This document shows positions 1 through 50,120 of a stretch of 50,120 nucleotides of DNA, in pieces; within the stretch, counting starts at the first letter, position 1; each line of letters opens with the position of its first letter. The stretch lies in IMG/VR virus record IMGVR_UViG_3300033144_001106, positions 1-50,120 of that record. One strand, written 5' to 3'. Below the pieces are notes generated by a model. It was given only the letters and a program-made list of their open reading frames with translations, was not told where the DNA came from and made no database searches. Both the position numbers and the translations under genes were made by a program. This DNA comes from a virus.

Positions 1-181
1 AGTATCTACCCATATCTCAGGCAAGAAGATCGCTGAGATGATGGAAGAGAACCTAGGCCTTACACAGTACGAGCTAGTTCAAGACAACATCCGGATAGCA
101 GAGCAGCAAGAGACAGCTAAGCTAGGAACACAGGCTCAAGAGAACGTAGCAACAGACATCATCGAGAGGCCTGAGCCCTAG
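1..181. repeat. Left copy of the diverged terminal repeat
   Basis: Bases 1-114 are identical to 49503-49616. The right copy then carries 21 extra bases, which duplicate the preceding 21, and the two copies differ by about five substitutions before becoming identical again up to the portal stop codon. After that stop the two sequences encode related but clearly different proteins. An exact direct terminal repeat would not show this, so strain variants of one locus are the likeliest source. Confidence 0.85.
2..181 (+). CDS. Portal (head-tail connector) protein, C-terminal fragment
   Basis: This is the last 59 codons of a portal gene cut by the window edge. It is read in the frame that enters at base 2 and ends at a TAG whose last G is also the first base of the next gene's GTG. 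Its translation matches the C-terminus of the complete portal gene at 47923-49704, except that it lacks one copy of a seven-residue IAEQQET unit. The tail is rich in Gln and Glu and ends IIERPEP. The matching DNA at the other end implies that this is the same gene met again after one turn of a circular or permuted genome. Confidence 0.9.
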   Translation, partial: VSTHISGKKIAEMMEENLGLTQYELVQDNIRIAEQQETAKLGTQAQENVATDIIERPEP

Positions 182-960
182 TGACAACGGCTATCATTGA
201 CAGGAATGGCAACCTCCTAGTAGATCCTATGCTGGATATACCAAGGGGTGCCTACAATGAATGCTCTAGTATCAACAAGTTTGGTGCTGCGGCTGAGGCT
301 GCTGCGGATACTGCTACAGTAGTATGGGATGGAGGTGCTACGTATACCTTCCCTGCTACAGCACTAATGACGCACATAAGTCAGACGACAGACCAAGCAC
401 TCCTTAGAGGAGGCTTAGTCAGTGTACAAGGCCTCGACGCTGACTGGAATCAAGTCACTCAGGTAGCTACACTGGATGCAACTCTGACTACGAACATAGT
501 TGAACTGGCTACCCCACTGATCCGCTGCTTCCGTATGATTATGATGGGCAGTGTTGTACCCACCTCGACGATCCGTGTGCATAACGCCGGAGAGTCGGTA
601 GACTACGCAGTCATCACGACTGGCATCAACCAGACACTGATGGCTGTCTACACGGTACCAGCAGGCAAGACGGCATACATGACCAGTTACTATACGTCTG
701 TCACCAGTGAGACTAACAAAGTACCACAAAGTACTGAGGTAGTATTAAAGACAGCCAACCGCGTACATGGCGATCTGTTCACAGTCAAACATGCGTTTGC
801 TATACCTAAGTTGCAACCGGGGTTCCAGCATTGGTTCAAGCCATACTACAAGTTTACAGAGAAGACTGACATGCTAGTAGAGGTTACTTGTGCTACCAAC
901 CCTGCACACATACACGCAGGATTCGATCTGATACTTGTAAATAACAACAGGACATGGTAG
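181..960 (+). CDS. Virion-associated protein, variable, function unknown
   Basis: This 259-residue protein starts at a GTG that overlaps the portal stop (TAGTG), so it is probably translated by coupling to the portal gene. I do not recognise a named family. It has no signal peptide or membrane span, and its composition (many Thr, Val and Ala in alternating patterns) suggests mostly beta structure. Its place between portal and scaffold makes it a likely structural component such as a head-surface or neck protein. A second, clearly different version begins at 49704; the two share INKFG, THISQ, RGG, GLDA-W and LTTN-VEL-TPLIR while much of the rest differs, so the family looks variable between related phages. 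Confidence 0.75.
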   Translation: MTTAIIDRNGNLLVDPMLDIPRGAYNECSSINKFGAAAEAAADTATVVWDGGATYTFPATALMTHISQTTDQALLRGGLVSVQGLDADWNQVTQVATLDATLTTNIVELATPLIRCFRMIMMGSVVPTSTIRVHNAGESVDYAVITTGINQTLMAVYTVPAGKTAYMTSYYTSVTSETNKVPQSTEVVLKTANRVHGDLFTVKHAFAIPKLQPGFQHWFKPYYKFTEKTDMLVEVTCATNPAHIHAGFDLILVNNNRTW

Positions 961-1218
961 ATGGACGTTAGATGGTTCAAAGAAGATAGGAAGCTGCCCA
1001 AGGCAGAGTACATAGAAGCTAAAGCAGAGTCAGAGAAGGCTCTAAAGAATTCAACACTCTTCCAGCGTAGGCTGGAGGAAATTATCGACGAGATGATCGC
1101 CACCTCAGACCGAGATGACGAAGACTTCTCGAAACGTAATTGGGAATTGGAACACGTAGCCAATATCTCTCGAAGGAAAGTGCTGCGTGAAATCAAACGA
1201 GTAATACAACTGAAATAG
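961..1218 (+). CDS. Small charged helical protein, unknown
   Basis: This 85-residue protein begins at an ATG directly abutting the previous stop codon. It is dominated by Lys, Glu, Asp and Arg with spaced hydrophobic residues, so it is likely helical and partly coiled. It has no membrane span or recognisable motif. It lies in the head-assembly operon just upstream of the scaffold gene. A role as an assembly helper is inferred only from position. Confidence 0.65.
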   Translation: MDVRWFKEDRKLPKAEYIEAKAESEKALKNSTLFQRRLEEIIDEMIATSDRDDEDFSKRNWELEHVANISRRKVLREIKRVIQLK

Positions 1219-1228
1219 GAGGGCGACC

Positions 1229-1966
1229 ATGCCCGACGACGTATTTAGTAGTGACCAGACTACTGAGAGTGTACTAGATACACTCGTAGGTGAGGGTAAG
1301 AAGTTCGGCTCCGTTGAGGAGTTAGCCCAAGGAAAGGCTAAGAGTGATGAGCATATCACCACTATCGAAACGGAAAATGCTACGCTGAAGGAACAAGTGG
1401 AAACTCTTACAGCTGGAAAAGCTAAAGGAGACAACATGAGTGAGATCTTAGAAGCAATCAAAGCCGCATCTGCAAAAGAAGGTTCAGAAGGTGGACAGAC
1501 AATGTCACAAGAAGAACTGGAGCAACTTGTACGTAAGGTAGTAACAGGCGATAACGAGGCCGACACCAAGGCCGCGAATCGTGCGATAGGGAATACGCTA
1601 GTGCTCAAGCTAACGGATGGCAATGTTGAAGCCGCCCGACTGCTTGTGACAGAGCGAGCGACCGCACTGGGCATGAGCCCTGCTGCGCTAGCCGCGCTGA
1701 GCGAATCAAGTCCCGACGCTTTCGCATCACTGATTACCCCGGACAAGAGTACTGCTAGCTCAGGCTCTACATCTGTACTTGAAGGCATGAATACCAATGC
1801 GCTTAATCAGAACTCAGACCCACAGGAAGTGGACGGGTTCAAGACTAAAGCGTGGTTTACTGCCAAGAGGCTAGAAGTAGGACATGTGAAGTATCTCAAC
1901 GACCAAGTTATTCAGCGGGAGTTGTCACGGAGCATGAACGGTCTGGGAGAGCGTTTCAACAACTAA
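1229..1966 (+). CDS. Capsid assembly scaffolding protein
   Basis: This 245-residue acidic, helical protein is preceded by a strong AGGAGGG ribosome site and lies immediately upstream of the major capsid gene, as scaffold genes do. The N-terminal stretch VGEGKKFGSVEELAQGKAKS (about residues 20-39) is the signature I associate with podovirus scaffold proteins. It is followed by a Glu/Lys-rich coiled-coil stretch (about residues 40-65) and a helical middle section. Scaffolds direct procapsid assembly inside the head shell and then leave. The C-terminal 50 residues probably contact the capsid protein. The assignment rests on the motif, composition and position; no protease residues are evident. 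Confidence 0.85.
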   Translation: MPDDVFSSDQTTESVLDTLVGEGKKFGSVEELAQGKAKSDEHITTIETENATLKEQVETLTAGKAKGDNMSEILEAIKAASAKEGSEGGQTMSQEELEQLVRKVVTGDNEADTKAANRAIGNTLVLKLTDGNVEAARLLVTERATALGMSPAALAALSESSPDAFASLITPDKSTASSGSTSVLEGMNTNALNQNSDPQEVDGFKTKAWFTAKRLEVGHVKYLNDQVIQRELSRSMNGLGERFNN

Positions 1967-1988
1967 CTCTCTAACGAGGAAATAAAGC

Positions 1989-2963
1989 ATGGCACATACC
2001 ACAGGAAATAGTGCTGTTCTCATTCGTTCAGAGGTTTGGAGTACACAACTCAAGGAAATTCTCCAAGACGAGTTGAACGCACAAGGCTGGGTAAACTGGC
2101 TGAGTGAGTTCCCTGATGGTGACCAGTTCACTATCCCGTCGCTTGGTGAAGGCACTGTACAAGACTATACGGAAGATACTGACGTAACTTTCTCTGCTCT
2201 TGATACGGGTGAGTTCACATTCTCCATCTCTGAGTACCTGAGTTCTGGTAACTATATAACAGAGAAAGCTCGACAAGACTTGTTTTATTCAAGTCAACTC
2301 GAAGCAGCGTTCTTGCCTACACAGGCACGAGCGATTGCTGAGAAGATCGAGACGGATGTACTAGCCCTTAGTATGGGTGGAGCATCTGGCGGTCAGACAG
2401 TGACCAACGTCAATAGTATCAATGGCGCGGAGCATCGCTTCGTAGCAACTGGTACTAGTGAAACAATGGCTGTAGCAGATTTCGCTAAGGCTCTGTACGC
2501 GCTTAAGAAAGCTAACGTACCGCAGTCTAACCTAATCGCTATCGTTGACCCATCGGTTGAGTACGAGATCAACACGCTGACGAACATCGTCAACGTCTCG
2601 AACAACCCTCGATGGGAAGGTATCGTTGAATCGGGTATCGGCAATGGCATGACGTTCGTTAAGAACATCTTTGGCTTTGACGTATTCGTTTCGAACTACC
2701 TCGCTGGTGCCGGTGCTGCCGGGGCTGGAGCCGAAACAATCGGTGGACTCACCACTGCTGCTGGAAAGTGTAATACATTCTTCAGTGCGGCTTCTCCTGA
2801 CTTGCTCCCATTCATGGGCGCATTCAGACAGATGCCTAAAGTAGATGGCGGATACAACTATAAGAAGCAGCGTGAAGAGTATGTCACGACCGCTCGTTAT
2901 GGTTTGAAAGTCTATCGTCCTGAAAACCTTGTCGTGATTCTTAGCGACAACGACCAAGTATAG
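1989..2963 (+). CDS. Major capsid protein
   Basis: This 324-residue protein follows the scaffold gene with its own GAGGA ribosome site eight bases before the ATG. The N-terminus (ending near NWLSEFPDGDQFTIPSLGEG) followed by a long Ala-rich helix (about residues 95-125) and Gly/Ala-rich strands resembles HK97-fold major capsid proteins of short-tailed phages. It would form the icosahedral shell. Codon use is more regular than in neighbouring genes, as expected for the most abundant virion protein. Length and position fit; the fold itself is inferred from the pattern. Confidence 0.9.
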   Translation: MAHTTGNSAVLIRSEVWSTQLKEILQDELNAQGWVNWLSEFPDGDQFTIPSLGEGTVQDYTEDTDVTFSALDTGEFTFSISEYLSSGNYITEKARQDLFYSSQLEAAFLPTQARAIAEKIETDVLALSMGGASGGQTVTNVNSINGAEHRFVATGTSETMAVADFAKALYALKKANVPQSNLIAIVDPSVEYEINTLTNIVNVSNNPRWEGIVESGIGNGMTFVKNIFGFDVFVSNYLAGAGAAGAGAETIGGLTTAAGKCNTFFSAASPDLLPFMGAFRQMPKVDGGYNYKKQREEYVTTARYGLKVYRPENLVVILSDNDQV

Positions 2964-2974
2964 GGTGGCTGATT

Positions 2975-3532
2975 ATGAGTAGAGCAAATACACACACCTT
3001 TGATGGTTTGGTTGTAGGTTATGGCACACACAGTGTGGATAACAATGTTGGTCGAGTAACAGGGGATAGCGGTACGCTTAAGACGTATGTTATCGAACTG
3101 CCTGATGCTACGGCGCTTGAGGACACTGATGCAATTACGGTTGCTTCAATGCCCCCGCAAAGTGTTATTCTCCCTCGTGGAGCTGCTATTCAGCGAGCTA
3201 CGTTTGTCGTAACTACTGGCTTCACTACAGGTGACGCATCAACGCTTGACATTGGCACGTACGCAGCAGGTGGGGATGGTTCCTCGTCTGGTGACGATCT
3301 TGCTGCTGGCATTGATGCTGACATCGCCACTTCGGCGTTGAACGCCATTGGTGACATAGTCATCTGTGACGGTGCTTACGTAGGCGGAGTTACTGGTTGC
3401 GGTGCAACATCCGATTCGGATGTAGTCGTAGTCTTTGGCTTCGAACAGAGCGCGTTCACAGCTGGTGCTGGTGTCTTGACCCTAGAGGTACTTGTACCTT
3501 CAGGTAGCCAAGGCGTGACCCTAGCCAACTAA
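2975..3532 (+). CDS. Putative head decoration protein
   Basis: This 185-residue protein is rich in Gly, Ala, Thr, Val and Asp, with no helices obvious and no Cys cluster or membrane span, so it is probably a beta-sandwich. It lies directly downstream of the major capsid gene (11 bases) and shares its ribosome-site style. Proteins of this composition and position are commonly capsid decoration or head-stabilising subunits. I cannot identify a family with certainty. A tail-associated role is the main alternative. Confidence 0.6.
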   Translation: MSRANTHTFDGLVVGYGTHSVDNNVGRVTGDSGTLKTYVIELPDATALEDTDAITVASMPPQSVILPRGAAIQRATFVVTTGFTTGDASTLDIGTYAAGGDGSSSGDDLAAGIDADIATSALNAIGDIVICDGAYVGGVTGCGATSDSDVVVVFGFEQSAFTAGAGVLTLEVLVPSGSQGVTLAN

Positions 3533-3545
3533 CTTAATAGGTGAT

Positions 3546-3563
3546 AGCCCCCTTAGGGGGGCT
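3546..3563 (+). terminator. GC hairpin after capsid genes (attenuator or mRNA stabiliser)
   Basis: AGCCCCC pairs with GGGGGCT around a four-base TTAG loop (7 bp, almost all G-C). No U-tract follows, so full intrinsic termination is doubtful. It may instead protect the 3' end of the capsid messages or partly attenuate transcription. It lies 14 bases before the ribosome site of the next gene. Confidence 0.6.
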
Positions 3564-3589
3564 TGACCCCTGACAAAGAGGAACCTATT

Positions 3590-3856
3590 ATGGCAAATCC
3601 AAAGAAAGGCGATGCACTGTTTGCAGACGGACTAGGGAAACCTATGGGCGGCTTGCAACAGACGACAATCGCAGATCATTCCATCACGTATGGAACTGAT
3701 AATCCCGGCTTGACCGCTGCTGACGCAACGGCGATTGCTGACGGAGATGCTACCATAGTTCTAGCAGAGATGCTGCAACTGGGTACTGACCTGTCTGCAA
3801 AGATCAATGCGATCATAGCAGTGCTTGATGCACATGGCTTGACAGCAGATAGCTAG
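3590..3856 (+). CDS. Small virion-region protein, unknown
   Basis: I place the start at the ATG at 3590 because a GAGGAA site lies about eight bases upstream; an upstream TTG in frame at 3563 lies inside the hairpin and has no ribosome site. The 88-residue product contains MANPKKGDALFADGLGKPMG and an Ala-rich C-terminal helix. There is no membrane span. It is probably a minor structural protein since it belongs to the head operon, but no family is recognised. Confidence 0.65.
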   Translation: MANPKKGDALFADGLGKPMGGLQQTTIADHSITYGTDNPGLTAADATAIADGDATIVLAEMLQLGTDLSAKINAIIAVLDAHGLTADS

Positions 3857-3857
3857 G

Positions 3858-4256
3858 ATGTATGACATCTGGTATTGCCCTCTGTACCCAGTAGACTCTA
3901 TACGGGTCTGCAACAAGGTAGTGAGGGAAGGACGAGAACTTTGGCGGGTTGCACTTGCGGAGAATATCCAAGGGTGCGGCCTCGTCAATCCCCTTATAGT
4001 AATCAACCACAGGGGTGACAAAGCAGAGCACCACTGGTTGATGACAGGAACGAATCGCCTCTGGGCAGTGCAGCACTTAGGGTGGTCACATGTACCAGTA
4101 ATTATAACAGGAGACTGTGAGTTTGAACCGAAGGTAAAGGTAGAAATAGAAGATCTACAGTCGTACTTTCGGGATGGTAAAGTACACTTAGGCTATCATG
4201 GCCCCAGACTAGAGGATGTGTGCAAGCCAGAGAACTATGAGTATCCTAGCACTTAG
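3858..4256 (+). CDS. ParB/sulfiredoxin-fold domain protein
   Basis: This is a 132-residue protein. The central stretch (about residues 35-85) reads GLVNPLIVINHRGD...HHWLMTGTNRLWAVQHLGW.HVPVIITGD, which is the pattern of the ParB N-terminal / sulfiredoxin-like nucleotide-binding fold: a conserved strand ending in P-L-I-V, then G-x-N-R-L-W-A, then V-P-V-I-I. In ParB that G-x-x-R loop binds CTP or DNA; in phages such domains are described as ParB-like nucleases or regulators. It sits between head genes and a glyco-type enzyme, and its start follows the previous stop by one base. The function here is unknown; it may be cargo rather than a structural part. Confidence 0.55.
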   Translation: MYDIWYCPLYPVDSIRVCNKVVREGRELWRVALAENIQGCGLVNPLIVINHRGDKAEHHWLMTGTNRLWAVQHLGWSHVPVIITGDCEFEPKVKVEIEDLQSYFRDGKVHLGYHGPRLEDVCKPENYEYPST

Positions 4257-4962
4257 TCGTATAGCGACCACAAACCTTGGTGACTTAGTAAGCTCTCCGT
4301 GTCTGTACTTCGATTACGGAGCAACGTACCACGATACCAAGCTGCCGATACCACCTGAAGCAGATGTTTACATCTTTGGGGGTGGTGCCATCACAAGGGA
4401 TATGACTATCCAACAGGGCTACGTGGAAGGTACCAAGATAGCGTGGGGTATAGGACAGACCAACAGGTTTGAGACGGAGACTAAACCCTTCGAGCTACCT
4501 GAGTTTTCTCTAATAGGCAGCAGAGATACAGGGCAAGTTGGTGCCGAATGGGTGCCTTGTGCAAGTTGCATGTCACCCTTGTTTGACAAGGAGTACGAGA
4601 TAGAGCACGATGTTGTCACGTACCTGAACAGCAGATCTAAGGATCTCAGTGGCCTAGGGATAAACGTGTTGACTAACAGATGCACCTTTGAGGAAGCTAT
4701 AAGGTTTATAGGCTCAGCTAAGGTGTGTGTCACCACCTCGTATCACGGAGCTTACTGGGCGACACTACTGGGCAGAGCCGCAGTCATTGTCAACCCATAC
4801 AGTTCTAAGTTCTATAATTACAAGCACCAGCCAGTAGTAGTTGAACCAAGAAAGAGGCTGGATGAGCCCCTTAGAGTATTCCCCAACGCACTCAGCGAGT
4901 GCAGAGAAGCTAACATTAGATTCAATGAGACAGTAAAGACATGGCTAAAGACACCCTCCTAG
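4237..4962 (+). CDS. Polysaccharide pyruvyl transferase-like enzyme
   Basis: This 241-residue protein is taken from the ATG at 4237 (MSILALSR); a further in-frame ATG at 4216 lacks a usable ribosome site. Motifs include an N-terminal Rossmann-like start with TTNLGD, FGGGAITRDM (about residues 46-55), WGIGQ, and a C-terminal half with VTTSYHGAYWATLLGR, where S-Y-H-G is typical of the pyruvyl-transferase/GT-B-like family. Such enzymes add pyruvyl ketals to surface polysaccharides. In a phage this could modify host surface sugars or virion proteins. It overlaps the gene upstream by 20 bases and the one downstream by 22, so it is locked into the late structural operon. Confidence 0.7.
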   Translation: MSILALSRIATTNLGDLVSSPCLYFDYGATYHDTKLPIPPEADVYIFGGGAITRDMTIQQGYVEGTKIAWGIGQTNRFETETKPFELPEFSLIGSRDTGQVGAEWVPCASCMSPLFDKEYEIEHDVVTYLNSRSKDLSGLGINVLTNRCTFEEAIRFIGSAKVCVTTSYHGAYWATLLGRAAVIVNPYSSKFYNYKHQPVVVEPRKRLDEPLRVFPNALSECREANIRFNETVKTWLKTPS

Positions 4963-5702
4963 AAATCGTACAAGACATACTCTCAGACGCAGATGGGGAT
5001 GAGGTCAACTCTGTCTCTGATACGATTGAGTCTGACCAGTGTGCTAGAGTAGTACGCAACGAGTTTAAGCTCATCGTAGATGAGTTCGACATCAAGACAC
5101 AAGAGACGCTAGTCAAGCTCACAGCTACTAGCTCCTCAACCCCTACTCAGATGACTAGACCCGAAGGGTTCCATAGTATCGAGAAGGTCTACTATGACAT
5201 ACGTGCCACTGTCGGTGCCGTAGCTAGGTTCCGAGAGATCACCTTCAAGGATCCGACAGCCTTCCTAGAGACAGCAATGGCTCTGACATCGTCTGATTCA
5301 GACGTTACATCTCAGTCCCTAGGGGACAGTGGATTCACACTCCTTATTAAGAATGACAAAGCTCCGTCATACTGGACAATCCTCGAGGGATACGATGACA
5401 TCATCTTCGACTCATACGATGTAGCACTAGAGACAAACCTCCAAGCCAGCAAGACGCTGGTCAAGGGAGTACAGAGGCCGACGCTTGCCTTAAGCGACAG
5501 CGCAGTACCTGATTTACCTCAGAACCTGATGCAGTTACTTAAGAATCGAGCTCGGTCGTTTTACTTTGATGTGTACATGGATGGGGCTCCGATGGCCGTG
5601 CAACGGCGAGAGAGTCACTCTGAGGTACGCGCACAGCGTAAGAAGTACATTACTAAACAGTTGCAACAGCAACGAACCGGCCCTAACCACGGGCGCAAAT
5701 AG
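4941..5702 (+). CDS. Head-to-tail adaptor (tail connector) protein
   Basis: This 253-residue protein begins MAKDTLLEIVQDILSDADGDEVNSVSDTIES, a start I associate with head-tail adaptor proteins of podoviruses, the functional counterpart of T7 gp11. The middle contains strand-rich stretches (FHSIEKVYYDI, WTILEGYDDIIFDSYD) and the C-terminus is a basic, Gln/Arg-rich helix. It probably forms the ring between the portal and the nozzle. It overlaps the preceding enzyme gene by 22 bases. Confidence 0.75.
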   Translation: MAKDTLLEIVQDILSDADGDEVNSVSDTIESDQCARVVRNEFKLIVDEFDIKTQETLVKLTATSSSTPTQMTRPEGFHSIEKVYYDIRATVGAVARFREITFKDPTAFLETAMALTSSDSDVTSQSLGDSGFTLLIKNDKAPSYWTILEGYDDIIFDSYDVALETNLQASKTLVKGVQRPTLALSDSAVPDLPQNLMQLLKNRARSFYFDVYMDGAPMAVQRRESHSEVRAQRKKYITKQLQQQRTGPNHGRK

Positions 5703-5720
5703 ACAACAGGAGACCACCCT

Positions 5721-6191
5721 ATGTCAGAGCACGAGAAGTTCAACCTAGACCGACAGATCAGTATTGAGAATTACATCGACCCCACTGGTAAGAAGTGGGA
5801 AATCCAAGGGAAGCGTGGCTCTAGCTTAGTACATGCTAGGCCTAACCCAGACCACTCAAATGCAGTCATCCCTAAAGCATTCAAAGGGCAATGGACAAAG
5901 ACTAGTGCATTGCAAGAACTGATCAAGCATTGGCTTAATGGTCAGTGGGACAAGTCAGATCGAGCTAACCTAGAAGCATCTATGAAAGGTAAGCCACGAG
6001 TAGAGGCAGCCCCTGTAGTAGAGGCTAGGCAGACTCCAGAGGAGTCCCTTGCAGCACTGGATCCAGCGATAGTAGCAGAACTGGGTGACATCATCAAGGC
6101 AGAGGAGCCGGAAGTTGACGACAAACCTAAAGCCGTGGCGGCAGCTATGGCCTCGAAAAAGAAAGCCCCTAAAAAGAAAGCAACCAAGTAG
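5721..6191 (+). CDS. Small structural-region protein with Lys-rich tail
   Basis: This 156-residue protein has a good AGGAG site eleven bases before its ATG. The N-terminal 90 residues look globular. Then comes an Ala/Glu/Pro-rich linker, and the protein ends in KKKAPKKKATK, a strongly basic tail like those that bind nucleic acid. It lies between the two tail-connector genes, so it is probably a virion or assembly protein. No family is recognised. Confidence 0.6.
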   Translation: MSEHEKFNLDRQISIENYIDPTGKKWEIQGKRGSSLVHARPNPDHSNAVIPKAFKGQWTKTSALQELIKHWLNGQWDKSDRANLEASMKGKPRVEAAPVVEARQTPEESLAALDPAIVAELGDIIKAEEPEVDDKPKAVAAAMASKKKAPKKKATK

Positions 6192-6198
6192 GTAAGTA

Positions 6199-8649
6199 AT
6201 GCCAGAAGCCCGACATACTAAGAATCAGTTCTCCCTTGCGGGGGGACTGAATACTGAAGCTCACCAGCTACGCTTCCCCGATGGATACTCCACGGACGAG
6301 CAGAACTATGAGATTCGGCCTAATGGCACCCGTCGCAGACGGAGAGGGCTAGCACAAGAGGCAGGTGGGTCGGCTCTCACACCAGAGAATCCTATTACTA
6401 CTACGCAAGTACATAAGTCTAAGAAGTGGCGAGCTGCCGGTGGAGATCCGGATAAGAACTTTATCGTTCACCAAGTAGGTGCGTATCTCTACATTACTGA
6501 TGATGCAGAGATAGTCAGTACTACCTATACTTCTTTTCCAGTAGAGCTAGGAGTATACACGCTCGATGAAGACACTACAGAAGAATTGATAGGGAGTGAG
6601 GCTTGCTCTTTTTCGACTGGACGAGGACGCTTCTTCGTAGCAAACAAGTACTGCCAGCCATTCTATATAGAGTACGATCCTGCTACAGCTACATTTACGT
6701 ACCCCCAAATCCCTCTAAAGATACGAGACTTCTACGGCATTAACGATGGCATATCTAATAGTGTCAATCCTGCTGGCGGGGTGGTAACAGATATAACCGC
6801 TGATCACCTGTACAACTTGCGGAACAGAGGGTGGAAGCAAGGCGACATTGAGACCTACTGGACTACTCAGTCCAATACATTCCCAGCTAAGAAGCAGTTC
6901 TGGTACAGAGGCTATCGTAGAATTACAAACGTAGCCTATTCAGATCTTGATGGTATCCAGACATTCGATGCGGATAAGGTAGCAGGAGAGTTCTTCTCAG
7001 GGGATACGGCAGGGCAAGGAGCACTGCTTCTTAATCCTATGGACACTACCTTTGGAGAGAACCTGACTACAGGTGGTGTCTCACAACCTATAGAGTCATG
7101 GACGAAGACTGATCAAGGTAACGGCGTATGGCGTATCACTGTCACGATAACAGGGCACGGCAAGACCACTAACGACTATATTACTGTATCAGGTCAGAAT
7201 TCTAAATATGTAATCAAGAGCGGTGGGGGCAATCAGGGCTTCTACTCATTTGATGGTACACACCAACTTACTACAGTAGATAGTAACAGCTTCTACTTCG
7301 ATACCCAAAAACCCGGCTCACTCAAGGTAGGCGGTGACCGAATAGAGAAGTGGAAGTCATGGGCTAACATATACGTATCCAAAGGTCAAGTCGATGGCGG
7401 GGCTGCTCTGCCTAACAGTGCAGGAGCAGTAGAGACAGTCGGGCCTACTGTCATTGAGTACCACGGTGGGCACATCTTCTACGCGGGGATGCCTACCGCA
7501 GAGTATGCAGACACTATCTTCTTCTCACAGACGGCACTACAGCCTAACGTATTCGGGTTCTGCTTTCAAGCAGGCGACCCAACAGCAGTAGAGTTCAATG
7601 CACTCCTCCCTAACGACGGCGGAACAATAGTTATCCCTAGCCTTGGGGTAGTAAAAGATATGTTGTCAATACGAGGCAATCTCATAGTGTTCTCAGACCA
7701 AGGCGTGTGGGAGATAGCCGGTGGACAGCGTGGCTTCTTCACAGCTGACGGTTACTCAGTACGCAAGATCACTGACGATGAGTGCTCCTCTCCTCTTAGT
7801 CCTATTGCTATAAGTAAAGGAGCCGTGTACACAGGTACGAAGGGCATCATCCAGTTAGCTCCTAATGAGTTTACAGGAGCCCTAGAGGCTAAGAACGTGT
7901 CAGAGACAAGTGTGCAAACACTATGGAATGCCATCCCTGCTGCTCAGCAGAGGGTAGTGCAAACTGCTTTCGATGATGCACTCAAGAGAATCTATATACT
8001 GTATGGAGACAGCGGTGACGACATAAATATCTACGCTAATGCTCTTGTAATGGACTTGCGGGTGTCAGCATACTACAAGTACAAGTTCAATGATGGTGTG
8101 TTTGGAGCCTATCCAATAACAGATGCAGACAGCTCAGACAGCAACCAGAAGGTTAAGTGGCCTTGTCATGTAGGAGCTACTATTGTTACGTGTGACATGA
8201 GCCAATCAGATTATGTAGACTTCGACAGTGTAGAGTCTCCACTGCCCTTCCTAGTAACTGGATGGGACAACATAGGGGACTTCCAGCGGAAGAAGCGAGC
8301 CCCTGTCATTACAGTATACCAAGGTAAGACTGAGACAGGATTCACTGACAGCGGTGGTCATCTGACAGCAGTCAATCCCAGCTCCACACTGATGAGAGCT
8401 AGGTGGGACTTCACTGACAACGATGTAGCTGGCAAGTGGGGATCACAGAATCAAGTGTACAGGCACACAAGAGCTTTCCAGCCTGTTGATGCCAGTGACA
8501 CATATGCTGACGGCTACCCTGTAGTCATCACACGCAATAAGGTACGAGGCAGAGGCCGAGTACTGCAACTGCGCTTCGACGGAGAAGCCACTAAGGACTC
8601 ACATATCCTAGGGTTCTCTACGAACTACAAGATCAAGAGGGAAGTCTAG
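6199..8649 (+). CDS. Tail tube (nozzle) protein, T7 gp12-like role
   Basis: This 816-residue protein begins with FSLAGGLNTEAHQLRFPDGYSTDEQNYEI followed by an Arg-rich run (TRRRRRG), the start I associate with tail tubular protein B/nozzle proteins of short-tailed phages. The rest is beta-rich with many aromatic residues, as in the propeller-like nozzle proteins. It would cap the tail and hold the tail spikes or fibres. Its stop TAG overlaps the following GTG start. The assignment relies on the N-terminal signature, size and position. Confidence 0.8.
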   Translation: MPEARHTKNQFSLAGGLNTEAHQLRFPDGYSTDEQNYEIRPNGTRRRRRGLAQEAGGSALTPENPITTTQVHKSKKWRAAGGDPDKNFIVHQVGAYLYITDDAEIVSTTYTSFPVELGVYTLDEDTTEELIGSEACSFSTGRGRFFVANKYCQPFYIEYDPATATFTYPQIPLKIRDFYGINDGISNSVNPAGGVVTDITADHLYNLRNRGWKQGDIETYWTTQSNTFPAKKQFWYRGYRRITNVAYSDLDGIQTFDADKVAGEFFSGDTAGQGALLLNPMDTTFGENLTTGGVSQPIESWTKTDQGNGVWRITVTITGHGKTTNDYITVSGQNSKYVIKSGGGNQGFYSFDGTHQLTTVDSNSFYFDTQKPGSLKVGGDRIEKWKSWANIYVSKGQVDGGAALPNSAGAVETVGPTVIEYHGGHIFYAGMPTAEYADTIFFSQTALQPNVFGFCFQAGDPTAVEFNALLPNDGGTIVIPSLGVVKDMLSIRGNLIVFSDQGVWEIAGGQRGFFTADGYSVRKITDDECSSPLSPIAISKGAVYTGTKGIIQLAPNEFTGALEAKNVSETSVQTLWNAIPAAQQRVVQTAFDDALKRIYILYGDSGDDINIYANALVMDLRVSAYYKYKFNDGVFGAYPITDADSSDSNQKVKWPCHVGATIVTCDMSQSDYVDFDSVESPLPFLVTGWDNIGDFQRKKRAPVITVYQGKTETGFTDSGGHLTAVNPSSTLMRARWDFTDNDVAGKWGSQNQVYRHTRAFQPVDASDTYADGYPVVITRNKVRGRGRVLQLRFDGEATKDSHILGFSTNYKIKREV

Positions 8650-9053
8650 TGGGCTATTACGCAGCAGCAATGGCAGTTATCCAGATTGGATCGTCTGTCC
8701 TATCGGGGAAGAAGTCTAAGAGTGCTGCCAAGAAGTCTGCCCAGCTGGCAGAGCTACAGAACAAGCAGAAGGTAAGAACCTTCTTACGCAACTTCCGGAA
8801 GCAGCAAGCTATGCAAGTATCAGTAGCTGGTGCCAGAGCAGGTGGGCTAGAGAGCTCAAGAGTACAAGGTACTCTCGGTTCACAGAGAACACAAGCATTC
8901 ACAGGCATAGTAGAGGCTCATCAAATCAATCAACTTCAGAAGAAGATCCTTAAGAAGGGTGGACAAGCCCAGACCTTTAACCTACTGGGCGATATAGCAG
9001 GAGCAGCTGGTAACTTCTTCTCTTCTTCCGCTGGACAGGACGTAACCGACTAA
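8649..9053 (+). CDS. Internal virion protein, small (T7 gp14-like role)
   Basis: This 134-residue protein starts at a GTG overlapping the previous stop. The N-terminus has a short hydrophobic stretch (YAAAMAVIQIGSSVL), followed by Lys/Gln/Ala-rich helices and an Ala/Gly-rich C-terminus (LLGDIAGAAGNFFSS) that could insert into membrane. That pattern, together with the two very large proteins that follow, matches the first of the ejected internal proteins, which forms an outer-membrane pore during DNA entry. Confidence 0.65.
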   Translation: MGYYAAAMAVIQIGSSVLSGKKSKSAAKKSAQLAELQNKQKVRTFLRNFRKQQAMQVSVAGARAGGLESSRVQGTLGSQRTQAFTGIVEAHQINQLQKKILKKGGQAQTFNLLGDIAGAAGNFFSSSAGQDVTD

Positions 9054-12000
9054 TGGCAGACCTAAACCCAATTCGTAGAGAAGGCCCGACTGCTGAAGAA
9101 GTAGAGGCACAAGCATTGCCTACACGAGACCCAGAGCTCGGCCCACTAGGCGGCAGGAAGCAGCGTGAGGCTGGCTTAGCTGAGCGCAGGCGCTTATATG
9201 CACCTAAGGACGAACGGACGAACCTGTATCCCCCAGAGGAAGAGGAGCAAGAGAGTGTAGCTCCCGGTATAGCATCAGACAGAGCTATGCAAGATGTCAT
9301 AGCACTAGATGTCGATGACGAGTTCAATCAACGAACTGAACAGCACATAGAGCTGGGCAATGTGGAGACACAGGCAGCTGCCTCCGTGCGAGAGATGGCT
9401 CTCGCCCAGAAGCTAGACACCAGTGGTATTGACTTCACTAACCCTGACCAGATCAAGGAGCTAGCACTCATGATTGACTGGGAGTCTCAGACCTCTAGGG
9501 GACTGCACCTTGTCTATGCTCTCTACCAAGGAAGCGGTGACTTCACCAATCAAGAGTTCGAGTCTGCAATGGGGCGTATGCCTATTGACTCAGCTCGTAT
9601 GATTAAGGAGCAACTACTGCATCAGTCTCAAGCTGCCTTCTGGGGTGACTGGAAAGACTTCATGGACTCCCAATCATTTGCCCCAGCCCCTAAAGGGCAA
9701 GAGGGAAAGATCTCCCTTGACCACTTGCGTAGCATAGCAGGCCAAGAGATCATCCCTATCTTCAACCAGATCACTCGAGCACAGGTACTACTGCCCATCC
9801 TTGACATGCTTGGCATGGACAGGCCAGAGCAGTTCTATGAGAAGCGCCCTAGTGTGCTTAAGCAGATCATAAGGGACAAGATGGTAAGTCTGCCTCAGCA
9901 CGAAAGGCTTGCAATGGCTCAGCAGATACTTAAGCACTTGCAGAAAGCAGGCAACCACCCCGTATACGGGTATGTCGTTACAAGGGCTAACCTTATAGAG
10001 CAAGCTACTGCCATCCTGACTCCGGGTGTACTGTCAGGCATAGATGCAAAGAACAATCTTGACTTCTTCTCAGGTGCCATATTCGAAGCTTTCGATACAG
10101 TAGTCGGTGCTTACATAGTAGCCGGTCTGGGCTTCAAGGCCTTAAGGGGTATGGCCGCAGGGCGGAGTACACCACAGGCCTTCTACATGGCAGCAGGTAG
10201 CTCGCGTGAGTACCCGCTTGGCAAGATATGGGAGACCTTACAGAACGATGTAGTAGCAGCTAGGTTCGGATTAGAAGCTGATGAGCTCATCCCTGCCATA
10301 CTGCCTAAGCCTAGACCTTTCGTTGATGACATAGTCAGTGCTCCTGACGGAGTGGCACAGCAGTACTTAAGGAGTGAACGACAAGCGTCAGAACTCTTAG
10401 AGTCTACAGACAAGCTGACAGGCAGATCCTTAACAAGCGTAGATAAGAAGGCTCGGATCCAAAGAGAACTGGATGAGCTAGAGTTAGCAGACGGCCATGC
10501 TGTCATGCCTAAGATGTCTACAGTAGAGATACTCCCTAATGACACTGGCTACAGGATGACCAACATCATCGGCCAGACAGGAGAAGGGGGTTGGCGTACT
10601 ATTGATGAGATGCTTAAGGACATCACTCACTGGGTTGATGACGACACGATAAAGACGTTCGACATCGTGCGGGTTCAGAAGGACGGCACCCTCAAGAGTG
10701 TCTTCAAGGACAGTGACGAGATGATACAAGCTATCTTCATGGGCTCAAGACCAGCAGGTACCTTGGGTACTACCCCTTGGAACTCTGACTTCTACCTGAG
10801 GTACGAGCAAGAGAGGTTCTGGCACCCAGCTGACAAGCTAGCACTAGACCCAAAACACATGAACAATGCAGTCCCGGCCACAGGCCGAGGCTGGACTATA
10901 CCACCTAACGTGGTATTCGGAGAGAAGTTCTACGGGGACTTCCTCGACGCTTCTCTATTCGAGCAGCAGCTTAACAGGCAGTTCAATGCCATGCTGGATC
11001 CCTACTACAAGCTAGGCGTAGCAGACACGAAGTTCGTCAACTCAGCCTTTGAGTGGGCAGAGAGCTTTGGCAAGGACTACGGTCGAGCTCCTACTATGAT
11101 TGAGATCAATGCTCACTATGGGAACATTACTCCTAAGCAGCAAGTAGGGGTAGTAGCACTGCGTGAGGCTATGGATACTCTGCACTCTGTGCTAGACCGC
11201 AGGCTGTATCGGGAGTTCAATGCTCGAGGCTTTCAGACAGCCCGATCTACCAATTCAGAGCTGGCTAGCTACCACGGTAAGGTACTGGCAGAGACCGAGA
11301 TCAAACCCGGTATGTACTACGACCCTAACCTAGAGGGTAGTGTCTCCCTTACTAAGGTTGAGATCCAAGAACTGTACCGTGACGGGGGTAAGGTAATGGA
11401 ACTGGATATGCCTATCCAAGTTCCGGGGAGGAATACTGAGAAGTATACCCGACTTATCATCAGAGACTCCTATGAGATAGGTGAACTCAGTCTCAATCCC
11501 TTGCACTACACCCCCGGCTATACGTTCAGGTTCCCGGCTGACCCGTACTACGTCATTAAGAAGCAGTCCGGAGTCACCATCAACGGCAAGCCAGCTGTAG
11601 GAGCAATGGGTGTCAACGAAGAAGCTGTCTGGTTAGCCAGTACACTCCAAGAAGGCAACCGTAAGATTGCCCGTATCAAGCCAGTACCCGGTGTTGAGTG
11701 GGAAGTACGGCGTGGCAAGGACATTCAAGTTACAGAGTCCACCCTATTCCAGAAGCAAGTACTCAACAGAGAAGGACGTATGTTCTGGGACAACAGGGCA
11801 GACACAGTACTGCCTAATGTCAACGGTAGTACAGCTCAACTAGAGGATCCTATCAAGTCTATGGAGCGTGGCATCGGCCTAGCTGCTAGACAGTCAACAC
11901 ATGAGGACTTGCTTAAGTCCTACAAGGGGGCATTCGAGTCCACATACCAAGACATAGTCCAGCCGGGGATATTCCGGACGAATACACTGGATGAGATAGC

Positions 12001-13969
12001 ATCTAAGCTAGGAAGAGACGCGAAGAACACGACAGATGTCGTAAAGAAACGCAGGATCCTAGATGCTAAGGAGATCATAGAGTACTTCAGGCTAGTAGAA
12101 GGCACTGAGTCAGCAGCAATCCCCTTCCTACGAGAGAAGACTCTCAGCATAGCCACTGGTCTTACCCGTATGGCTGACGGCATACTGCCGTGGCAAGTGA
12201 ATGGCTCCAGAGCTCTAGAGAAATACTTGATGCAGATGGATCCGTTCCGGACTATGACCAGCATAGCGTTCAAGGCCTTCATGGTACTGCGCCCAGCACG
12301 GCAAGCACTCATGCAGAGTGCCCAGATTGGGTACTTAGCTCCTCTTGCGCCGGTCTATGTCGGCACTGGTGCTATCTTTAGGGATGCTATTGGCCTGAGA
12401 GCAGGCTTGACAGCCTTGCTGAAGTCCGGATACGAGCCACTACTGTCTAATGCCAAGATGGCGAAGTTCATGGGGCTGAGCCAGAAGGAATACAGGCATC
12501 TGATCAAGCAGTTCAATAGATCTGGCATCGTTGACATAGTAAGTGCCCACTCCTTTGCGGGTGGATCCACCAAGATGAACAAGATCAAGCTCCCTGATAG
12601 TCCGGTGGGCATGATTGGTTACCGAGGTAAGCAAGCAGGCACAGCTGTAATGAACTGGGCACAGAAATGGGGGTTCGACTTCGGAGAGAAGAACAACCTT
12701 ACCTTCACTTGGGGCTTAGCCCTGAACCAGCACATGCAAGCCAAGGGCTATAAGAGCCTGTTGCAGCTCTCAGACGCTGAGTGGCAGCAAGTAACCCGTA
12801 CAGCCAGTAACCTAGGCCTCGGTATGGTTCGAGCCAACAACCTGAAGTACCAGTCTGGAGCTCTGAAGGTAGGAACACAGTTCCTTTCCTTCTCGCACAA
12901 GGCAGCCTTAGGCATGATGGCTCTGAATCCTAATATCAATGGGAAGCAAGCACTAGCGATTGTAGCTGGCACCCTGATACTCTACGGTGGTAACCAATTC
13001 GGTGCTAAAGACTGGGTAGCCCAGCAGCTTACTAACATGGGCGTGTCTGATCAACCCATTCCCGGTACGAAGATCACCCTTGTTGACCTAATCTCAGCAG
13101 GTGTGATAGATTCGTCTTATAATGCCATTATGGATCTCACAAATGATGAGCGCAAGGCACTAGATCTGTCATTCTTAGCCCCCGGCATAGATCTACAGCG
13201 TCTATATGAGTCACAGATCACTCTGATAGCGTCCCAGCCACAGAAAGCGGCTTTTGGGCCGTTCGGTAGCCTAGTATCTAAGGTACTTATGGGGCAGAGC
13301 TTTGCTGACTGGGTGATGAGAGGGGCTCCGGACATGCCAGAGGTGGACAAGTTCGTAATGACAGCAGATGCTATGCTGACTGGGGCTATACCACAGTATA
13401 GCAACGGAGTACAGGTGTACTTAGGGGCTAAGATGAGCAGGCAGTTCTCTAGTATGAATGAGCCTAAGCCTTTTCGTCCTACTTGGGAGGCTCTGATAGC
13501 TAAGGGGCTATTCGGAGTACAAACTAAGGAAGAGATTGCTTACTACGCCTTGCAACAGGCCGTATATGACAGTAATGACGAAGTCGATGGCATCATACGT
13601 GAGAATAAGGATCATTTCAAGCGCCTGATCCAGAGATGGAGAGATGGTGCCATGACAGCAGAAGATGTGATGCTCAATGTACAGATGATCTCGAATCTTT
13701 GGGAAGATTTCCCAGAAGCTAGGCGTATGGAGATCCTACAACGGTCTCTTATAGAGCCGTTCAACAACGGACAGCCAAGCATAGCTAAGATCCTGTCTGA
13801 ATGGATGGCAGAGGGCAGTATTGGCCCTCAACACGAGGCACTAATAGACCAGCTGGTAGAGCTTACGCCTGAACAGCGTGAGAACCTCAAGTCACTGCTC
13901 AGGGACACCCACGAGCGTCGGCTTGACGAAGATAAACAAGCACACGAACTAACAAAAGAGAATAGATAA
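9053..13969 (+). CDS. Very large internal virion (DNA injection) protein
   Basis: This 1638-residue protein is the longest in the window. It is mostly helical with charged N-terminal regions and hydrophobic stretches, for example around residues 340-370 (FFSGAIFEAFDTVVGAYIVA) and again near 1070-1130, that could cross the host membrane after ejection. No lysozyme or polymerase motif is visible to me. Size and placement after the nozzle gene fit the T7 gp15/gp16 class of core proteins that enter the cell with the DNA. It is probably translated by coupling, since its ATG shares a base with the upstream stop (TAATGG). Confidence 0.7.
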   Translation: MADLNPIRREGPTAEEVEAQALPTRDPELGPLGGRKQREAGLAERRRLYAPKDERTNLYPPEEEEQESVAPGIASDRAMQDVIALDVDDEFNQRTEQHIELGNVETQAAASVREMALAQKLDTSGIDFTNPDQIKELALMIDWESQTSRGLHLVYALYQGSGDFTNQEFESAMGRMPIDSARMIKEQLLHQSQAAFWGDWKDFMDSQSFAPAPKGQEGKISLDHLRSIAGQEIIPIFNQITRAQVLLPILDMLGMDRPEQFYEKRPSVLKQIIRDKMVSLPQHERLAMAQQILKHLQKAGNHPVYGYVVTRANLIEQATAILTPGVLSGIDAKNNLDFFSGAIFEAFDTVVGAYIVAGLGFKALRGMAAGRSTPQAFYMAAGSSREYPLGKIWETLQNDVVAARFGLEADELIPAILPKPRPFVDDIVSAPDGVAQQYLRSERQASELLESTDKLTGRSLTSVDKKARIQRELDELELADGHAVMPKMSTVEILPNDTGYRMTNIIGQTGEGGWRTIDEMLKDITHWVDDDTIKTFDIVRVQKDGTLKSVFKDSDEMIQAIFMGSRPAGTLGTTPWNSDFYLRYEQERFWHPADKLALDPKHMNNAVPATGRGWTIPPNVVFGEKFYGDFLDASLFEQQLNRQFNAMLDPYYKLGVADTKFVNSAFEWAESFGKDYGRAPTMIEINAHYGNITPKQQVGVVALREAMDTLHSVLDRRLYREFNARGFQTARSTNSELASYHGKVLAETEIKPGMYYDPNLEGSVSLTKVEIQELYRDGGKVMELDMPIQVPGRNTEKYTRLIIRDSYEIGELSLNPLHYTPGYTFRFPADPYYVIKKQSGVTINGKPAVGAMGVNEEAVWLASTLQEGNRKIARIKPVPGVEWEVRRGKDIQVTESTLFQKQVLNREGRMFWDNRADTVLPNVNGSTAQLEDPIKSMERGIGLAARQSTHEDLLKSYKGAFESTYQDIVQPGIFRTNTLDEIASKLGRDAKNTTDVVKKRRILDAKEIIEYFRLVEGTESAAIPFLREKTLSIATGLTRMADGILPWQVNGSRALEKYLMQMDPFRTMTSIAFKAFMVLRPARQALMQSAQIGYLAPLAPVYVGTGAIFRDAIGLRAGLTALLKSGYEPLLSNAKMAKFMGLSQKEYRHLIKQFNRSGIVDIVSAHSFAGGSTKMNKIKLPDSPVGMIGYRGKQAGTAVMNWAQKWGFDFGEKNNLTFTWGLALNQHMQAKGYKSLLQLSDAEWQQVTRTASNLGLGMVRANNLKYQSGALKVGTQFLSFSHKAALGMMALNPNINGKQALAIVAGTLILYGGNQFGAKDWVAQQLTNMGVSDQPIPGTKITLVDLISAGVIDSSYNAIMDLTNDERKALDLSFLAPGIDLQRLYESQITLIASQPQKAAFGPFGSLVSKVLMGQSFADWVMRGAPDMPEVDKFVMTADAMLTGAIPQYSNGVQVYLGAKMSRQFSSMNEPKPFRPTWEALIAKGLFGVQTKEEIAYYALQQAVYDSNDEVDGIIRENKDHFKRLIQRWRDGAMTAEDVMLNVQMISNLWEDFPEARRMEILQRSLIEPFNNGQPSIAKILSEWMAEGSIGPQHEALIDQLVELTPEQRENLKSLLRDTHERRLDEDKQAHELTKENR

Positions 13970-16014
13970 TGGCAGACTTAGGAAACATTCAAGTATTGAC
14001 CTCAGACCCACAAAGAGCAGCTATTGATCGAGCTAATAGGGGACTAGTCGCAGGACTAGATAACTTGAGCGGCGTTGTACAGCGGAAGGTAGAGAGGGAT
14101 GTCTTAGGTGAGCTAGGAGGTCGCCTAGAAGAGGATGTAGCCTCCACTACAGCAGGACAGCCAGAAGATCCGGCTGCTATTGACCTAGCACCACTAGGAG
14201 CTACTGAAGATCCGACTGAGGCACGGCTAGCCAGCCAAATAGCCGGATATAGGGCTACTATTGCCAGAGGCACTAGTAGCCAAGCAGCGGCAGCTGGCCT
14301 CAAGATGAAGATCAGCTTGCAAGAGATGCAAAGAGAGCACCCTGCTTTCGCAGCTCAGCTGGCAGCTAGCCACAGCAACTTCGTCTCTAAAGACCCTAGT
14401 CTAGAGGCACTACGGCTAGGTGATGTTGCCAACAGCAACTCAGGTGCTACGGCACTGGCTCAACGGAGGCTCTTAGAGATAGAAGAGGTAGGCTATCGCT
14501 CATACGAGGACGGTGGCTACGGTATTCCTAGGAATGTCCTACCCAGTGACCCTAAGTTCACTAATCTGTGGATGATGGGGCAAGAGATACAGACCCGCAA
14601 AGAGATAGGGCTACGGAGAGCAGCAGAACGCCAGAACGCAGGTGACTATGACCTAGAACATCCGGGTGCTGCTGACAGCCTACATGAAGACATGCTGGGT
14701 AAGGCCTCTCACCTACAAGCGTCCATAGAACAGTTTGGGGTACAGCTAGAAGCTGTCCTAAACGAATTCCAGAACGACAGGAACGTACAGGACTCTGATG
14801 TTGTATTTGACTGGGTCGAAGGTGGTGGCAAAGAGGCTGCATTACAGCAGATTGCACTGTCTAGGACTGCTTTAGGCACCTACCTTGACAATGTACCACT
14901 CAACCAGCGTACTAACGACCAGTTCGTAATGCTAGCAAAGATCAGAGACAACCAGTTGTTGCACATGCAAGCTCTAGAGGACGCTATTATGTCTGAAGAC
15001 GTTGATATGCTGAACAAGTGGAAGATCCAGAACGATATGCGTATACAAGAGATCCGGAATGATGACCTTGACTTTGATAACATGCTCGTATGGGTAGAGG
15101 GATCGTCGATCCTGCTTGGTGAGCAGCCGTTTAAGAGCTTGACAGGTCAAGACACTATCGTGGCTGACGAGCTAGGCAGACAGGTCAGAGCAGTCACTAC
15201 AGGCTCTCTCGCTAGAGTATATACTGACAGTGGTCGTGCTAAAGTAAACCCAGCTCAGTCTCCAGAGGAGATTGAGGCAGCACTGGAAGCCAACAGGGAG
15301 AGGACAGAGACTCCGTTCGAGAATAACCCTACCCCATCTAGAATGTCAGACGAAGAGATAGCCTCTGCAACTGAGGATAAGACAGCTGAACTCCTTGGTA
15401 TCGCGGCAGCGGGTGATGATGTTGGAACAGCCACCAGAATCATAAATGCCTCTGCTAGCAACATTGCTAGGATCAACAAGAGACCCAAACAGTTCTTCGA
15501 AGTCAGGGAGAACACTACAGATTTCATTACCCACCCCAATGTATTCAAACAGATCGAACGGCTGAGGAATGAAGGCGGTCAAGCAGTGCTTGACAACTGG
15601 GTAAAGCAAATGAGTGAGCAGCGAGCTAAGGGCTCGTCTGCTAACAGTGCTCAAGACCAGATAACTAACCAGTTAGACCAGACCGGAGCAAGGTTTAGTC
15701 TGTTGGATGGCACTACCATAGGTAAGTTAGTCATAGCTGATGCAAGCCGGTTCGAAAAGACAGGCAGGCTGGCACTAAGCATTGATGAGGGGGCTTATGC
15801 ACAGACAGGCCAATTCTCAAGCAAACACATGATCTTGCAAGAGGCCAGAGAAGCTATCCGGAACTGGGAAGAAGAGGTTCACGCTATGGCAGTGCTAGAC
15901 TATGCTAGAGGTGGGTCGGATAAGTTAGATTACAACAAGGCACAGAATGATAATGGCTACGGTGCGCTATTAAGCCATCTGAGCGATGTAGTAGGGGATG
16001 AGGAGCTAGACTAA
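13969..16014 (+). CDS. Internal virion protein, helical
   Basis: This 681-residue protein is strongly helical, rich in Ala, Glu, Gln and Leu, and acidic, with no Cys-rich or membrane segment. It begins MADLGNIQVLTSDPQRAAIDRAN and ends in an acidic tail (EELD). It follows the giant injection protein with a TAATGG stop/start overlap and precedes another candidate internal protein without a gap. An internal core role is inferred from operon position and helical character. Confidence 0.6.
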   Translation: MADLGNIQVLTSDPQRAAIDRANRGLVAGLDNLSGVVQRKVERDVLGELGGRLEEDVASTTAGQPEDPAAIDLAPLGATEDPTEARLASQIAGYRATIARGTSSQAAAAGLKMKISLQEMQREHPAFAAQLAASHSNFVSKDPSLEALRLGDVANSNSGATALAQRRLLEIEEVGYRSYEDGGYGIPRNVLPSDPKFTNLWMMGQEIQTRKEIGLRRAAERQNAGDYDLEHPGAADSLHEDMLGKASHLQASIEQFGVQLEAVLNEFQNDRNVQDSDVVFDWVEGGGKEAALQQIALSRTALGTYLDNVPLNQRTNDQFVMLAKIRDNQLLHMQALEDAIMSEDVDMLNKWKIQNDMRIQEIRNDDLDFDNMLVWVEGSSILLGEQPFKSLTGQDTIVADELGRQVRAVTTGSLARVYTDSGRAKVNPAQSPEEIEAALEANRERTETPFENNPTPSRMSDEEIASATEDKTAELLGIAAAGDDVGTATRIINASASNIARINKRPKQFFEVRENTTDFITHPNVFKQIERLRNEGGQAVLDNWVKQMSEQRAKGSSANSAQDQITNQLDQTGARFSLLDGTTIGKLVIADASRFEKTGRLALSIDEGAYAQTGQFSSKHMILQEAREAIRNWEEEVHAMAVLDYARGGSDKLDYNKAQNDNGYGALLSHLSDVVGDEELD

Positions 16015-17328
16015 ATGGGAATCAAGGGCATAGCAGACGCAGCAAAGGCTGCTAAGAAGGCTGCTAAGGCAACTAAGGTTGCCGATGCGGTTACTGATGT
16101 CGCTCGAGTGGGCGACCCCCTTGGCGGCGGTGGCTTTCGAGAGGCGGCTCGTCTTAGAGCAGCGGGTGAGGGTGGCTTTACCGACGAGATCGTAGAGCAA
16201 CTAGACGCAGGTGCAATAGCCGAGGAAGCTGTTATACGGGAGACCCTTACATTCGATCCTAAGATAGAGAAGATTGACTTCCGGAGGCAGACCACTAGTC
16301 CAGAGGAGTATACAAGACGGTACAATGAGCAGCTCTCAGACCCTGACTTCGCTAGCAGAGCTATATCACAAACGAACAGTAATGCTGCTAGAGAAGAAGT
16401 ATCTGCTAACATGAAGGCAGACATAGAGTTCCAGACTAAGGTCAAGTCTAAGCTCTACAAGAACCCAAGGTATCAGCAGCAAGCCGAGCTGATGACGAAG
16501 GACTCAGCCTATGGCGATAGAGTCTTCGTTAATATAGCACGACAGACTGATACTGCACTGGGTGGTACTGGGGACTTCGTCCAGTTTAGCAGACCGTACG
16601 AGCAAGGGCTCCACAGTGGCAGCAACAATGCTGCTGTCGAAGCTACTGTACGTAGTGTGAAGTTGCACAGGAAGAACCTTAAGCTAGTTGATGAGGAGAT
16701 TAGCTCACTAGCCCTAGGTACTGGAGTAGGCAATAAGGAAGCTACTAGATACTTCCAGAACTTCTTGGAGGAGTACTTCACAGTGCAGTTCGCAGAGGAT
16801 GGTGGCCGATCAGCAGCTAACACACTAGTAAAGTACCCCGCAGCTCGTGAGCTGAACGAATGGCTGGCAGAACGTGGGCTTCCAACTGAGGGAACACAAA
16901 TACTAAGTCGGTTTGCTAGTATCAATACAGCATCCTCGACACCGCACTACTTCTTAGGGAAGAACGCATTCCTCTTTCATGACATCAATGGTAACTTCCG
17001 TCCACCGGAAGTAAGAGACCAGCTGATTGAAGCCTTCCCTGCTCAGGCAGATAAGAATGCTATTGCACATGCAATGAATGCAGACCAGAGAGGAGAGAAC
17101 GTAGGGTTAGCCCTTGGTGAGTTCTTAGAGAGCAAGGGGTACGATCATGGTGCCTATATAAACGCAGCAGAGGATCATGGGACTCTCTCCATTGTCAACT
17201 GGAACAAAGACCTGATGCTGTCTCTCTATGATCCTAGACTTACGGGTGGGAATGCTACCAAGATGGGAGCAGCAGCAGCTGCCTTCTACATGTCACAGTT
17301 CGACTCAGAGGGAGAAGACGGTGCCTAG
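16015..17328 (+). CDS. Injection-module protein, possible ADP-ribosyltransferase-like C-terminus
   Basis: This 437-residue protein has an Ala/Lys-rich N-terminal helix (AAKAAKKAAKATKVADAV). Its C-terminal 120 residues include STPHYFLGKNAFLFHDI, LGEFLESKGYDHGAYINAAEDHGTLSIV and then a charged end. The GYD-x-G-x-Y-I-N...G-x-L-S-I-V arrangement reminds me of the ADP-ribosyltransferase-like domain of phage polyvalent proteins, where a G-Y-D-x-(I/Y)-x-Y motif precedes the last strand. I cannot confirm the catalytic triad. If real, an enzyme delivered with the DNA could modify host proteins at once. Otherwise it is an internal virion protein of unknown role. Confidence 0.45.
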   Translation: MGIKGIADAAKAAKKAAKATKVADAVTDVARVGDPLGGGGFREAARLRAAGEGGFTDEIVEQLDAGAIAEEAVIRETLTFDPKIEKIDFRRQTTSPEEYTRRYNEQLSDPDFASRAISQTNSNAAREEVSANMKADIEFQTKVKSKLYKNPRYQQQAELMTKDSAYGDRVFVNIARQTDTALGGTGDFVQFSRPYEQGLHSGSNNAAVEATVRSVKLHRKNLKLVDEEISSLALGTGVGNKEATRYFQNFLEEYFTVQFAEDGGRSAANTLVKYPAARELNEWLAERGLPTEGTQILSRFASINTASSTPHYFLGKNAFLFHDINGNFRPPEVRDQLIEAFPAQADKNAIAHAMNADQRGENVGLALGEFLESKGYDHGAYINAAEDHGTLSIVNWNKDLMLSLYDPRLTGGNATKMGAAAAAFYMSQFDSEGEDGA

Positions 17329-17716
17329 TTTCGGGAAGATTAGTAAACAACGGATGGTTGGAGTCAGCTTAGACCTTAAGGTAATCCTAGGGGAGGCTAT
17401 TAAGCACGTTGACTTCTCTATTATCTGGGGGCACAGGGACATGGGATCACAGAACCAAGCATACAGTGACGGTATGTCCCAGAAGAGGTGGCCTGAGTCC
17501 AAGCACAACGCTTGGCCTAGCCATGCAGTAGACATAGTACCGTACCCTAATGGGTATCAGTCAACTACTGAAGAATTCTATGAAATGGCGACTTACATCT
17601 ACCAAGCTGCAAGTCGTGAAGGAATCCAAATCCGGTGGGGAGGCCACTGGAAAAACTACACTGGCAAAGGCGAACTAGATAGGGACTGGAGCCACTTCGA
17701 ATTGGTGATACAATGA
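17321..17716 (+). CDS. Endolysin, M15-family D-Ala-D-Ala/L-Ala-D-Glu peptidase
   Basis: The GTG at 17321 is chosen because a GGAGAA site lies seven bases upstream and the family's usual start (PSFGKISKQRMVGVSLDL) begins there; it overlaps the previous gene by eight bases. The 131-residue product has the M15 elements: IIWGHRD, then S-K-H-N...P-S-H-A-V-D (zinc ligands His and Asp), and W-S-H-F-E-L near the C-terminus (third His ligand, and a Glu in the place of the family's catalytic acidic residue). It cuts peptide stems of peptidoglycan at lysis. No signal sequence is present, so it needs a holin to reach the wall. Confidence 0.9.
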   Translation: MPSFGKISKQRMVGVSLDLKVILGEAIKHVDFSIIWGHRDMGSQNQAYSDGMSQKRWPESKHNAWPSHAVDIVPYPNGYQSTTEEFYEMATYIYQAASREGIQIRWGGHWKNYTGKGELDRDWSHFELVIQ

Positions 17717-17991
17717 ATGGGAACAGAAAGGAAGCTAGCATCTTTAGCATAGGCACTGCTATTGCCCTTATAGGGATGGTAGGCACTGGTGGTGTATGGA
17801 TAGGTGCCATAGCTAGTGATGTAGACACACTCAAGGAGGAGGCAGACAAGGTGGAGCAGATTGCTGCGGAAGTCAAGGAGAATACTGAGACTCTGATAGC
17901 AGTGTCCACTACTCAGACGTACATAATCGTCGAACAAGCGAAACAAGACAAGAAACTCGATAAAATACTGGATAAACTAGAGGAACTATAA
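17713..17991 (+). CDS. Small membrane protein with coiled coil, holin candidate
   Basis: This 92-residue protein overlaps the endolysin gene by four bases (ATGA). It has one or two close membrane segments at residues 10-35 (IFSIGTAIALIGMVGTGGVWIGAI), then a long charged coiled coil ending KKLDKILDKLEEL. Adjacency to the endolysin suggests a holin or a membrane anchor for lysis. A tail-chaperone-like role is less likely. A second holin candidate lies at 22612. Confidence 0.55.
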   Translation: MNGNRKEASIFSIGTAIALIGMVGTGGVWIGAIASDVDTLKEEADKVEQIAAEVKENTETLIAVSTTQTYIIVEQAKQDKKLDKILDKLEEL

Positions 17992-18947
17992 TGGCAAAGC
18001 TTTCACTCACCGATCTCGCAGCAGGTTATGCACTGATTAGCGTATACAACGCTAACAATGCCCTGATCGAAGCGGCAATAGAGAATACAGTGTCTAGGGA
18101 CGGTACTACTCCTAATACGATGAGTGGCGACCTTGACATGAATGGTCAAGCGATCAATAACCTAGCAGATGCGGTGGCTAATCAGTCTCCGGTCACCCTA
18201 CAACAGCTTTCAGACGCTAGTGTAGTATCGGCAGTCACTACAGCACTACTGTCAACCCTTGTGGATGCAGGTGGGTACTACACTTCCGGCAATGTGGAGG
18301 GAGCCTTAGCAGAACTGGCTGCTGTCACTAATCCGTCAGGTGCTAGCATCATAGGCATCTGGGATACAGCAGGCAACATGGCCGCAACCAATGTAGAGGA
18401 TGCACTAGCAGAGATCTACGTAGATATGGCCGCAGCTTCTACGGAACTAGGAACTGCAAACACTTGGGCTGCCGCTCAGACCTTTGATGATAACATCTTC
18501 ATCCTAGAGAGTGCAGCAGCTGATGCTGATGTCGCAGGAGATGGGCAGTTCTGGGTTAAGAACGATGCACCTAACGTGCCCATGTTCACAGATGACACTG
18601 GTGGTGATCAGCTCCTAGACCCCTCTATCTCTGAGATCAATGGTCAAGCGGCTCACTACGCTATCCTACTCAGTGACAAAGGCAAGACAATCAGATTCAC
18701 AGGAGGTACTACCTCGCAGGTGTACACGATTCCAGCTGAATCGTCAATAAACTTCCCGTTAGGTACAATGATCGGCATTGAGAATGATGGTTCAGTATCC
18801 ATGACTGTAGCCATCACTACTGATACGATGACATGGTCTAAGGACAACACGACAGGTACTAGGACGCTGGCCGCAGGCGCTACAGCAGTCATTAAGAAGG
18901 TTGCCTCTACTAAGTGGAAGATCGCTGGCTCAGTGCTGGTAACGTAG
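17991..18947 (+). CDS. Tail fibre protein
   Basis: This 318-residue protein contains the fibre-type N-terminus ISVYNANNALIEAAIENTVSRDG followed by MSGDLDMNGQAINNLADA, a repeat-like motif of phage tail fibres. Further on are NWGAAQ-type and KGKTIRF stretches and a beta-rich end. It overlaps the preceding stop (TAATGG). It is probably the proximal or linking fibre subunit that attaches to the nozzle. The receptor is unknown. Confidence 0.7.
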   Translation: MAKLSLTDLAAGYALISVYNANNALIEAAIENTVSRDGTTPNTMSGDLDMNGQAINNLADAVANQSPVTLQQLSDASVVSAVTTALLSTLVDAGGYYTSGNVEGALAELAAVTNPSGASIIGIWDTAGNMAATNVEDALAEIYVDMAAASTELGTANTWAAAQTFDDNIFILESAAADADVAGDGQFWVKNDAPNVPMFTDDTGGDQLLDPSISEINGQAAHYAILLSDKGKTIRFTGGTTSQVYTIPAESSINFPLGTMIGIENDGSVSMTVAITTDTMTWSKDNTTGTRTLAAGATAVIKKVASTKWKIAGSVLVT

Positions 18948-19370
18948 ATGAGTTTACTACATCTATTATTCGCTGCCGCTGGTTCCGCAGAGACTACTAC
19001 GCTTACGGCTGGGGCGCAATCTGGCCCAAGTACAATAGGCTATGCCAACGTGACAACAGCACCAGACTTGACAGAGATGGGGACAGTAGACCCTACCACT
19101 GTAAGGGGTGCAACCATAGAGCTAATCAACGGGCATGTCTTCGATAACGATTGGTACATCGGGTTCGATGGACTACATGCTGACGATAATGCCGTCTGGA
19201 CTACATGCTCTATTCAAGGTACGTTTGTCGGTGGAGCAGACACCAAAGTGTACACTAGAGCAGATGCAGACATATACTCGCAACCGGGTGCTGCATATAC
19301 AATGTGGACTTTCTATAATGAGACTGACCACATGATTGATGCCAATGAATACACTATAACGTGGACATAG
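18948..19370 (+). CDS. Tail-fibre-associated protein, beta-rich
   Basis: This 140-residue protein abuts the fibre gene. A short hydrophobic N-terminus (SLLHLLFAAAGSAETTTL) looks like a weak signal or a packing segment, followed by Thr/Gly/Asp-rich strands with many Trp and Tyr. No family is recognised. Its place between two fibre genes points to a fibre component or accessory. Confidence 0.5.
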   Translation: MSLLHLLFAAAGSAETTTLTAGAQSGPSTIGYANVTTAPDLTEMGTVDPTTVRGATIELINGHVFDNDWYIGFDGLHADDNAVWTTCSIQGTFVGGADTKVYTRADADIYSQPGAAYTMWTFYNETDHMIDANEYTITWT

Positions 19371-19379
19371 GGGAATAAG

Positions 19380-21209
19380 ATGAGTTGGTTACTCTCTCCG
19401 GTCGGCAGCATTGCATCAATAAATCACATTACTGATGTTACTATCACTTCTATAGCAGCAGAAGATCTGCTAGTGTGGAGTGGAAGTGCTTGGGTCAATG
19501 GGGGAGACAATTTCCTACGCCACGTTACAGCTAGCTACGACAGTGCTGATGTAAAGGTAGCCTCTAGTGCGCCCGGTGGCCCAGCTAAGGGCGACATGTG
19601 GTTCGACACTACTCCCCTTGCCTTCTTGGAAAACATTGTTGAGGACACTACACCGCAACTAGGTGGGAACTTAGAGTCCAACAGTAAGAACATCAACATG
19701 AACGACGACAAGATCAACTTCAGTGGTGCTACTACTGGGTGGTCTATACAAGCTAATGAAGCTCGTGTCATGTTGGACATTGCAGCCGACGATCCTTACA
19801 CTACAGACTACGGTATCTTCTTTGGAAGTGGTGGTTATGTAGCACTAGGAGCTGGTGATGCTACCATAGCAGGTGGCACTGGAACAGCAGCAGTGGATGG
19901 CGACACCATCCGTAATAGCATAGACATGCTGGTTGAGAATGACATAGTCAACTCTTACATAGCAGCACAGATAGGCTTCTATGCTGACAGTGTCTTTCAG
20001 TTCGGTACTAATGTACTGGATGGTGACTTCTGCTTCTATGCTAAGGAAACAAGTGGCCCGACCTATCGGTATCCGTTCTTCATTGACGTACTAGATAGGG
20101 GTGTATGGATTCAAGACCTATTCGACCTGAAGATAGGCAATGCCGGTAGCTATGGCACACGCCCTACCTCCTTCATGGACTTCAACCATGACGGCACTGA
20201 CATGAACTTCGATGCCACTGTCACTACAGACCTCAACATAACAGGGGTCACAACAGTCAACGTGCCAGCACTAGCCTCTAGTGGTGCAGTCACTGGTAGC
20301 AACTTGAACGTCGCCAACTGGGACACAGCTCACGGGTGGGGAGATCATGCCTCCGGTGGCTATGCTCCGCTTGCTGCCCCCAACTTCACGGGAACAATCG
20401 ACCTCGCAGGTGCCGCTGTCGTTCAGGCACCCGCATCTGCTTCGATCTCGAACCAGTACAACGTAACGACAAACGCTTACGACGTTGACATGCAGTACAG
20501 GATCGGCGGAACACTAACCGCTATCATGCGCTGGGACTCGAGTGCGAACTTATTTCAGTGGATGGATCGCGACCCCGCGACTGTCATACAGATGGCTCTG
20601 AACTTGGAGACAGGCGCACTCGCAGTTACAGGTGCAGTCACTGGCTCTAACCTTGCCATAGCTAACTGGAATACAGCTTACGGGTGGGGCAACCATGCCT
20701 CAACGTACTTGCCACTTGTAGGTGGTACGCTCACTGGTGAGCTCACTTTATCCCATGCGACTACCGCTAGGAGTTGGCATATCCAGACTGGCGCAACTGC
20801 CGATGAAGGCAAGTGGGCGATGTTTGCGAACAGCGACACCTTCTATTTAAGAGCATACAACGATGCCCAGTCTGCAACAGATGATGCTCTCGTCATTTCC
20901 AGATCAGCAGAGAACATCACCCAGATAGCGACGGGTGGGCATTTGGTTCTGTCGGAAAACAACCACTTCATCTATGGTAAGGATACCGGCGCTGCAACCA
21001 AGAAGTTGATCGGGCTAGACAGCAATAACATCCTCATCATTGGTGAGTCGGCTACTACTCGTGGCCTGTTTGTCCCTTCGTTCTTTATGAGGGAACGTGC
21101 AGCAGCCGAGTCGGACATTGGTGCTTACGGCCAGCTCTGGATTAAGAACACTACACCGTGTCAACTCTGGTTTACAGATGATGCTGGCACTGACACGCAG
21201 ATAGTGTAA
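19380..21209 (+). CDS. Tail fibre protein with internal repeats
   Basis: This 609-residue protein has TPQLGGNLESNSKNI (about residues 95-110), a common fibre shaft motif. Two copies of a repeat follow: AVTGSNLNVANWDTAHGWGD and AVTGSNLAIANWNTAYGWGN, about 115 residues apart, each followed by H-A-S. The C-terminal 120 residues probably form the tip or the chaperone-like end. The stretch between the repeats has more CpG and different codon choices from its surroundings, suggesting exchange of a fibre segment. Its stop overlaps the next ATG. Confidence 0.75.
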   Translation: MSWLLSPVGSIASINHITDVTITSIAAEDLLVWSGSAWVNGGDNFLRHVTASYDSADVKVASSAPGGPAKGDMWFDTTPLAFLENIVEDTTPQLGGNLESNSKNINMNDDKINFSGATTGWSIQANEARVMLDIAADDPYTTDYGIFFGSGGYVALGAGDATIAGGTGTAAVDGDTIRNSIDMLVENDIVNSYIAAQIGFYADSVFQFGTNVLDGDFCFYAKETSGPTYRYPFFIDVLDRGVWIQDLFDLKIGNAGSYGTRPTSFMDFNHDGTDMNFDATVTTDLNITGVTTVNVPALASSGAVTGSNLNVANWDTAHGWGDHASGGYAPLAAPNFTGTIDLAGAAVVQAPASASISNQYNVTTNAYDVDMQYRIGGTLTAIMRWDSSANLFQWMDRDPATVIQMALNLETGALAVTGAVTGSNLAIANWNTAYGWGNHASTYLPLVGGTLTGELTLSHATTARSWHIQTGATADEGKWAMFANSDTFYLRAYNDAQSATDDALVISRSAENITQIATGGHLVLSENNHFIYGKDTGAATKKLIGLDSNNILIIGESATTRGLFVPSFFMRERAAAESDIGAYGQLWIKNTTPCQLWFTDDAGTDTQIV

Positions 21210-22210
21210 TGGGCATAGCAAAGGTATGGGACGGGTCACAGTGGGTAGTAGCCTTACTTAAGACTTACACTGGTTCTGCGTGGACAGACGGAAGGACACA
21301 CTTCTGGGATGGCGACAATCAGATCACACTGTATGGTGGTGACAATCTGGGTTCGAACTGGCCTGCTCCGAATGCCTTTACTTTGACTACGACATGGACA
21401 GATGCTGGCTCAGACCTAGATGGTCTGCTTGACGTTATGGCTACCCGGAAGTGGCACTCCTTCGGCTGGTCAGGTGATGGGGTTCATGTGATCTATGGCA
21501 ACTCATCAGATGATAATAGATATACTGCTACGTGCAGCACACCGTGGGATCCTTCAACGGCTACCCCTAGTGGGTCTGTCTTTCTAAAAGCAACTGCCCC
21601 CGGTCAGAACCCTCATAATCTGCACTTTATACTCGGTGGGCTGACCTTCTGTGAAGTCTCGTCAAATGACACATACCGAACGTACACTTTAGCTACACCA
21701 TACTTAATGTTAGCAGATCCTACTCCTGTTAGTAGTGATGCCTCAGAGTTCGAACTGTTTGGGGCTAGTGATACCAGTGATCCTGAGTTCAGCATCCTTG
21801 AGGATGGTTCTTACGCTGTTGGCTTCCACGAAATCTCCAACTTGAATCGCCTTTCTATCATACCGTTGGGGGTAGCCTTGTTAGACACAATAGGTGCTAG
21901 GATTACTTACGATATTGAGACTAATCTTGGCTATTCTTCGAATCCTAACAGTGGAGCATCGTCTATACTGCTGAGTCCAGATGGTACTACAGTTTATCAT
22001 CTAACTGGTACTAAACCAGCAACAGTGAGTCGGTTCGTAATGAGTACTCCTTTCGATCCAACGACAGCAACTTGGGATTCAGGTGAGGATCTAACAGTGG
22101 GACTAGTAGATGGAGCAACCAACATGTCCATCAGTGCCGATGGACAAACCTTAATGTTCTCTGATCTTGGTTTGGGTGCTGATTGTTTAATTATGAGGTT
22201 TGATGCTTAA
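21209..22210 (+). CDS. Propeller-like receptor-binding candidate
   Basis: This 333-residue protein starts with GIAKVWDGSQWVVALLKTYTGSAWTDG, a short fibre-tip-like stretch, followed by repeated blocks of the type F/Y-S-x-D-G-x-x-(V/L)-Y and ST-P-F/W-D-P-(S/T)-T-A. These are typical of beta-propeller blades. The C-terminus reads NMSISADGQTLMFSDLG...LIMRF. It ends the fibre cluster, as host-recognition proteins often do. A second, distantly similar protein lies at 45338-46363. Confidence 0.55.
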   Translation: MGIAKVWDGSQWVVALLKTYTGSAWTDGRTHFWDGDNQITLYGGDNLGSNWPAPNAFTLTTTWTDAGSDLDGLLDVMATRKWHSFGWSGDGVHVIYGNSSDDNRYTATCSTPWDPSTATPSGSVFLKATAPGQNPHNLHFILGGLTFCEVSSNDTYRTYTLATPYLMLADPTPVSSDASEFELFGASDTSDPEFSILEDGSYAVGFHEISNLNRLSIIPLGVALLDTIGARITYDIETNLGYSSNPNSGASSILLSPDGTTVYHLTGTKPATVSRFVMSTPFDPTTATWDSGEDLTVGLVDGATNMSISADGQTLMFSDLGLGADCLIMRFDA

Positions 22211-22219
22211 GGGGATAAT

Positions 22220-22480
22220 ATGAAGAACTTACTAGGACTAGTAGTTCTAGCGATAACACTAGGATGTGCTGCGCTTACACCAGAGGAACTGGTGGAAAGG
22301 GAAGATCGGGCATATGATAGAGAGATCAAGCTAGAGAAGTATGAAGCATGGGCAGCCGCATGTAAGAGGGGGAATGGGATAATCTATGTCCAAGGACGCA
22401 TGTTCCGTGGTATGCCCTCGAAAGGAGCAAGAGTACAGTGCATCAGTAAGAAACAATTAGGACAATTACTCGGGAGTTAA
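22220..22480 (+). CDS. Small lipoprotein, lysis region
   Basis: This 86-residue protein has an N-terminal signal and lipobox (LLGLVVLAITLGCAAL, Cys 16) for lipidation, then a charged helix (EELVEREDRAYDREIKLEKYE) and a short C-terminal domain with two more Cys. GGGGATA serves as ribosome site. It would be tethered to the outer membrane of a Gram-negative host. It might be an outer spanin or a surface-exclusion protein; its helix is compatible with either. Confidence 0.6.
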   Translation: MKNLLGLVVLAITLGCAALTPEELVEREDRAYDREIKLEKYEAWAAACKRGNGIIYVQGRMFRGMPSKGARVQCISKKQLGQLLGS

Positions 22481-22481
22481 T

Positions 22482-22646
22482 ATGTTAGACCAAAGAGACA
22501 TTCAGTTTCTACAAGATTGTATAAATAGAGCACCTATGACTGGCATCCAGTCTAGTGCTATGGCAGTACAGACATTCCAGAAGTTGCAAGCAATGCAGCA
22601 GGAGCAAGCAAATGAGACACCAGCAGAAGAAGTGGTATCAGAGTAG
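22482..22646 (+). CDS. 54-residue protein, unknown
   Basis: This is a short open frame starting one base after the previous stop (MLDQRDIQFLQDCINRAPMT) and ending EEVVSE. It is Gln-rich and probably helical. The next gene starts inside it at 22612. The operon packing and normal codon use support that it is real, but no function can be suggested. Confidence 0.5.
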   Translation: MLDQRDIQFLQDCINRAPMTGIQSSAMAVQTFQKLQAMQQEQANETPAEEVVSE

Positions 22647-22809
22647 GACAGTGTGGCTTAACATAGCCACCTGTGTAGCAGGGGCTTCGCCCCTACTTGC
22701 TAACTTCACCGGACTTATCAGCCCGTTGACGTACGCTATCCTATTGACAGCAGTAGGCATGGCGAACATAGCCTTGCGGTTCCTTACTGAACAGGGGATT
22801 GAGAAATGA
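22612..22809 (+). CDS. Holin-like membrane protein
   Basis: The ATG at 22612 is preceded by GGAG and gives a 65-residue protein beginning MRHQQKKWYQSRTVWLN. The K-K-W-Y-x-S-(R/K)-T-V-W start followed by two hydrophobic segments (about residues 17-33 and 37-58) is common in phage holin-like proteins. It would open or help open the inner membrane for the M15 endolysin. It overlaps the next gene by four bases (ATGA). Confidence 0.6.
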   Translation: MRHQQKKWYQSRTVWLNIATCVAGASPLLANFTGLISPLTYAILLTAVGMANIALRFLTEQGIEK

Positions 22810-23198
22810 CACGATGGGAGAGACTACGAAAGAGAATCCGTAGTTGGGGAGCTAAGATCAAGAGGTGGTTCTTAGCTGTCTTAGCCAGCTTAGGGTTGGT
22901 AACCGCTGCTATTATCGCAGCTGGCCCCATTACGTACACGGCAGCCACTGAGTATGAGGATGGAACTCCTCTTCCGCTGGCGGAAATAGCAGAGACTAGG
23001 TTGTACTGTAATGGTAACCTTGAATTAACAGAGCTTGGAGCTGATGGGGAGTTTGACATAGTGTTACCAGTAGGTGATAACATCTGTTACGCTACTCACG
23101 TTGCCACTAACGGGCAAGAGTCTGAGCCTAGCAACTCCATCACTGTAAAGGTGATGTCGTCGGCTAAGCCTAACGCTCCCGTGTCGTTGACACGGTGA
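22806..23198 (+). CDS. Membrane-anchored protein with an Ig/FN3-like domain
   Basis: This 130-residue protein has a basic N-terminus (TRWERLRKRIRSWGAKIKRW), one membrane span (about residues 22-45) and a C-terminal domain of about 85 residues. The domain has strands E-T-R-L-Y-C-N-G, G-E-F-D-I-V-L-P and a Y-A-T-H-V-A...G-Q-E-S-E-P-S-N-S pattern like fibronectin type III or Ig-like folds. The topology would place the domain outside the inner membrane. A role in lysis or in membrane modification is inferred from the neighbours. Confidence 0.55.
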   Translation: MTRWERLRKRIRSWGAKIKRWFLAVLASLGLVTAAIIAAGPITYTAATEYEDGTPLPLAEIAETRLYCNGNLELTELGADGEFDIVLPVGDNICYATHVATNGQESEPSNSITVKVMSSAKPNAPVSLTR

Positions 23199-23470
23199 TA
23201 GGATTCACTGCTAAACTCTATGCTATAGGAGCCGCCTTGATGGCGGCCATAGCTTTCTTCGTTAGGTTCCAAGCTGTCAAGAACCAGAGAGACAGAGCAA
23301 GAGAACAGAGAGACGTACTGAAGGTACGTCATACTGTTATCAAAGAACAAAGAAAGATCAAAAGAAAAGAAGAGAAGAGACTTGTCGAAGACAAGGCTTC
23401 TATAGAGAAAGAACTTAACAAAGAAGAGTTCGAGGGGATTGACAACTTGACAGATTCTAATGACTATTAA
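23195..23470 (+). CDS. Inner-membrane spanin (Rz-like)
   Basis: This 91-residue protein starts at a GTG that overlaps the previous stop. An N-terminal membrane anchor (about residues 6-24) is followed by a long, highly charged coiled coil (KNQRDRAREQRDVLK...KIKRKEEKRLVE). That layout, and overlap with a downstream lipoprotein gene in another frame, is the Rz/Rz1 arrangement. Spanins join inner and outer membrane at the final step of lysis. Confidence 0.65.
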   Translation: MIGFTAKLYAIGAALMAAIAFFVRFQAVKNQRDRAREQRDVLKVRHTVIKEQRKIKRKEEKRLVEDKASIEKELNKEEFEGIDNLTDSNDY

Positions 23471-23726
23471 GATTGTACTACCTTTACTCGTTGCACTTGC
23501 CTTGATGGGCGGTTGTGTCCATACAATGCCCGAACCGCCGATTTGTGTGCCGGTTCGTCAGCTACTGGTGAACTTATCAGTCGAAGATCAACAGAGTATA
23601 CTGGATCTTGTTGGGCGTAATGCACTCTCAACCATAGCAACCAACGACTCAGTACTAAAGAGTCGTGTCCGTCTGTTAGAGGGATTGATTGAGGCCCATG
23701 ACTCCCCACTAGAGAGCTGCGACTAG
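23460..23726 (+). CDS. Outer-membrane spanin candidate (lipoprotein)
   Basis: This 88-residue protein has a signal with lipobox (LALMGGC, Cys 19) followed by a short Pro-containing stretch (HTMPEPPICVPV). The remainder is helical. It overlaps the Rz-like gene by 11 bases in a different frame, which supports an Rz1-like partner. Its C-terminal portion is longer and less Pro-rich than classical Rz1, so another surface lipoprotein is possible. Confidence 0.55.
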   Translation: MTIKIVLPLLVALALMGGCVHTMPEPPICVPVRQLLVNLSVEDQQSILDLVGRNALSTIATNDSVLKSRVRLLEGLIEAHDSPLESCD

Positions 23727-23728
23727 CC

Positions 23729-24031
23729 ATGATCTGCATACCCACTAGCTTTCAACTCGCTGGCCGTACTTGGGTCGTCGAACAGCACGAACTCATCGAC
23801 GGTAATCCCGATCTCTACGGTGACTGTGATGGGTCGGAGTGCGTCATCAGACTCAAGACTGGTGTCAGGCCTGAGGTCTTGCAACACACCTTCTATCATG
23901 AACTTACTCATGCTATTTGTTTCTCCTTAGGTTGGGAGGACATGAACGAGGACGAGGGTAAAGTAGATGCCCTCGCCAACGTCATGCTCCAGTTCCTCAA
24001 GACTAAGAGGGGCAAGGTCACCAGCCTCTAG
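23729..24031 (+). CDS. Small zincin-like metalloprotease
   Basis: This 100-residue protein has H-E-L-T-H at residues 57-61, the HExxH zinc motif, in the context TFYHELTHAICFSLGW, and a downstream E-x-x-V-D-A-L-A-N stretch that may supply the third ligand. Small stand-alone HExxH proteins of this type are common in phages, but their targets are unknown. It is the last gene of the rightward block and its 3' end overlaps the converging - strand gene by 14 bases. Confidence 0.6.
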   Translation: MICIPTSFQLAGRTWVVEQHELIDGNPDLYGDCDGSECVIRLKTGVRPEVLQHTFYHELTHAICFSLGWEDMNEDEGKVDALANVMLQFLKTKRGKVTSL

Positions 24032-24197
24032 TATACCGTCGCTTCAAGCTACGGTATAGGTTCATCTGCGGATTAACTCGCCGCTTGAACATCAAGTTGT
24101 TTGTTTCCTTGTCAACGTACAACCCGCTATCGCTAGCGGATGTAGGTTTCTTGATCTCCAGCAGCTTTCTTAAAGATCTTGCCTGCTTCCCGTTCAT
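24018..24197 (-). CDS. Small basic protein, unknown
   Basis: This 59-residue protein is taken from the ATG at 24197, with GGAG about nine bases upstream. It begins MNGKQARSLRKLLE and ends LYRSLKRRYTRGW; proteins of this short G-K-x-A-R-x-L-R-K...L-Y-R-x-L-K-R-x-Y type recur in phages but have no known role. It is the most distal gene of the leftward transcript and converges on the rightward block. Confidence 0.6.
   Translation of the reverse strand: MNGKQARSLRKLLEIKKPTSASDSGLYVDKETNNLMFKRRVNPQMNLYRSLKRRYTRGW
24032..24058. terminator. Hairpin at the convergence of the two transcripts
   Basis: TATACCGT pairs with ACGGTATA, with a further GCT/AGC inside across one mismatch and a three-base TCA loop. 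It lies where the + and - transcription blocks meet, inside the last codons of the - strand gene. No U-run follows on either strand, so it may be a factor-dependent stop or mRNA end protector and not a simple terminator. Confidence 0.45.
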
Positions 24198-24435
24198 TAG
24201 AACAATACTCCAGTCCGAAATCAAACGTGTTAATATAATGCACATACTGCTGCTGTGTCAGTGAACAGTTGAAGTCTGCCTTACACAGTAGGTACGCCCT
24301 CACTTCCTTCGCTGCTTCCACACACAGTACAGACGTAGTAGGGACAGGAGGAGTATCCTCCATCCTTATCTGCCCCATCCAATACATCCAACTCCCAAAG
24401 GCTAGGCAGAGTAACAGAAGTCCAAGCTCTTTCAT
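24133..24435 (-). CDS. Small membrane-anchored protein, unknown
   Basis: This 100-residue protein has a hydrophobic N-terminus (KELGLLLLCLAFGSWMYWMG), then a soluble part with four Cys (VLCVEAAKEVRAYLLCKADFNC...EYC) that could form disulphides outside the inner membrane. It overlaps the genes on both sides, by four bases upstream and 65 downstream. No family is recognised. Confidence 0.55.
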   Translation of the reverse strand: MKELGLLLLCLAFGSWMYWMGQIRMEDTPPVPTTSVLCVEAAKEVRAYLLCKADFNCSLTQQQYVHYINTFDFGLEYCSNEREAGKIFKKAAGDQETYIR

Positions 24436-24749
24436 TCGGTCACTATTACTGGCGCACTGTCGGCTTCTTCAAGCTCATCTTCAGTGAAGCTACCAGTACC
24501 CACTTCCTCGTCGTCCAGTACCGTGACAGTAAGCCACGTACCCGGAGCGTATACGAACCAGCGTACATCCGTCTCTAATCTAGCAGAGAATGCAGCATGG
24601 TACTTAGAGCGGAAGATCATCAGATCACCTGCTGGCCCTACTCCCCATGAGAACTTTACATCGTCGTTTGATGTCCACTCGTCAGGTAATTCACAACCGA
24701 CTAGTGCTATCTCGAACGCCTTTCCTTCTATCTTTGCTTGGTCAATCAC
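24432..24749 (-). CDS. Hypothetical protein, acidic
   Basis: I choose the GTG at 24749, because TAAGGAGA lies six bases upstream and the previous gene stops at 24760; an in-frame ATG at 24791 would give 14 more residues but has no ribosome site and would run into that gene. The 105-residue product is beta-rich (WGVGPAGDLMIFRSKYHAAF, WFVYAPGTWLTVTVLDDEE) with an acidic C-terminus. The function is unknown. Confidence 0.6.
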   Translation of the reverse strand: MIDQAKIEGKAFEIALVGCELPDEWTSNDDVKFSWGVGPAGDLMIFRSKYHAAFSARLETDVRWFVYAPGTWLTVTVLDDEEVGTGSFTEDELEEADSAPVIVTE

Positions 24750-24759
24750 ATGTCTCTCC

Positions 24760-25011
24760 TTAGGTAGCCTTGCCACCCTTGCGTCTATCATTTGCGAAAC
24801 TCTGTATCTTCTTTGCTGACGGCAAAGCCATACCTTTGTGTACGAGATCGAACGGGTCTTTCGCCCGGTCTATCCCCTGTACCCTCGGCATCAACGTCTT
24901 TGTGTTCCCCGAGTAACACCTCGGGCACTGTACCCACTCGTCGAAGGCTTTGGATTGATCCCACGTATGGCCGCACCCCTCCTCCAGACATCTTACTTCG
25001 AACCTTGGCAT
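24760..25011 (-). CDS. Zinc-ribbon protein
   Basis: This 83-residue protein has a zinc-ribbon pair, C-L-E-E-G-C-G-H-T-W (about residues 8-17) and C-P-R-C (about residues 29-32), the FmdB/regulatory type. The rest is charged and flexible. It may bind nucleic acid or a protein partner. Almost its whole length lies inside the 3' half of the preceding open frame, read in another phase. Confidence 0.6.
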   Translation of the reverse strand: MPRFEVRCLEEGCGHTWDQSKAFDEWVQCPRCYSGNTKTLMPRVQGIDRAKDPFDLVHKGMALPSAKKIQSFANDRRKGGKAT

Positions 25012-25204
25012 CGAACATTCTCCTTATGATGTAACTTAATACGATTGAGGTAACAGCAAAGTATGCTGTCATCTGTATGTTCACCGCTAGTGGGATTGCT
25101 ATGCCCCACCACGGCAGTATGAATTGGTATGATAAGAAGCTTACACTCACTCCCCGTAGGAACTGAACGCCTGTCTCTAGCACAGACCAGCCTCTAGTTT
25201 GCAC
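24788..25204 (-). CDS. Small membrane protein with an out-of-frame extension
   Basis: Starting from a GTG at 25204 that overlaps the previous stop, the first 68 residues form two hydrophobic segments ending SYIIRRMFDAK. That pattern (W-S-x-x-E near the start, an R-R-x-F end) resembles the small phage membrane family DUF7220, whose members usually end about there. Here the frame continues for another 70 residues over the zinc-ribbon gene without a stop. The extension (Arg, Gly and Val rich) looks like a by-product of the other frame, so the active protein may be mostly the N-terminal part. Confidence 0.5.
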   Translation of the reverse strand: MQTRGWSVLETGVQFLRGVSVSFLSYQFILPWWGIAIPLAVNIQMTAYFAVTSIVLSYIIRRMFDAKVRSKMSGGGVRPYVGSIQSLRRVGTVPEVLLGEHKDVDAEGTGDRPGERPVRSRTQRYGFAVSKEDTEFRK

Positions 25205-25664
25205 TGCCTATCCCCTTGAATGGGTCGATGTGCTTACCCATGTACTCCCGGTGTCTATCCGCATCATACGGTACACCGAGGAACTCACAGATGGCCTCCA
25301 TTTCTGAGTCAAGCTCCACGTAAGCAACGTGGAAAGCCCCGTCAATACATGTCATCCAGTCCTCACTCAAGTCTAGGACATGAGTGAAGTCCTCGAACTC
25401 ACCACAGTTGACAAGGCTACGTTCTACCTCATCACGCCTACGGTGTATGATCACGACCTTAGCACCTTGTGGTATCAGGTCAGGCATACAAGCCAGCCCA
25501 CTGTCCGAGTTACCTACGTGGTCGTACCCTTCGTTATCCTTGGCAGACAGGCTACGTTGCCAGAACAGTCCCTCATGATAGCACTGCGTCCTGCCAGTGC
25601 TAAGGAACGCTGCCATCCAAGCAGTCCTACTGCGTGGGAACCCTGTAATAATAAACTTATCCAT
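25194..25664 (-). CDS. Sulfotransferase-like P-loop protein
   Basis: This 156-residue protein starts IITGFPRSRTAWMAAFL, the 5' phosphosulfate-binding loop pattern (residues 5-21) of sulfotransferases that use PAPS. A second element, VVIIHRRRDEVERSL (about residues 69-83), fits the 3' phosphate-binding strand and helix, where an R-D pair is expected. It is short for the family (about 250 residues or more), so it may be a minimal version. The substrate is unknown. It overlaps the genes on both sides by 8 to 11 bases. Confidence 0.65.
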   Translation of the reverse strand: MDKFIITGFPRSRTAWMAAFLSTGRTQCYHEGLFWQRSLSAKDNEGYDHVGNSDSGLACMPDLIPQGAKVVIIHRRRDEVERSLVNCGEFEDFTHVLDLSEDWMTCIDGAFHVAYVELDSEMEAICEFLGVPYDADRHREYMGKHIDPFKGIGSAN

Positions 25665-26196
25665 CCTTGATCCTCTCGCTGATTAGTCCCATCATCCTAT
25701 GATACTCGATGGGGTGATAAGGCTCAGGCAGATGCTCGGCACATGTGTTGAAGTATGTAGCCGGGGATAGCACATTCCCATTGTGATCAACCATCGGCGG
25801 AGTAACATCCGTTGGGCCACTCCTATGACAGTGCCCATGTACGTTCGACCTACCATACAACTCTTGTGGGTGGATAGGTGCATGAGTTAGCCACATTCCT
25901 TTGTACTTGAACATCCCGTAGACTTGCTGGAAATGCTCAAGGTAAGCGTCGGTGGGCAGTAGGTCATGGTTCCCTCGGATAAGAACTTTCGTGCCTGCCA
26001 ACGAGCCAACTGATTCGAGACCGTCCACCGTGAAGGCGACATCCCCCATAACATAGACAATGTCCCGTTTCCTAATCGTAGTATTCCACTTAGCGATGAT
26101 ATGTTCTCTGTGCTCAAGCTCAGTGTCGAAGGGACGGAACCTTGTGATCCTTTCATGGCCGAAATGCAGATCTCCGATAAAGTAGACATGACTCAT
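25657..26196 (-). CDS. Calcineurin-like metallophosphoesterase
   Basis: This 179-residue protein contains the whole motif set: D-L-H-F-G-H (residues 9-14), G-D-V (about residue 52), G-N-H-D (about residue 75), and G-H-C-H (about residue 120) near the end. These residues hold two metal ions and hydrolyse phosphoesters. Small phage versions may act on nucleotides, RNA ends or protein phosphates. A GGAGG site precedes the ATG. It overlaps its neighbours by a few bases. Confidence 0.85.
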   Translation of the reverse strand: MSHVYFIGDLHFGHERITRFRPFDTELEHREHIIAKWNTTIRKRDIVYVMGDVAFTVDGLESVGSLAGTKVLIRGNHDLLPTDAYLEHFQQVYGMFKYKGMWLTHAPIHPQELYGRSNVHGHCHRSGPTDVTPPMVDHNGNVLSPATYFNTCAEHLPEPYHPIEYHRMMGLISERIKDG

Positions 26197-26429
26197 ATAT
26201 CCTCCATAGTGTGCTCTAGTGAGCCGTCATCGTACCAGCACACCGCATCAAGCATTTCCCACACCATAGGTGGTGCGTTCCATACCCTGCGGTGTGGTAG
26301 GTACAGGTGTCCCTCCATGAGGGCGCAGTCAGCTACGAACAGTTGATAGGCATGCTCTATGTCAACTATCCTCGGGGATGATGTACACCCGCAGAGGGTG
26401 ACACAGAGCAGTACGAGTAGTGCTTTCAT
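26193..26429 (-). CDS. Small lipoprotein
   Basis: This 78-residue protein has a signal peptide and lipobox (LLVLLCVTLCGC, Cys 15), then a soluble domain with one Cys near the end of the second helix and several Trp and His residues. It may be held in the host outer membrane. An exclusion function is possible but not shown. It overlaps both neighbours by four bases. Confidence 0.6.
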   Translation of the reverse strand: MKALLVLLCVTLCGCTSSPRIVDIEHAYQLFVADCALMEGHLYLPHRRVWNAPPMVWEMLDAVCWYDDGSLEHTMEDI

Positions 26430-26581
26430 CCAAAGTTCTCCTCAATGAACTCCGTCGCCTCCTCATGGAAGGCTTCGAGTATCTGGTTTGTTGTCAAGTT
26501 AAGGTCGGATACCAACTGATCCGGGTCTAACGCCCGGAGGTTGTCATAGTGGTACATGTAGTCTTGCGGTGTTATAGGCAT
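26426..26581 (-). CDS. 51-residue protein, unknown
   Basis: This short frame fits exactly between its neighbours, with TAATG at its start and ATGA at its end. It reads MPITPQDYMYHYDNLRALDPDQ and ends FIEENFG. Acidic and helical, it is like small phage proteins of unknown role. The tight coupling at both ends is the best evidence that it is made. Confidence 0.6.
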   Translation of the reverse strand: MPITPQDYMYHYDNLRALDPDQLVSDLNLTTNQILEAFHEEATEFIEENFG

Positions 26582-27342
26582 TAGTTAGCCCTCACTAGTA
26601 CGTTCTCGCTTGTTTGTTTCTCTTGTGTCCGACGACGTAGCCATGTGCCACAGGTACTGCAACGGAACCTCTTGTATACTGAGGTCTTGGTCTTGTACGT
26701 GCCTCTGCTCTGCACATCAGTACTCGAGCAATGACTACACGTAGGCTTAATCGTGGTTGTGTGCAACCCTGCATTAGGGTGCGTCTTGATCCACGGTAGC
26801 ATGAACTTGTACAGCTTGGGCAGTAACACTACGTCCTGCCTGTTGTACTTCTCCATCATCTTCCATGCCTTCTCGTCACCATCCATGCAGTCATACCATA
26901 GCTCGATACCTACGTGCTTGACCTTCTTGCCTAGTCCAAAGTACCGGCAGACAAAGTCAAGTTTATTGCTTGCCATCCTGAAGTTTGCCCTGACCGCAGT
27001 AAGTAAGTCCACTTGTGAATAAGGCGAAGGGGGAGTTCTTCCTTGCAACGCAAACTCTCTGTTAATGTGCTTGATGTCGAAGGACTTACCGTTATAGTGG
27101 ACGACCGCTTCTGCTTCGTCGAGCAACTCCCACAGTCGTCCAATATGGTCATCGTCACCGACCTTCCGAAATATGACATCACGTTCTCCTTCCCACTTAG
27201 CTGCCCAACATAGCATCTGCGTTGGTTCTGACAGTTGGTTAATAGGTATGTACTTGGGAAACAGATTCCAGAACGACCCCTTATGTGGGGTCGTCTCGAT
27301 GTCCAAGTACAGCATACGTACTGGGCTCTTAACTCTTGGCAT
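26581..27342 (-). CDS. 3'-5' exonuclease-like (RNase H fold) protein with a zinc ribbon
   Basis: The ATG at 27342 has a GGAG site eight bases upstream; an in-frame start at 27375 has none. The 253-residue protein has D-I-E-T-T (residues 14-18), Y-N-G-K-S-F-D-I-K-H-I-N and a late Y-N-R-Q-D-V, the acidic pattern of DnaQ/YprB-type exonucleases. The C-terminal 50 residues are a zinc ribbon (C-S-H-C...C-S-T-C) followed by a basic tail, likely for DNA binding. It probably degrades or trims DNA during phage replication or host DNA breakdown. Confidence 0.75.
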   Translation of the reverse strand: MPRVKSPVRMLYLDIETTPHKGSFWNLFPKYIPINQLSEPTQMLCWAAKWEGERDVIFRKVGDDDHIGRLWELLDEAEAVVHYNGKSFDIKHINREFALQGRTPPSPYSQVDLLTAVRANFRMASNKLDFVCRYFGLGKKVKHVGIELWYDCMDGDEKAWKMMEKYNRQDVVLLPKLYKFMLPWIKTHPNAGLHTTTIKPTCSHCSSTDVQSRGTYKTKTSVYKRFRCSTCGTWLRRRTQEKQTSENVLVRAN

Positions 27343-27652
27343 TGTCACTCTCCTTGAAGGCCTTGTTGTACTCATCAGCCTCTGTAATAGCCTTCAACAT
27401 GTACTCCTCGAAGGCATCCAGTTCCTTCCGCATAGCCCGGACAGGACGTAAGTCAGCCCTCCGTGATACGTAGTGGTTCCTTGCTTCCTCAGTCTGACTC
27501 ATTTCACCATGTGCGCAAGCCTCCCAAGTACCCTTCTCTTTCTGTTCCCAATACTCAAGCGATACTGTCCAGCCTACGGCTGCCATGCAGTCGTTGTTAG
27601 GTGGTTGCAAGAACTTCTTACTTGCCTTCCGCCATCCTTTAGGTTTACTCAT
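27329..27652 (-). CDS. Hypothetical protein
   Basis: The ATG at 27652 (MSKPKGWRKASKKF) lies ten bases after GAGGA; an in-frame ATG at 27661 is too close to that site. The 107-residue product is basic at the N-terminus with a Trp-rich middle and a charged helical end. It overlaps the neighbouring exonuclease gene by 14 bases and the resolvase gene by four. No family is recognised. Confidence 0.55.
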   Translation of the reverse strand: MSKPKGWRKASKKFLQPPNNDCMAAVGWTVSLEYWEQKEKGTWEACAHGEMSQTEEARNHYVSRRADLRPVRAMRKELDAFEEYMLKAITEADEYNKAFKESDNAKS

Positions 27653-28080
27653 TGTAGCCATTCCTCTTTCCATTCGCCTACTGAGTAGTCGAATCCATTC
27701 GCCTCACACCACATGGTGTAGGTCGTCGTGCTGTTCTTATGTATCTTGTTGTCCCTCATGAAGAGCATCTTAACGTCAAGGTCGGGGTGAGCTGCTGCCA
27801 CTGCAACCATCTTGCGCCTATCGGCGGCGGTGAAACGCCCCTTACTTTCAACGATAACGCCGTTCGCCAAGAACCAGTCCGGTGTGTACCAGCCTTCTCG
27901 TACCAAGGCATGAGAACCACAGTCTGAGCACTTAGCGAGATTCTTACGCAAGGGTTCTTCATACAGGTAAGAGTACTGTTCGTATTCATACTTGATCCCC
28001 TTCTCATCTAGCTCATCGGCCAACCGATCCTCGAACTTAGATCGGTGGCCTTTCTTAGTTACGCCCCTACGCCTCGCCAT
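27649..28080 (-). CDS. Endonuclease I-like Holliday junction resolvase
   Basis: This 143-residue protein shows the T7 endonuclease I pattern: E17 in F-E-x-x-L, Y-T-P-D-W-F (Asp 68), then V-E-S-K (Glu 78, Lys 80). These are the metal-binding residues of this PD-(D/E)XK-type nuclease. C-S-D-C-G-S in the middle may hold zinc. It resolves branched DNA before packaging and helps degrade host DNA. A stop/start overlap follows into the next gene. Confidence 0.85.
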   Translation of the reverse strand: MARRRGVTKKGHRSKFEDRLADELDEKGIKYEYEQYSYLYEEPLRKNLAKCSDCGSHALVREGWYTPDWFLANGVIVESKGRFTAADRRKMVAVAAAHPDLDVKMLFMRDNKIHKNSTTTYTMWCEANGFDYSVGEWKEEWLQ

Positions 28081-28315
28081 ATTCCCATTCCTTTAGGAGG
28101 TTCAGGTAGTGGATAGCCTTGTCAATGTCCTGCTCACCACCCTTAATGTGGTGACGACAGATGTACTTGATAGCGTTGCCCTCAAGCCACGACAAGCCGT
28201 TCTTGTATATGAACTCCGAGGGTTGTATCTTGCATGAGGCATAGTGATTACCACCTACCTGCTCCTTGCTGGCTGGTGTGTGTCTGTCCAGCGAGTGAGG
28301 CAGTCCGAAAGCCAT
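28067..28315 (-). CDS. DUF3310 protein (putative nucleotide-kinase-like)
   Basis: Taken from the ATG at 28315, which overlaps the previous stop (TAATG), this 82-residue protein has Q-V-G-G-N-H-Y, the hallmark of DUF3310, followed by I-Q-P-S-E-F-I-x-x-N, E-G-N-A-I-K-Y-I-C-R-H and D-I-x-K-A-I-H-Y-L. This family is common in phages and is often labelled nucleotide kinase on weak grounds. The enzymatic role is unproven. Confidence 0.8.
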   Translation of the reverse strand: MAFGLPHSLDRHTPASKEQVGGNHYASCKIQPSEFIYKNGLSWLEGNAIKYICRHHIKGGEQDIDKAIHYLNLLKEWEYGEA

Positions 28316-28533
28316 TACTCTACTACCTCTACCTCTGCCCAAGCTACGAGGTGTACTATGTTACCACCTTCGTCATAACATAGTGAGTACATACCATCTA
28401 TGTGAGAGAAGGTGAGTACCTCACTGTCAACGAAGTCCCGGTGACAAGGTGGGTGCATAGTTCCCTTTTCTTCCGGGTCGGGGATCAGACGTACCTTGAC
28501 TCCCTGTCTCTGTCTTACTTCATGTAATTGCAT
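28315..28533 (-). CDS. Hypothetical protein
   Basis: This 72-residue protein starts at the ATG at 28533, which overlaps the stop of the Cas4-like gene and has a GGAG site. The sequence has a central M-H-P-P-C-H-R-D-F-V and L-C-Y-D-E-G-G-N-I-V-H-L-V-A-W-A-E. Beta-rich, with three Cys/His-like ligands. Unknown function within the replication operon. Confidence 0.6.
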   Translation of the reverse strand: MQLHEVRQRQGVKVRLIPDPEEKGTMHPPCHRDFVDSEVLTFSHIDGMYSLCYDEGGNIVHLVAWAEVEVVE

Positions 28534-29414
28534 TACGTTATCTCCGGAGCCTTCGGCTCTCTGTGTACTACAGTTAGATCGACTGGCTTGTGACTGTACG
28601 CAAAGGTGCGTAGTCCCGGCCAGCATTGCTTCTTGAAATCACAGTAAGCACATGCAATAGGTAAGCACATGTTACCACTCTTGCCATACGGCTCATCAGT
28701 GTATCCCTTGACTACATCACACTCATCCTCTGTCTCAATAGCCTCGATGATAGCATGAGCACGGCTCTCGATGTCAACAACAGTAGGTACGTCACACTCA
28801 GTGTAAGCGATGTGTCCGTTCTGTTTGTCTATCCAGATGAACCCTTGTTCTGCATTACCGAACCCACCGTATGCTGAGTAGAACCCTAGCTGCCACAAGT
28901 ACCCGAACGAATCGTTCTGGTGATTGATACCTTGCTTGTACCTAGTGAACCCGTAGCTAGATGTGGTCTTGACATCCATCAGGACACCATCAACAACACC
29001 ATCTATCCTGCCTGAGATCAGCCAGTCCTGCTGGTCACCACTCCTAAAGAGTTGGTACTCTACTCTAGCCTGTTGGTCGGTCACTGTGTGACCTGCCTCC
29101 TCTGCCATGTAGAGTACAGCCTCCTCCAGTATGTTACCATACAGGAACTTGAACTTGGTGTGTCCAAGTAGAGGTGCTTGCTTCTCAGGCATGTTGAAGT
29201 TGTACCAGTGCTTACGTAAGCATGACTTGCCTAGATCACTAGCCCATAGCTTGCCCCTCTCACGGGGTTTATCCCGCTTGAGGGTAGCCTTAGCCATCTC
29301 ACCACCGATACGCATAGCGTAGTCGGCAGCAAGCTGACCGTCTGGTTCGTGATCTTGACTAGCATCCAACACCATATAGATGTCAGTTGCTACCGTGTCA
29401 ATGATCTTACTCAT
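28533..29414 (-). CDS. Cas4/RecB-like PD-(D/E)XK exonuclease
   Basis: This 293-residue protein has the RecB-family residues G-N-I-L-E (about 93-97), R-I-D-G-V (Asp 138) and D-V-K-T (Asp 147, Lys 149), followed by a Q-L-G-F-Y helix. An early Cys (S-C-L-R-K, residue 65) and a late C-x5-C-x2-C-x5-C cluster near residue 260 fit the iron-sulfur cluster of Cas4/AddB-type nucleases. It probably processes DNA ends in phage recombination or degrades host DNA. No CRISPR locus is present. It sits between DUF3310 and the OB-like gene. Confidence 0.75.
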   Translation of the reverse strand: MSKIIDTVATDIYMVLDASQDHEPDGQLAADYAMRIGGEMAKATLKRDKPRERGKLWASDLGKSCLRKHWYNFNMPEKQAPLLGHTKFKFLYGNILEEAVLYMAEEAGHTVTDQQARVEYQLFRSGDQQDWLISGRIDGVVDGVLMDVKTTSSYGFTRYKQGINHQNDSFGYLWQLGFYSAYGGFGNAEQGFIWIDKQNGHIAYTECDVPTVVDIESRAHAIIEAIETEDECDVVKGYTDEPYGKSGNMCLPIACAYCDFKKQCWPGLRTFAYSHKPVDLTVVHREPKAPEIT

Positions 29415-29904
29415 CGGAGTCCTGATCTAGTGCCATCTTGATCTCACGGTGTCCCGTGGCGAAGTCAGCTATTTCGTATGCTAGCTCCATGAACTCATCA
29501 AGTGCTGCCTCTGGTGTGGTGATCTTACCCTGTGCTATCAGGGCAGCTACGATTGTAGCAGCATGTCCACCGCTGTTTTGCCTAGCGATTGTGATACCTC
29601 TGGTTCCTTGGGCGACAGGAAACTCAGTTGCAGCTTGCTGCGGCGCAGTGGCCTGAGCTTGAACAGGAGCTGCCTTAATCCCTGTAGCTGCTGGGGCTGC
29701 ACCGTTCCCACCTTGAATGAGCTGCAATGATCCATACTTGTGCTCCACTGGTAATGTAACGGACTCGCCTACTACGTAGGCACACTTGAATCCGAGGTTG
29801 ATGTCCTGCCCATTGATCATGGCATGGTACACTTCTTTCGTTCCGAACTTAGTAGTCACATCCTTGGTGTAAATACTATCAATCACTCCTACTACATCTG
29901 TCAT
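29407..29904 (-). CDS. OB-fold-like protein, single-strand DNA-binding candidate
   Basis: This 165-residue protein begins with about 65 residues of alternating strand pattern (GVIDSIYTKDVTTKFGTKEV...INLGFKCAYVVGESVTLPVEH) resembling an OB fold. An Ala/Gln/Pro-rich linker and a C-terminal helix follow, ending in an acidic tip (QDSDE), as SSB proteins do. It lies between polymerase and nuclease genes. SSB function is inferred from layout, not from a specific motif. Confidence 0.5.
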   Translation of the reverse strand: MTDVVGVIDSIYTKDVTTKFGTKEVYHAMINGQDINLGFKCAYVVGESVTLPVEHKYGSLQLIQGGNGAAPAATGIKAAPVQAQATAPQQAATEFPVAQGTRGITIARQNSGGHAATIVAALIAQGKITTPEAALDEFMELAYEIADFATGHREIKMALDQDSDE

Positions 29905-29917
29905 CTTTGTTTCCTCT

Positions 29918-31807
29918 TTACTGCCAGTAATGACCCGACGTTACGTCGAAGTCAAGGTTGAATGGTAGACCGTATCGTTGCTCAACATCTATGCAAACTA
30001 CTTTCATCATAGCTGCCAAGACTGAATCACTCAGGTCTGTATCTACCAATATACTATCGTGTACTGTCATTCGTATGTCTGTGTCCTTCATGGGTCTGAC
30101 TACCTGCCATAGCAGGGCTAGTGCTGTCATTACAATGTCACCACCAGCGTACCCTTGCACCGGGTAGTTCTTAGTCTCGGTAGGCTTGAAGCTAAAGCTC
30201 CGCCCTGACCTACGTGCTAGCCAGTTAGGTGACACACTCTCCTTGAAGTAGAACTTCCTCTTACTTGTAGGATCTACAACTAGTGAGTCGAACAGTGCCT
30301 CACCATCCTTGAACCCTGCCGGTTGCATGTTGCCAGTGACCATCGTATAGAACTCTTCTTGCCACTCCTTCACCCTAGTGTACCTAGCGTAGAAGGCATC
30401 AATCAACTTCTTGATCAGTGCCTGTGGTTGCCCTGTCTGTATGCTCAGTCCCTTAGCACCACCACCATAGATCAATCCGAAGTTCACGTTCTTCACCAGC
30501 TTACGTTCCTTGTCCGTCATGTCCTGCTTAGTACGCCAGCCCATGACTTGCTTGCCAGTGTTGTAGTGTATGTCCTGTCCACTCTGTATGTCATTCAGTA
30601 GCACCTGATCACGACTCAGGTGAGCTAGGGCTACCACCTCCAGTTGCTTGAAGTCTATCTCATGGAACCAACAGTTGTCAGATCTAAACATGTTGCGTAT
30701 TATTTCTGGCATATTCTGCCCATTTGGTGCAGAGCTACTCAGCCTCCCTGTACCTGTAGTACACATGTTCATCTTAGGGTGGATGGTAGGTTGTACCTTT
30801 GCTTGCTCAAGGAACGGCCCTATGTATGTGCCTATCAACTTGTTGAACTTGCGGTACTCAAGCAGTGCTGTCATGTACTTCTGGCATGACCCTATCTTCT
30901 CTAGCTCCGCTATCTCTTTCTTCGACATCGGGTAGCCTAAGTGCGTAGGTTCTGTGTCACCCCACACCTTCTTGATCTCAGTTGGTGACAGCAAGCACTC
31001 CCTGCCCGGATGGTACGCTATGTTCTTACGCACCCTCTTGGTCAGTCCTGCTGCTGGCTCACCTGTCAGTAGGTAGCTGACAGTACGTGCTGATGTGAAC
31101 TTAAGATGGGTAGACAAGAGGGATGAACCATCGTCCCACCCTAGCTTATCAACAGTGAGTGCCCATAGCTCAGCTTCGGCACTGTCCAGCTCAATGTACA
31201 TATCTTCGAGTGTCTCTTCCGCCTTGTGTACATCCAACGGTAGACCGAGCAGTTCCATGTCTGCTAAGGCAGCCACATGTAGCTGGTCGTACTCTATGTA
31301 GTCAGGGTGGTTGATCTGCTGATGGTGCAATCTGAACGTACTGTCTACATCATCTATCAAATAAGGCTCCAGATCAGATAAAGGTATGTCCTCTATCTCT
31401 ACGTCAGCCGCAATGAGAGCCGCTAGGTCGAGTCCTTTAGCAAAAGGTATACCATGCTTAGCACATGAGGCCTCTAAGCTAGAGAACCTGAGCAGGTGAC
31501 CGCTCTGTCTGTACTCAGTGTACATGGTGCAGTGGTATTCGAACTTCTCCCACAGTAGGTCAGGTCGCTCCTTCATCAGGTACTTGAGGTCAAACTTGAG
31601 GTTGTGTCCAATGATCTTAGGTATACGTCCCCTAGTGTATGCTGTCTCGATAGCATCGAACAGGTCAGCACCACTTCGGGATGTCTTAATATCATCACCA
31701 CACTCCTTCCACCCATATAGGACAACGTAGTTGTCATCATACTGAGCCTCTGGACTCTTGTTCGGGCCTTTAACTGTTGTCTCTAGGTCGATTACTATTT
31801 CGTACAT
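29918..31807 (-). CDS. Family A DNA polymerase with 3'-5' exonuclease domain
   Basis: This 629-residue protein has exonuclease residues in D-L-E-T (Asp 7, Glu 9), H-N-L-K-F-D and D-D-V-D-S, then the polymerase motifs: A, D-F-K-Q-L-E (Asp about 385); B, K-L-V-K-N-V-N-F-G-L-I-Y-G (aromatic residue Phe about 443); and C, V-H-D-S (Asp about 584). The Phe at the nucleotide-selection position of motif B corresponds to the E. coli Pol I residue 762 type. It copies the phage genome, presumably with the helicase and primase next to it. It overlaps the helicase gene by 13 bases. Confidence 0.95.
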   Translation of the reverse strand: MYEIVIDLETTVKGPNKSPEAQYDDNYVVLYGWKECGDDIKTSRSGADLFDAIETAYTRGRIPKIIGHNLKFDLKYLMKERPDLLWEKFEYHCTMYTEYRQSGHLLRFSSLEASCAKHGIPFAKGLDLAALIAADVEIEDIPLSDLEPYLIDDVDSTFRLHHQQINHPDYIEYDQLHVAALADMELLGLPLDVHKAEETLEDMYIELDSAEAELWALTVDKLGWDDGSSLLSTHLKFTSARTVSYLLTGEPAAGLTKRVRKNIAYHPGRECLLSPTEIKKVWGDTEPTHLGYPMSKKEIAELEKIGSCQKYMTALLEYRKFNKLIGTYIGPFLEQAKVQPTIHPKMNMCTTGTGRLSSSAPNGQNMPEIIRNMFRSDNCWFHEIDFKQLEVVALAHLSRDQVLLNDIQSGQDIHYNTGKQVMGWRTKQDMTDKERKLVKNVNFGLIYGGGAKGLSIQTGQPQALIKKLIDAFYARYTRVKEWQEEFYTMVTGNMQPAGFKDGEALFDSLVVDPTSKRKFYFKESVSPNWLARRSGRSFSFKPTETKNYPVQGYAGGDIVMTALALLWQVVRPMKDTDIRMTVHDSILVDTDLSDSVLAAMMKVVCIDVEQRYGLPFNLDFDVTSGHYWQ

Positions 31808-33063
31808 CTGCTGTTACTCCCCGGAAACTGTGATGACATGAACCTGCCAGTGCCTACGTCGAAGTCACACTCAGTACGTATGTGCTTGAGTGTCAGGTCA
31901 CAGCATGGGGCTGGTGGTATCTTGTTCTTAGCCACATGTATGTACCTCTTGTCTGTCGGTGCATTGTTGTCCATGCCTATCATGATTAGTATGTCGGCTT
32001 CCCCCTGTAGTGCGGTCTTGCTCTTGTAGATACGATCTTGAGGGATATACTGCATCCCTTCAGCGCTTGGGTCTGCCTGCACAATTGCCAAAACTGGGCC
32101 GTACTCCTGTGAAACTCTGCGCAGCTCAGTACCGAGAGCTTCGAACTTATCATGGTCTTCCTTCTTGCCTGTGCCTCCAACTTTGAGGAGCACGTTGATA
32201 CCAATGATGTCATACTTCTCCCTCTTCAAGGCTTGCTTAATCTTAGTGATGTCCATGTTGGTGTCGTGTATCAAGTCCCACTTCCTACCATCTAGCCACT
32301 TCTCATACTTCTGCTGATGTAAGGCAGGGGCTGCCATCATAGCACGGTAGTCTACGTCTAGTGCAGCACTGATCATACGAGTGAACACCTTGTCCGGTGC
32401 TTCCTCGTTGTTAAAGAACACTGCCTTGCCCCCCTTAGGTAACTGCTCGAGCATGTGACTCATCTCTGAACAGAGGAATGACGTACCTCCCACTTCGGGA
32501 CGTTTGCCAACAATGGTAACGTCACCTGTTCGCACAGGCCCAATGGCTTTGTTGAGATCTTCGAGCCTCCAGTAGAGTCCGTCGTCACTGCGCTGATGCT
32601 GAGCGAGATCGTCGAGGGTGAGCATTTGAGACCCGCATTTGCTTGTATCACGGTTGTCACAGTGTGACTCAAGGGCAGTGATAATCTCGCTAGGGTTCGC
32701 ACTGCCTTCCTCCAACCTACGCCCTTGTCGTTCAAGCTCCGAGCCGAATCGAAGACTCTCCAGTTGATCCGTGAATACCTGCCTATCAGGGGTTGGTCGC
32801 GCAAGGACGTTATAAACAATCGACTCGTATGCCTTGTGTGCTTCCGGCTTCCAACCGGGGTGTCCATGTACTCTGAACCACATGATGAAGTCACGATCTA
32901 CCTCCGTTGATTGTGGGTACTGCTCATAATATTTCCCGAAATCTTGCACCAATGTCCAAGACTCCTTAGTGCATAGTCCCTTGTGTACTACCTTGCCGTA
33001 TGCGTCATACCCGTCTCTCGTAGTGAGTATCTTGAGTACGTCAAGGTCGATGTTGTCTATCAT
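31795..33063 (-). CDS. DnaB/T7-type replicative helicase with unusual P-loop
   Basis: This 422-residue protein has a RecA-like helicase core: V-T-I-V-G-K-R-P-E-V-G-G-T-S-F (P-loop region, residues 182-196), the E-E-A (about 218), and V-L-A-I-V-Q-A-D and I-H-V-A-K-N-K segments. The expected Lys of the P-loop (GKT/S) is a Gly (residue 193), while a Lys occupies position 187 just after the first Gly. The DNA codons are plainly GGA GGT ACG. It would unwind DNA at the fork with the separately encoded primase; the ATGA overlap at its start couples the two. Confidence 0.8.
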   Translation of the reverse strand: MIDNIDLDVLKILTTRDGYDAYGKVVHKGLCTKESWTLVQDFGKYYEQYPQSTEVDRDFIMWFRVHGHPGWKPEAHKAYESIVYNVLARPTPDRQVFTDQLESLRFGSELERQGRRLEEGSANPSEIITALESHCDNRDTSKCGSQMLTLDDLAQHQRSDDGLYWRLEDLNKAIGPVRTGDVTIVGKRPEVGGTSFLCSEMSHMLEQLPKGGKAVFFNNEEAPDKVFTRMISAALDVDYRAMMAAPALHQQKYEKWLDGRKWDLIHDTNMDITKIKQALKREKYDIIGINVLLKVGGTGKKEDHDKFEALGTELRRVSQEYGPVLAIVQADPSAEGMQYIPQDRIYKSKTALQGEADILIMIGMDNNAPTDKRYIHVAKNKIPPAPCCDLTLKHIRTECDFDVGTGRFMSSQFPGSNSRCTK

Positions 33064-33944
33064 AATCCCGCTCCTGTTATTGTCTTGAGTATCATACCGG
33101 GTTGGTACAGCTTAGGATCACAGTCCGTTATGTTCTGCCGTACATCCACGCCTGATACCAAGTGCCATGTCTTAGCTATGCTGTGTGATTGATCTAAGAT
33201 GTGGTCACCGTCGTTGTCTAGCCACACTAACCCCATGTGCATGTCAGGGCAATCGTTCAGTGCTTCCACCTTAGTCTTGACACCGTAGTTGACAAGCACA
33301 CCGAGGTGTGATGAATCAATAGGTGCGCTATAGATAGCCTCTGTTATGGCAAAGCCGCTAGCCAAGTCCTCTACCAGTATGTAATGCTTGCACCGTTCTG
33401 GGTACGGACGCATCACTGTGTATAGGATGGTGTCCTGTTCTTCTTGTGCTGTTAGATACTTAGGGGCTGCCCCGTCTAGCTGCCTCAACTGGTAGCCAAT
33501 GAGGTTTCTAGGTAGCGGGTCAATGTACTGCCATGTAGGTAAGTACACCCGATGTGAAGCTGGGTCATACTGTATCTTAGCCTCACAACATACCCGCTTA
33601 GTCATCTTCTTCTTGATCCTCCAAGCATGAGCAGCACTCGGCCAACGATCACCACACGCTACCATATTGGGTGGTATGTCGAATGTTATTCGCTTGCTCG
33701 TTCTCGGTGGGGCAAGCATAGAACCGAAGTCACGGTACGGTGTGTCGTTTGTATCACGCAGTACACCTGACTCGTTGCAGTTGTGACAGTACCCTAACAC
33801 CACGTTGGGTGAAGAGGCTGGCTTAGTAAGATACAATCTGTATCGTGTATCCTCACCAGCAGGGCAGTCCTTGTGACATACTGCTGTTGTCTCCCCTCGT
33901 ACTAGGTCATCTATCGCACTGGAGTATACAGTTAGGTCAATCAT
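33060..33944 (-). CDS. DNA primase (zinc and TOPRIM domains)
   Basis: The ATG at 33944 follows AGGAGG, so I prefer it to the in-frame start at 34049. The 294-residue protein has a zinc-binding site (C23-H, C27, C53, C56: CHKDC and YCHNC) and a TOPRIM region with V-E-D-L-A-S-G-F-A (Glu about 203) and W-L-D-N-D-G-D (about 245). In T7 primase and helicase are one protein; here they are separate adjacent genes with an ATGA overlap. Confidence 0.8.
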   Translation of the reverse strand: MIDLTVYSSAIDDLVRGETTAVCHKDCPAGEDTRYRLYLTKPASSPNVVLGYCHNCNESGVLRDTNDTPYRDFGSMLAPPRTSKRITFDIPPNMVACGDRWPSAAHAWRIKKKMTKRVCCEAKIQYDPASHRVYLPTWQYIDPLPRNLIGYQLRQLDGAAPKYLTAQEEQDTILYTVMRPYPERCKHYILVEDLASGFAITEAIYSAPIDSSHLGVLVNYGVKTKVEALNDCPDMHMGLVWLDNDGDHILDQSHSIAKTWHLVSGVDVRQNITDCDPKLYQPGMILKTITGAGL

Positions 33945-34110
33945 CTTCGACCTCCTCATCAACCCAGTCTCTTTGCTTAGGTAGAGCATAGCCACCGGGT
34001 TCATTGTGTCCGTAGAAGTACCGGCGTACCTCCTCCTCAGTAGGGACACGCATCCTGTCCTGCTCAGGTACTCGGCGGCCTAGTTTCTTGTTGTCGTCAG
34101 AGTTAGTCAT
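33937..34110 (-). CDS. 57-residue charged protein, unknown
   Basis: From the ATG at 34110, with GAGG nine bases upstream, comes a small protein rich in Arg, Glu and Asp (MTNSDDNKKLGRRVPEQDR...). It ends in an acidic run and overlaps the primase gene by eight bases. No motif is visible; it may bind a replication protein. Confidence 0.55.
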   Translation of the reverse strand: MTNSDDNKKLGRRVPEQDRMRVPTEEEVRRYFYGHNEPGGYALPKQRDWVDEEVEDD

Positions 34111-34459
34111 TCTCTTGTACCTCCTCGGTACGTTGGTCTTGCTGACTAAGACAAGTTTCATCGTCATTAGTTCCATCACTCATAAGTGCTTGTAATCTAT
34201 CGTATTGATCGCTCATTACTGCCATCAGTACAGCTATCGTTGTCCTAAGTTCAGCCTTAGCTTGCTCAAGCCGGTACGCTCGCCATTGCCACAGTGCAAT
34301 GACAACTACTAAGCCACATGAGAACCACGATACCGTGGTACTCAGTGCTACATAGGCTAGCACTACATTCATTGCCATGAGTATAGTTAAGAACATGCTG
34401 CTCATACTTGACTCGATTACTGGTACTTTAAGTACCACAATCTCTTCTTCATCTTTCAT
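34103..34459 (-). CDS. Small membrane protein, two spans
   Basis: The ATG at 34459 follows AAGGAG and overlaps the previous stop (TGATG). The 118-residue protein has hydrophobic segments at about residues 19-40 and 43-60, with a Gln/Glu/Asp-rich C-terminus that is probably cytoplasmic. It is encoded between the VWA gene and the primase gene. The function is unknown. Confidence 0.55.
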   Translation of the reverse strand: MKDEEEIVVLKVPVIESSMSSMFLTILMAMNVVLAYVALSTTVSWFSCGLVVVIALWQWRAYRLEQAKAELRTTIAVLMAVMSDQYDRLQALMSDGTNDDETCLSQQDQRTEEVQEND

Positions 34460-36258
34460 CACTTGACTCCTTGCTTGATTACCTCAAACAACACGTTGTT
34501 TATCATTTCTGGGTCACTCAGTACCTTGCTGTTGTTATAGTATGTTACCACTGCATCCGACTGGATGCCTACACCGTACAGGTCTACGTCACCCCGTGCC
34601 TCAATGCTCTTAGCCACATACAGTAGGTTCTGGCTTGCATTACCAGCATACTGTCCCGCTGGACACCCATCACTCAGTACGATCAGGATCTTACGTGCCT
34701 CTGGTCGTGCATGTATCTGGTTGTATGCCCACATTACAGCATCAGCATCGTTGTTAGCAGAGCAGAAGCGATAGAACTTAGAGAACCTCTCGGCTACTTG
34801 GTATGGTGATACCTTGTCATTGAATGACTTGATCAACCCAATGTCACACTGTGAGTGTGCATCAGAGAAGGCAGCCAGTTGTACTGGTATCCTAAGGATA
34901 CGGTCGAACACTTGTACTAACCTGCCACTAGCATCAGCAGCTTGCTTCATCTTCTCACCTGCCATGCTACCTGACCAGTCAGTAAGGATATGGATACATG
35001 TATCCAACTCCTGCTTAGGGCTGAAGTTGTAGAAGATTTTCTTATTCCACTCACCACCATCAATGGGTGGCATACCTAGCTTGTATATGCTGCCCTTGTC
35101 TATCCTTCCGTGGTACTGTGCCTTGCTTACTCTAGTCCTTGACTTAGCTTGGATGTACCTACGTATCTGGTTGCCGAAGGTAGCTGCTGCCCTGTTGTCA
35201 GACATGAATGACTCAGGTGTGCCAATACCATACCAGTCATTACGTATCTCTGCCTTGTGCTTCTTCTGCTTAAGGTCAACCACGTTGATCAGGTGCTGTG
35301 GCATGAGTGCTACCCTACCCTTAGTGTAGTCAGTCCAGTCAATGCCTATGTTACCCGGCTTGCCATCCTTAGGTTGCCACTCGTCGTGCTCACTGAACAC
35401 GATGTCCTTCCAACTGACGACAGTGCCTTGCTGTTGTTGTACTTCACCCTCACCTTCACCCTCTTCTAGCTTATCACCTCCACCTTCACCTTCTTCTTCA
35501 CCGCCCTTACTACCTTCGCCCTCTTCGCCCTCACCTTGTTCATTGCGCTCCATGCTGTGCCCTTGTTGCCGTGTCTCCTCTAGTTCATCCTCGTCACTGT
35601 CAGGAAAGAGTCGCCTATATAAATCCACAGCTAAATCCCAGCAATCGTGCGGGTCTTTGGTTGCTTGCATCCTCTCAACGTACCCTTCCTTGACCAACTT
35701 AGTCGTCAGGTTCCTAGCTACCGAGGGCATACCAGCAAAGAACTTAGTGCGGCTAGCATTAGACATGCCATCCCACTCTAAGCGGGACAGTTGTCCCAAT
35801 GAACTGATAGACATGGGTGCTACCTGCTCCTCAGTGAGGTCATCATCCAGTTCAACCTTGCCCCACTTAGCAGTGATCTCCTTAAGTATGACTGCGTTCT
35901 GTCTACCTAAGGCGACAGCATCACCAGCATAGGCATTAGCTACCTCCCTCTCCATCCCATCGTCCTCGACGATATTGAACAGAGCGAATAGTTCTTCGGG
36001 AGTAGTCTTCTTGTCCAGTGCATTGCATATAGCAAACGCATCAGGCCTTTGGTGGTGACCACACTCATGTACCACGAACCCATGCAGCTTAGTCATTGCA
36101 TCCTCAGTTACAGGATGGTGTATTGCTGGTATGGTGATGTCCCTGCCATTAGTCATGGCTGTCCTAGCATGAGGGTCGAAGGTAAGAGTTACACCCTGTG
36201 ACCCACACCTACGTTGTATGACTGAGATCATCCGATCAATGTCTAGTACATCACTCAT
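34459..36258 (-). CDS. VWA-domain protein (CobT-like) with HExxH motif
   Basis: This 599-residue protein has H-E-C-G-H-H at residues 64-69, the zincin-like element found near the N-terminus of CobT-like VWA proteins. A long Glu/Gly-rich disordered middle (about residues 235-285) follows, and then a C-terminal von Willebrand A domain with D-W-S-G-S-M, the MIDAS metal site, and downstream F-S-D and L-S-D-G. It is the partner type of the MoxR/CobS ATPase encoded at 36549. In phages such pairs are thought to remodel proteins. The cobalamin label comes from the bacterial relatives and is not evidence for cobalt insertion here. Confidence 0.75.
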   Translation of the reverse strand: MSDVLDIDRMISVIQRRCGSQGVTLTFDPHARTAMTNGRDITIPAIHHPVTEDAMTKLHGFVVHECGHHQRPDAFAICNALDKKTTPEELFALFNIVEDDGMEREVANAYAGDAVALGRQNAVILKEITAKWGKVELDDDLTEEQVAPMSISSLGQLSRLEWDGMSNASRTKFFAGMPSVARNLTTKLVKEGYVERMQATKDPHDCWDLAVDLYRRLFPDSDEDELEETRQQGHSMERNEQGEGEEGEGSKGGEEEGEGGGDKLEEGEGEGEVQQQQGTVVSWKDIVFSEHDEWQPKDGKPGNIGIDWTDYTKGRVALMPQHLINVVDLKQKKHKAEIRNDWYGIGTPESFMSDNRAAATFGNQIRRYIQAKSRTRVSKAQYHGRIDKGSIYKLGMPPIDGGEWNKKIFYNFSPKQELDTCIHILTDWSGSMAGEKMKQAADASGRLVQVFDRILRIPVQLAAFSDAHSQCDIGLIKSFNDKVSPYQVAERFSKFYRFCSANNDADAVMWAYNQIHARPEARKILIVLSDGCPAGQYAGNASQNLLYVAKSIEARGDVDLYGVGIQSDAVVTYYNNSKVLSDPEMINNVLFEVIKQGVK

Positions 36259-36445
36259 CCTCGCCTCCTAGTGCGGCTAGTGCGTTATCTAACCTTATGC
36301 AATCGAAAGCTGAACAACGGTCGCCCCTCACTTTTTTCGCCGCATCAACAACAGCCTCAAGCTGTTCGATGCGCTTAAGAAAATTAGCCATTGTGATCTT
36401 GTCTATCTCTACCTTGGCCTCAAGCTGCTTTATTCTGTCACTCAT
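36251..36445 (-). CDS. Small coiled-coil protein
   Basis: This 64-residue protein has a leucine-zipper-like helix (SDRIKQLEAKVEIDKITM...LKRIEQLEAVVDAAK) and a short C-terminal part with two Cys. It overlaps the VWA gene by eight bases and the 35-codon frame upstream by four. It may link the VWA and ATPase partners. The GAGGA site favours this ATG. Confidence 0.6.
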   Translation of the reverse strand: MSDRIKQLEAKVEIDKITMANFLKRIEQLEAVVDAAKKVRGDRCSAFDCIRLDNALAALGGEDE

Positions 36446-36549
36446 TTTATGTCCTCGTTGGGCACATATATGCAGGAGTCATCTTCGTACACAACAAGAC
36501 AACCACAGGACAAATGAAGGATGTAGTCTATTCTAAAGTGGACATCCAT
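36442..36549 (-). CDS. 35-residue putative micro-protein
   Basis: This frame is bounded by TAATG with the ATPase stop and ATGA with the next gene, the same stop/start geometry as its neighbours. It reads MDVHFRIDYILHLSCGCLVVYEDD and has a Cys-Gly-Cys pair. It fills what would otherwise be a 100-base gap between two partner genes. No function is proposed; confidence rests on the coupling pattern alone. Confidence 0.45.
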   Translation of the reverse strand: MDVHFRIDYILHLSCGCLVVYEDDSCIYVPNEDIK

Positions 36550-37655
36550 TACAGTTTCCTTGCAAAGACTTGGAAGTACATGTCCTTAGCAGTAGCCTTG
36601 TCATCCTTGCTCAGCTTGTCGAACCACGACAGCTTAAGGCCTTGCTCTAAGCTCGAGCATAACTCTGCCTTCTCAGTCCATGCCAGTAGAGCACGGACAC
36701 TGAACGTGGTGAGCAGTGCCTGTTGACTGAACGCTACACGTACCAGCTTGGCAAAGTCCAGCACCCCATTGATCTGATCAGTGGTCAGTCCTGTCTGCTT
36801 CTTAAGTAACCGGCGTTCTTGTACCTTAGGCAGGTACTCTATCTCAATAGATGCACCGATACGATCCAGTGTACTAGCATCCTGTACTTGAGCATCGAAC
36901 ACACCTGTCTCATCACCAGTACCACATGTGTTGTCAGTAAGGGTGTACCACCACTTGCCCTTCGGTGCTCTAAGTATGCGCTCCTCTGCGGTGCGACCCG
37001 GTGCATTGGGTAGCAGTACAGTGCGGTTGTTCTTCTCACGTAGTGACTGTAGTACCAGCGCACTGTTGTGTCGGAAGGCCTCATCTTCGCAGAAGATACC
37101 ACCATAGCGGAGACTATCGGTCAAGATAGTAGGCTCTTGCTTGATGAACATCTGCCCTTCCTCATTGTAGTCCAGTGAAGCACTACCTATGAGGTGATCC
37201 TCGCGTGTCTCATGGTTACATGACATACGCCAGAAGGGGATGAAGAATGTAGCTGCCCATTCTTGTACTAAGCATGACTTGCCAGTACCTTGCAGCCCAT
37301 GCAGTAGCGTGGTGTCACCACAGTACATAGCCATAGCATACTGTTCAACAGCAGGCTTGTTCCAGATCCAGTTAGGATCTTTAGCTGGGATGTGAAGCTG
37401 CGCTTCCTCATGCCAGTCACTAGCCTCAAACATGGGCAGTGACAGGTCGGGGATAGTCTTAGGCTTCCAGAATATAGAGCTGAACAAGACAGTACCGGGT
37501 GGTGTGTCTAGCTTAGCCACCGTAGTGATCTCGAACTTGTCAACTACCTCTGCCTCAACTATCGCGTTTGCTCCCTTCTCGGTAGCTAGGATAGCATTGA
37601 TTACATCAGCGTCGTACTTACCCTTGAGGGGTTGACCTGTTGAGTAGTTACTCAT
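36549..37655 (-). CDS. MoxR/CobS-like AAA+ ATPase
   Basis: This 368-residue protein, read from the ATG at 37655 after AAGGAA, has the Walker A G-L-Q-G-T-G-K-S (residues 120-127), a C-E-D-E-A Walker B-like stretch about 60 residues later, and downstream arginine-containing segments of the MoxR type. It probably works with the VWA protein at 34459 as a two-part remodelling machine. It overlaps the next gene upstream by eight bases. A role in DNA replication or particle maturation is inferred from the operon. Confidence 0.75.
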   Translation of the reverse strand: MSNYSTGQPLKGKYDADVINAILATEKGANAIVEAEVVDKFEITTVAKLDTPPGTVLFSSIFWKPKTIPDLSLPMFEASDWHEEAQLHIPAKDPNWIWNKPAVEQYAMAMYCGDTTLLHGLQGTGKSCLVQEWAATFFIPFWRMSCNHETREDHLIGSASLDYNEEGQMFIKQEPTILTDSLRYGGIFCEDEAFRHNSALVLQSLREKNNRTVLLPNAPGRTAEERILRAPKGKWWYTLTDNTCGTGDETGVFDAQVQDASTLDRIGASIEIEYLPKVQERRLLKKQTGLTTDQINGVLDFAKLVRVAFSQQALLTTFSVRALLAWTEKAELCSSLEQGLKLSWFDKLSKDDKATAKDMYFQVFARKL

Positions 37656-37875
37656 CGTCAGTTTCCTTGCGTGTAGAGACACCATCTATACTGACCAGTC
37701 GCAGTTCAATCTCTAAGGAGGGAGGCTTAGGTGCATCCGTCCCGTTAAGTACCACCTGCAACGTGATGGTGTCGTTGTCTTGCTCAAACATCTTAGCTAC
37801 TGCTTGACGGACAAAGTCATCCATCTTCAGTTCCTCTGCTAAGCCTATGTCAGTTACTACTGCTTCCTCTGCCAT
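37648..37875 (-). CDS. Small acidic protein
   Basis: This 75-residue protein (MAEEAVVTDIGLAEELKMDD...) is rich in Glu and Asp, with a beta-like C-terminal half (ITLQVVLNG...LEIELRLVSIDG). It overlaps the ATPase gene by eight bases. It might be a co-factor of the MoxR/VWA pair, but nothing in the sequence proves this. Confidence 0.55.
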   Translation of the reverse strand: MAEEAVVTDIGLAEELKMDDFVRQAVAKMFEQDNDTITLQVVLNGTDAPKPPSLEIELRLVSIDGVSTRKETDDE

Positions 37876-37877
37876 TG

Positions 37878-38360
37878 CTAGGCCTCCTTCTTAGCCAGTA
37901 AAGCAACACGCCGCTTGATAGTGCTGAGTGCTGCTGACTTGACAGTTGCTACCCTACTACCATACCAACCACGACCAGTGCTACGCTTGACAAACTTACG
38001 TGCCGTAGTAGTGGTAGTCACTACTTGCTCGTCACTGATGTCATTGACCTGATCCAGCAGTGACACGATCTCTCGCTCAGCTAGCTTAACGTCGTCTTCA
38101 CGCCACTTAAGTTTTCTCTCTGCCGTAGTACACTTACGTGTAATGGCATCCTCACGCCGCTTAACGGCAGTCTCACGCTTGAAACATGCAGCTTCACGCT
38201 TAGTCACACCCTTGGTTGCAGTTTGTGCTACCTTCAAGTCTTTCCTAGCTTGAGCTAAGTCAGCCTTGATGGTGCGTGTCTCACTTGCTACGTCCTTACG
38301 TGCTGCTTTCTTTGCTGTCTCCAACATTTCGTCGAAGAATCTATCTGCTCCAGTACTCAT
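37878..38360 (-). CDS. Coiled-coil, basic protein
   Basis: This 160-residue protein is a nearly continuous charged helix (residues 10-110, rich in Lys, Arg, Glu and Ala), followed by a basic Ser/Arg/Thr-rich C-terminus. It has no membrane span. It may bind DNA or scaffold other proteins. Its ATG is overlapped by the stop of the upstream 59-residue gene. The function is unknown. Confidence 0.6.
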   Translation of the reverse strand: MSTGADRFFDEMLETAKKAARKDVASETRTIKADLAQARKDLKVAQTATKGVTKREAACFKRETAVKRREDAITRKCTTAERKLKWREDDVKLAEREIVSLLDQVNDISDEQVVTTTTTARKFVKRSTGRGWYGSRVATVKSAALSTIKRRVALLAKKEA

Positions 38361-38536
38361 GTGCTTCTCCCTTCGGGATCAAAGCGACCCCATGTTTCCC
38401 CATCGGGGAATGTAAATGTATCATCCTCACTCCATAGCTTATTGGAATCTATCAAGTAGATTACCTTAGCTATGAGGTGGAAGTTCTCACGTTCTACGTC
38501 GCCATCGTAATGAATCAAGCTTACCTTCTTGCTCAT
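38357..38536 (-). CDS. 59-residue protein, unknown
   Basis: This frame, MSKKVSLIHYDGDVERENFH..., is coupled to both neighbours by ATGA overlaps. It contains a small domain with several aromatic residues and a final P-E-G-R-S-T. Perfect hairpins lie in its coding sequence at 38396-38410 and 38368-38378. No family is recognised. Confidence 0.55.
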   Translation of the reverse strand: MSKKVSLIHYDGDVERENFHLIAKVIYLIDSNKLWSEDDTFTFPDGETWGRFDPEGRST

Positions 38537-38940
38537 TGGGTAACAACCTTAATGAAGGTGAGTGGCTGCTTAGTGCATGCAAGGTCAGCGATTGTCTCCA
38601 CTGCTTCGGCAATGTCCTCCGATACCACCTCGAATTCAGCATCCGGCTCCGCTGCCTTTGCTTCGGCCATGTGTAATGCCTCGACAATACTAGCTTCGTC
38701 CAGTCCAAGCTCGATGACTTCTTCGTCATCCTCAACTGCGTCGTCATACTCATCAACCTCACTTACAGGTGCTAGGTTTAGATCGAGCGATGCCAATGCC
38801 AATGGCTTGCCGTCCAGTATGTAAGCACCCGTTGCTATCTCACCGGAAGCAAACTTCTGCACCAAATAGGACATCTTAGCATAAGCAGACATTGTAAAGC
38901 CCGTGTCGTGCCGTTCACCCATTACCATCTTGATTTCCAT
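38533..38940 (-). CDS. Acidic protein, unknown
   Basis: Starting at the ATG at 38940 after GGAGGAGG, this 135-residue protein has a basic/aromatic N-terminus (MEIKMVMGERHDTG), then a strongly acidic middle and C-terminal helices rich in Glu and Ala. It could be a DNA mimic or an inhibitor of a host protein by charge, but there is no motif to support that. Confidence 0.55.
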   Translation of the reverse strand: MEIKMVMGERHDTGFTMSAYAKMSYLVQKFASGEIATGAYILDGKPLALASLDLNLAPVSEVDEYDDAVEDDEEVIELGLDEASIVEALHMAEAKAAEPDAEFEVVSEDIAEAVETIADLACTKQPLTFIKVVTQ

Positions 38941-39158
38941 CAGTCCTCCTCCTCTCTCGTTCTCCTTCCCTTCGGAAAGGAGAACAGAGAGGAGAGCCAG
39001 CGCCACACCCCAACTAACATGTCTGCACCTACACTATACAGTATAGCTGCTACGAATATGGTAAGCAGCATACCTAAGAACACCATCGTACCTAGCCCGA
39101 TGAATACTATGAGCATCAGTATACCTAGTGCTGCTAGCCACTCAGTTAATCTGTTCAC
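38940..39158 (-). CDS. Small membrane protein, two spans
   Basis: This 72-residue protein has an amphipathic start and two hydrophobic segments (about residues 8-30 and 31-52), then a basic/acidic C-terminus (FPKGRRTREEED). The last codons lie in a long near-perfect hairpin (38957-38983) just before the ribosome site of the following gene. The role is unknown; it may alter the host membrane. Confidence 0.55.
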   Translation of the reverse strand: MNRLTEWLAALGILMLIVFIGLGTMVFLGMLLTIFVAAILYSVGADMLVGVWRWLSSLFSFPKGRRTREEED

Positions 39159-39415
39159 TTACGTGCCTCCTGTATAGCGTTGTCAATAGCTACGTTCAGT
39201 GTCTCGTACCATTCAAAGTCTACGTTGTCATGCCGTACTACAGCACATACAAACTCATATACTGTGTCGTATATGTCAGCCTCAACTTGGATCTCATCCA
39301 TTACCTGAGCTACGTCCTCTCCCTTTACTGAGAACAGTACCTCGCTCTGTTCAGTAGCTGCAAGCTCATGTACACATGGTGGTGTACCCTTCGCTTGTTC
39401 AATGTTTCTAGTCAT
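39155..39415 (-). CDS. Small acidic protein, unknown
   Basis: From the ATG at 39415 (nine bases after AGGAGG; an ATG at 39421 is also possible), this 86-residue protein is acidic with a central hydrophobic patch (VYEFVCAVVRHDN). It has two Cys. It overlaps its neighbours by four and eight bases. No family is recognised. Confidence 0.55.
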   Translation of the reverse strand: MTRNIEQAKGTPPCVHELAATEQSEVLFSVKGEDVAQVMDEIQVEADIYDTVYEFVCAVVRHDNVDFEWYETLNVAIDNAIQEARK

Positions 39416-39617
39416 GATCATTGTCCTCCTCTCGGACATATCCTACACCCATACAATCCTTCCATCTGTCAGTCCCATCGTTGTAATAGACGGTACACTT
39501 AGCAGGTAAGGGTTGCCTATGATCTACTCTCTTCTCTTGTTCTATGCTATAGATATAACAAGAAGATACCACCTTAAGGGTGGTATAGAGTAGTACTGCT
39601 ATGATTATTAGTCGCAT
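39408..39617 (-). CDS. Small Cys-containing exported protein candidate
   Basis: This 69-residue protein begins with a hydrophobic segment (LIIIAVLLYTTLKVVSS) that may be a signal or anchor and then has two Cys (AKC, KDC) and an acidic tail. It overlaps the next gene by eight bases. It may sit in the periplasm. The function is unknown. Confidence 0.5.
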   Translation of the reverse strand: MRLIIIAVLLYTTLKVVSSCYIYSIEQEKRVDHRQPLPAKCTVYYNDGTDRWKDCMGVGYVREEDNDHD

Positions 39618-39826
39618 GTCTCCCTCTTCGTTACCTCGTACCCTGCTATGAGTACGATGTTGTCAATGCCAGTAGCTATGTGTACTAGCTTGTCACCATG
39701 TGTAGTATGACGAGTACATACATAGGCGGTATCAAATGAGCCACCACAACCAGTGGTTGTCTCAATCCCTAGCTCACCGAGGTCATACTTCTCACGCTTA
39801 TAGTGCTTGATCAGAAGGTCACTCAT
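39608..39826 (-). CDS. Small protein, unknown
   Basis: This 72-residue protein (MSDLLIKHYKREKYDLGEL...) has three Cys in G-C-G-G...V-C-T and T-C-D, Thr-rich stretches and a beta-like C-terminal half. It is coupled to the neighbours by short overlaps. No motif allows a functional call. Confidence 0.5.
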   Translation of the reverse strand: MSDLLIKHYKREKYDLGELGIETTTGCGGSFDTAYVCTRHTTHGDKLVHIATGIDNIVLIAGYEVTKRETCD

Positions 39827-40044
39827 GGCTCTTGCCCGTAGTCTACGATGAACCAGTCAGGGTCTATGCGTGTGCCGTTGTTGACCTTCCACTTAGTAGG
39901 TGCTCGTCGCCACTTACCGGGCTGTCGTTCTATGCTCTGCCTCTTGGCAAACTTACGCATAGCTGACTCGAAGTTGACACCATACCCTGTTATCTCACCG
40001 TGCTTGGCACTGTTGTCAAACATGCCATCATATAAGCGCTTCAT
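39823..40044 (-). CDS. Small basic protein, unknown
   Basis: This 73-residue protein (MKRLYDGMFDNSAKHGEI...) has a Lys/Arg-rich middle (MRKFAKRQSIERQPGKWRR) and ends in an acidic/aromatic patch. It is coupled by ATGA overlaps. It may bind nucleic acid; unsupported beyond charge. Confidence 0.5.
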   Translation of the reverse strand: MKRLYDGMFDNSAKHGEITGYGVNFESAMRKFAKRQSIERQPGKWRRAPTKWKVNNGTRIDPDWFIVDYGQEP

Positions 40045-40235
40045 GGTATCAAGTCCTTAGCTATGTTGACGACGTTATCATGTCCCATGTGTGGTTCCAT
40101 GTCCTCATCCACATAACGGTAGCCTAGTGTATGCAGTGCCATCAAGCGTTTAGCTAGGAGCATGGAGTTGTGTGCCTCATGCTCTAGTTCCATGATCTTA
40201 TCTACGATGATGATTGCTCCCTCTGGGGTACTCAT
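40041..40235 (-). CDS. Small helical protein, unknown
   Basis: I use the ATG at 40235 (MSTPEGAIIIVDKIMELE), which sits after the preceding gene's stop region; an in-frame ATG at 40262 would overlap more. The 64-residue product is helical, with many His and Met. The function is unknown. Confidence 0.5.
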   Translation of the reverse strand: MSTPEGAIIIVDKIMELEHEAHNSMLLAKRLMALHTLGYRYVDEDMEPHMGHDNVVNIAKDLIP

Positions 40236-40417
40236 GTCACTGCCTCCAAACAGGAGAGCCAAAGTTTATCCTCAGTAATAGGATACCCATTAAGCTCTGC
40301 TCTCATATGTACCATGCACTGTTCGATCTCATACTCTTGTGTCGTTTGGTGGACACGGTATGATAAGCCGGTAATAGAGAGTGCTATGCAGCACAAAGCT
40401 ACGCTTATAAGATTCAC
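40232..40417 (-). CDS. Small membrane-anchored protein
   Basis: This 61-residue protein has an N-terminal hydrophobic segment (LISVALCCIALSITGLSY) and a soluble tail of about 40 residues with several Glu and two Cys. It may be anchored in the host inner membrane. The role is unknown. Confidence 0.5.
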   Translation of the reverse strand: MNLISVALCCIALSITGLSYRVHQTTQEYEIEQCMVHMRAELNGYPITEDKLWLSCLEAVT

Positions 40418-40623
40418 AGGTCACACCATCTACGTTGGGGGAAGTAAACAAAGCGGCAGCCTTGCTTAGCTAGCTTGTCCTTGTTTGCAATAGACTCACC
40501 TAAGGTGAACCGCATCACATCATTCAACCCATTAAGGGTGGTCGCCTTCGGCGTACGTGTGATGGTAGTCCACCCATCGGTGGTCTTATAGGCATTACGT
40601 GCCTCGCTATATACGATGTACAT
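40414..40623 (-). CDS. Small protein, unknown
   Basis: This 69-residue protein (MYIVYSEARNAYKTTDGWTT...) is Thr- and aromatic-rich at the N-terminus and basic at the C-terminus (FPQRRWCDL). Coupled by overlap to both neighbours. No family is recognised. Confidence 0.5.
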   Translation of the reverse strand: MYIVYSEARNAYKTTDGWTTITRTPKATTLNGLNDVMRFTLGESIANKDKLAKQGCRFVYFPQRRWCDL

Positions 40624-40844
40624 TAGCGTCTTGTTCTGTGGATAGCAGCGTTGAAGCTACTACGATTGAAGCATCGGTTGCCATACAGAGTATGTTCGTA
40701 CCAGATGCCATCATTAGCTAAGCACCATGCTTTGTGCTCTGCTGCATCTTGGGCAGCATAGTACCTTGCCCATTGCTGATCAGTGTTGGGTGTAGTACTA
40801 CACCCCGTCAGTATCAGTGCTATGCCTATCAGTAGGTATCGCAT
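40623..40844 (-). CDS. Small lipoprotein
   Basis: This 73-residue protein has a signal and lipobox (YLLIGIALILTGC, Cys 15) and a soluble domain with two further Cys and several Trp/Tyr. A hairpin lies directly before its ribosome site (AGGAG). It may be held in the outer membrane, as with the lipoproteins at 26193 and 22220; an exclusion role is possible but unproven. Confidence 0.6.
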   Translation of the reverse strand: MRYLLIGIALILTGCSTTPNTDQQWARYYAAQDAAEHKAWCLANDGIWYEHTLYGNRCFNRSSFNAAIHRTRR

Positions 40845-40968
40845 TGACTTTCTCCTTACCCTTACGGGTATACTTAGTTCGCACTCTATGTGCCGTCCCT
40901 TTACCGAGGATAGCAGGGCTATGCCCTGTCCTCGGCTTGATCAATCGCTTGCCTTTGCCTTTATCCAT
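40798..40968 (-). CDS. Small basic protein, provisional
   Basis: This 56-residue frame begins MDKGKGKRLIKPRTGHSP and is rich in Lys, Arg and Gly, as nucleic-acid-binding peptides are. It overlaps the lipoprotein gene by 47 bases and the 3' end of the preceding gene by 28. Its ribosome site is weak (TAGGTG). It may be a real short gene or a chance frame. Confidence 0.35.
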   Translation of the reverse strand: MDKGKGKRLIKPRTGHSPAILGKGTAHRVRTKYTRKGKEKVNAIPTDRHSTDTDGV

Positions 40969-41153
40969 GTTGCACCTACGTCTGTGTACTTGAAGAAGTA
41001 CTGCTTCCTCTTGTACATCACAGTAAACTGTGAGGCTAGTGCATCACGCACCTTAACATCATGCCACTCCGCCTCGGTATCATACATGTCAGTGTCAACA
41101 CTGACCTTGTCGCCTCTCTTAATAGGCGTGTACCCCTTGTACTTGAAGTTCAT
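40941..41153 (-). CDS. Small basic protein, unknown
   Basis: This 70-residue protein (MNFKYKGYTPIKRGDKVSVD...) is rich in Lys, Tyr and Asp and resembles a small SH3-like or OB-like barrel by strand pattern. GGAG precedes the ATG. The function is unknown. Confidence 0.5.
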   Translation of the reverse strand: MNFKYKGYTPIKRGDKVSVDTDMYDTEAEWHDVKVRDALASQFTVMYKRKQYFFKYTDVGATWIKAKASD

Positions 41154-41168
41154 GATGCTCTCCTTCGG

Positions 41169-41540
41169 TTAGAATTGTGACAAGCTAAGGTATATAGGCT
41201 TGTCGTGATTGAACTTGGTGTGTACCCACAAGTCTAGCTCGTACTCCCACTCACTGAACCCATCCAGTTCAGTGGTACACAGTAGCTTGTCACTGATGTG
41301 GTAGTATGGGTCGCTACAGCTATGCCCATCTTGGGAGTACTGTAGCTCGTAGTAGTCAGACCCTCTGGGTCTGCGGTCAGTGAACTCAAGTACGATGTCA
41401 TCCGTACCCTTGAGGTGGAACAGTCTTGCAACACCCCGACTGCATAGACATGAGCTATACAGTGCCTTCATCCCCTTTATCTTATAAGGGACTGAGTGGT
41501 AGTCACCCCATCGGTGCTTGAAGCGTAGCTTCTCGTTCAT
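41169..41540 (-). CDS. Hypothetical protein
   Basis: From the ATG at 41540 this 123-residue protein has a basic start (MNEKLRFKHRWGDYH), five Cys, and many aromatic residues in its C-terminal half. It overlaps the gene upstream by four bases. Two in-gene hairpins with 3-base loops occur at 41357-41373 and 41520-41532. The function is unknown. Confidence 0.5.
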   Translation of the reverse strand: MNEKLRFKHRWGDYHSVPYKIKGMKALYSSCLCSRGVARLFHLKGTDDIVLEFTDRRPRGSDYYELQYSQDGHSCSDPYYHISDKLLCTTELDGFSEWEYELDLWVHTKFNHDKPIYLSLSQF

Positions 41541-41749
41541 ACGTACCCCACTTTTGCACCCCTGTGCCATAAGACCTTGCCTTCAGGCCGCTTAGTTTTA
41601 CGACGGTAAACGTCGCACTGATGTACCATAACGGTACGTTCTATCCTCTTCGGACAGTCCATAGTAGCCTTGTCAAACAGCCACGAATCTATCGTGCGCT
41701 TGACAGTAGGCACTGCTACTGAGTGCCGAACCCAATCACGCTTGTTCAT
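41537..41749 (-). CDS. Small basic protein, unknown
   Basis: This 70-residue protein (MNKRDWVRHSVAVPTVKRTID...) is basic with a C-terminal K-R-P-E-G-K-V. It is the first gene downstream of the gene-free structured segment, and its ribosome site (GAGGG) is clear. No family is recognised. Confidence 0.5.
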   Translation of the reverse strand: MNKRDWVRHSVAVPTVKRTIDSWLFDKATMDCPKRIERTVMVHQCDVYRRKTKRPEGKVLWHRGAKVGYV

Positions 41750-42233
41750 ACTTTGCCCTCGTTCTATGATTAAATAGGGGGACTCACGCCCTTAATAGCC
41801 AGTCCTCTACACCTAAGTAGCGAGCATAGATGCAGCATCCCTTGTACTGAGCAAGCTCTAAGCCGCCCAACACTAATAGGTAACGCCTTGTCCCACCCCA
41901 CTAGCATGAGGCTACGAATGTACTAGCAAAACTGTTGGACAAGACGCGGTAATGTGTGCGCCCTACCTAGTAGCAACTCCGTGCTACTAGGTGTGACGAC
42001 TCGGCTCAAGACATACCGTATAGCTATACGCTACGCTCGCCATTAACTCTTAAAGGTTAATGACTGTAGTTGCTACGGGATCTCAAGTTAGCTTGAGCTT
42101 GGCTATTAACGTGCGGGGTACAACCCATGCCTAAGCACGTATAACTAGGAGGTCACGGTCTTACTACGTAAGATGCCCCGGACAGCACCGTGCCATAACG
42201 CTAGGCACACGGACGTAGTGGAGAACAGCCACT
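41750..42233. ncRNA. Gene-free, strongly structured segment, possible RNA
   Basis: No convincing gene is present in about 480 bases, on either strand. The stretch is full of inverted repeats: CTTGTCC/GGACAAG (41887-41943), ACCTAGTAGCA/TGCTACTAGGT (41965-41992), the 14-base palindrome at 42017, CATTAAC/GTTAATG (42041-42062), CTCAAG/CTTGAG (42082-42097), ACGTGC/GCACGT (42109-42140), CACGGT/ACCGTG enclosing TCTTAC-TAC-GTAAGA (42154-42192), TAGTGG/CCACTA (42216-42234). Such density suggests a folded RNA, or a DNA element. Direction is unclear; the - strand is transcribed through. I see no tRNA or known RNA motif, and no clear promoter inside. Confidence 0.45.
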
Positions 42234-42262
42234 AAAAGAGGACACTCCAAAGGAGTGCCCTC
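42234..42262 (-). terminator. Intrinsic terminator, leftward
   Basis: On the - strand GAGG and CACTCC pair with GGAGTG and CCTC across one mismatch and a three-base loop (10 bp in all), followed directly by TTTTA. This is a good rho-independent form. It follows the 42280-42621 gene, so the early cluster can be closed off from the operon to its left. Confidence 0.75.
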
Positions 42263-42279
42263 GATAGTAGCCCTATTAT

Positions 42280-42621
42280 CTAGGGTTGGAAGGAGCCAAC
42301 GGCTCCCTTGCATGAGGCTTGCTTCGCAACAACCTCATCGAACCTGCTTCGCAGGGCATAAGCTAGCTTAGTTTCGCCAGCCTTATTACGTCGTGCATAA
42401 AGCACAACCTCTTCGCCCTTATTGGTCGCATGTTCTGCGGCCTTGACGGTCATGTGAGCGAGGTAGGCCTCGTCCACTTGAACAGCCCCTTCGGGGGTAG
42501 CTGGTGCTGCTATTGCAGCGGGAGCAGCTACTGCATTAGCAGTAAGTGCCGTAATCAGGCGGTCAAAGCCTGAGTCAAGGGCATCAAGGATGTCCTTATT
42601 GCTCGTTCGTGCTGTACCCAT
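42280..42621 (-). CDS. Early protein, Ala-rich linker, unknown
   Basis: This 113-residue protein has a helical N-terminus (MGTARTSNKDILDALDSGFD), an Ala/Pro-rich linker (about residues 30-45) and a helical, basic C-terminal half (EVVLYARRNKAGETKLAYALRS). Two-domain small phage proteins of this kind may bind host factors. Its ribosome site AAGGAG follows directly on a hairpin (42635-42647). The gene is crossed by several inverted repeats. Confidence 0.6.
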   Translation of the reverse strand: MGTARTSNKDILDALDSGFDRLITALTANAVAAPAAIAAPATPEGAVQVDEAYLAHMTVKAAEHATNKGEEVVLYARRNKAGETKLAYALRSRFDEVVAKQASCKGAVGSFQP

Positions 42622-42668
42622 GTTGGTACTCCTTCGGCATGTTGCCGTTGTCTTGCATTATGGGGGTA

Positions 42669-42713
42669 CGTCCATCGCACCCCACTCACTTCGTTCGTGG
42701 GGTGCTATGGACG
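42669..42713. repeat. Long inverted repeat between early genes
   Basis: The arms pair at 16 of 17 positions, with CGTCCAT and GCACCCCAC on one side and the complements on the other, around an 11-base loop. It straddles the stop of the gene at 42705. No U-run follows in the leftward direction, so processing by a double-strand RNase or message protection is more likely than termination. Confidence 0.7.
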
Positions 42714-42869
42714 ACCAACACCTTCGGTGTTGTTTTCTTGCCACACTTCAGCACCTTCGGTGCTGGTGCTCACTGTCCACCCTATTAGCATAGCTAATAG
42801 GAAGATGCAAGCTAACTCAATCAACTCAGCACCTATGGTGCTGTTCTGTTGCCTTGTATACCCGCGCAT
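42705..42869 (-). CDS. 54-residue membrane protein, early
   Basis: This frame (MRGYTRQQNSTIGAELIELA...) has a central span (about residues 18-32, ACIFLLAMLIGWTV) and three similar short units, NSTIGAE, STSTEGAE and NNTEGV. Each unit is encoded by a perfect hairpin (42827-42843, 42749-42765, 42716-42732). AAGGAG precedes the ATG and follows another hairpin. It may alter the host membrane early in infection. It is too short for a family assignment. Confidence 0.55.
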   Translation of the reverse strand: MRGYTRQQNSTIGAELIELACIFLLAMLIGWTVSTSTEGAEVWQENNTEGVGRP

Positions 42870-43001
42870 CTAACTCTCCTTCGGGGCATAGCCCCGATAG
42901 TGCCGACGATTCCTCAAGTACCTAGCCTTAAGGCTAGATACTACGTGAGGTGCATAACCTACTAGCATAGCTAGTAGGACGAGTGCTTGAAGGTCGTTCA
43001 T
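42870..43001 (-). CDS. 43-residue membrane protein, early
   Basis: The ATG overlaps the previous stop (ATGA), and GGAG lies inside a 5-bp hairpin nearby. The product (MNDLQALVLLAMLVGYAPHV...) has a short span and a basic C-terminus (RYLRNRRHYRGYAPKES). Its LLAMLVG stretch is encoded by a 9-bp hairpin closely related to that in the next gene. The function is unknown. Confidence 0.55.
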   Translation of the reverse strand: MNDLQALVLLAMLVGYAPHVVSSLKARYLRNRRHYRGYAPKES

Positions 43002-43351
43002 GCTGCTACTCCTTTGGAGTCCCAAGCTGCGCCGCTAATTGGCGGCAAGTCCAGTGATACCAGAGGTATCTCTGTGTCGTAGTCATCAGGCACATAGTAC
43101 GCTGCCCTTACCCGAAGGGAACCTTCGGGATTCCAGTATCCCGTCAGGCTTTCAGCCTGTAACGGTGTGTCATTGTCTATGACAATGCCGAAGCGCCACA
43201 TGGCATCCCAAAGGTGTTCACTTGTAGTGAACCCGACGAGCCACTCGATTTCCTCCATCAGAGATGGAGTGTACCCAATGTCTGCCATGTCAAGGCCAAA
43301 GGCCTTATATATCATGTCCAGCTCCGCTGGACTCAGGCTATCAGCTAGCAT
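42998..43351 (-). CDS. Early protein, acidic, unknown
   Basis: This 117-residue protein (MLADSLSPAELDMIYKAF...) is acidic with many Trp, Leu and Asp residues, and it is probably globular. AAGGAG lies directly after a 7-bp hairpin (43365-43381). Its coding sequence carries about eleven inverted repeats with 3-base loops, among them an 8-bp one at 43111-43129. No family is recognised. Confidence 0.6.
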   Translation of the reverse strand: MLADSLSPAELDMIYKAFGLDMADIGYTPSLMEEIEWLVGFTTSEHLWDAMWRFGIVIDNDTPLQAESLTGYWNPEGSLRVRAAYYVPDDYDTEIPLVSLDLPPISGAAWDSKGVAA

Positions 43352-43532
43352 CGTTGCTCTCCTTTAGTAGCGTAGCTACTATGATTTCGTCCATGATTGC
43401 TATGCAATCGTCGTAGGTGATGACTCGTTCACATTCGATGCAATGTCCAGAGGACATCAGGTAATCACCACATCCAGAGCAAAGCTCAGGATGTATGTGA
43501 TCGGCAGAGCCGATGTGGTTGATATCGTCCAT
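43341..43532 (-). CDS. Early zinc-ribbon protein
   Basis: From the ATG at 43532 (AGGAG site eight bases upstream, itself right after the hairpin at 43546-43560), this 63-residue protein has C-S-G-C-G and C-I-E-C (about residues 17-35), a zinc-ribbon pair. Its C-terminal half is acidic. It might bind nucleic acid or host polymerase. It overlaps the neighbouring gene by 11 bases. Confidence 0.6.
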   Translation of the reverse strand: MDDINHIGSADHIHPELCSGCGDYLMSSGHCIECERVITYDDCIAIMDEIIVATLLKESNDAS

Positions 43533-43542
43533 GTCAAATCTC

Positions 43543-43767
43543 CTAACAGTCGTAGACTGTGTCGTTGAGCCTAAGCTCCGCTTCACCGTCGAAGCTGTGC
43601 CAACTACGTTGGCGGCCAATCTCAGGGTTCCAATCCAGCTCCGCTGGACTAGCACCTAGTTGCGAATCATCTTCGATGTGCCGTTCTACTTCCTCAGCTA
43701 CGCTGAGTCCCCAAGCTTCAACGTAACCGAGGTTAGCGAAGCTAAAATACATGATCAAATTTGGCAT
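43543..43767 (-). CDS. First leftward early protein, unknown
   Basis: From the ATG at 43767, nine bases after GGAG, this 74-residue protein (MPNLIMYFSFANLGYVEAWG...) is acidic with several aromatic residues. It is the first gene after the promoter at 43863-43891, so it is likely among the earliest made. It shares the six residues SPAELD, encoded by a related hairpin, with the 42998-43351 protein. The function is unknown. Confidence 0.6.
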   Translation of the reverse strand: MPNLIMYFSFANLGYVEAWGLSVAEEVERHIEDDSQLGASPAELDWNPEIGRQRSWHSFDGEAELRLNDTVYDC

Positions 43768-43791
43768 CGGTGTTCTCCATAGGTTGAGGAG

Positions 43792-43836
43792 GGGGATATG
43801 CCCTTTCCTCACTCCGTGAGGGAAAGGGCTATCCCC
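43792..43836 (-). promoter_or_regulatory. Leader hairpin of the early transcript
   Basis: In the untranslated leader just after the promoter, GGGGATA, GCCCTTTCC and TCAC pair with GTGA, GGAAAGGGC and TATCCCC around a TCC loop, with two single-base bulges (20 bp in all). It ends about 14 bases before the ribosome site of the first gene. Likely to protect the 5' end or regulate translation. Confidence 0.6.
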
Positions 43837-43856
43837 TCTCCATCTCAGCACAGCAG

Positions 43857-43876
43857 ACCAAGAGTATACTCTTGGT
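43857..43876. promoter_or_regulatory. 20-base palindrome over the promoter, operator candidate
   Basis: ACCAAGAGTATACTCTTGGT is a perfect palindrome that covers the -10 element and the predicted start site of the leftward promoter. A repressor dimer bound here would block initiation. No repressor gene is recognised in the window, so it could also belong to the local excess of inverted repeats. Confidence 0.5.
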
Positions 43877-43891
43877 ACGTACATGTGTCAA
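43863..43891 (-). promoter_or_regulatory. Sigma-70-type promoter, leftward early
   Basis: On the - strand TTGACA (43886-43891) and TATACT (43863-43868) are separated by 17 bases. This is a near-ideal promoter for host RNA polymerase. The start of transcription is expected near 43856, about 90 bases before the first early gene. Confidence 0.85.
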
Positions 43892-44341
43892 GCGTAGGCG
43901 CTACGCGGCGCACACAGATCCTTAAGCTATGCTTAAGGTTATGTAAGGGTTAAATTGTACAGAGTGGAAAGAAAAACAAAGACCTATGGTCTTTGGTTAA
44001 GGGGGAAATTGGTTTGCATAATCAGTGAATGAGAATCACTTACACGTTATGTAACACCACATATGGGGAAGTTAGACCATATAAGGTCGATATGACATAA
44101 GGGGGGGCGGGGGTTTACGGGCGCTTCCCTTACAGGGAAAGCCAAGGTAAATAAATCTCGGAGAAATGTTAGAACCCTCCAGCCCTTTGGTACCAGTCGA
44201 TGTTCAATCGAATGGAACTTTCTTCCATAATAACTGTCTTAAACATAAAAGCACTGATAGTTCTATACACTCCTACAGAGTGTTAAGAGTAAAAAGACCT
44301 GTTTATGCGGAGAACTACTCTATATATTAGCTAAAGCTAAT

Positions 44342-44370
44342 ATGATAGAATCATAGTAAATAACTGACAA
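44342..44370 (-). promoter_or_regulatory. Second leftward promoter candidate
   Basis: On the - strand TTGTCA (44365-44370) and TATCAT (44342-44347) are 17 bases apart, each one base off consensus. It would send a longer leader of about 570 bases across the control region towards the early genes. Confidence 0.5.
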
Positions 44371-44406
44371 TTTCGGTAATTAGAGCCCCTAGCGGGGCCA
44401 CAATAC

Positions 44407-44442
44407 AACCCCTCACACAGTTGAAGCTGCCAATGAGGGGTT
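44407..44442 (+). terminator. Hairpin before the packaging operon
   Basis: AACCCCTCA pairs with TGAGGGGTT (9 bp) around an 18-base loop that can itself pair CAG with CTG. TTTA follows on the + strand, so it may terminate or attenuate rightward transcription. The possible ATG at 44433 of the next gene lies inside it. Confidence 0.5.
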
Positions 44443-44462
44443 TACTTCCTGCGCGAGACCCT

Positions 44463-44735
44463 ATGTCAACAAAAGGAAAGGCACTGATAGCACAAGGCCG
44501 GACTCTGGCACACCAGAGCCGTAGCTCCAAGGTGTTATCCAACAAATCCAAGCTCAAAGCCGGACAAGCATCAGCCAAGAGGCTTATAGCTGGAACGAGA
44601 GCAAACGCTAAAGAACTCGAGCAGAAGATGGCTAAAGAACGCGCTGGGCGCGACAAAGCTGTCAACAAGAGCTCGAGTCAAGGAGGACGGGTGCTCAAGA
44701 GCGCCAAAAGGATCCTCAATGCGCTGACATCATGA
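44463..44735 (+). CDS. Small basic Lys/Ala-rich protein
   Basis: I use the ATG at 44463; in-frame starts at 44421 (TTG) and 44433 (ATG) lie in the hairpin and lack a ribosome site, as does 44463, so the start is uncertain. The 90-residue protein (MSTKGKALIAQGRTLAHQSR...) is very rich in Lys, Arg, Ser and Ala and helical. It may bind DNA near the packaging site. It precedes the terminase genes. Confidence 0.55.
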   Translation: MSTKGKALIAQGRTLAHQSRSSKVLSNKSKLKAGQASAKRLIAGTRANAKELEQKMAKERAGRDKAVNKSSSQGGRVLKSAKRILNALTS

Positions 44736-44744
44736 AGACATCAC

Positions 44745-45338
44745 TTGAGTAGTTCTTCAGCAGCCCCCGTAGGGGGCTTAGCGACTGCACCTGCAAGCAG
44801 TCCACAGATTGCACTAAGCGGGGACATCTTCGAGTCCTTCAAGGACACGCAAGGCCGGTTCCGGACTAAGTCTTTGTTCATTGAGACCCCTCATGGCTCG
44901 TACCCCGCTTTCTTTACAACGAAGTCTTACGATTTCACTAAGAATGGTAAGACGTACTTCAGTTTATACCGCAAGTACATGGAAATAAGTGATCCTACAG
45001 AATATCAGGTGGCGATTCAACTCTTTGGCTCTTGGGAGCACTGGGTGCTCATCACTAAGAGCAAATGGTTCACACAACTCATTACCCCGTGGCGCTTAGA
45101 GCTCCAAGTCAAGATGGAGAGCACTAGGTACCACGAGATGAAAGGACACATAGCAAATGACCCCGGATCCCCTTCAGCTATCCAAGCATCTAAATGGCTT
45201 GCAGCGCGATATGGCGAAAGTGAAACAGTCAAGAGGGGTCGTCCGACTAAGGCTGAGAAAGAAGGCCATCTCAAACGAGTCACAGCGGCAGAGAAAGAAC
45301 TAGAGGAAGATATGCTACGAATCGGTATGGTTAAGTAA
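44745..45338 (+). CDS. Small terminase subunit
   Basis: This 197-residue protein has the C-terminal signature M-E-S-x-R-Y...A-I-Q-A-S-K-W-L-A-A-R-Y-G-E...K-R-G-R-P-T-K-A-E-K, seen in small terminase subunits of T7-related phages, ending in a charged helix (ELEEDMLRIGMVK). The only start candidate in frame is a TTG at 44745, preceded weakly by GAAG. An ATG of another frame (44732) overlaps the previous stop and runs into a TAG at 44750. The protein recognises DNA for packaging with TerL. Confidence 0.75.
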   Translation: MSSSSAAPVGGLATAPASSPQIALSGDIFESFKDTQGRFRTKSLFIETPHGSYPAFFTTKSYDFTKNGKTYFSLYRKYMEISDPTEYQVAIQLFGSWEHWVLITKSKWFTQLITPWRLELQVKMESTRYHEMKGHIANDPGSPSAIQASKWLAARYGESETVKRGRPTKAEKEGHLKRVTAAEKELEEDMLRIGMVK

Positions 45339-46363
45339 TGGCTGCCTCAGACGGAGGCCACGTATGGCCCCCTAGGGCATCAGACCTTAGGATCCAAGAA
45401 CTAACAGGCGCAGGAGCAGAGCTCTCTAAGCCCGGTGATGTCTTTGCAGCCCTTAGGGCCGAAGGCTATACAGGGTCGATAGACGACATGTGGCATCAGC
45501 ACTTAGTAGTGGCTGGCATCACTGATACCAGTGAGCCTTTCACTGGCAGCCTTGCTACCACTATTGTAGGCCCAGACATCATGGACTTTGCAACCGGGCC
45601 GGTTGCTGGTGACATAATCTTGGATATCTCTCCCTCGTGGGGGCCGATGGGCTTTCACGTAGACTCTACAGAGACCTATGCCCTCTACGGTGAGAATGAC
45701 GGGGACTACCTGATACTTGGCACTATGAGTACGCCGGGGGACATCTCCACGCTGACCCAGACCAATGTCAGCTCAGATGTAGGCCCACCGCCTGAAGGCG
45801 TTGCTATCACTGACGCTGGCACCAGAGTCTTCTATTGCGGCACTAACTACGTCTACTCGAGGCCACTAAGCTCTGCTTGGGACTTAACAAGTATGGGAGC
45901 CTCAGATGCTAGCATACAGTTCACTGGGCTTGCTAACCCTATAACAGACATATTCCTTGACCACGCCGGGGCAAACCTGATCGCTTGCGATAAGACCGGC
46001 AAGGTACAAATGGTTACTCTTGGTACTGCTAACGACCTATCGAGTGCTGGCAGCATTACCACATCGACCGTTATGCTTGGGAAAATTGCTACCACGGAGT
46101 CCAAGGCAGTCTGTCTTGATCCTTCGGGCACTAAGATGTACATGAGTAATGCCGTAGGCGCAGGTAAGATTCACATGGGAGTGATGTCTACTGCCGCCGA
46201 CCTGAGTACAATGACATATACATCCGTCCCTGCTAACGTAATTACTCTGACGGGCACCGCCAACAACAACCCTATTGGCATGGGTATGAGTGCAGACGCT
46301 CAGACCCTCTGGGTATATGGTGACGTTCAGAACAGGTGTGCAGTCTTAAGGCTCGCCCCTTAG
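45338..46363 (+). CDS. Propeller-like protein in the terminase operon
   Basis: This 341-residue protein has an N-terminal small domain (ASDLRIQELTGAGAELSKPG...) and then repeated blocks such as F-H-V-D-S-T-E-T-Y-A-L-Y, C-L-D-P-S-G-T-K-M-Y and M-S-A-D-A-Q-T-L-W-V, typical of beta-propeller blades. Its end resembles that of the 21209-22210 protein (M-S-(I)-S-A-D-(G/A)-Q-T-L). Being placed between small and large terminase is unusual. It may be a virion adhesin. Confidence 0.55.
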   Translation: MAASDGGHVWPPRASDLRIQELTGAGAELSKPGDVFAALRAEGYTGSIDDMWHQHLVVAGITDTSEPFTGSLATTIVGPDIMDFATGPVAGDIILDISPSWGPMGFHVDSTETYALYGENDGDYLILGTMSTPGDISTLTQTNVSSDVGPPPEGVAITDAGTRVFYCGTNYVYSRPLSSAWDLTSMGASDASIQFTGLANPITDIFLDHAGANLIACDKTGKVQMVTLGTANDLSSAGSITTSTVMLGKIATTESKAVCLDPSGTKMYMSNAVGAGKIHMGVMSTAADLSTMTYTSVPANVITLTGTANNNPIGMGMSADAQTLWVYGDVQNRCAVLRLAP

Positions 46364-47898
46364 TGGATAACCTAGCACTTATCAAGCAAGCGGCAGAAGA
46401 CGACCTCCTGACATTCATCAGGTTGGTCGCGCCGCATAGAGTGTTGGGTAAGTGCCACGAGGAGCTCATCAAATGGTGGTGCCGTGACGATGCCGGTGAT
46501 CATCAGATGGCCTTGATCCCTAGAGATCATCAGAAGTCTACAATGGTTGCGTACCGATGTGCATGGGAGATTACAAGGGATCCTTCGATCACTATCTTGT
46601 ATATCTCTGCAACATCGGGACTAGCTGAGAAACAGCTCAAGTTCATCAAAGACATTTTGGAACACCCCAAGTACACAAAGTTCTGGCCGGATATGATTCA
46701 TCCGGAGGAAGGCAAACGAGACAAGTGGACTAATGCGGAAATTAACGTCGATCATCCTTTGCGAACCACGGAAGGAGTTAGGGACTCCACAGTGTTCACT
46801 GCGGGACTCACTACTTCAATTACAGGTTTACACTGCAATATCGCAGTGCTTGACGATGTCGTTGTCAATGAAAACGCATATACCCGCGACGGAAGAAAGA
46901 AAGTCGAAAGCCAGTACTCACTACTCGCGTCGATTGAGACGACGGACGCGAGGGAGTGGATCGTAGGTACACGGTACCATCCTAAGGATCTGTACGGTGT
47001 ACTAGTCAAGACATCAGTAGATGTTGTCAACGAACACGGAGATGTACTAGACACTGCACCTGTCTATGAGGTCTACCAGAAAGAGGTAGAGGACATGGGC
47101 GACGGCACCGGAGAATACCTCTGGCCTCGTCAACAGCGCGGTGATGGCAAATGGTTTGGCTTTAACGCACAGGTACTAGCCCTCAAGAGAGCTAAGTACT
47201 TGGACAGGACACAGTACCACGCTCAGTACTACAACAACCCTAATGACCCCCATAATGAAGCTATCTCTAGTGAGTACTTCCAGTACTACAACAGAGAGAT
47301 GATTCAGAAGCGAGACGGAGTGTGGACATACAACGGGAAGCCTTTAGCAGTCTTCGCTGCCATTGACTTCGCATACAGCTTGCGGAGTACAGCTGACTAC
47401 ACAGTATTGATAGTCATTGGTGTTGACCACGAGGGTAACATCTTCGTACTGGATATCAAGCGTGAGCGCACGAACAAGACGGCCAGATACTACGACATGG
47501 TCAGGGAAGCCCACATGAAGTGGGGATTCAAGAAGATCAGGGCAGAGGTAACAGCTGCTCAGTCCATCATAGCCGAGAGGCTTAAGGATGACATCAGGCA
47601 GGAAGGGTTGCTCTTATCGGTAGAGGACTTCCGTCCTACAAGGACTATGGGCTCTAAGGAGGAGCGTATGCTCAACCAGCTGAAGCCCCGCTACGAGAAC
47701 ATGAGCATCTGGCACTACTACGGTGGCCTGTGTGAGGATCTCGAGCAAGAGCTTATACAGCACAACCCAGCGTTCGATGACATTAAGGATGCACTACACT
47801 CGGTCATGGGGATCATGCGGATCCCAATGAACCACGGCTTAAGGCGTAGTCAACGTACTATAACATCGCATAGTCGCTTCGGCGGTGTTGCAGCGTAA
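46363..47898 (+). CDS. terL: Large terminase subunit
   Basis: The GTG at 46363 overlaps the previous stop (TAGTG) and is preferred to an in-frame ATG at 46336 inside the previous gene. The 511-residue protein has the ATPase region A-L-I-P-R-D-H-Q-K-S-T (about residues 50-60), the Walker B-like I-A-V-L-D-D-V-V (about residues 162-169), and the nuclease residues in A-A-I-D-F-A-Y (about residue 332) and D-A-L-H-S at the C-terminal end. It drives DNA into the head and cuts the concatemer. Parts of it use more CpG than its neighbours. Confidence 0.93.
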   Translation: MDNLALIKQAAEDDLLTFIRLVAPHRVLGKCHEELIKWWCRDDAGDHQMALIPRDHQKSTMVAYRCAWEITRDPSITILYISATSGLAEKQLKFIKDILEHPKYTKFWPDMIHPEEGKRDKWTNAEINVDHPLRTTEGVRDSTVFTAGLTTSITGLHCNIAVLDDVVVNENAYTRDGRKKVESQYSLLASIETTDAREWIVGTRYHPKDLYGVLVKTSVDVVNEHGDVLDTAPVYEVYQKEVEDMGDGTGEYLWPRQQRGDGKWFGFNAQVLALKRAKYLDRTQYHAQYYNNPNDPHNEAISSEYFQYYNREMIQKRDGVWTYNGKPLAVFAAIDFAYSLRSTADYTVLIVIGVDHEGNIFVLDIKRERTNKTARYYDMVREAHMKWGFKKIRAEVTAAQSIIAERLKDDIRQEGLLLSVEDFRPTRTMGSKEERMLNQLKPRYENMSIWHYYGGLCEDLEQELIQHNPAFDDIKDALHSVMGIMRIPMNHGLRRSQRTITSHSRFGGVAA

Positions 47899-47922
47899 AC
47901 CATACGGGCATAGCATACAACA

Positions 47923-49704
47923 ATGGCACAGGTAAACAAACAAGTTCTAGAGATCAACGGACTCCTTCAACCGGAGCACATGGCTCACTTCGTCACAAAC
48001 AAGTACGTCTCTTGGAGAATCGAAAGGAATCCGTGGAACGATAGCATGAAAGAGCTCCGGAACTACATCTTCCAGACGGACACTACACAGACGACTAACG
48101 CTAAGCTCCCGTGGAAGAACAAGACTAGCATCCCTAAGATCTGTCAGATCAGGGACAACCTACACGCTAACTACTTAGCAGCTCTCTTCCCACATGACAA
48201 CTGGTTCAAGTGGGAGTCAGCAACAGAAGCCGGTGTATCTAAAGAGAACGCTCTAGTGATCGAAGGCTACATGAAGCAGAAGATCAGAGAGTCCAAGTTC
48301 AAGGCTATCATTGCTGAAGCACTGTATGACTACATCGACTACGGCAACGCCTTCGCGGAAGTAACCTATGAATCAGAAGTCCACGAGCTCCCTAATGGCG
48401 ACTCCGTCTCGGTCTACAACGGCCCTCGCCTCCACCGTATCAGCCCTTACGACATCTACTTCGATGTCTCTGCCTCTACATTTAGAGACGCAGCTAAGAT
48501 CACGAGAACCATCGTTAGCATGGGATCTCTACAACACGCCGCAAGTACTGACCCTGCATTCGCATGGGTTACAGAAGCACTTACGGATAGACACAAAGTC
48601 AGGGTCGATCTGAACTCATATTCCGATTCCGACTTGGATAAGTCCGAAGGACTCGTCATTGATGGATTCGGCAGTCTATCACAGTACTACTCTTCCGACA
48701 TGGTCGAGCTCTTAGAGTACGAGGGAGATACGTACAACGCTGACACAGGTGAAGTACAGACTAACCGTCGAGTCATTGTTATGGACAGGCGCAAGGTCGT
48801 ATCGGATACACCGATAGACTCATGGCTAGGCAGAACAAACAAAGAGCACGTAGGGTGGAGGTTACGGCCTGACAACCTAATGGCTATGGGGCCACTAGAT
48901 AATCTGGTTGGTATGCAGTACCGACTGGATCACTTAGAGAACCTTAAGGCCGATGTGTTCGACCAGATTGCTCACCCAGTAGTCTACCAGCGAGGCTTGG
49001 TAGAGGATTGGGAGTGGGGGCCGGGAGAACGTATCTTCGGAGACGTAGACTCTAACGTAGACATACTACGCCCTGACGCTACAGCACTCAACGCTGACTT
49101 CCAGAAGAACCAGATGATGCAAGACATGGAGCAGCTAGTCGGAGCCCCTCGTGAAGCGATGGGCATCCGGACACCGGGTGAGAAGACAGCCTTCGAATTC
49201 GGAGAGCTCCAGAGTGCAGCCGGTAGGCTGTTCCAGCAGAAGATCACATACTTCGAAGAGGAGTTTGTAGAGCCCCTGCTGAATCAGTTCCTAGAGAGCG
49301 CACGTAGGAACATCAACGCTACCGAGATGGTAGCGGTACAGAATGAAGACTTTGGAGTGGTGCAGTTCCTACAGCTCACTCCAGAGGTTATCAACTCTAA
49401 AGGGAAGATCTACCCCATAGGAGCAAGGCACTTTGCTAAGCAAGCACAGACAGTGCAGAACCTCCTAGGGTTTATCAACTCAGCAGCTTACCAAGACCCA
49501 GCAGTATCTACCCATATCTCAGGCAAGAAGATCGCTGAGATGATGGAAGAGAACCTAGGCCTTACACAGTACGAGCTAGTTCAAGACAACATCCGGATAG
49601 CAGAGCAGCAAGAGACGATAGCAGAGCAGCAAGAGACCGCTAAGCTCGGAACCCAAGCACAAGAGAACGTAGCAACAGACATCATCGAGAGGCCTGAGCC
49701 CTAG
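47923..49704 (+). CDS. Portal protein (head-tail connector)
   Basis: This 593-residue protein follows the large terminase gene. N-terminal and middle features (K-Y-V-S-W-R-I-E-R-N-P-W, L-P-W-K-N-K-T-S-I-P-K, L-F-P-H-D-N-W-F-K-W, Y-D-Y-I-D-Y-G-N-A-F-A) match podovirus portal proteins. It forms the dodecameric ring at the head vertex. The C-terminal tail is Gln/Glu-rich with two copies of IAEQQET. The same end, with one copy, appears at 2-181. Confidence 0.9.
   Translation: MAQVNKQVLEINGLLQPEHMAHFVTNKYVSWRIERNPWNDSMKELRNYIFQTDTTQTTNAKLPWKNKTSIPKICQIRDNLHANYLAALFPHDNWFKWESATEAGVSKENALVIEGYMKQKIRESKFKAIIAEALYDYIDYGNAFAEVTYESEVHELPNGDSVSVYNGPRLHRISPYDIYFDVSASTFRDAAKITRTIVSMGSLQHAASTDPAFAWVTEALTDRHKVRVDLNSYSDSDLDKSEGLVIDGFGSLSQYYSSDMVELLEYEGDTYNADTGEVQTNRRVIVMDRRKVVSDTPIDSWLGRTNKEHVGWRLRPDNLMAMGPLDNLVGMQYRLDHLENLKADVFDQIAHPVVYQRGLVEDWEWGPGERIFGDVDSNVDILRPDATALNADFQKNQMMQDMEQLVGAPREAMGIRTPGEKTAFEFGELQSAAGRLFQQKITYFEEEFVEPLLNQFLESARRNINATEMVAVQNEDFGVVQFLQLTPEVINSKGKIYPIGARHFAKQAQTVQNLLGFINSAAYQDPAVSTHISGKKIAEMMEENLGLTQYELVQDNIRIAEQQETIAEQQETAKLGTQAQENVATDIIERPEP
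49503..49704. repeat. Right copy of the diverged terminal repeat
   Basis: This matches bases 1-181 closely but has one 21-base duplication and about five substitutions. It suggests a unit length near 49,502 bases. Beyond the shared stop codon the two sides encode different versions of the next protein. Confidence 0.85.
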
Positions 49705-50120
49705 TGGGAACGACTATACCAACAGATAGAAACCTAGTACCGATGACCGACGATATGTTGCTCATCTCTATGGGATGCTATCCCGGTATTGCGCACATCA
49801 ACAAGTTCGGAGAGAACGAAGACATCGCGGCTGATACAGAGGAAGACATCTGGACAGGTAGCTCACCGTACCCGTACCCAACGACAGCTACGATCACGCA
49901 CATCAGTCAGGCTGTAGATCAGGAGGCTATGCGTGGTGGTCGTATCAACATAGCAGGGCTTGACGCTAACTGGGAACTGAAGAACCAGTTCGTAATGCTT
50001 GACGGCACACTCACAACTAATGCTGTCGAACTTAGCACACCACTCATTCGTGTCTTCCGGGCAACTGTCGGTATCCAAGAGCAGATCGACTCGGCTGTTA
50101 CGATACACGACGCTGGGGAT
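49704..50120 (+). CDS. Second version of the variable post-portal protein (partial)
   Basis: This frame starts at the GTG that overlaps the portal stop and runs to the window edge (139 codons, no stop). It is clearly related to the 181-960 protein: shared stretches include INKFG, THISQ, RGG, GLDA-W and LTTN-VEL-TPLIR-FR. Elsewhere the residues differ widely, and I estimate somewhat under half identity. It is therefore an alternative form of the same virion protein. Confidence 0.8.
   Translation, partial: MGTTIPTDRNLVPMTDDMLLISMGCYPGIAHINKFGENEDIAADTEEDIWTGSSPYPYPTTATITHISQAVDQEAMRGGRINIAGLDANWELKNQFVMLDGTLTTNAVELSTPLIRVFRATVGIQEQIDSAVTIHDAGD

Follow-up and report, generated by a model that had tools for sequence, protein, structure and literature searches.

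The window, by which we mean the whole stretch of 50 120 nucleotides of viral DNA analysed here, contains a real array of perfect hairpins with three-base loops (triloops), which takes up the whole ArrA transcription unit together with its leader (42159..43995, the minus strand being the sense strand). The array is present at the same place in every contig found to encode ArrA, i.e. in seven distinct phages with ArrA identity down to 38%, and counts 17 to 30 hairpins per approximately 2 kb, genes included. It is not a one-genome oddity, and the phages carrying it form an uncultured clade. We give a probability of approximately 45% to the reading that the array consists of mini-hairpins formed in DNA and conserved for shape in the ArrA unit, the first of the early operon. 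As far as sequence can tell, this is what is suggested by perfect stems that share no sequence, a narrow class of C-G-closed triloops, confinement to one unit, paired changes and an excess over synonymous redraws. A more specific version, possible rather than probable, is that two to three dozen DNA mini-hairpins able to extrude, whatever their sequence, form an array that is selected for what it does physically (absorbing supercoils, blocking R-loops or evading defence) and is copy-edited by template switching.

The original prediction, approximately 26 perfect triloop hairpins in 42290-43995 at intervals of approximately 65 bases, was close to the mark: 27 with stems of 6 to 9 bp were counted in 42292-43995 (29 with those at 42159 and 42243), i.e. 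approximately one per 63 bases, and 25 of the 29 have the C-G closing pair that had been described as usual. The claimed excess over chance is likewise borne out, as the segment 42150-44000 contains 29 perfect triloop hairpins with stems of at least 6 bp, versus a mean of 0.43 and a maximum of 3 in 500 dinucleotide shuffles. The full 50-kb window has 70 such hairpins, and a search for an equal density elsewhere in it returned 6 in the best 1.85-kb stretch outside the array region; in the window outside the array, short-loop inverted repeats (loops 3 to 9) show a weaker, 1.7-fold excess. Codon-preserving shuffles, which had been proposed as a check, did not yield similar counts: within-gene codon shuffles never equalled the observed number for genes 42998-43351 (8 hairpins versus 0.39), 43341-43532 (4 versus 0.20) and 43543-43767 (4 versus 0.28), gene 42705-42869 being less clear (4 versus 1.2, shuffle maximum 3). 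Across the five annotated arrays, 81 coding hairpins were found versus 2.8 expected from a protein-preserving redraw of synonymous codons. The excess is peculiar to three-base loops: once inner-pair duplicates are removed, enrichment is far lower at loop lengths of 4 to 8.

Along the sense strand, the array begins with caaagacc-TAT-ggtctttg (43977..43995), a possible attenuator that is trailed on the sense strand by TTTTT. Next come ccttaagc-TAT-gcttaagg (43920..43938, with a counterpart showing two paired changes in the related phage L024), gcgtag-GCG-ctacgc (43892..43906, loop outside the usual class) and cctcac-TCC-gtgagg (43807..43821); like the other triloop hairpins of the array, these are listed without strand. 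A sigma70-like promoter, TTGACA-17-TATACT, matches the consensus on the minus strand at 43863..43891, promoter-like sites being present in chance number in the region; its −10 element sits within a 20-base inverted repeat (ACCAAGAGTATACTCTTGGT). The genes then follow on the minus strand. A small early gene (74 aa, 43543..43767) contains ctcagc-TAC-gctgag (43693..43707), tccagc-TCC-gctgga (43634..43648, three paired changes in its L024 counterpart), gccaac-TAC-gttggc (43599..43613) and acagtc-GTA-gactgt (43546..43560), the latter with a ribosome-binding site directly downstream. Four more lie within a gene of 63 aa (43341..43532) that encodes, by eye, a CxxC...CxxC zinc-ribbon-like motif: atcggc-AGA-gccgat (43500..43514), atgtcc-AGA-ggacat (43443..43457), gattgc-TAT-gcaatc (43395..43409) and tagtagc-GTA-gctacta (43365..43381), again directly followed by a ribosome-binding site. 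The eight of the ArrB gene (117 aa, 42998..43351) are gtccagc-TCC-gctggac (43316..43332), aaggcc-AAA-ggcctt (43292..43306, two paired changes in its L024 counterpart), ctccatc-AGA-gatggag (43253..43269), gttcact-TGT-agtgaac (43216..43232), cattgtc-TAT-gacaatg (43171..43187, aligned in L024), caggct-TTC-agcctg (43145..43159), cccgaagg-GAA-ccttcggg (43111..43129) and gatacc-AGA-ggtatc (43056..43070, aligned in L024).

Two hairpins, cctactagc-ATA-gctagtagg (9 bp, 42958..42978) and tcggggc-ATA-gccccga (42881..42897, ribosome-binding site directly downstream), occupy the next gene (43 aa, 42870..43001), and four the gene of 54 aa at 42705..42869: cagcacc-TAT-ggtgctg (42827..42843), cctattagc-ATA-gctaatagg (9 bp, 42781..42801, one paired change away from the hairpin at 42958), cagcacc-TTC-ggtgctg (42749..42765) and caacacc-TTC-ggtgttg (42716..42732, L024 counterpart with a paired change). 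Ahead of ArrA stands an element of another kind on the minus strand, the tandem-GA element (42666..42712), a long stem with the cap GAACGAAGTGA (drawn G.A, A.G, A-U, C-G, GAA triloop). ArrA itself (113 aa, 42280..42621), the last array gene, has only one triloop hairpin, ggagcc-AAC-ggctcc (42292..42306). Directly 3′ of it lies the terminator-like hairpin of the array edge (42238..42262, minus strand), with 11 pairs and a TTT triloop followed by TTTT, whose core (42243..42257, cactcc-AAA-ggagtg) has an L024 counterpart that differs by a paired change; tcttac-TAC-gtaaga (42159..42173) comes last. The post-ArrA hairpin and that at 43977 are the only array hairpins with sense-strand T-runs, and an identity of the whole array as terminators was rejected on this ground.

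The original prediction had the hairpins thinning out leftwards; there is instead an edge at approximately 42240, at the hairpin after ArrA. In the seven phages, the array coincides with one early transcription unit and has its edge at the hairpin directly after ArrA, terminator-like in most, while early genes continue past it. The array phage falls within the Zobellviridae by its terminase, at 54% to those of Lentibacter phage ICBM2 and Roseobacter phage CRP-4, and by its gene order, the early and late operon layout matching that of ICBM2; seven cultured or complete relatives of this family have no array, and a megablast of the early region against phages gave no match. Chance, base composition or an assembly artefact can practically be dismissed as the origin of the array, in view of the shuffles and synonymous redraws and of its recurrence in independent datasets and divergent phages. 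Indeed, three contigs from three datasets (L025, L026 and L027) have equal hairpin counts, L025 and L027 being 100% identical base by base, and two others (L030 and L031, two datasets) are 99.6% identical with every hairpin unchanged; assembly error is thus unlikely.

The hairpins follow a strict rule. The closing pair is C-G in 133 of the 157 array hairpins, the first and third loop bases belong to {GA, TC, TT, AA} in 145, and 75 have a G..A loop or its complement T..C. C-G closing combined with the core loop class characterizes 81% of hairpins in arrays versus 28% in the rest of the clade and 11% in the outgroup. The reverse complements of the permitted loops are themselves permitted, which is what folding of either DNA strand would predict. 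Beyond the closing pair and loop, no shared sequence was found in stems or flanks over −40..+43, stem positions being near background composition, and it is the geometry that is kept while the sequence differs in each virus. Accordingly, sequence-specific sites were rejected, and protein binding by specific sequence, one of the functions initially suggested, finds no support. Energy tables for DNA and RNA were uninformative for loop ranking, as they assign near-equal energies to triloops with the same closing pair and give no triloop preference.

The closest known parallel is the early-promoter hairpins of N4 (Schitoviridae), which share with the array a short stem, a small loop, C-G closing, a G..A loop and the early region. 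The N4 promoter hairpins extrude under supercoiling only with their C-G closing pair and the G and A of the loop in place (PMC4496689), and GNA DNA minihairpins are reported, in a statement of PMC6479982 citing Yoshizawa 1997, to be extraordinarily stable. The C-G closing pair and the G..A loop, needed for extrusion in N4, would suit promoters, or sites bound by a protein that reads hairpins, such as an N4-like virion RNA polymerase. However, the N4 promoters are three in number and have conserved bases, and that phage possesses a giant virion RNA polymerase, whereas the array has 17 to 30 hairpins with no common sequence, sitting within genes about every 60 bases. No RNA polymerase match was found among the larger proteins scanned of the array phage, and searches with its internal virion protein (1,638 aa) gave no match in Pfam, among PDB sequences or to RNA polymerases. 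N4-like promoters were rejected for want of flank conservation and of a polymerase, and a role for any hairpin-reading protein is very improbable.

Alternatively, selection could act on RNA, the hairpins of the early mRNA serving stability, protection from RNase or Rho, or hiding from RNA-targeting defence, with template switching merely keeping the stems perfect. This is unlikely, though several observations are in its favour: the array is confined to one transcript with terminator-like ends, some hairpins lie directly 5′ of ribosome-binding sites, the ArrA unit has a separate strand-specific hairpin element (tandem-GA), and TNT loops are biased towards the sense strand (TTT/TCT over AAA/AGA 35:16 in arrays versus 261:364 in the background). 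In longer stems, G-U exceeds A-C (17 versus 8, binomial p about 0.1). By contrast, one-internal-mismatch triloops with six-pair stems show sense G-U 7, A-C 13 and other 32, versus 157 perfect; the loop class is symmetric between strands; and RNA-hyperstable tetraloops are nearly absent (GNRA 0 and UUCG 1 among 48 tetraloop hairpins). Near-misses are rare, with 141 sites having 6/6 pairs and 30 having 5/6 versus 7 expected. The lack of a G-U over A-C excess in these six-pair stems, the rarity of near-misses and the near absence of such tetraloops favour DNA-level hairpins with arms perfected by template switching, and message stability, initially proposed as a driver, is poorly supported. Spacing is no more regular than random placement would give, except that very short gaps (less than 8 bases) are scarce in some arrays, and an even-spacing anti-Rho model was rejected. 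Known RNA families gave no hit at gathering score in L005, L020 and L024, and only chance-level matches in the window region. The wobble test is compatible with an RNA function if templating erases G-U: the tandem-GA hairpins, which are strand-specific, likewise lack G-U among the innermost six pairs, pair counts on this element being partly circular as the search demanded at least five perfect pairs.

Compensatory changes in related phages, another proposed check, were indeed found: among 15 pairs of hairpins in exact alignment (window/L024 and L025/L028; tally of alignment rows), 12 of 98 stem pairs are changed on both sides and 0 are broken, a tally that covers survivors only, as a hairpin without counterpart cannot score as broken. 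Divergence outside the shared hairpins is 0.29 to 0.45 in these comparisons. Turnover is fast, 20 of 31 window hairpins having no nearby partner in L024; it is therefore the array that is conserved, not the individual hairpins. Coding hairpins show frames 46:6:29 versus a null of 33:23.5:24.4 (p = 8e-5), the phase that couples third codon positions to one another being depleted, so that the proteins are respected.

These patterns also bring in the main rival, which we regard as rather unlikely: the hairpins would have no job, being a by-product of replication in this clade, during which one arm of an imperfect hairpin would frequently serve as template for the other, with the early unit as a hot spot through strong transcription or supercoiling. 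Outside the array, perfect short-loop stems are at 2.53 times expectation in the clade (G-U 1.38, A-C 1.31, other 0.99) versus 0.94 in the outgroup, so that some process makes perfect short-loop stems without local selection. All-or-none arm identity and the fast turnover fit this view, and precedents exist: template switching is able to create and maintain perfect hairpins (PMC8794818), quasi-palindrome perfection in yeast is linked to transcription, one hot spot having a 3-bp spacer (PMC3820800), and the coding palindromes of Nematomorpha mitochondria, with the same phase bias and binary identity, were ascribed to possible repeat conversion (PMC6649704). Such a by-product alone, however, leaves unexplained the sharp edge after ArrA in seven phages, where early genes run on, and the loop rule, at 81% in arrays versus 28% elsewhere in the clade; exactly aligned hairpins persist through 29 to 45% divergence of their surroundings, and array size is steady. 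The two inferences initially offered as alternatives, an active process perfecting inverted repeats and selected structure, may thus both hold in part: all-or-none arms, intolerance of G-U and the clade-wide excess are strong signs of the former, whereas one-unit confinement and the strict loop rule suggest that structure is also kept.

The array differs from the closest known repeat systems. With Nematomorpha palindromes, it shares perfect repeats in protein genes, 3-3 phase depletion and almost no imperfect copies, but these are far longer (up to 284 bp), whereas the array has short stems, a three-base loop rule and one unit, coding and non-coding (PMC6649704). Template-switch or quasi-palindrome repeats share perfect arms, paired changes and the clade-wide short-loop excess (PMC8794818, PMC3820800) but are described as scattered events, not as a dense series that obeys a loop rule at a single syntenic locus. 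Rickettsia palindromic elements, as cited in PMC6649704, are also short palindromes in genes but are insertion elements, and copies of interspersed palindromic elements (REP, RPE, MITE-like) share a consensus, unlike array copies, which share no sequence.

Under the preferred reading of DNA mini-hairpins kept for shape, the palindromes would form DNA hairpins, by extrusion or folding, when the ArrA unit is transcribed or negatively supercoiled; such extrusion is known for N4 hairpins under negative supercoiling and predicted for the array. Intrastrand template switching during replication would make the arms and keep them identical, which would explain Watson-Crick-only stems and rare near-misses. 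The likeliest effect would be a mechanical one: where the early operon starts, numerous small sites of extrusion would absorb negative supercoiling or block RNA-DNA hybrids. One-unit confinement and the sense TTT/TCT bias also fit an RNA role, and the fast turnover and 2.5-fold excess of perfect stems outside the array likewise speak against this reading.

The array points to an unrecognized job for hairpin DNA, or to an unusual repair process acting on it. If selected, it would show that viruses are able to preserve the shape of their DNA as the letters drift, in coding and non-coding DNA of one early transcription unit; if a by-product, it would be a rare visible case of a gene cluster rewritten throughout by template switching, and would offer a natural setting for measuring that process. 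Either way, it allows a direct test of whether small cruciforms form in living cells and matter there.

ArrA, present in every array phage, can serve as a marker gene for finding further ones. It had no match in 50,697 phage records nor, as a clue to the host, in GTDB genomes, and its AlphaFold2 model (pLDDT 69.5) had no PDB match at E ≤ 0.001. ArrB has relatives in L005 and L022, and the 74-aa gene aligns with a weak relative (40%) at L005:1353-1532.

A scan for perfect stems of at least 6 bp closing a three-base loop returned 70 triloop hairpins across the whole window, of which 27 fall in 42292–43995, in agreement with the original prediction of about 26 at 42290–43995, and 29 in the slightly longer span 42159–43995 (the array; sense strand minus). 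Dinucleotide-keeping shuffles gave a mean of 0.43 triloop hairpins (maximum 3), and the excess over codon-preserving shuffles was borne out as well, with 1 to 8 hairpins observed per gene versus 0.05 to 1.2 expected after synonymous-codon shuffling. Similarly, redrawing synonymous codons in the five arrays whose genes were marked (relatives' gene starts being picked by eye from ORF lists, with two starts approximate in contig L020) left 2.8 coding hairpins versus 81 real ones. The enrichment is specific to loop length 3, apparent matches with loops of 5 or 7 being mostly inner frames of these triloop hairpins themselves. Since arrays of kin phages are not independent samples, the p-values are optimistic.

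The window comes from a virus record, and its terminase is 54% identical to those of Lentibacter phage ICBM2, Roseobacter phage CRP-4 and other Zobellviridae. Late genes run rightward from approximately 44.7 kb and early genes (CobS, CobT, primase, helicase, polymerase and Cas4-like exonuclease) leftward from approximately 43.9 kb, the array standing at the head of the early operon. In ICBM2, terminal repeats sit between the early and late operons; by likeness, the array would adjoin a genome end. Hairpin density in the window's array is alike in coding (approx. 16 per kb) and non-coding (approx. 15 per kb) DNA. In 7/7 array phages, hairpins with a C-G closing pair and G..A, T..C, T..T or A..A as outer loop bases extend over approximately 1.5 to 2.3 kb, as far as the stop of ArrA, the last gene of the array (42280–42621, minus strand), and the next feature past this stop is a strong hairpin, followed in most by a T-run. 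Beyond it, density drops to background or near, L020 retaining a few hairpins further on.

Among other viral contigs, L005, found by helicase search, has a syntenic region with 30 triloop hairpins per 2 kb whose sequences differ from those of the window, and searches with CobS, ArrB (42998–43351, minus strand) and ArrA added L020, L022, L024, L025–L028 and L031. The array is present in every contig encoding ArrA, of which a second scan found no more, and absent from seven relatives that are cultured or complete (ICBM2, SIO1, ICP2, CW02, CRP-4, MEP401 and PQ867845; 0.2 to 0.5 triloops per kb). No description of such arrays was found in open-licence literature, which is weak evidence of novelty. 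A 6.4 kb contig of another IMG/VR record (L004) encodes a helicase identical to that at 31795–33063, indicating that a near-identical phage occurs in a second record; this contig ends short of the array.

Across 157 hairpins from seven arrays, 133 are closed by C-G, as predicted, and 18 by T-A; the outer loop positions (first and third) read G..A in 47, T..T in 42, A..A in 28, T..C in 28 and other combinations in 12, and 128 loops have A or T in the middle, with no consensus in stem or flank positions. This loop rule is satisfied by 81% of hairpins in arrays versus 28% elsewhere. Several features point to hairpins formed at the DNA level. Where a six-pair triloop stem carries a single internal mismatch, sense-strand G-U (7 cases) does not exceed A-C (13), versus 157 perfect stems, and the difference in longer stems (17 G-U, 8 A-C) is not significant, although template switching, if it removes G-U, would erase the signal and weaken this test. 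Near-misses are rare (among sites whose loop and closing pair conform, 141 have 6/6 pairs and 30 have 5/6), RNA-hyperstable loops are nearly unused in tetraloop hairpins (GNRA 0/48, UUCG 1/48), and the allowed loop class is symmetric between strands, its G..A member matching the loop needed for extrusion of N4 promoter hairpins from supercoiled DNA (PMC4496689). A function in RNA, although less probable than DNA hairpins, would fit the sense-strand bias toward TTT/TCT loops and the confinement of the array to one transcript.

Exactly aligned hairpins of the window and L024 differ by paired stem changes (cactccTTTggagtg / caccccTTTggggtg; tccagcGGAgctgga / ccaagtGGAacttgg), as do those of L025 and L028 (ctccagtTACactggag / ccccagtTTCactgggg). 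Compensatory change between related phages was thus found: over 15 aligned hairpins, 12 of 98 stem pairs had changed on both sides and 0 were broken, a tally of offset-zero alignment rows that surviving hairpins alone can enter; divergence outside shared hairpins is 29 to 45%. In the window/L024 comparison, 20 of 31 hairpins had no counterpart, indicating a lasting array whose individual hairpins come and go.

Outside the array, the uncultured array phages and their kin carry perfect short-loop stems at 2.5 times expectation (0.94 in the outgroup), with G-U and A-C near-misses raised about equally and other mismatches not raised. Judged from these sequences, such a pattern is the mark of a process making perfect hairpins that later decay by transitions, for which template switching is the known candidate (PMC8794818, PMC3820800). 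That the array is a mere by-product of this process would agree with the excess elsewhere in these genomes, but is doubtful, as the process alone leaves both the sharp edge at ArrA and the loop rule unaccounted for. We therefore favour, at a probability of roughly 45%, a process, possibly template switching, that would generate perfect hairpins, with DNA hairpins then retained locally at the array; a by-product comes second in likelihood and an RNA function slightly behind it. Of the alternatives originally proposed, selected structure or a process perfecting inverted repeats, the second finds signs in the clade-wide excess and the first would hold as local retention of DNA hairpins rather than in its less probable RNA version. 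Array coding hairpins avoid the frame tying third codon positions together, a rule also reported for nematomorph coding palindromes (PMC6649704); this bias is absent in perfect short-loop stems of genes far from the array. Perfect inverted repeats with short loops of 3 to 9 bases were also over-represented 1.7 to 3-fold genome-wide, in the window outside 42.1–44.4 kb and in L005–L007, L017, L020, L022, L024, L025 and L028; cultured Zobellviridae show no such excess, and it largely disappears at loops of 10 to 20.

Array phages also bear a conserved hairpin element, long stems capped by an 11-base apex, GA-NN-NNN-NN-GA, in three forms (GAAC[GA]AAGTGA, GAGTCTTACGA and GAGCGAAGCGA). Matches lie on the sense strand only, one ahead of ArrA in each array phage (42666–42712, minus strand, in the window), and stand ahead of ArrA or other early genes on the plus strand of L005 (1053, 2165, 4652), L020 (6511, 7244, 9399), L022 (6241, 10026), L024 (5122, 5918), L025 (5914, 9937) and L028 (5919, 9820); the outgroup has none. 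This strand preference suggests an RNA element, whose pair counts are partly circular because the search itself required stems. Representative array phages, this element included, gave no Rfam match.

ArrA itself is an orphan protein with a conserved core, Y-x-R-x-N-x-x-G-x-x-K-x-A-Y, confined to array phages within the collections searched: neither 50,697 phage records nor GTDB genomes yielded a match, and its modelled domain (residues 50–113) has none in the PDB. The divergent region holds a conserved box (44117–44177, minus strand; sense AACATTTCT..GAGA...TTT...ACCT.GCTTTCCC), similar to one in the leaders of L024, L025 and L020, which is possibly promoter or genome-end related. The best early-promoter candidate has its -10 box within a 20-base inverted repeat (43857–43876), extrusion of which could therefore switch this promoter.
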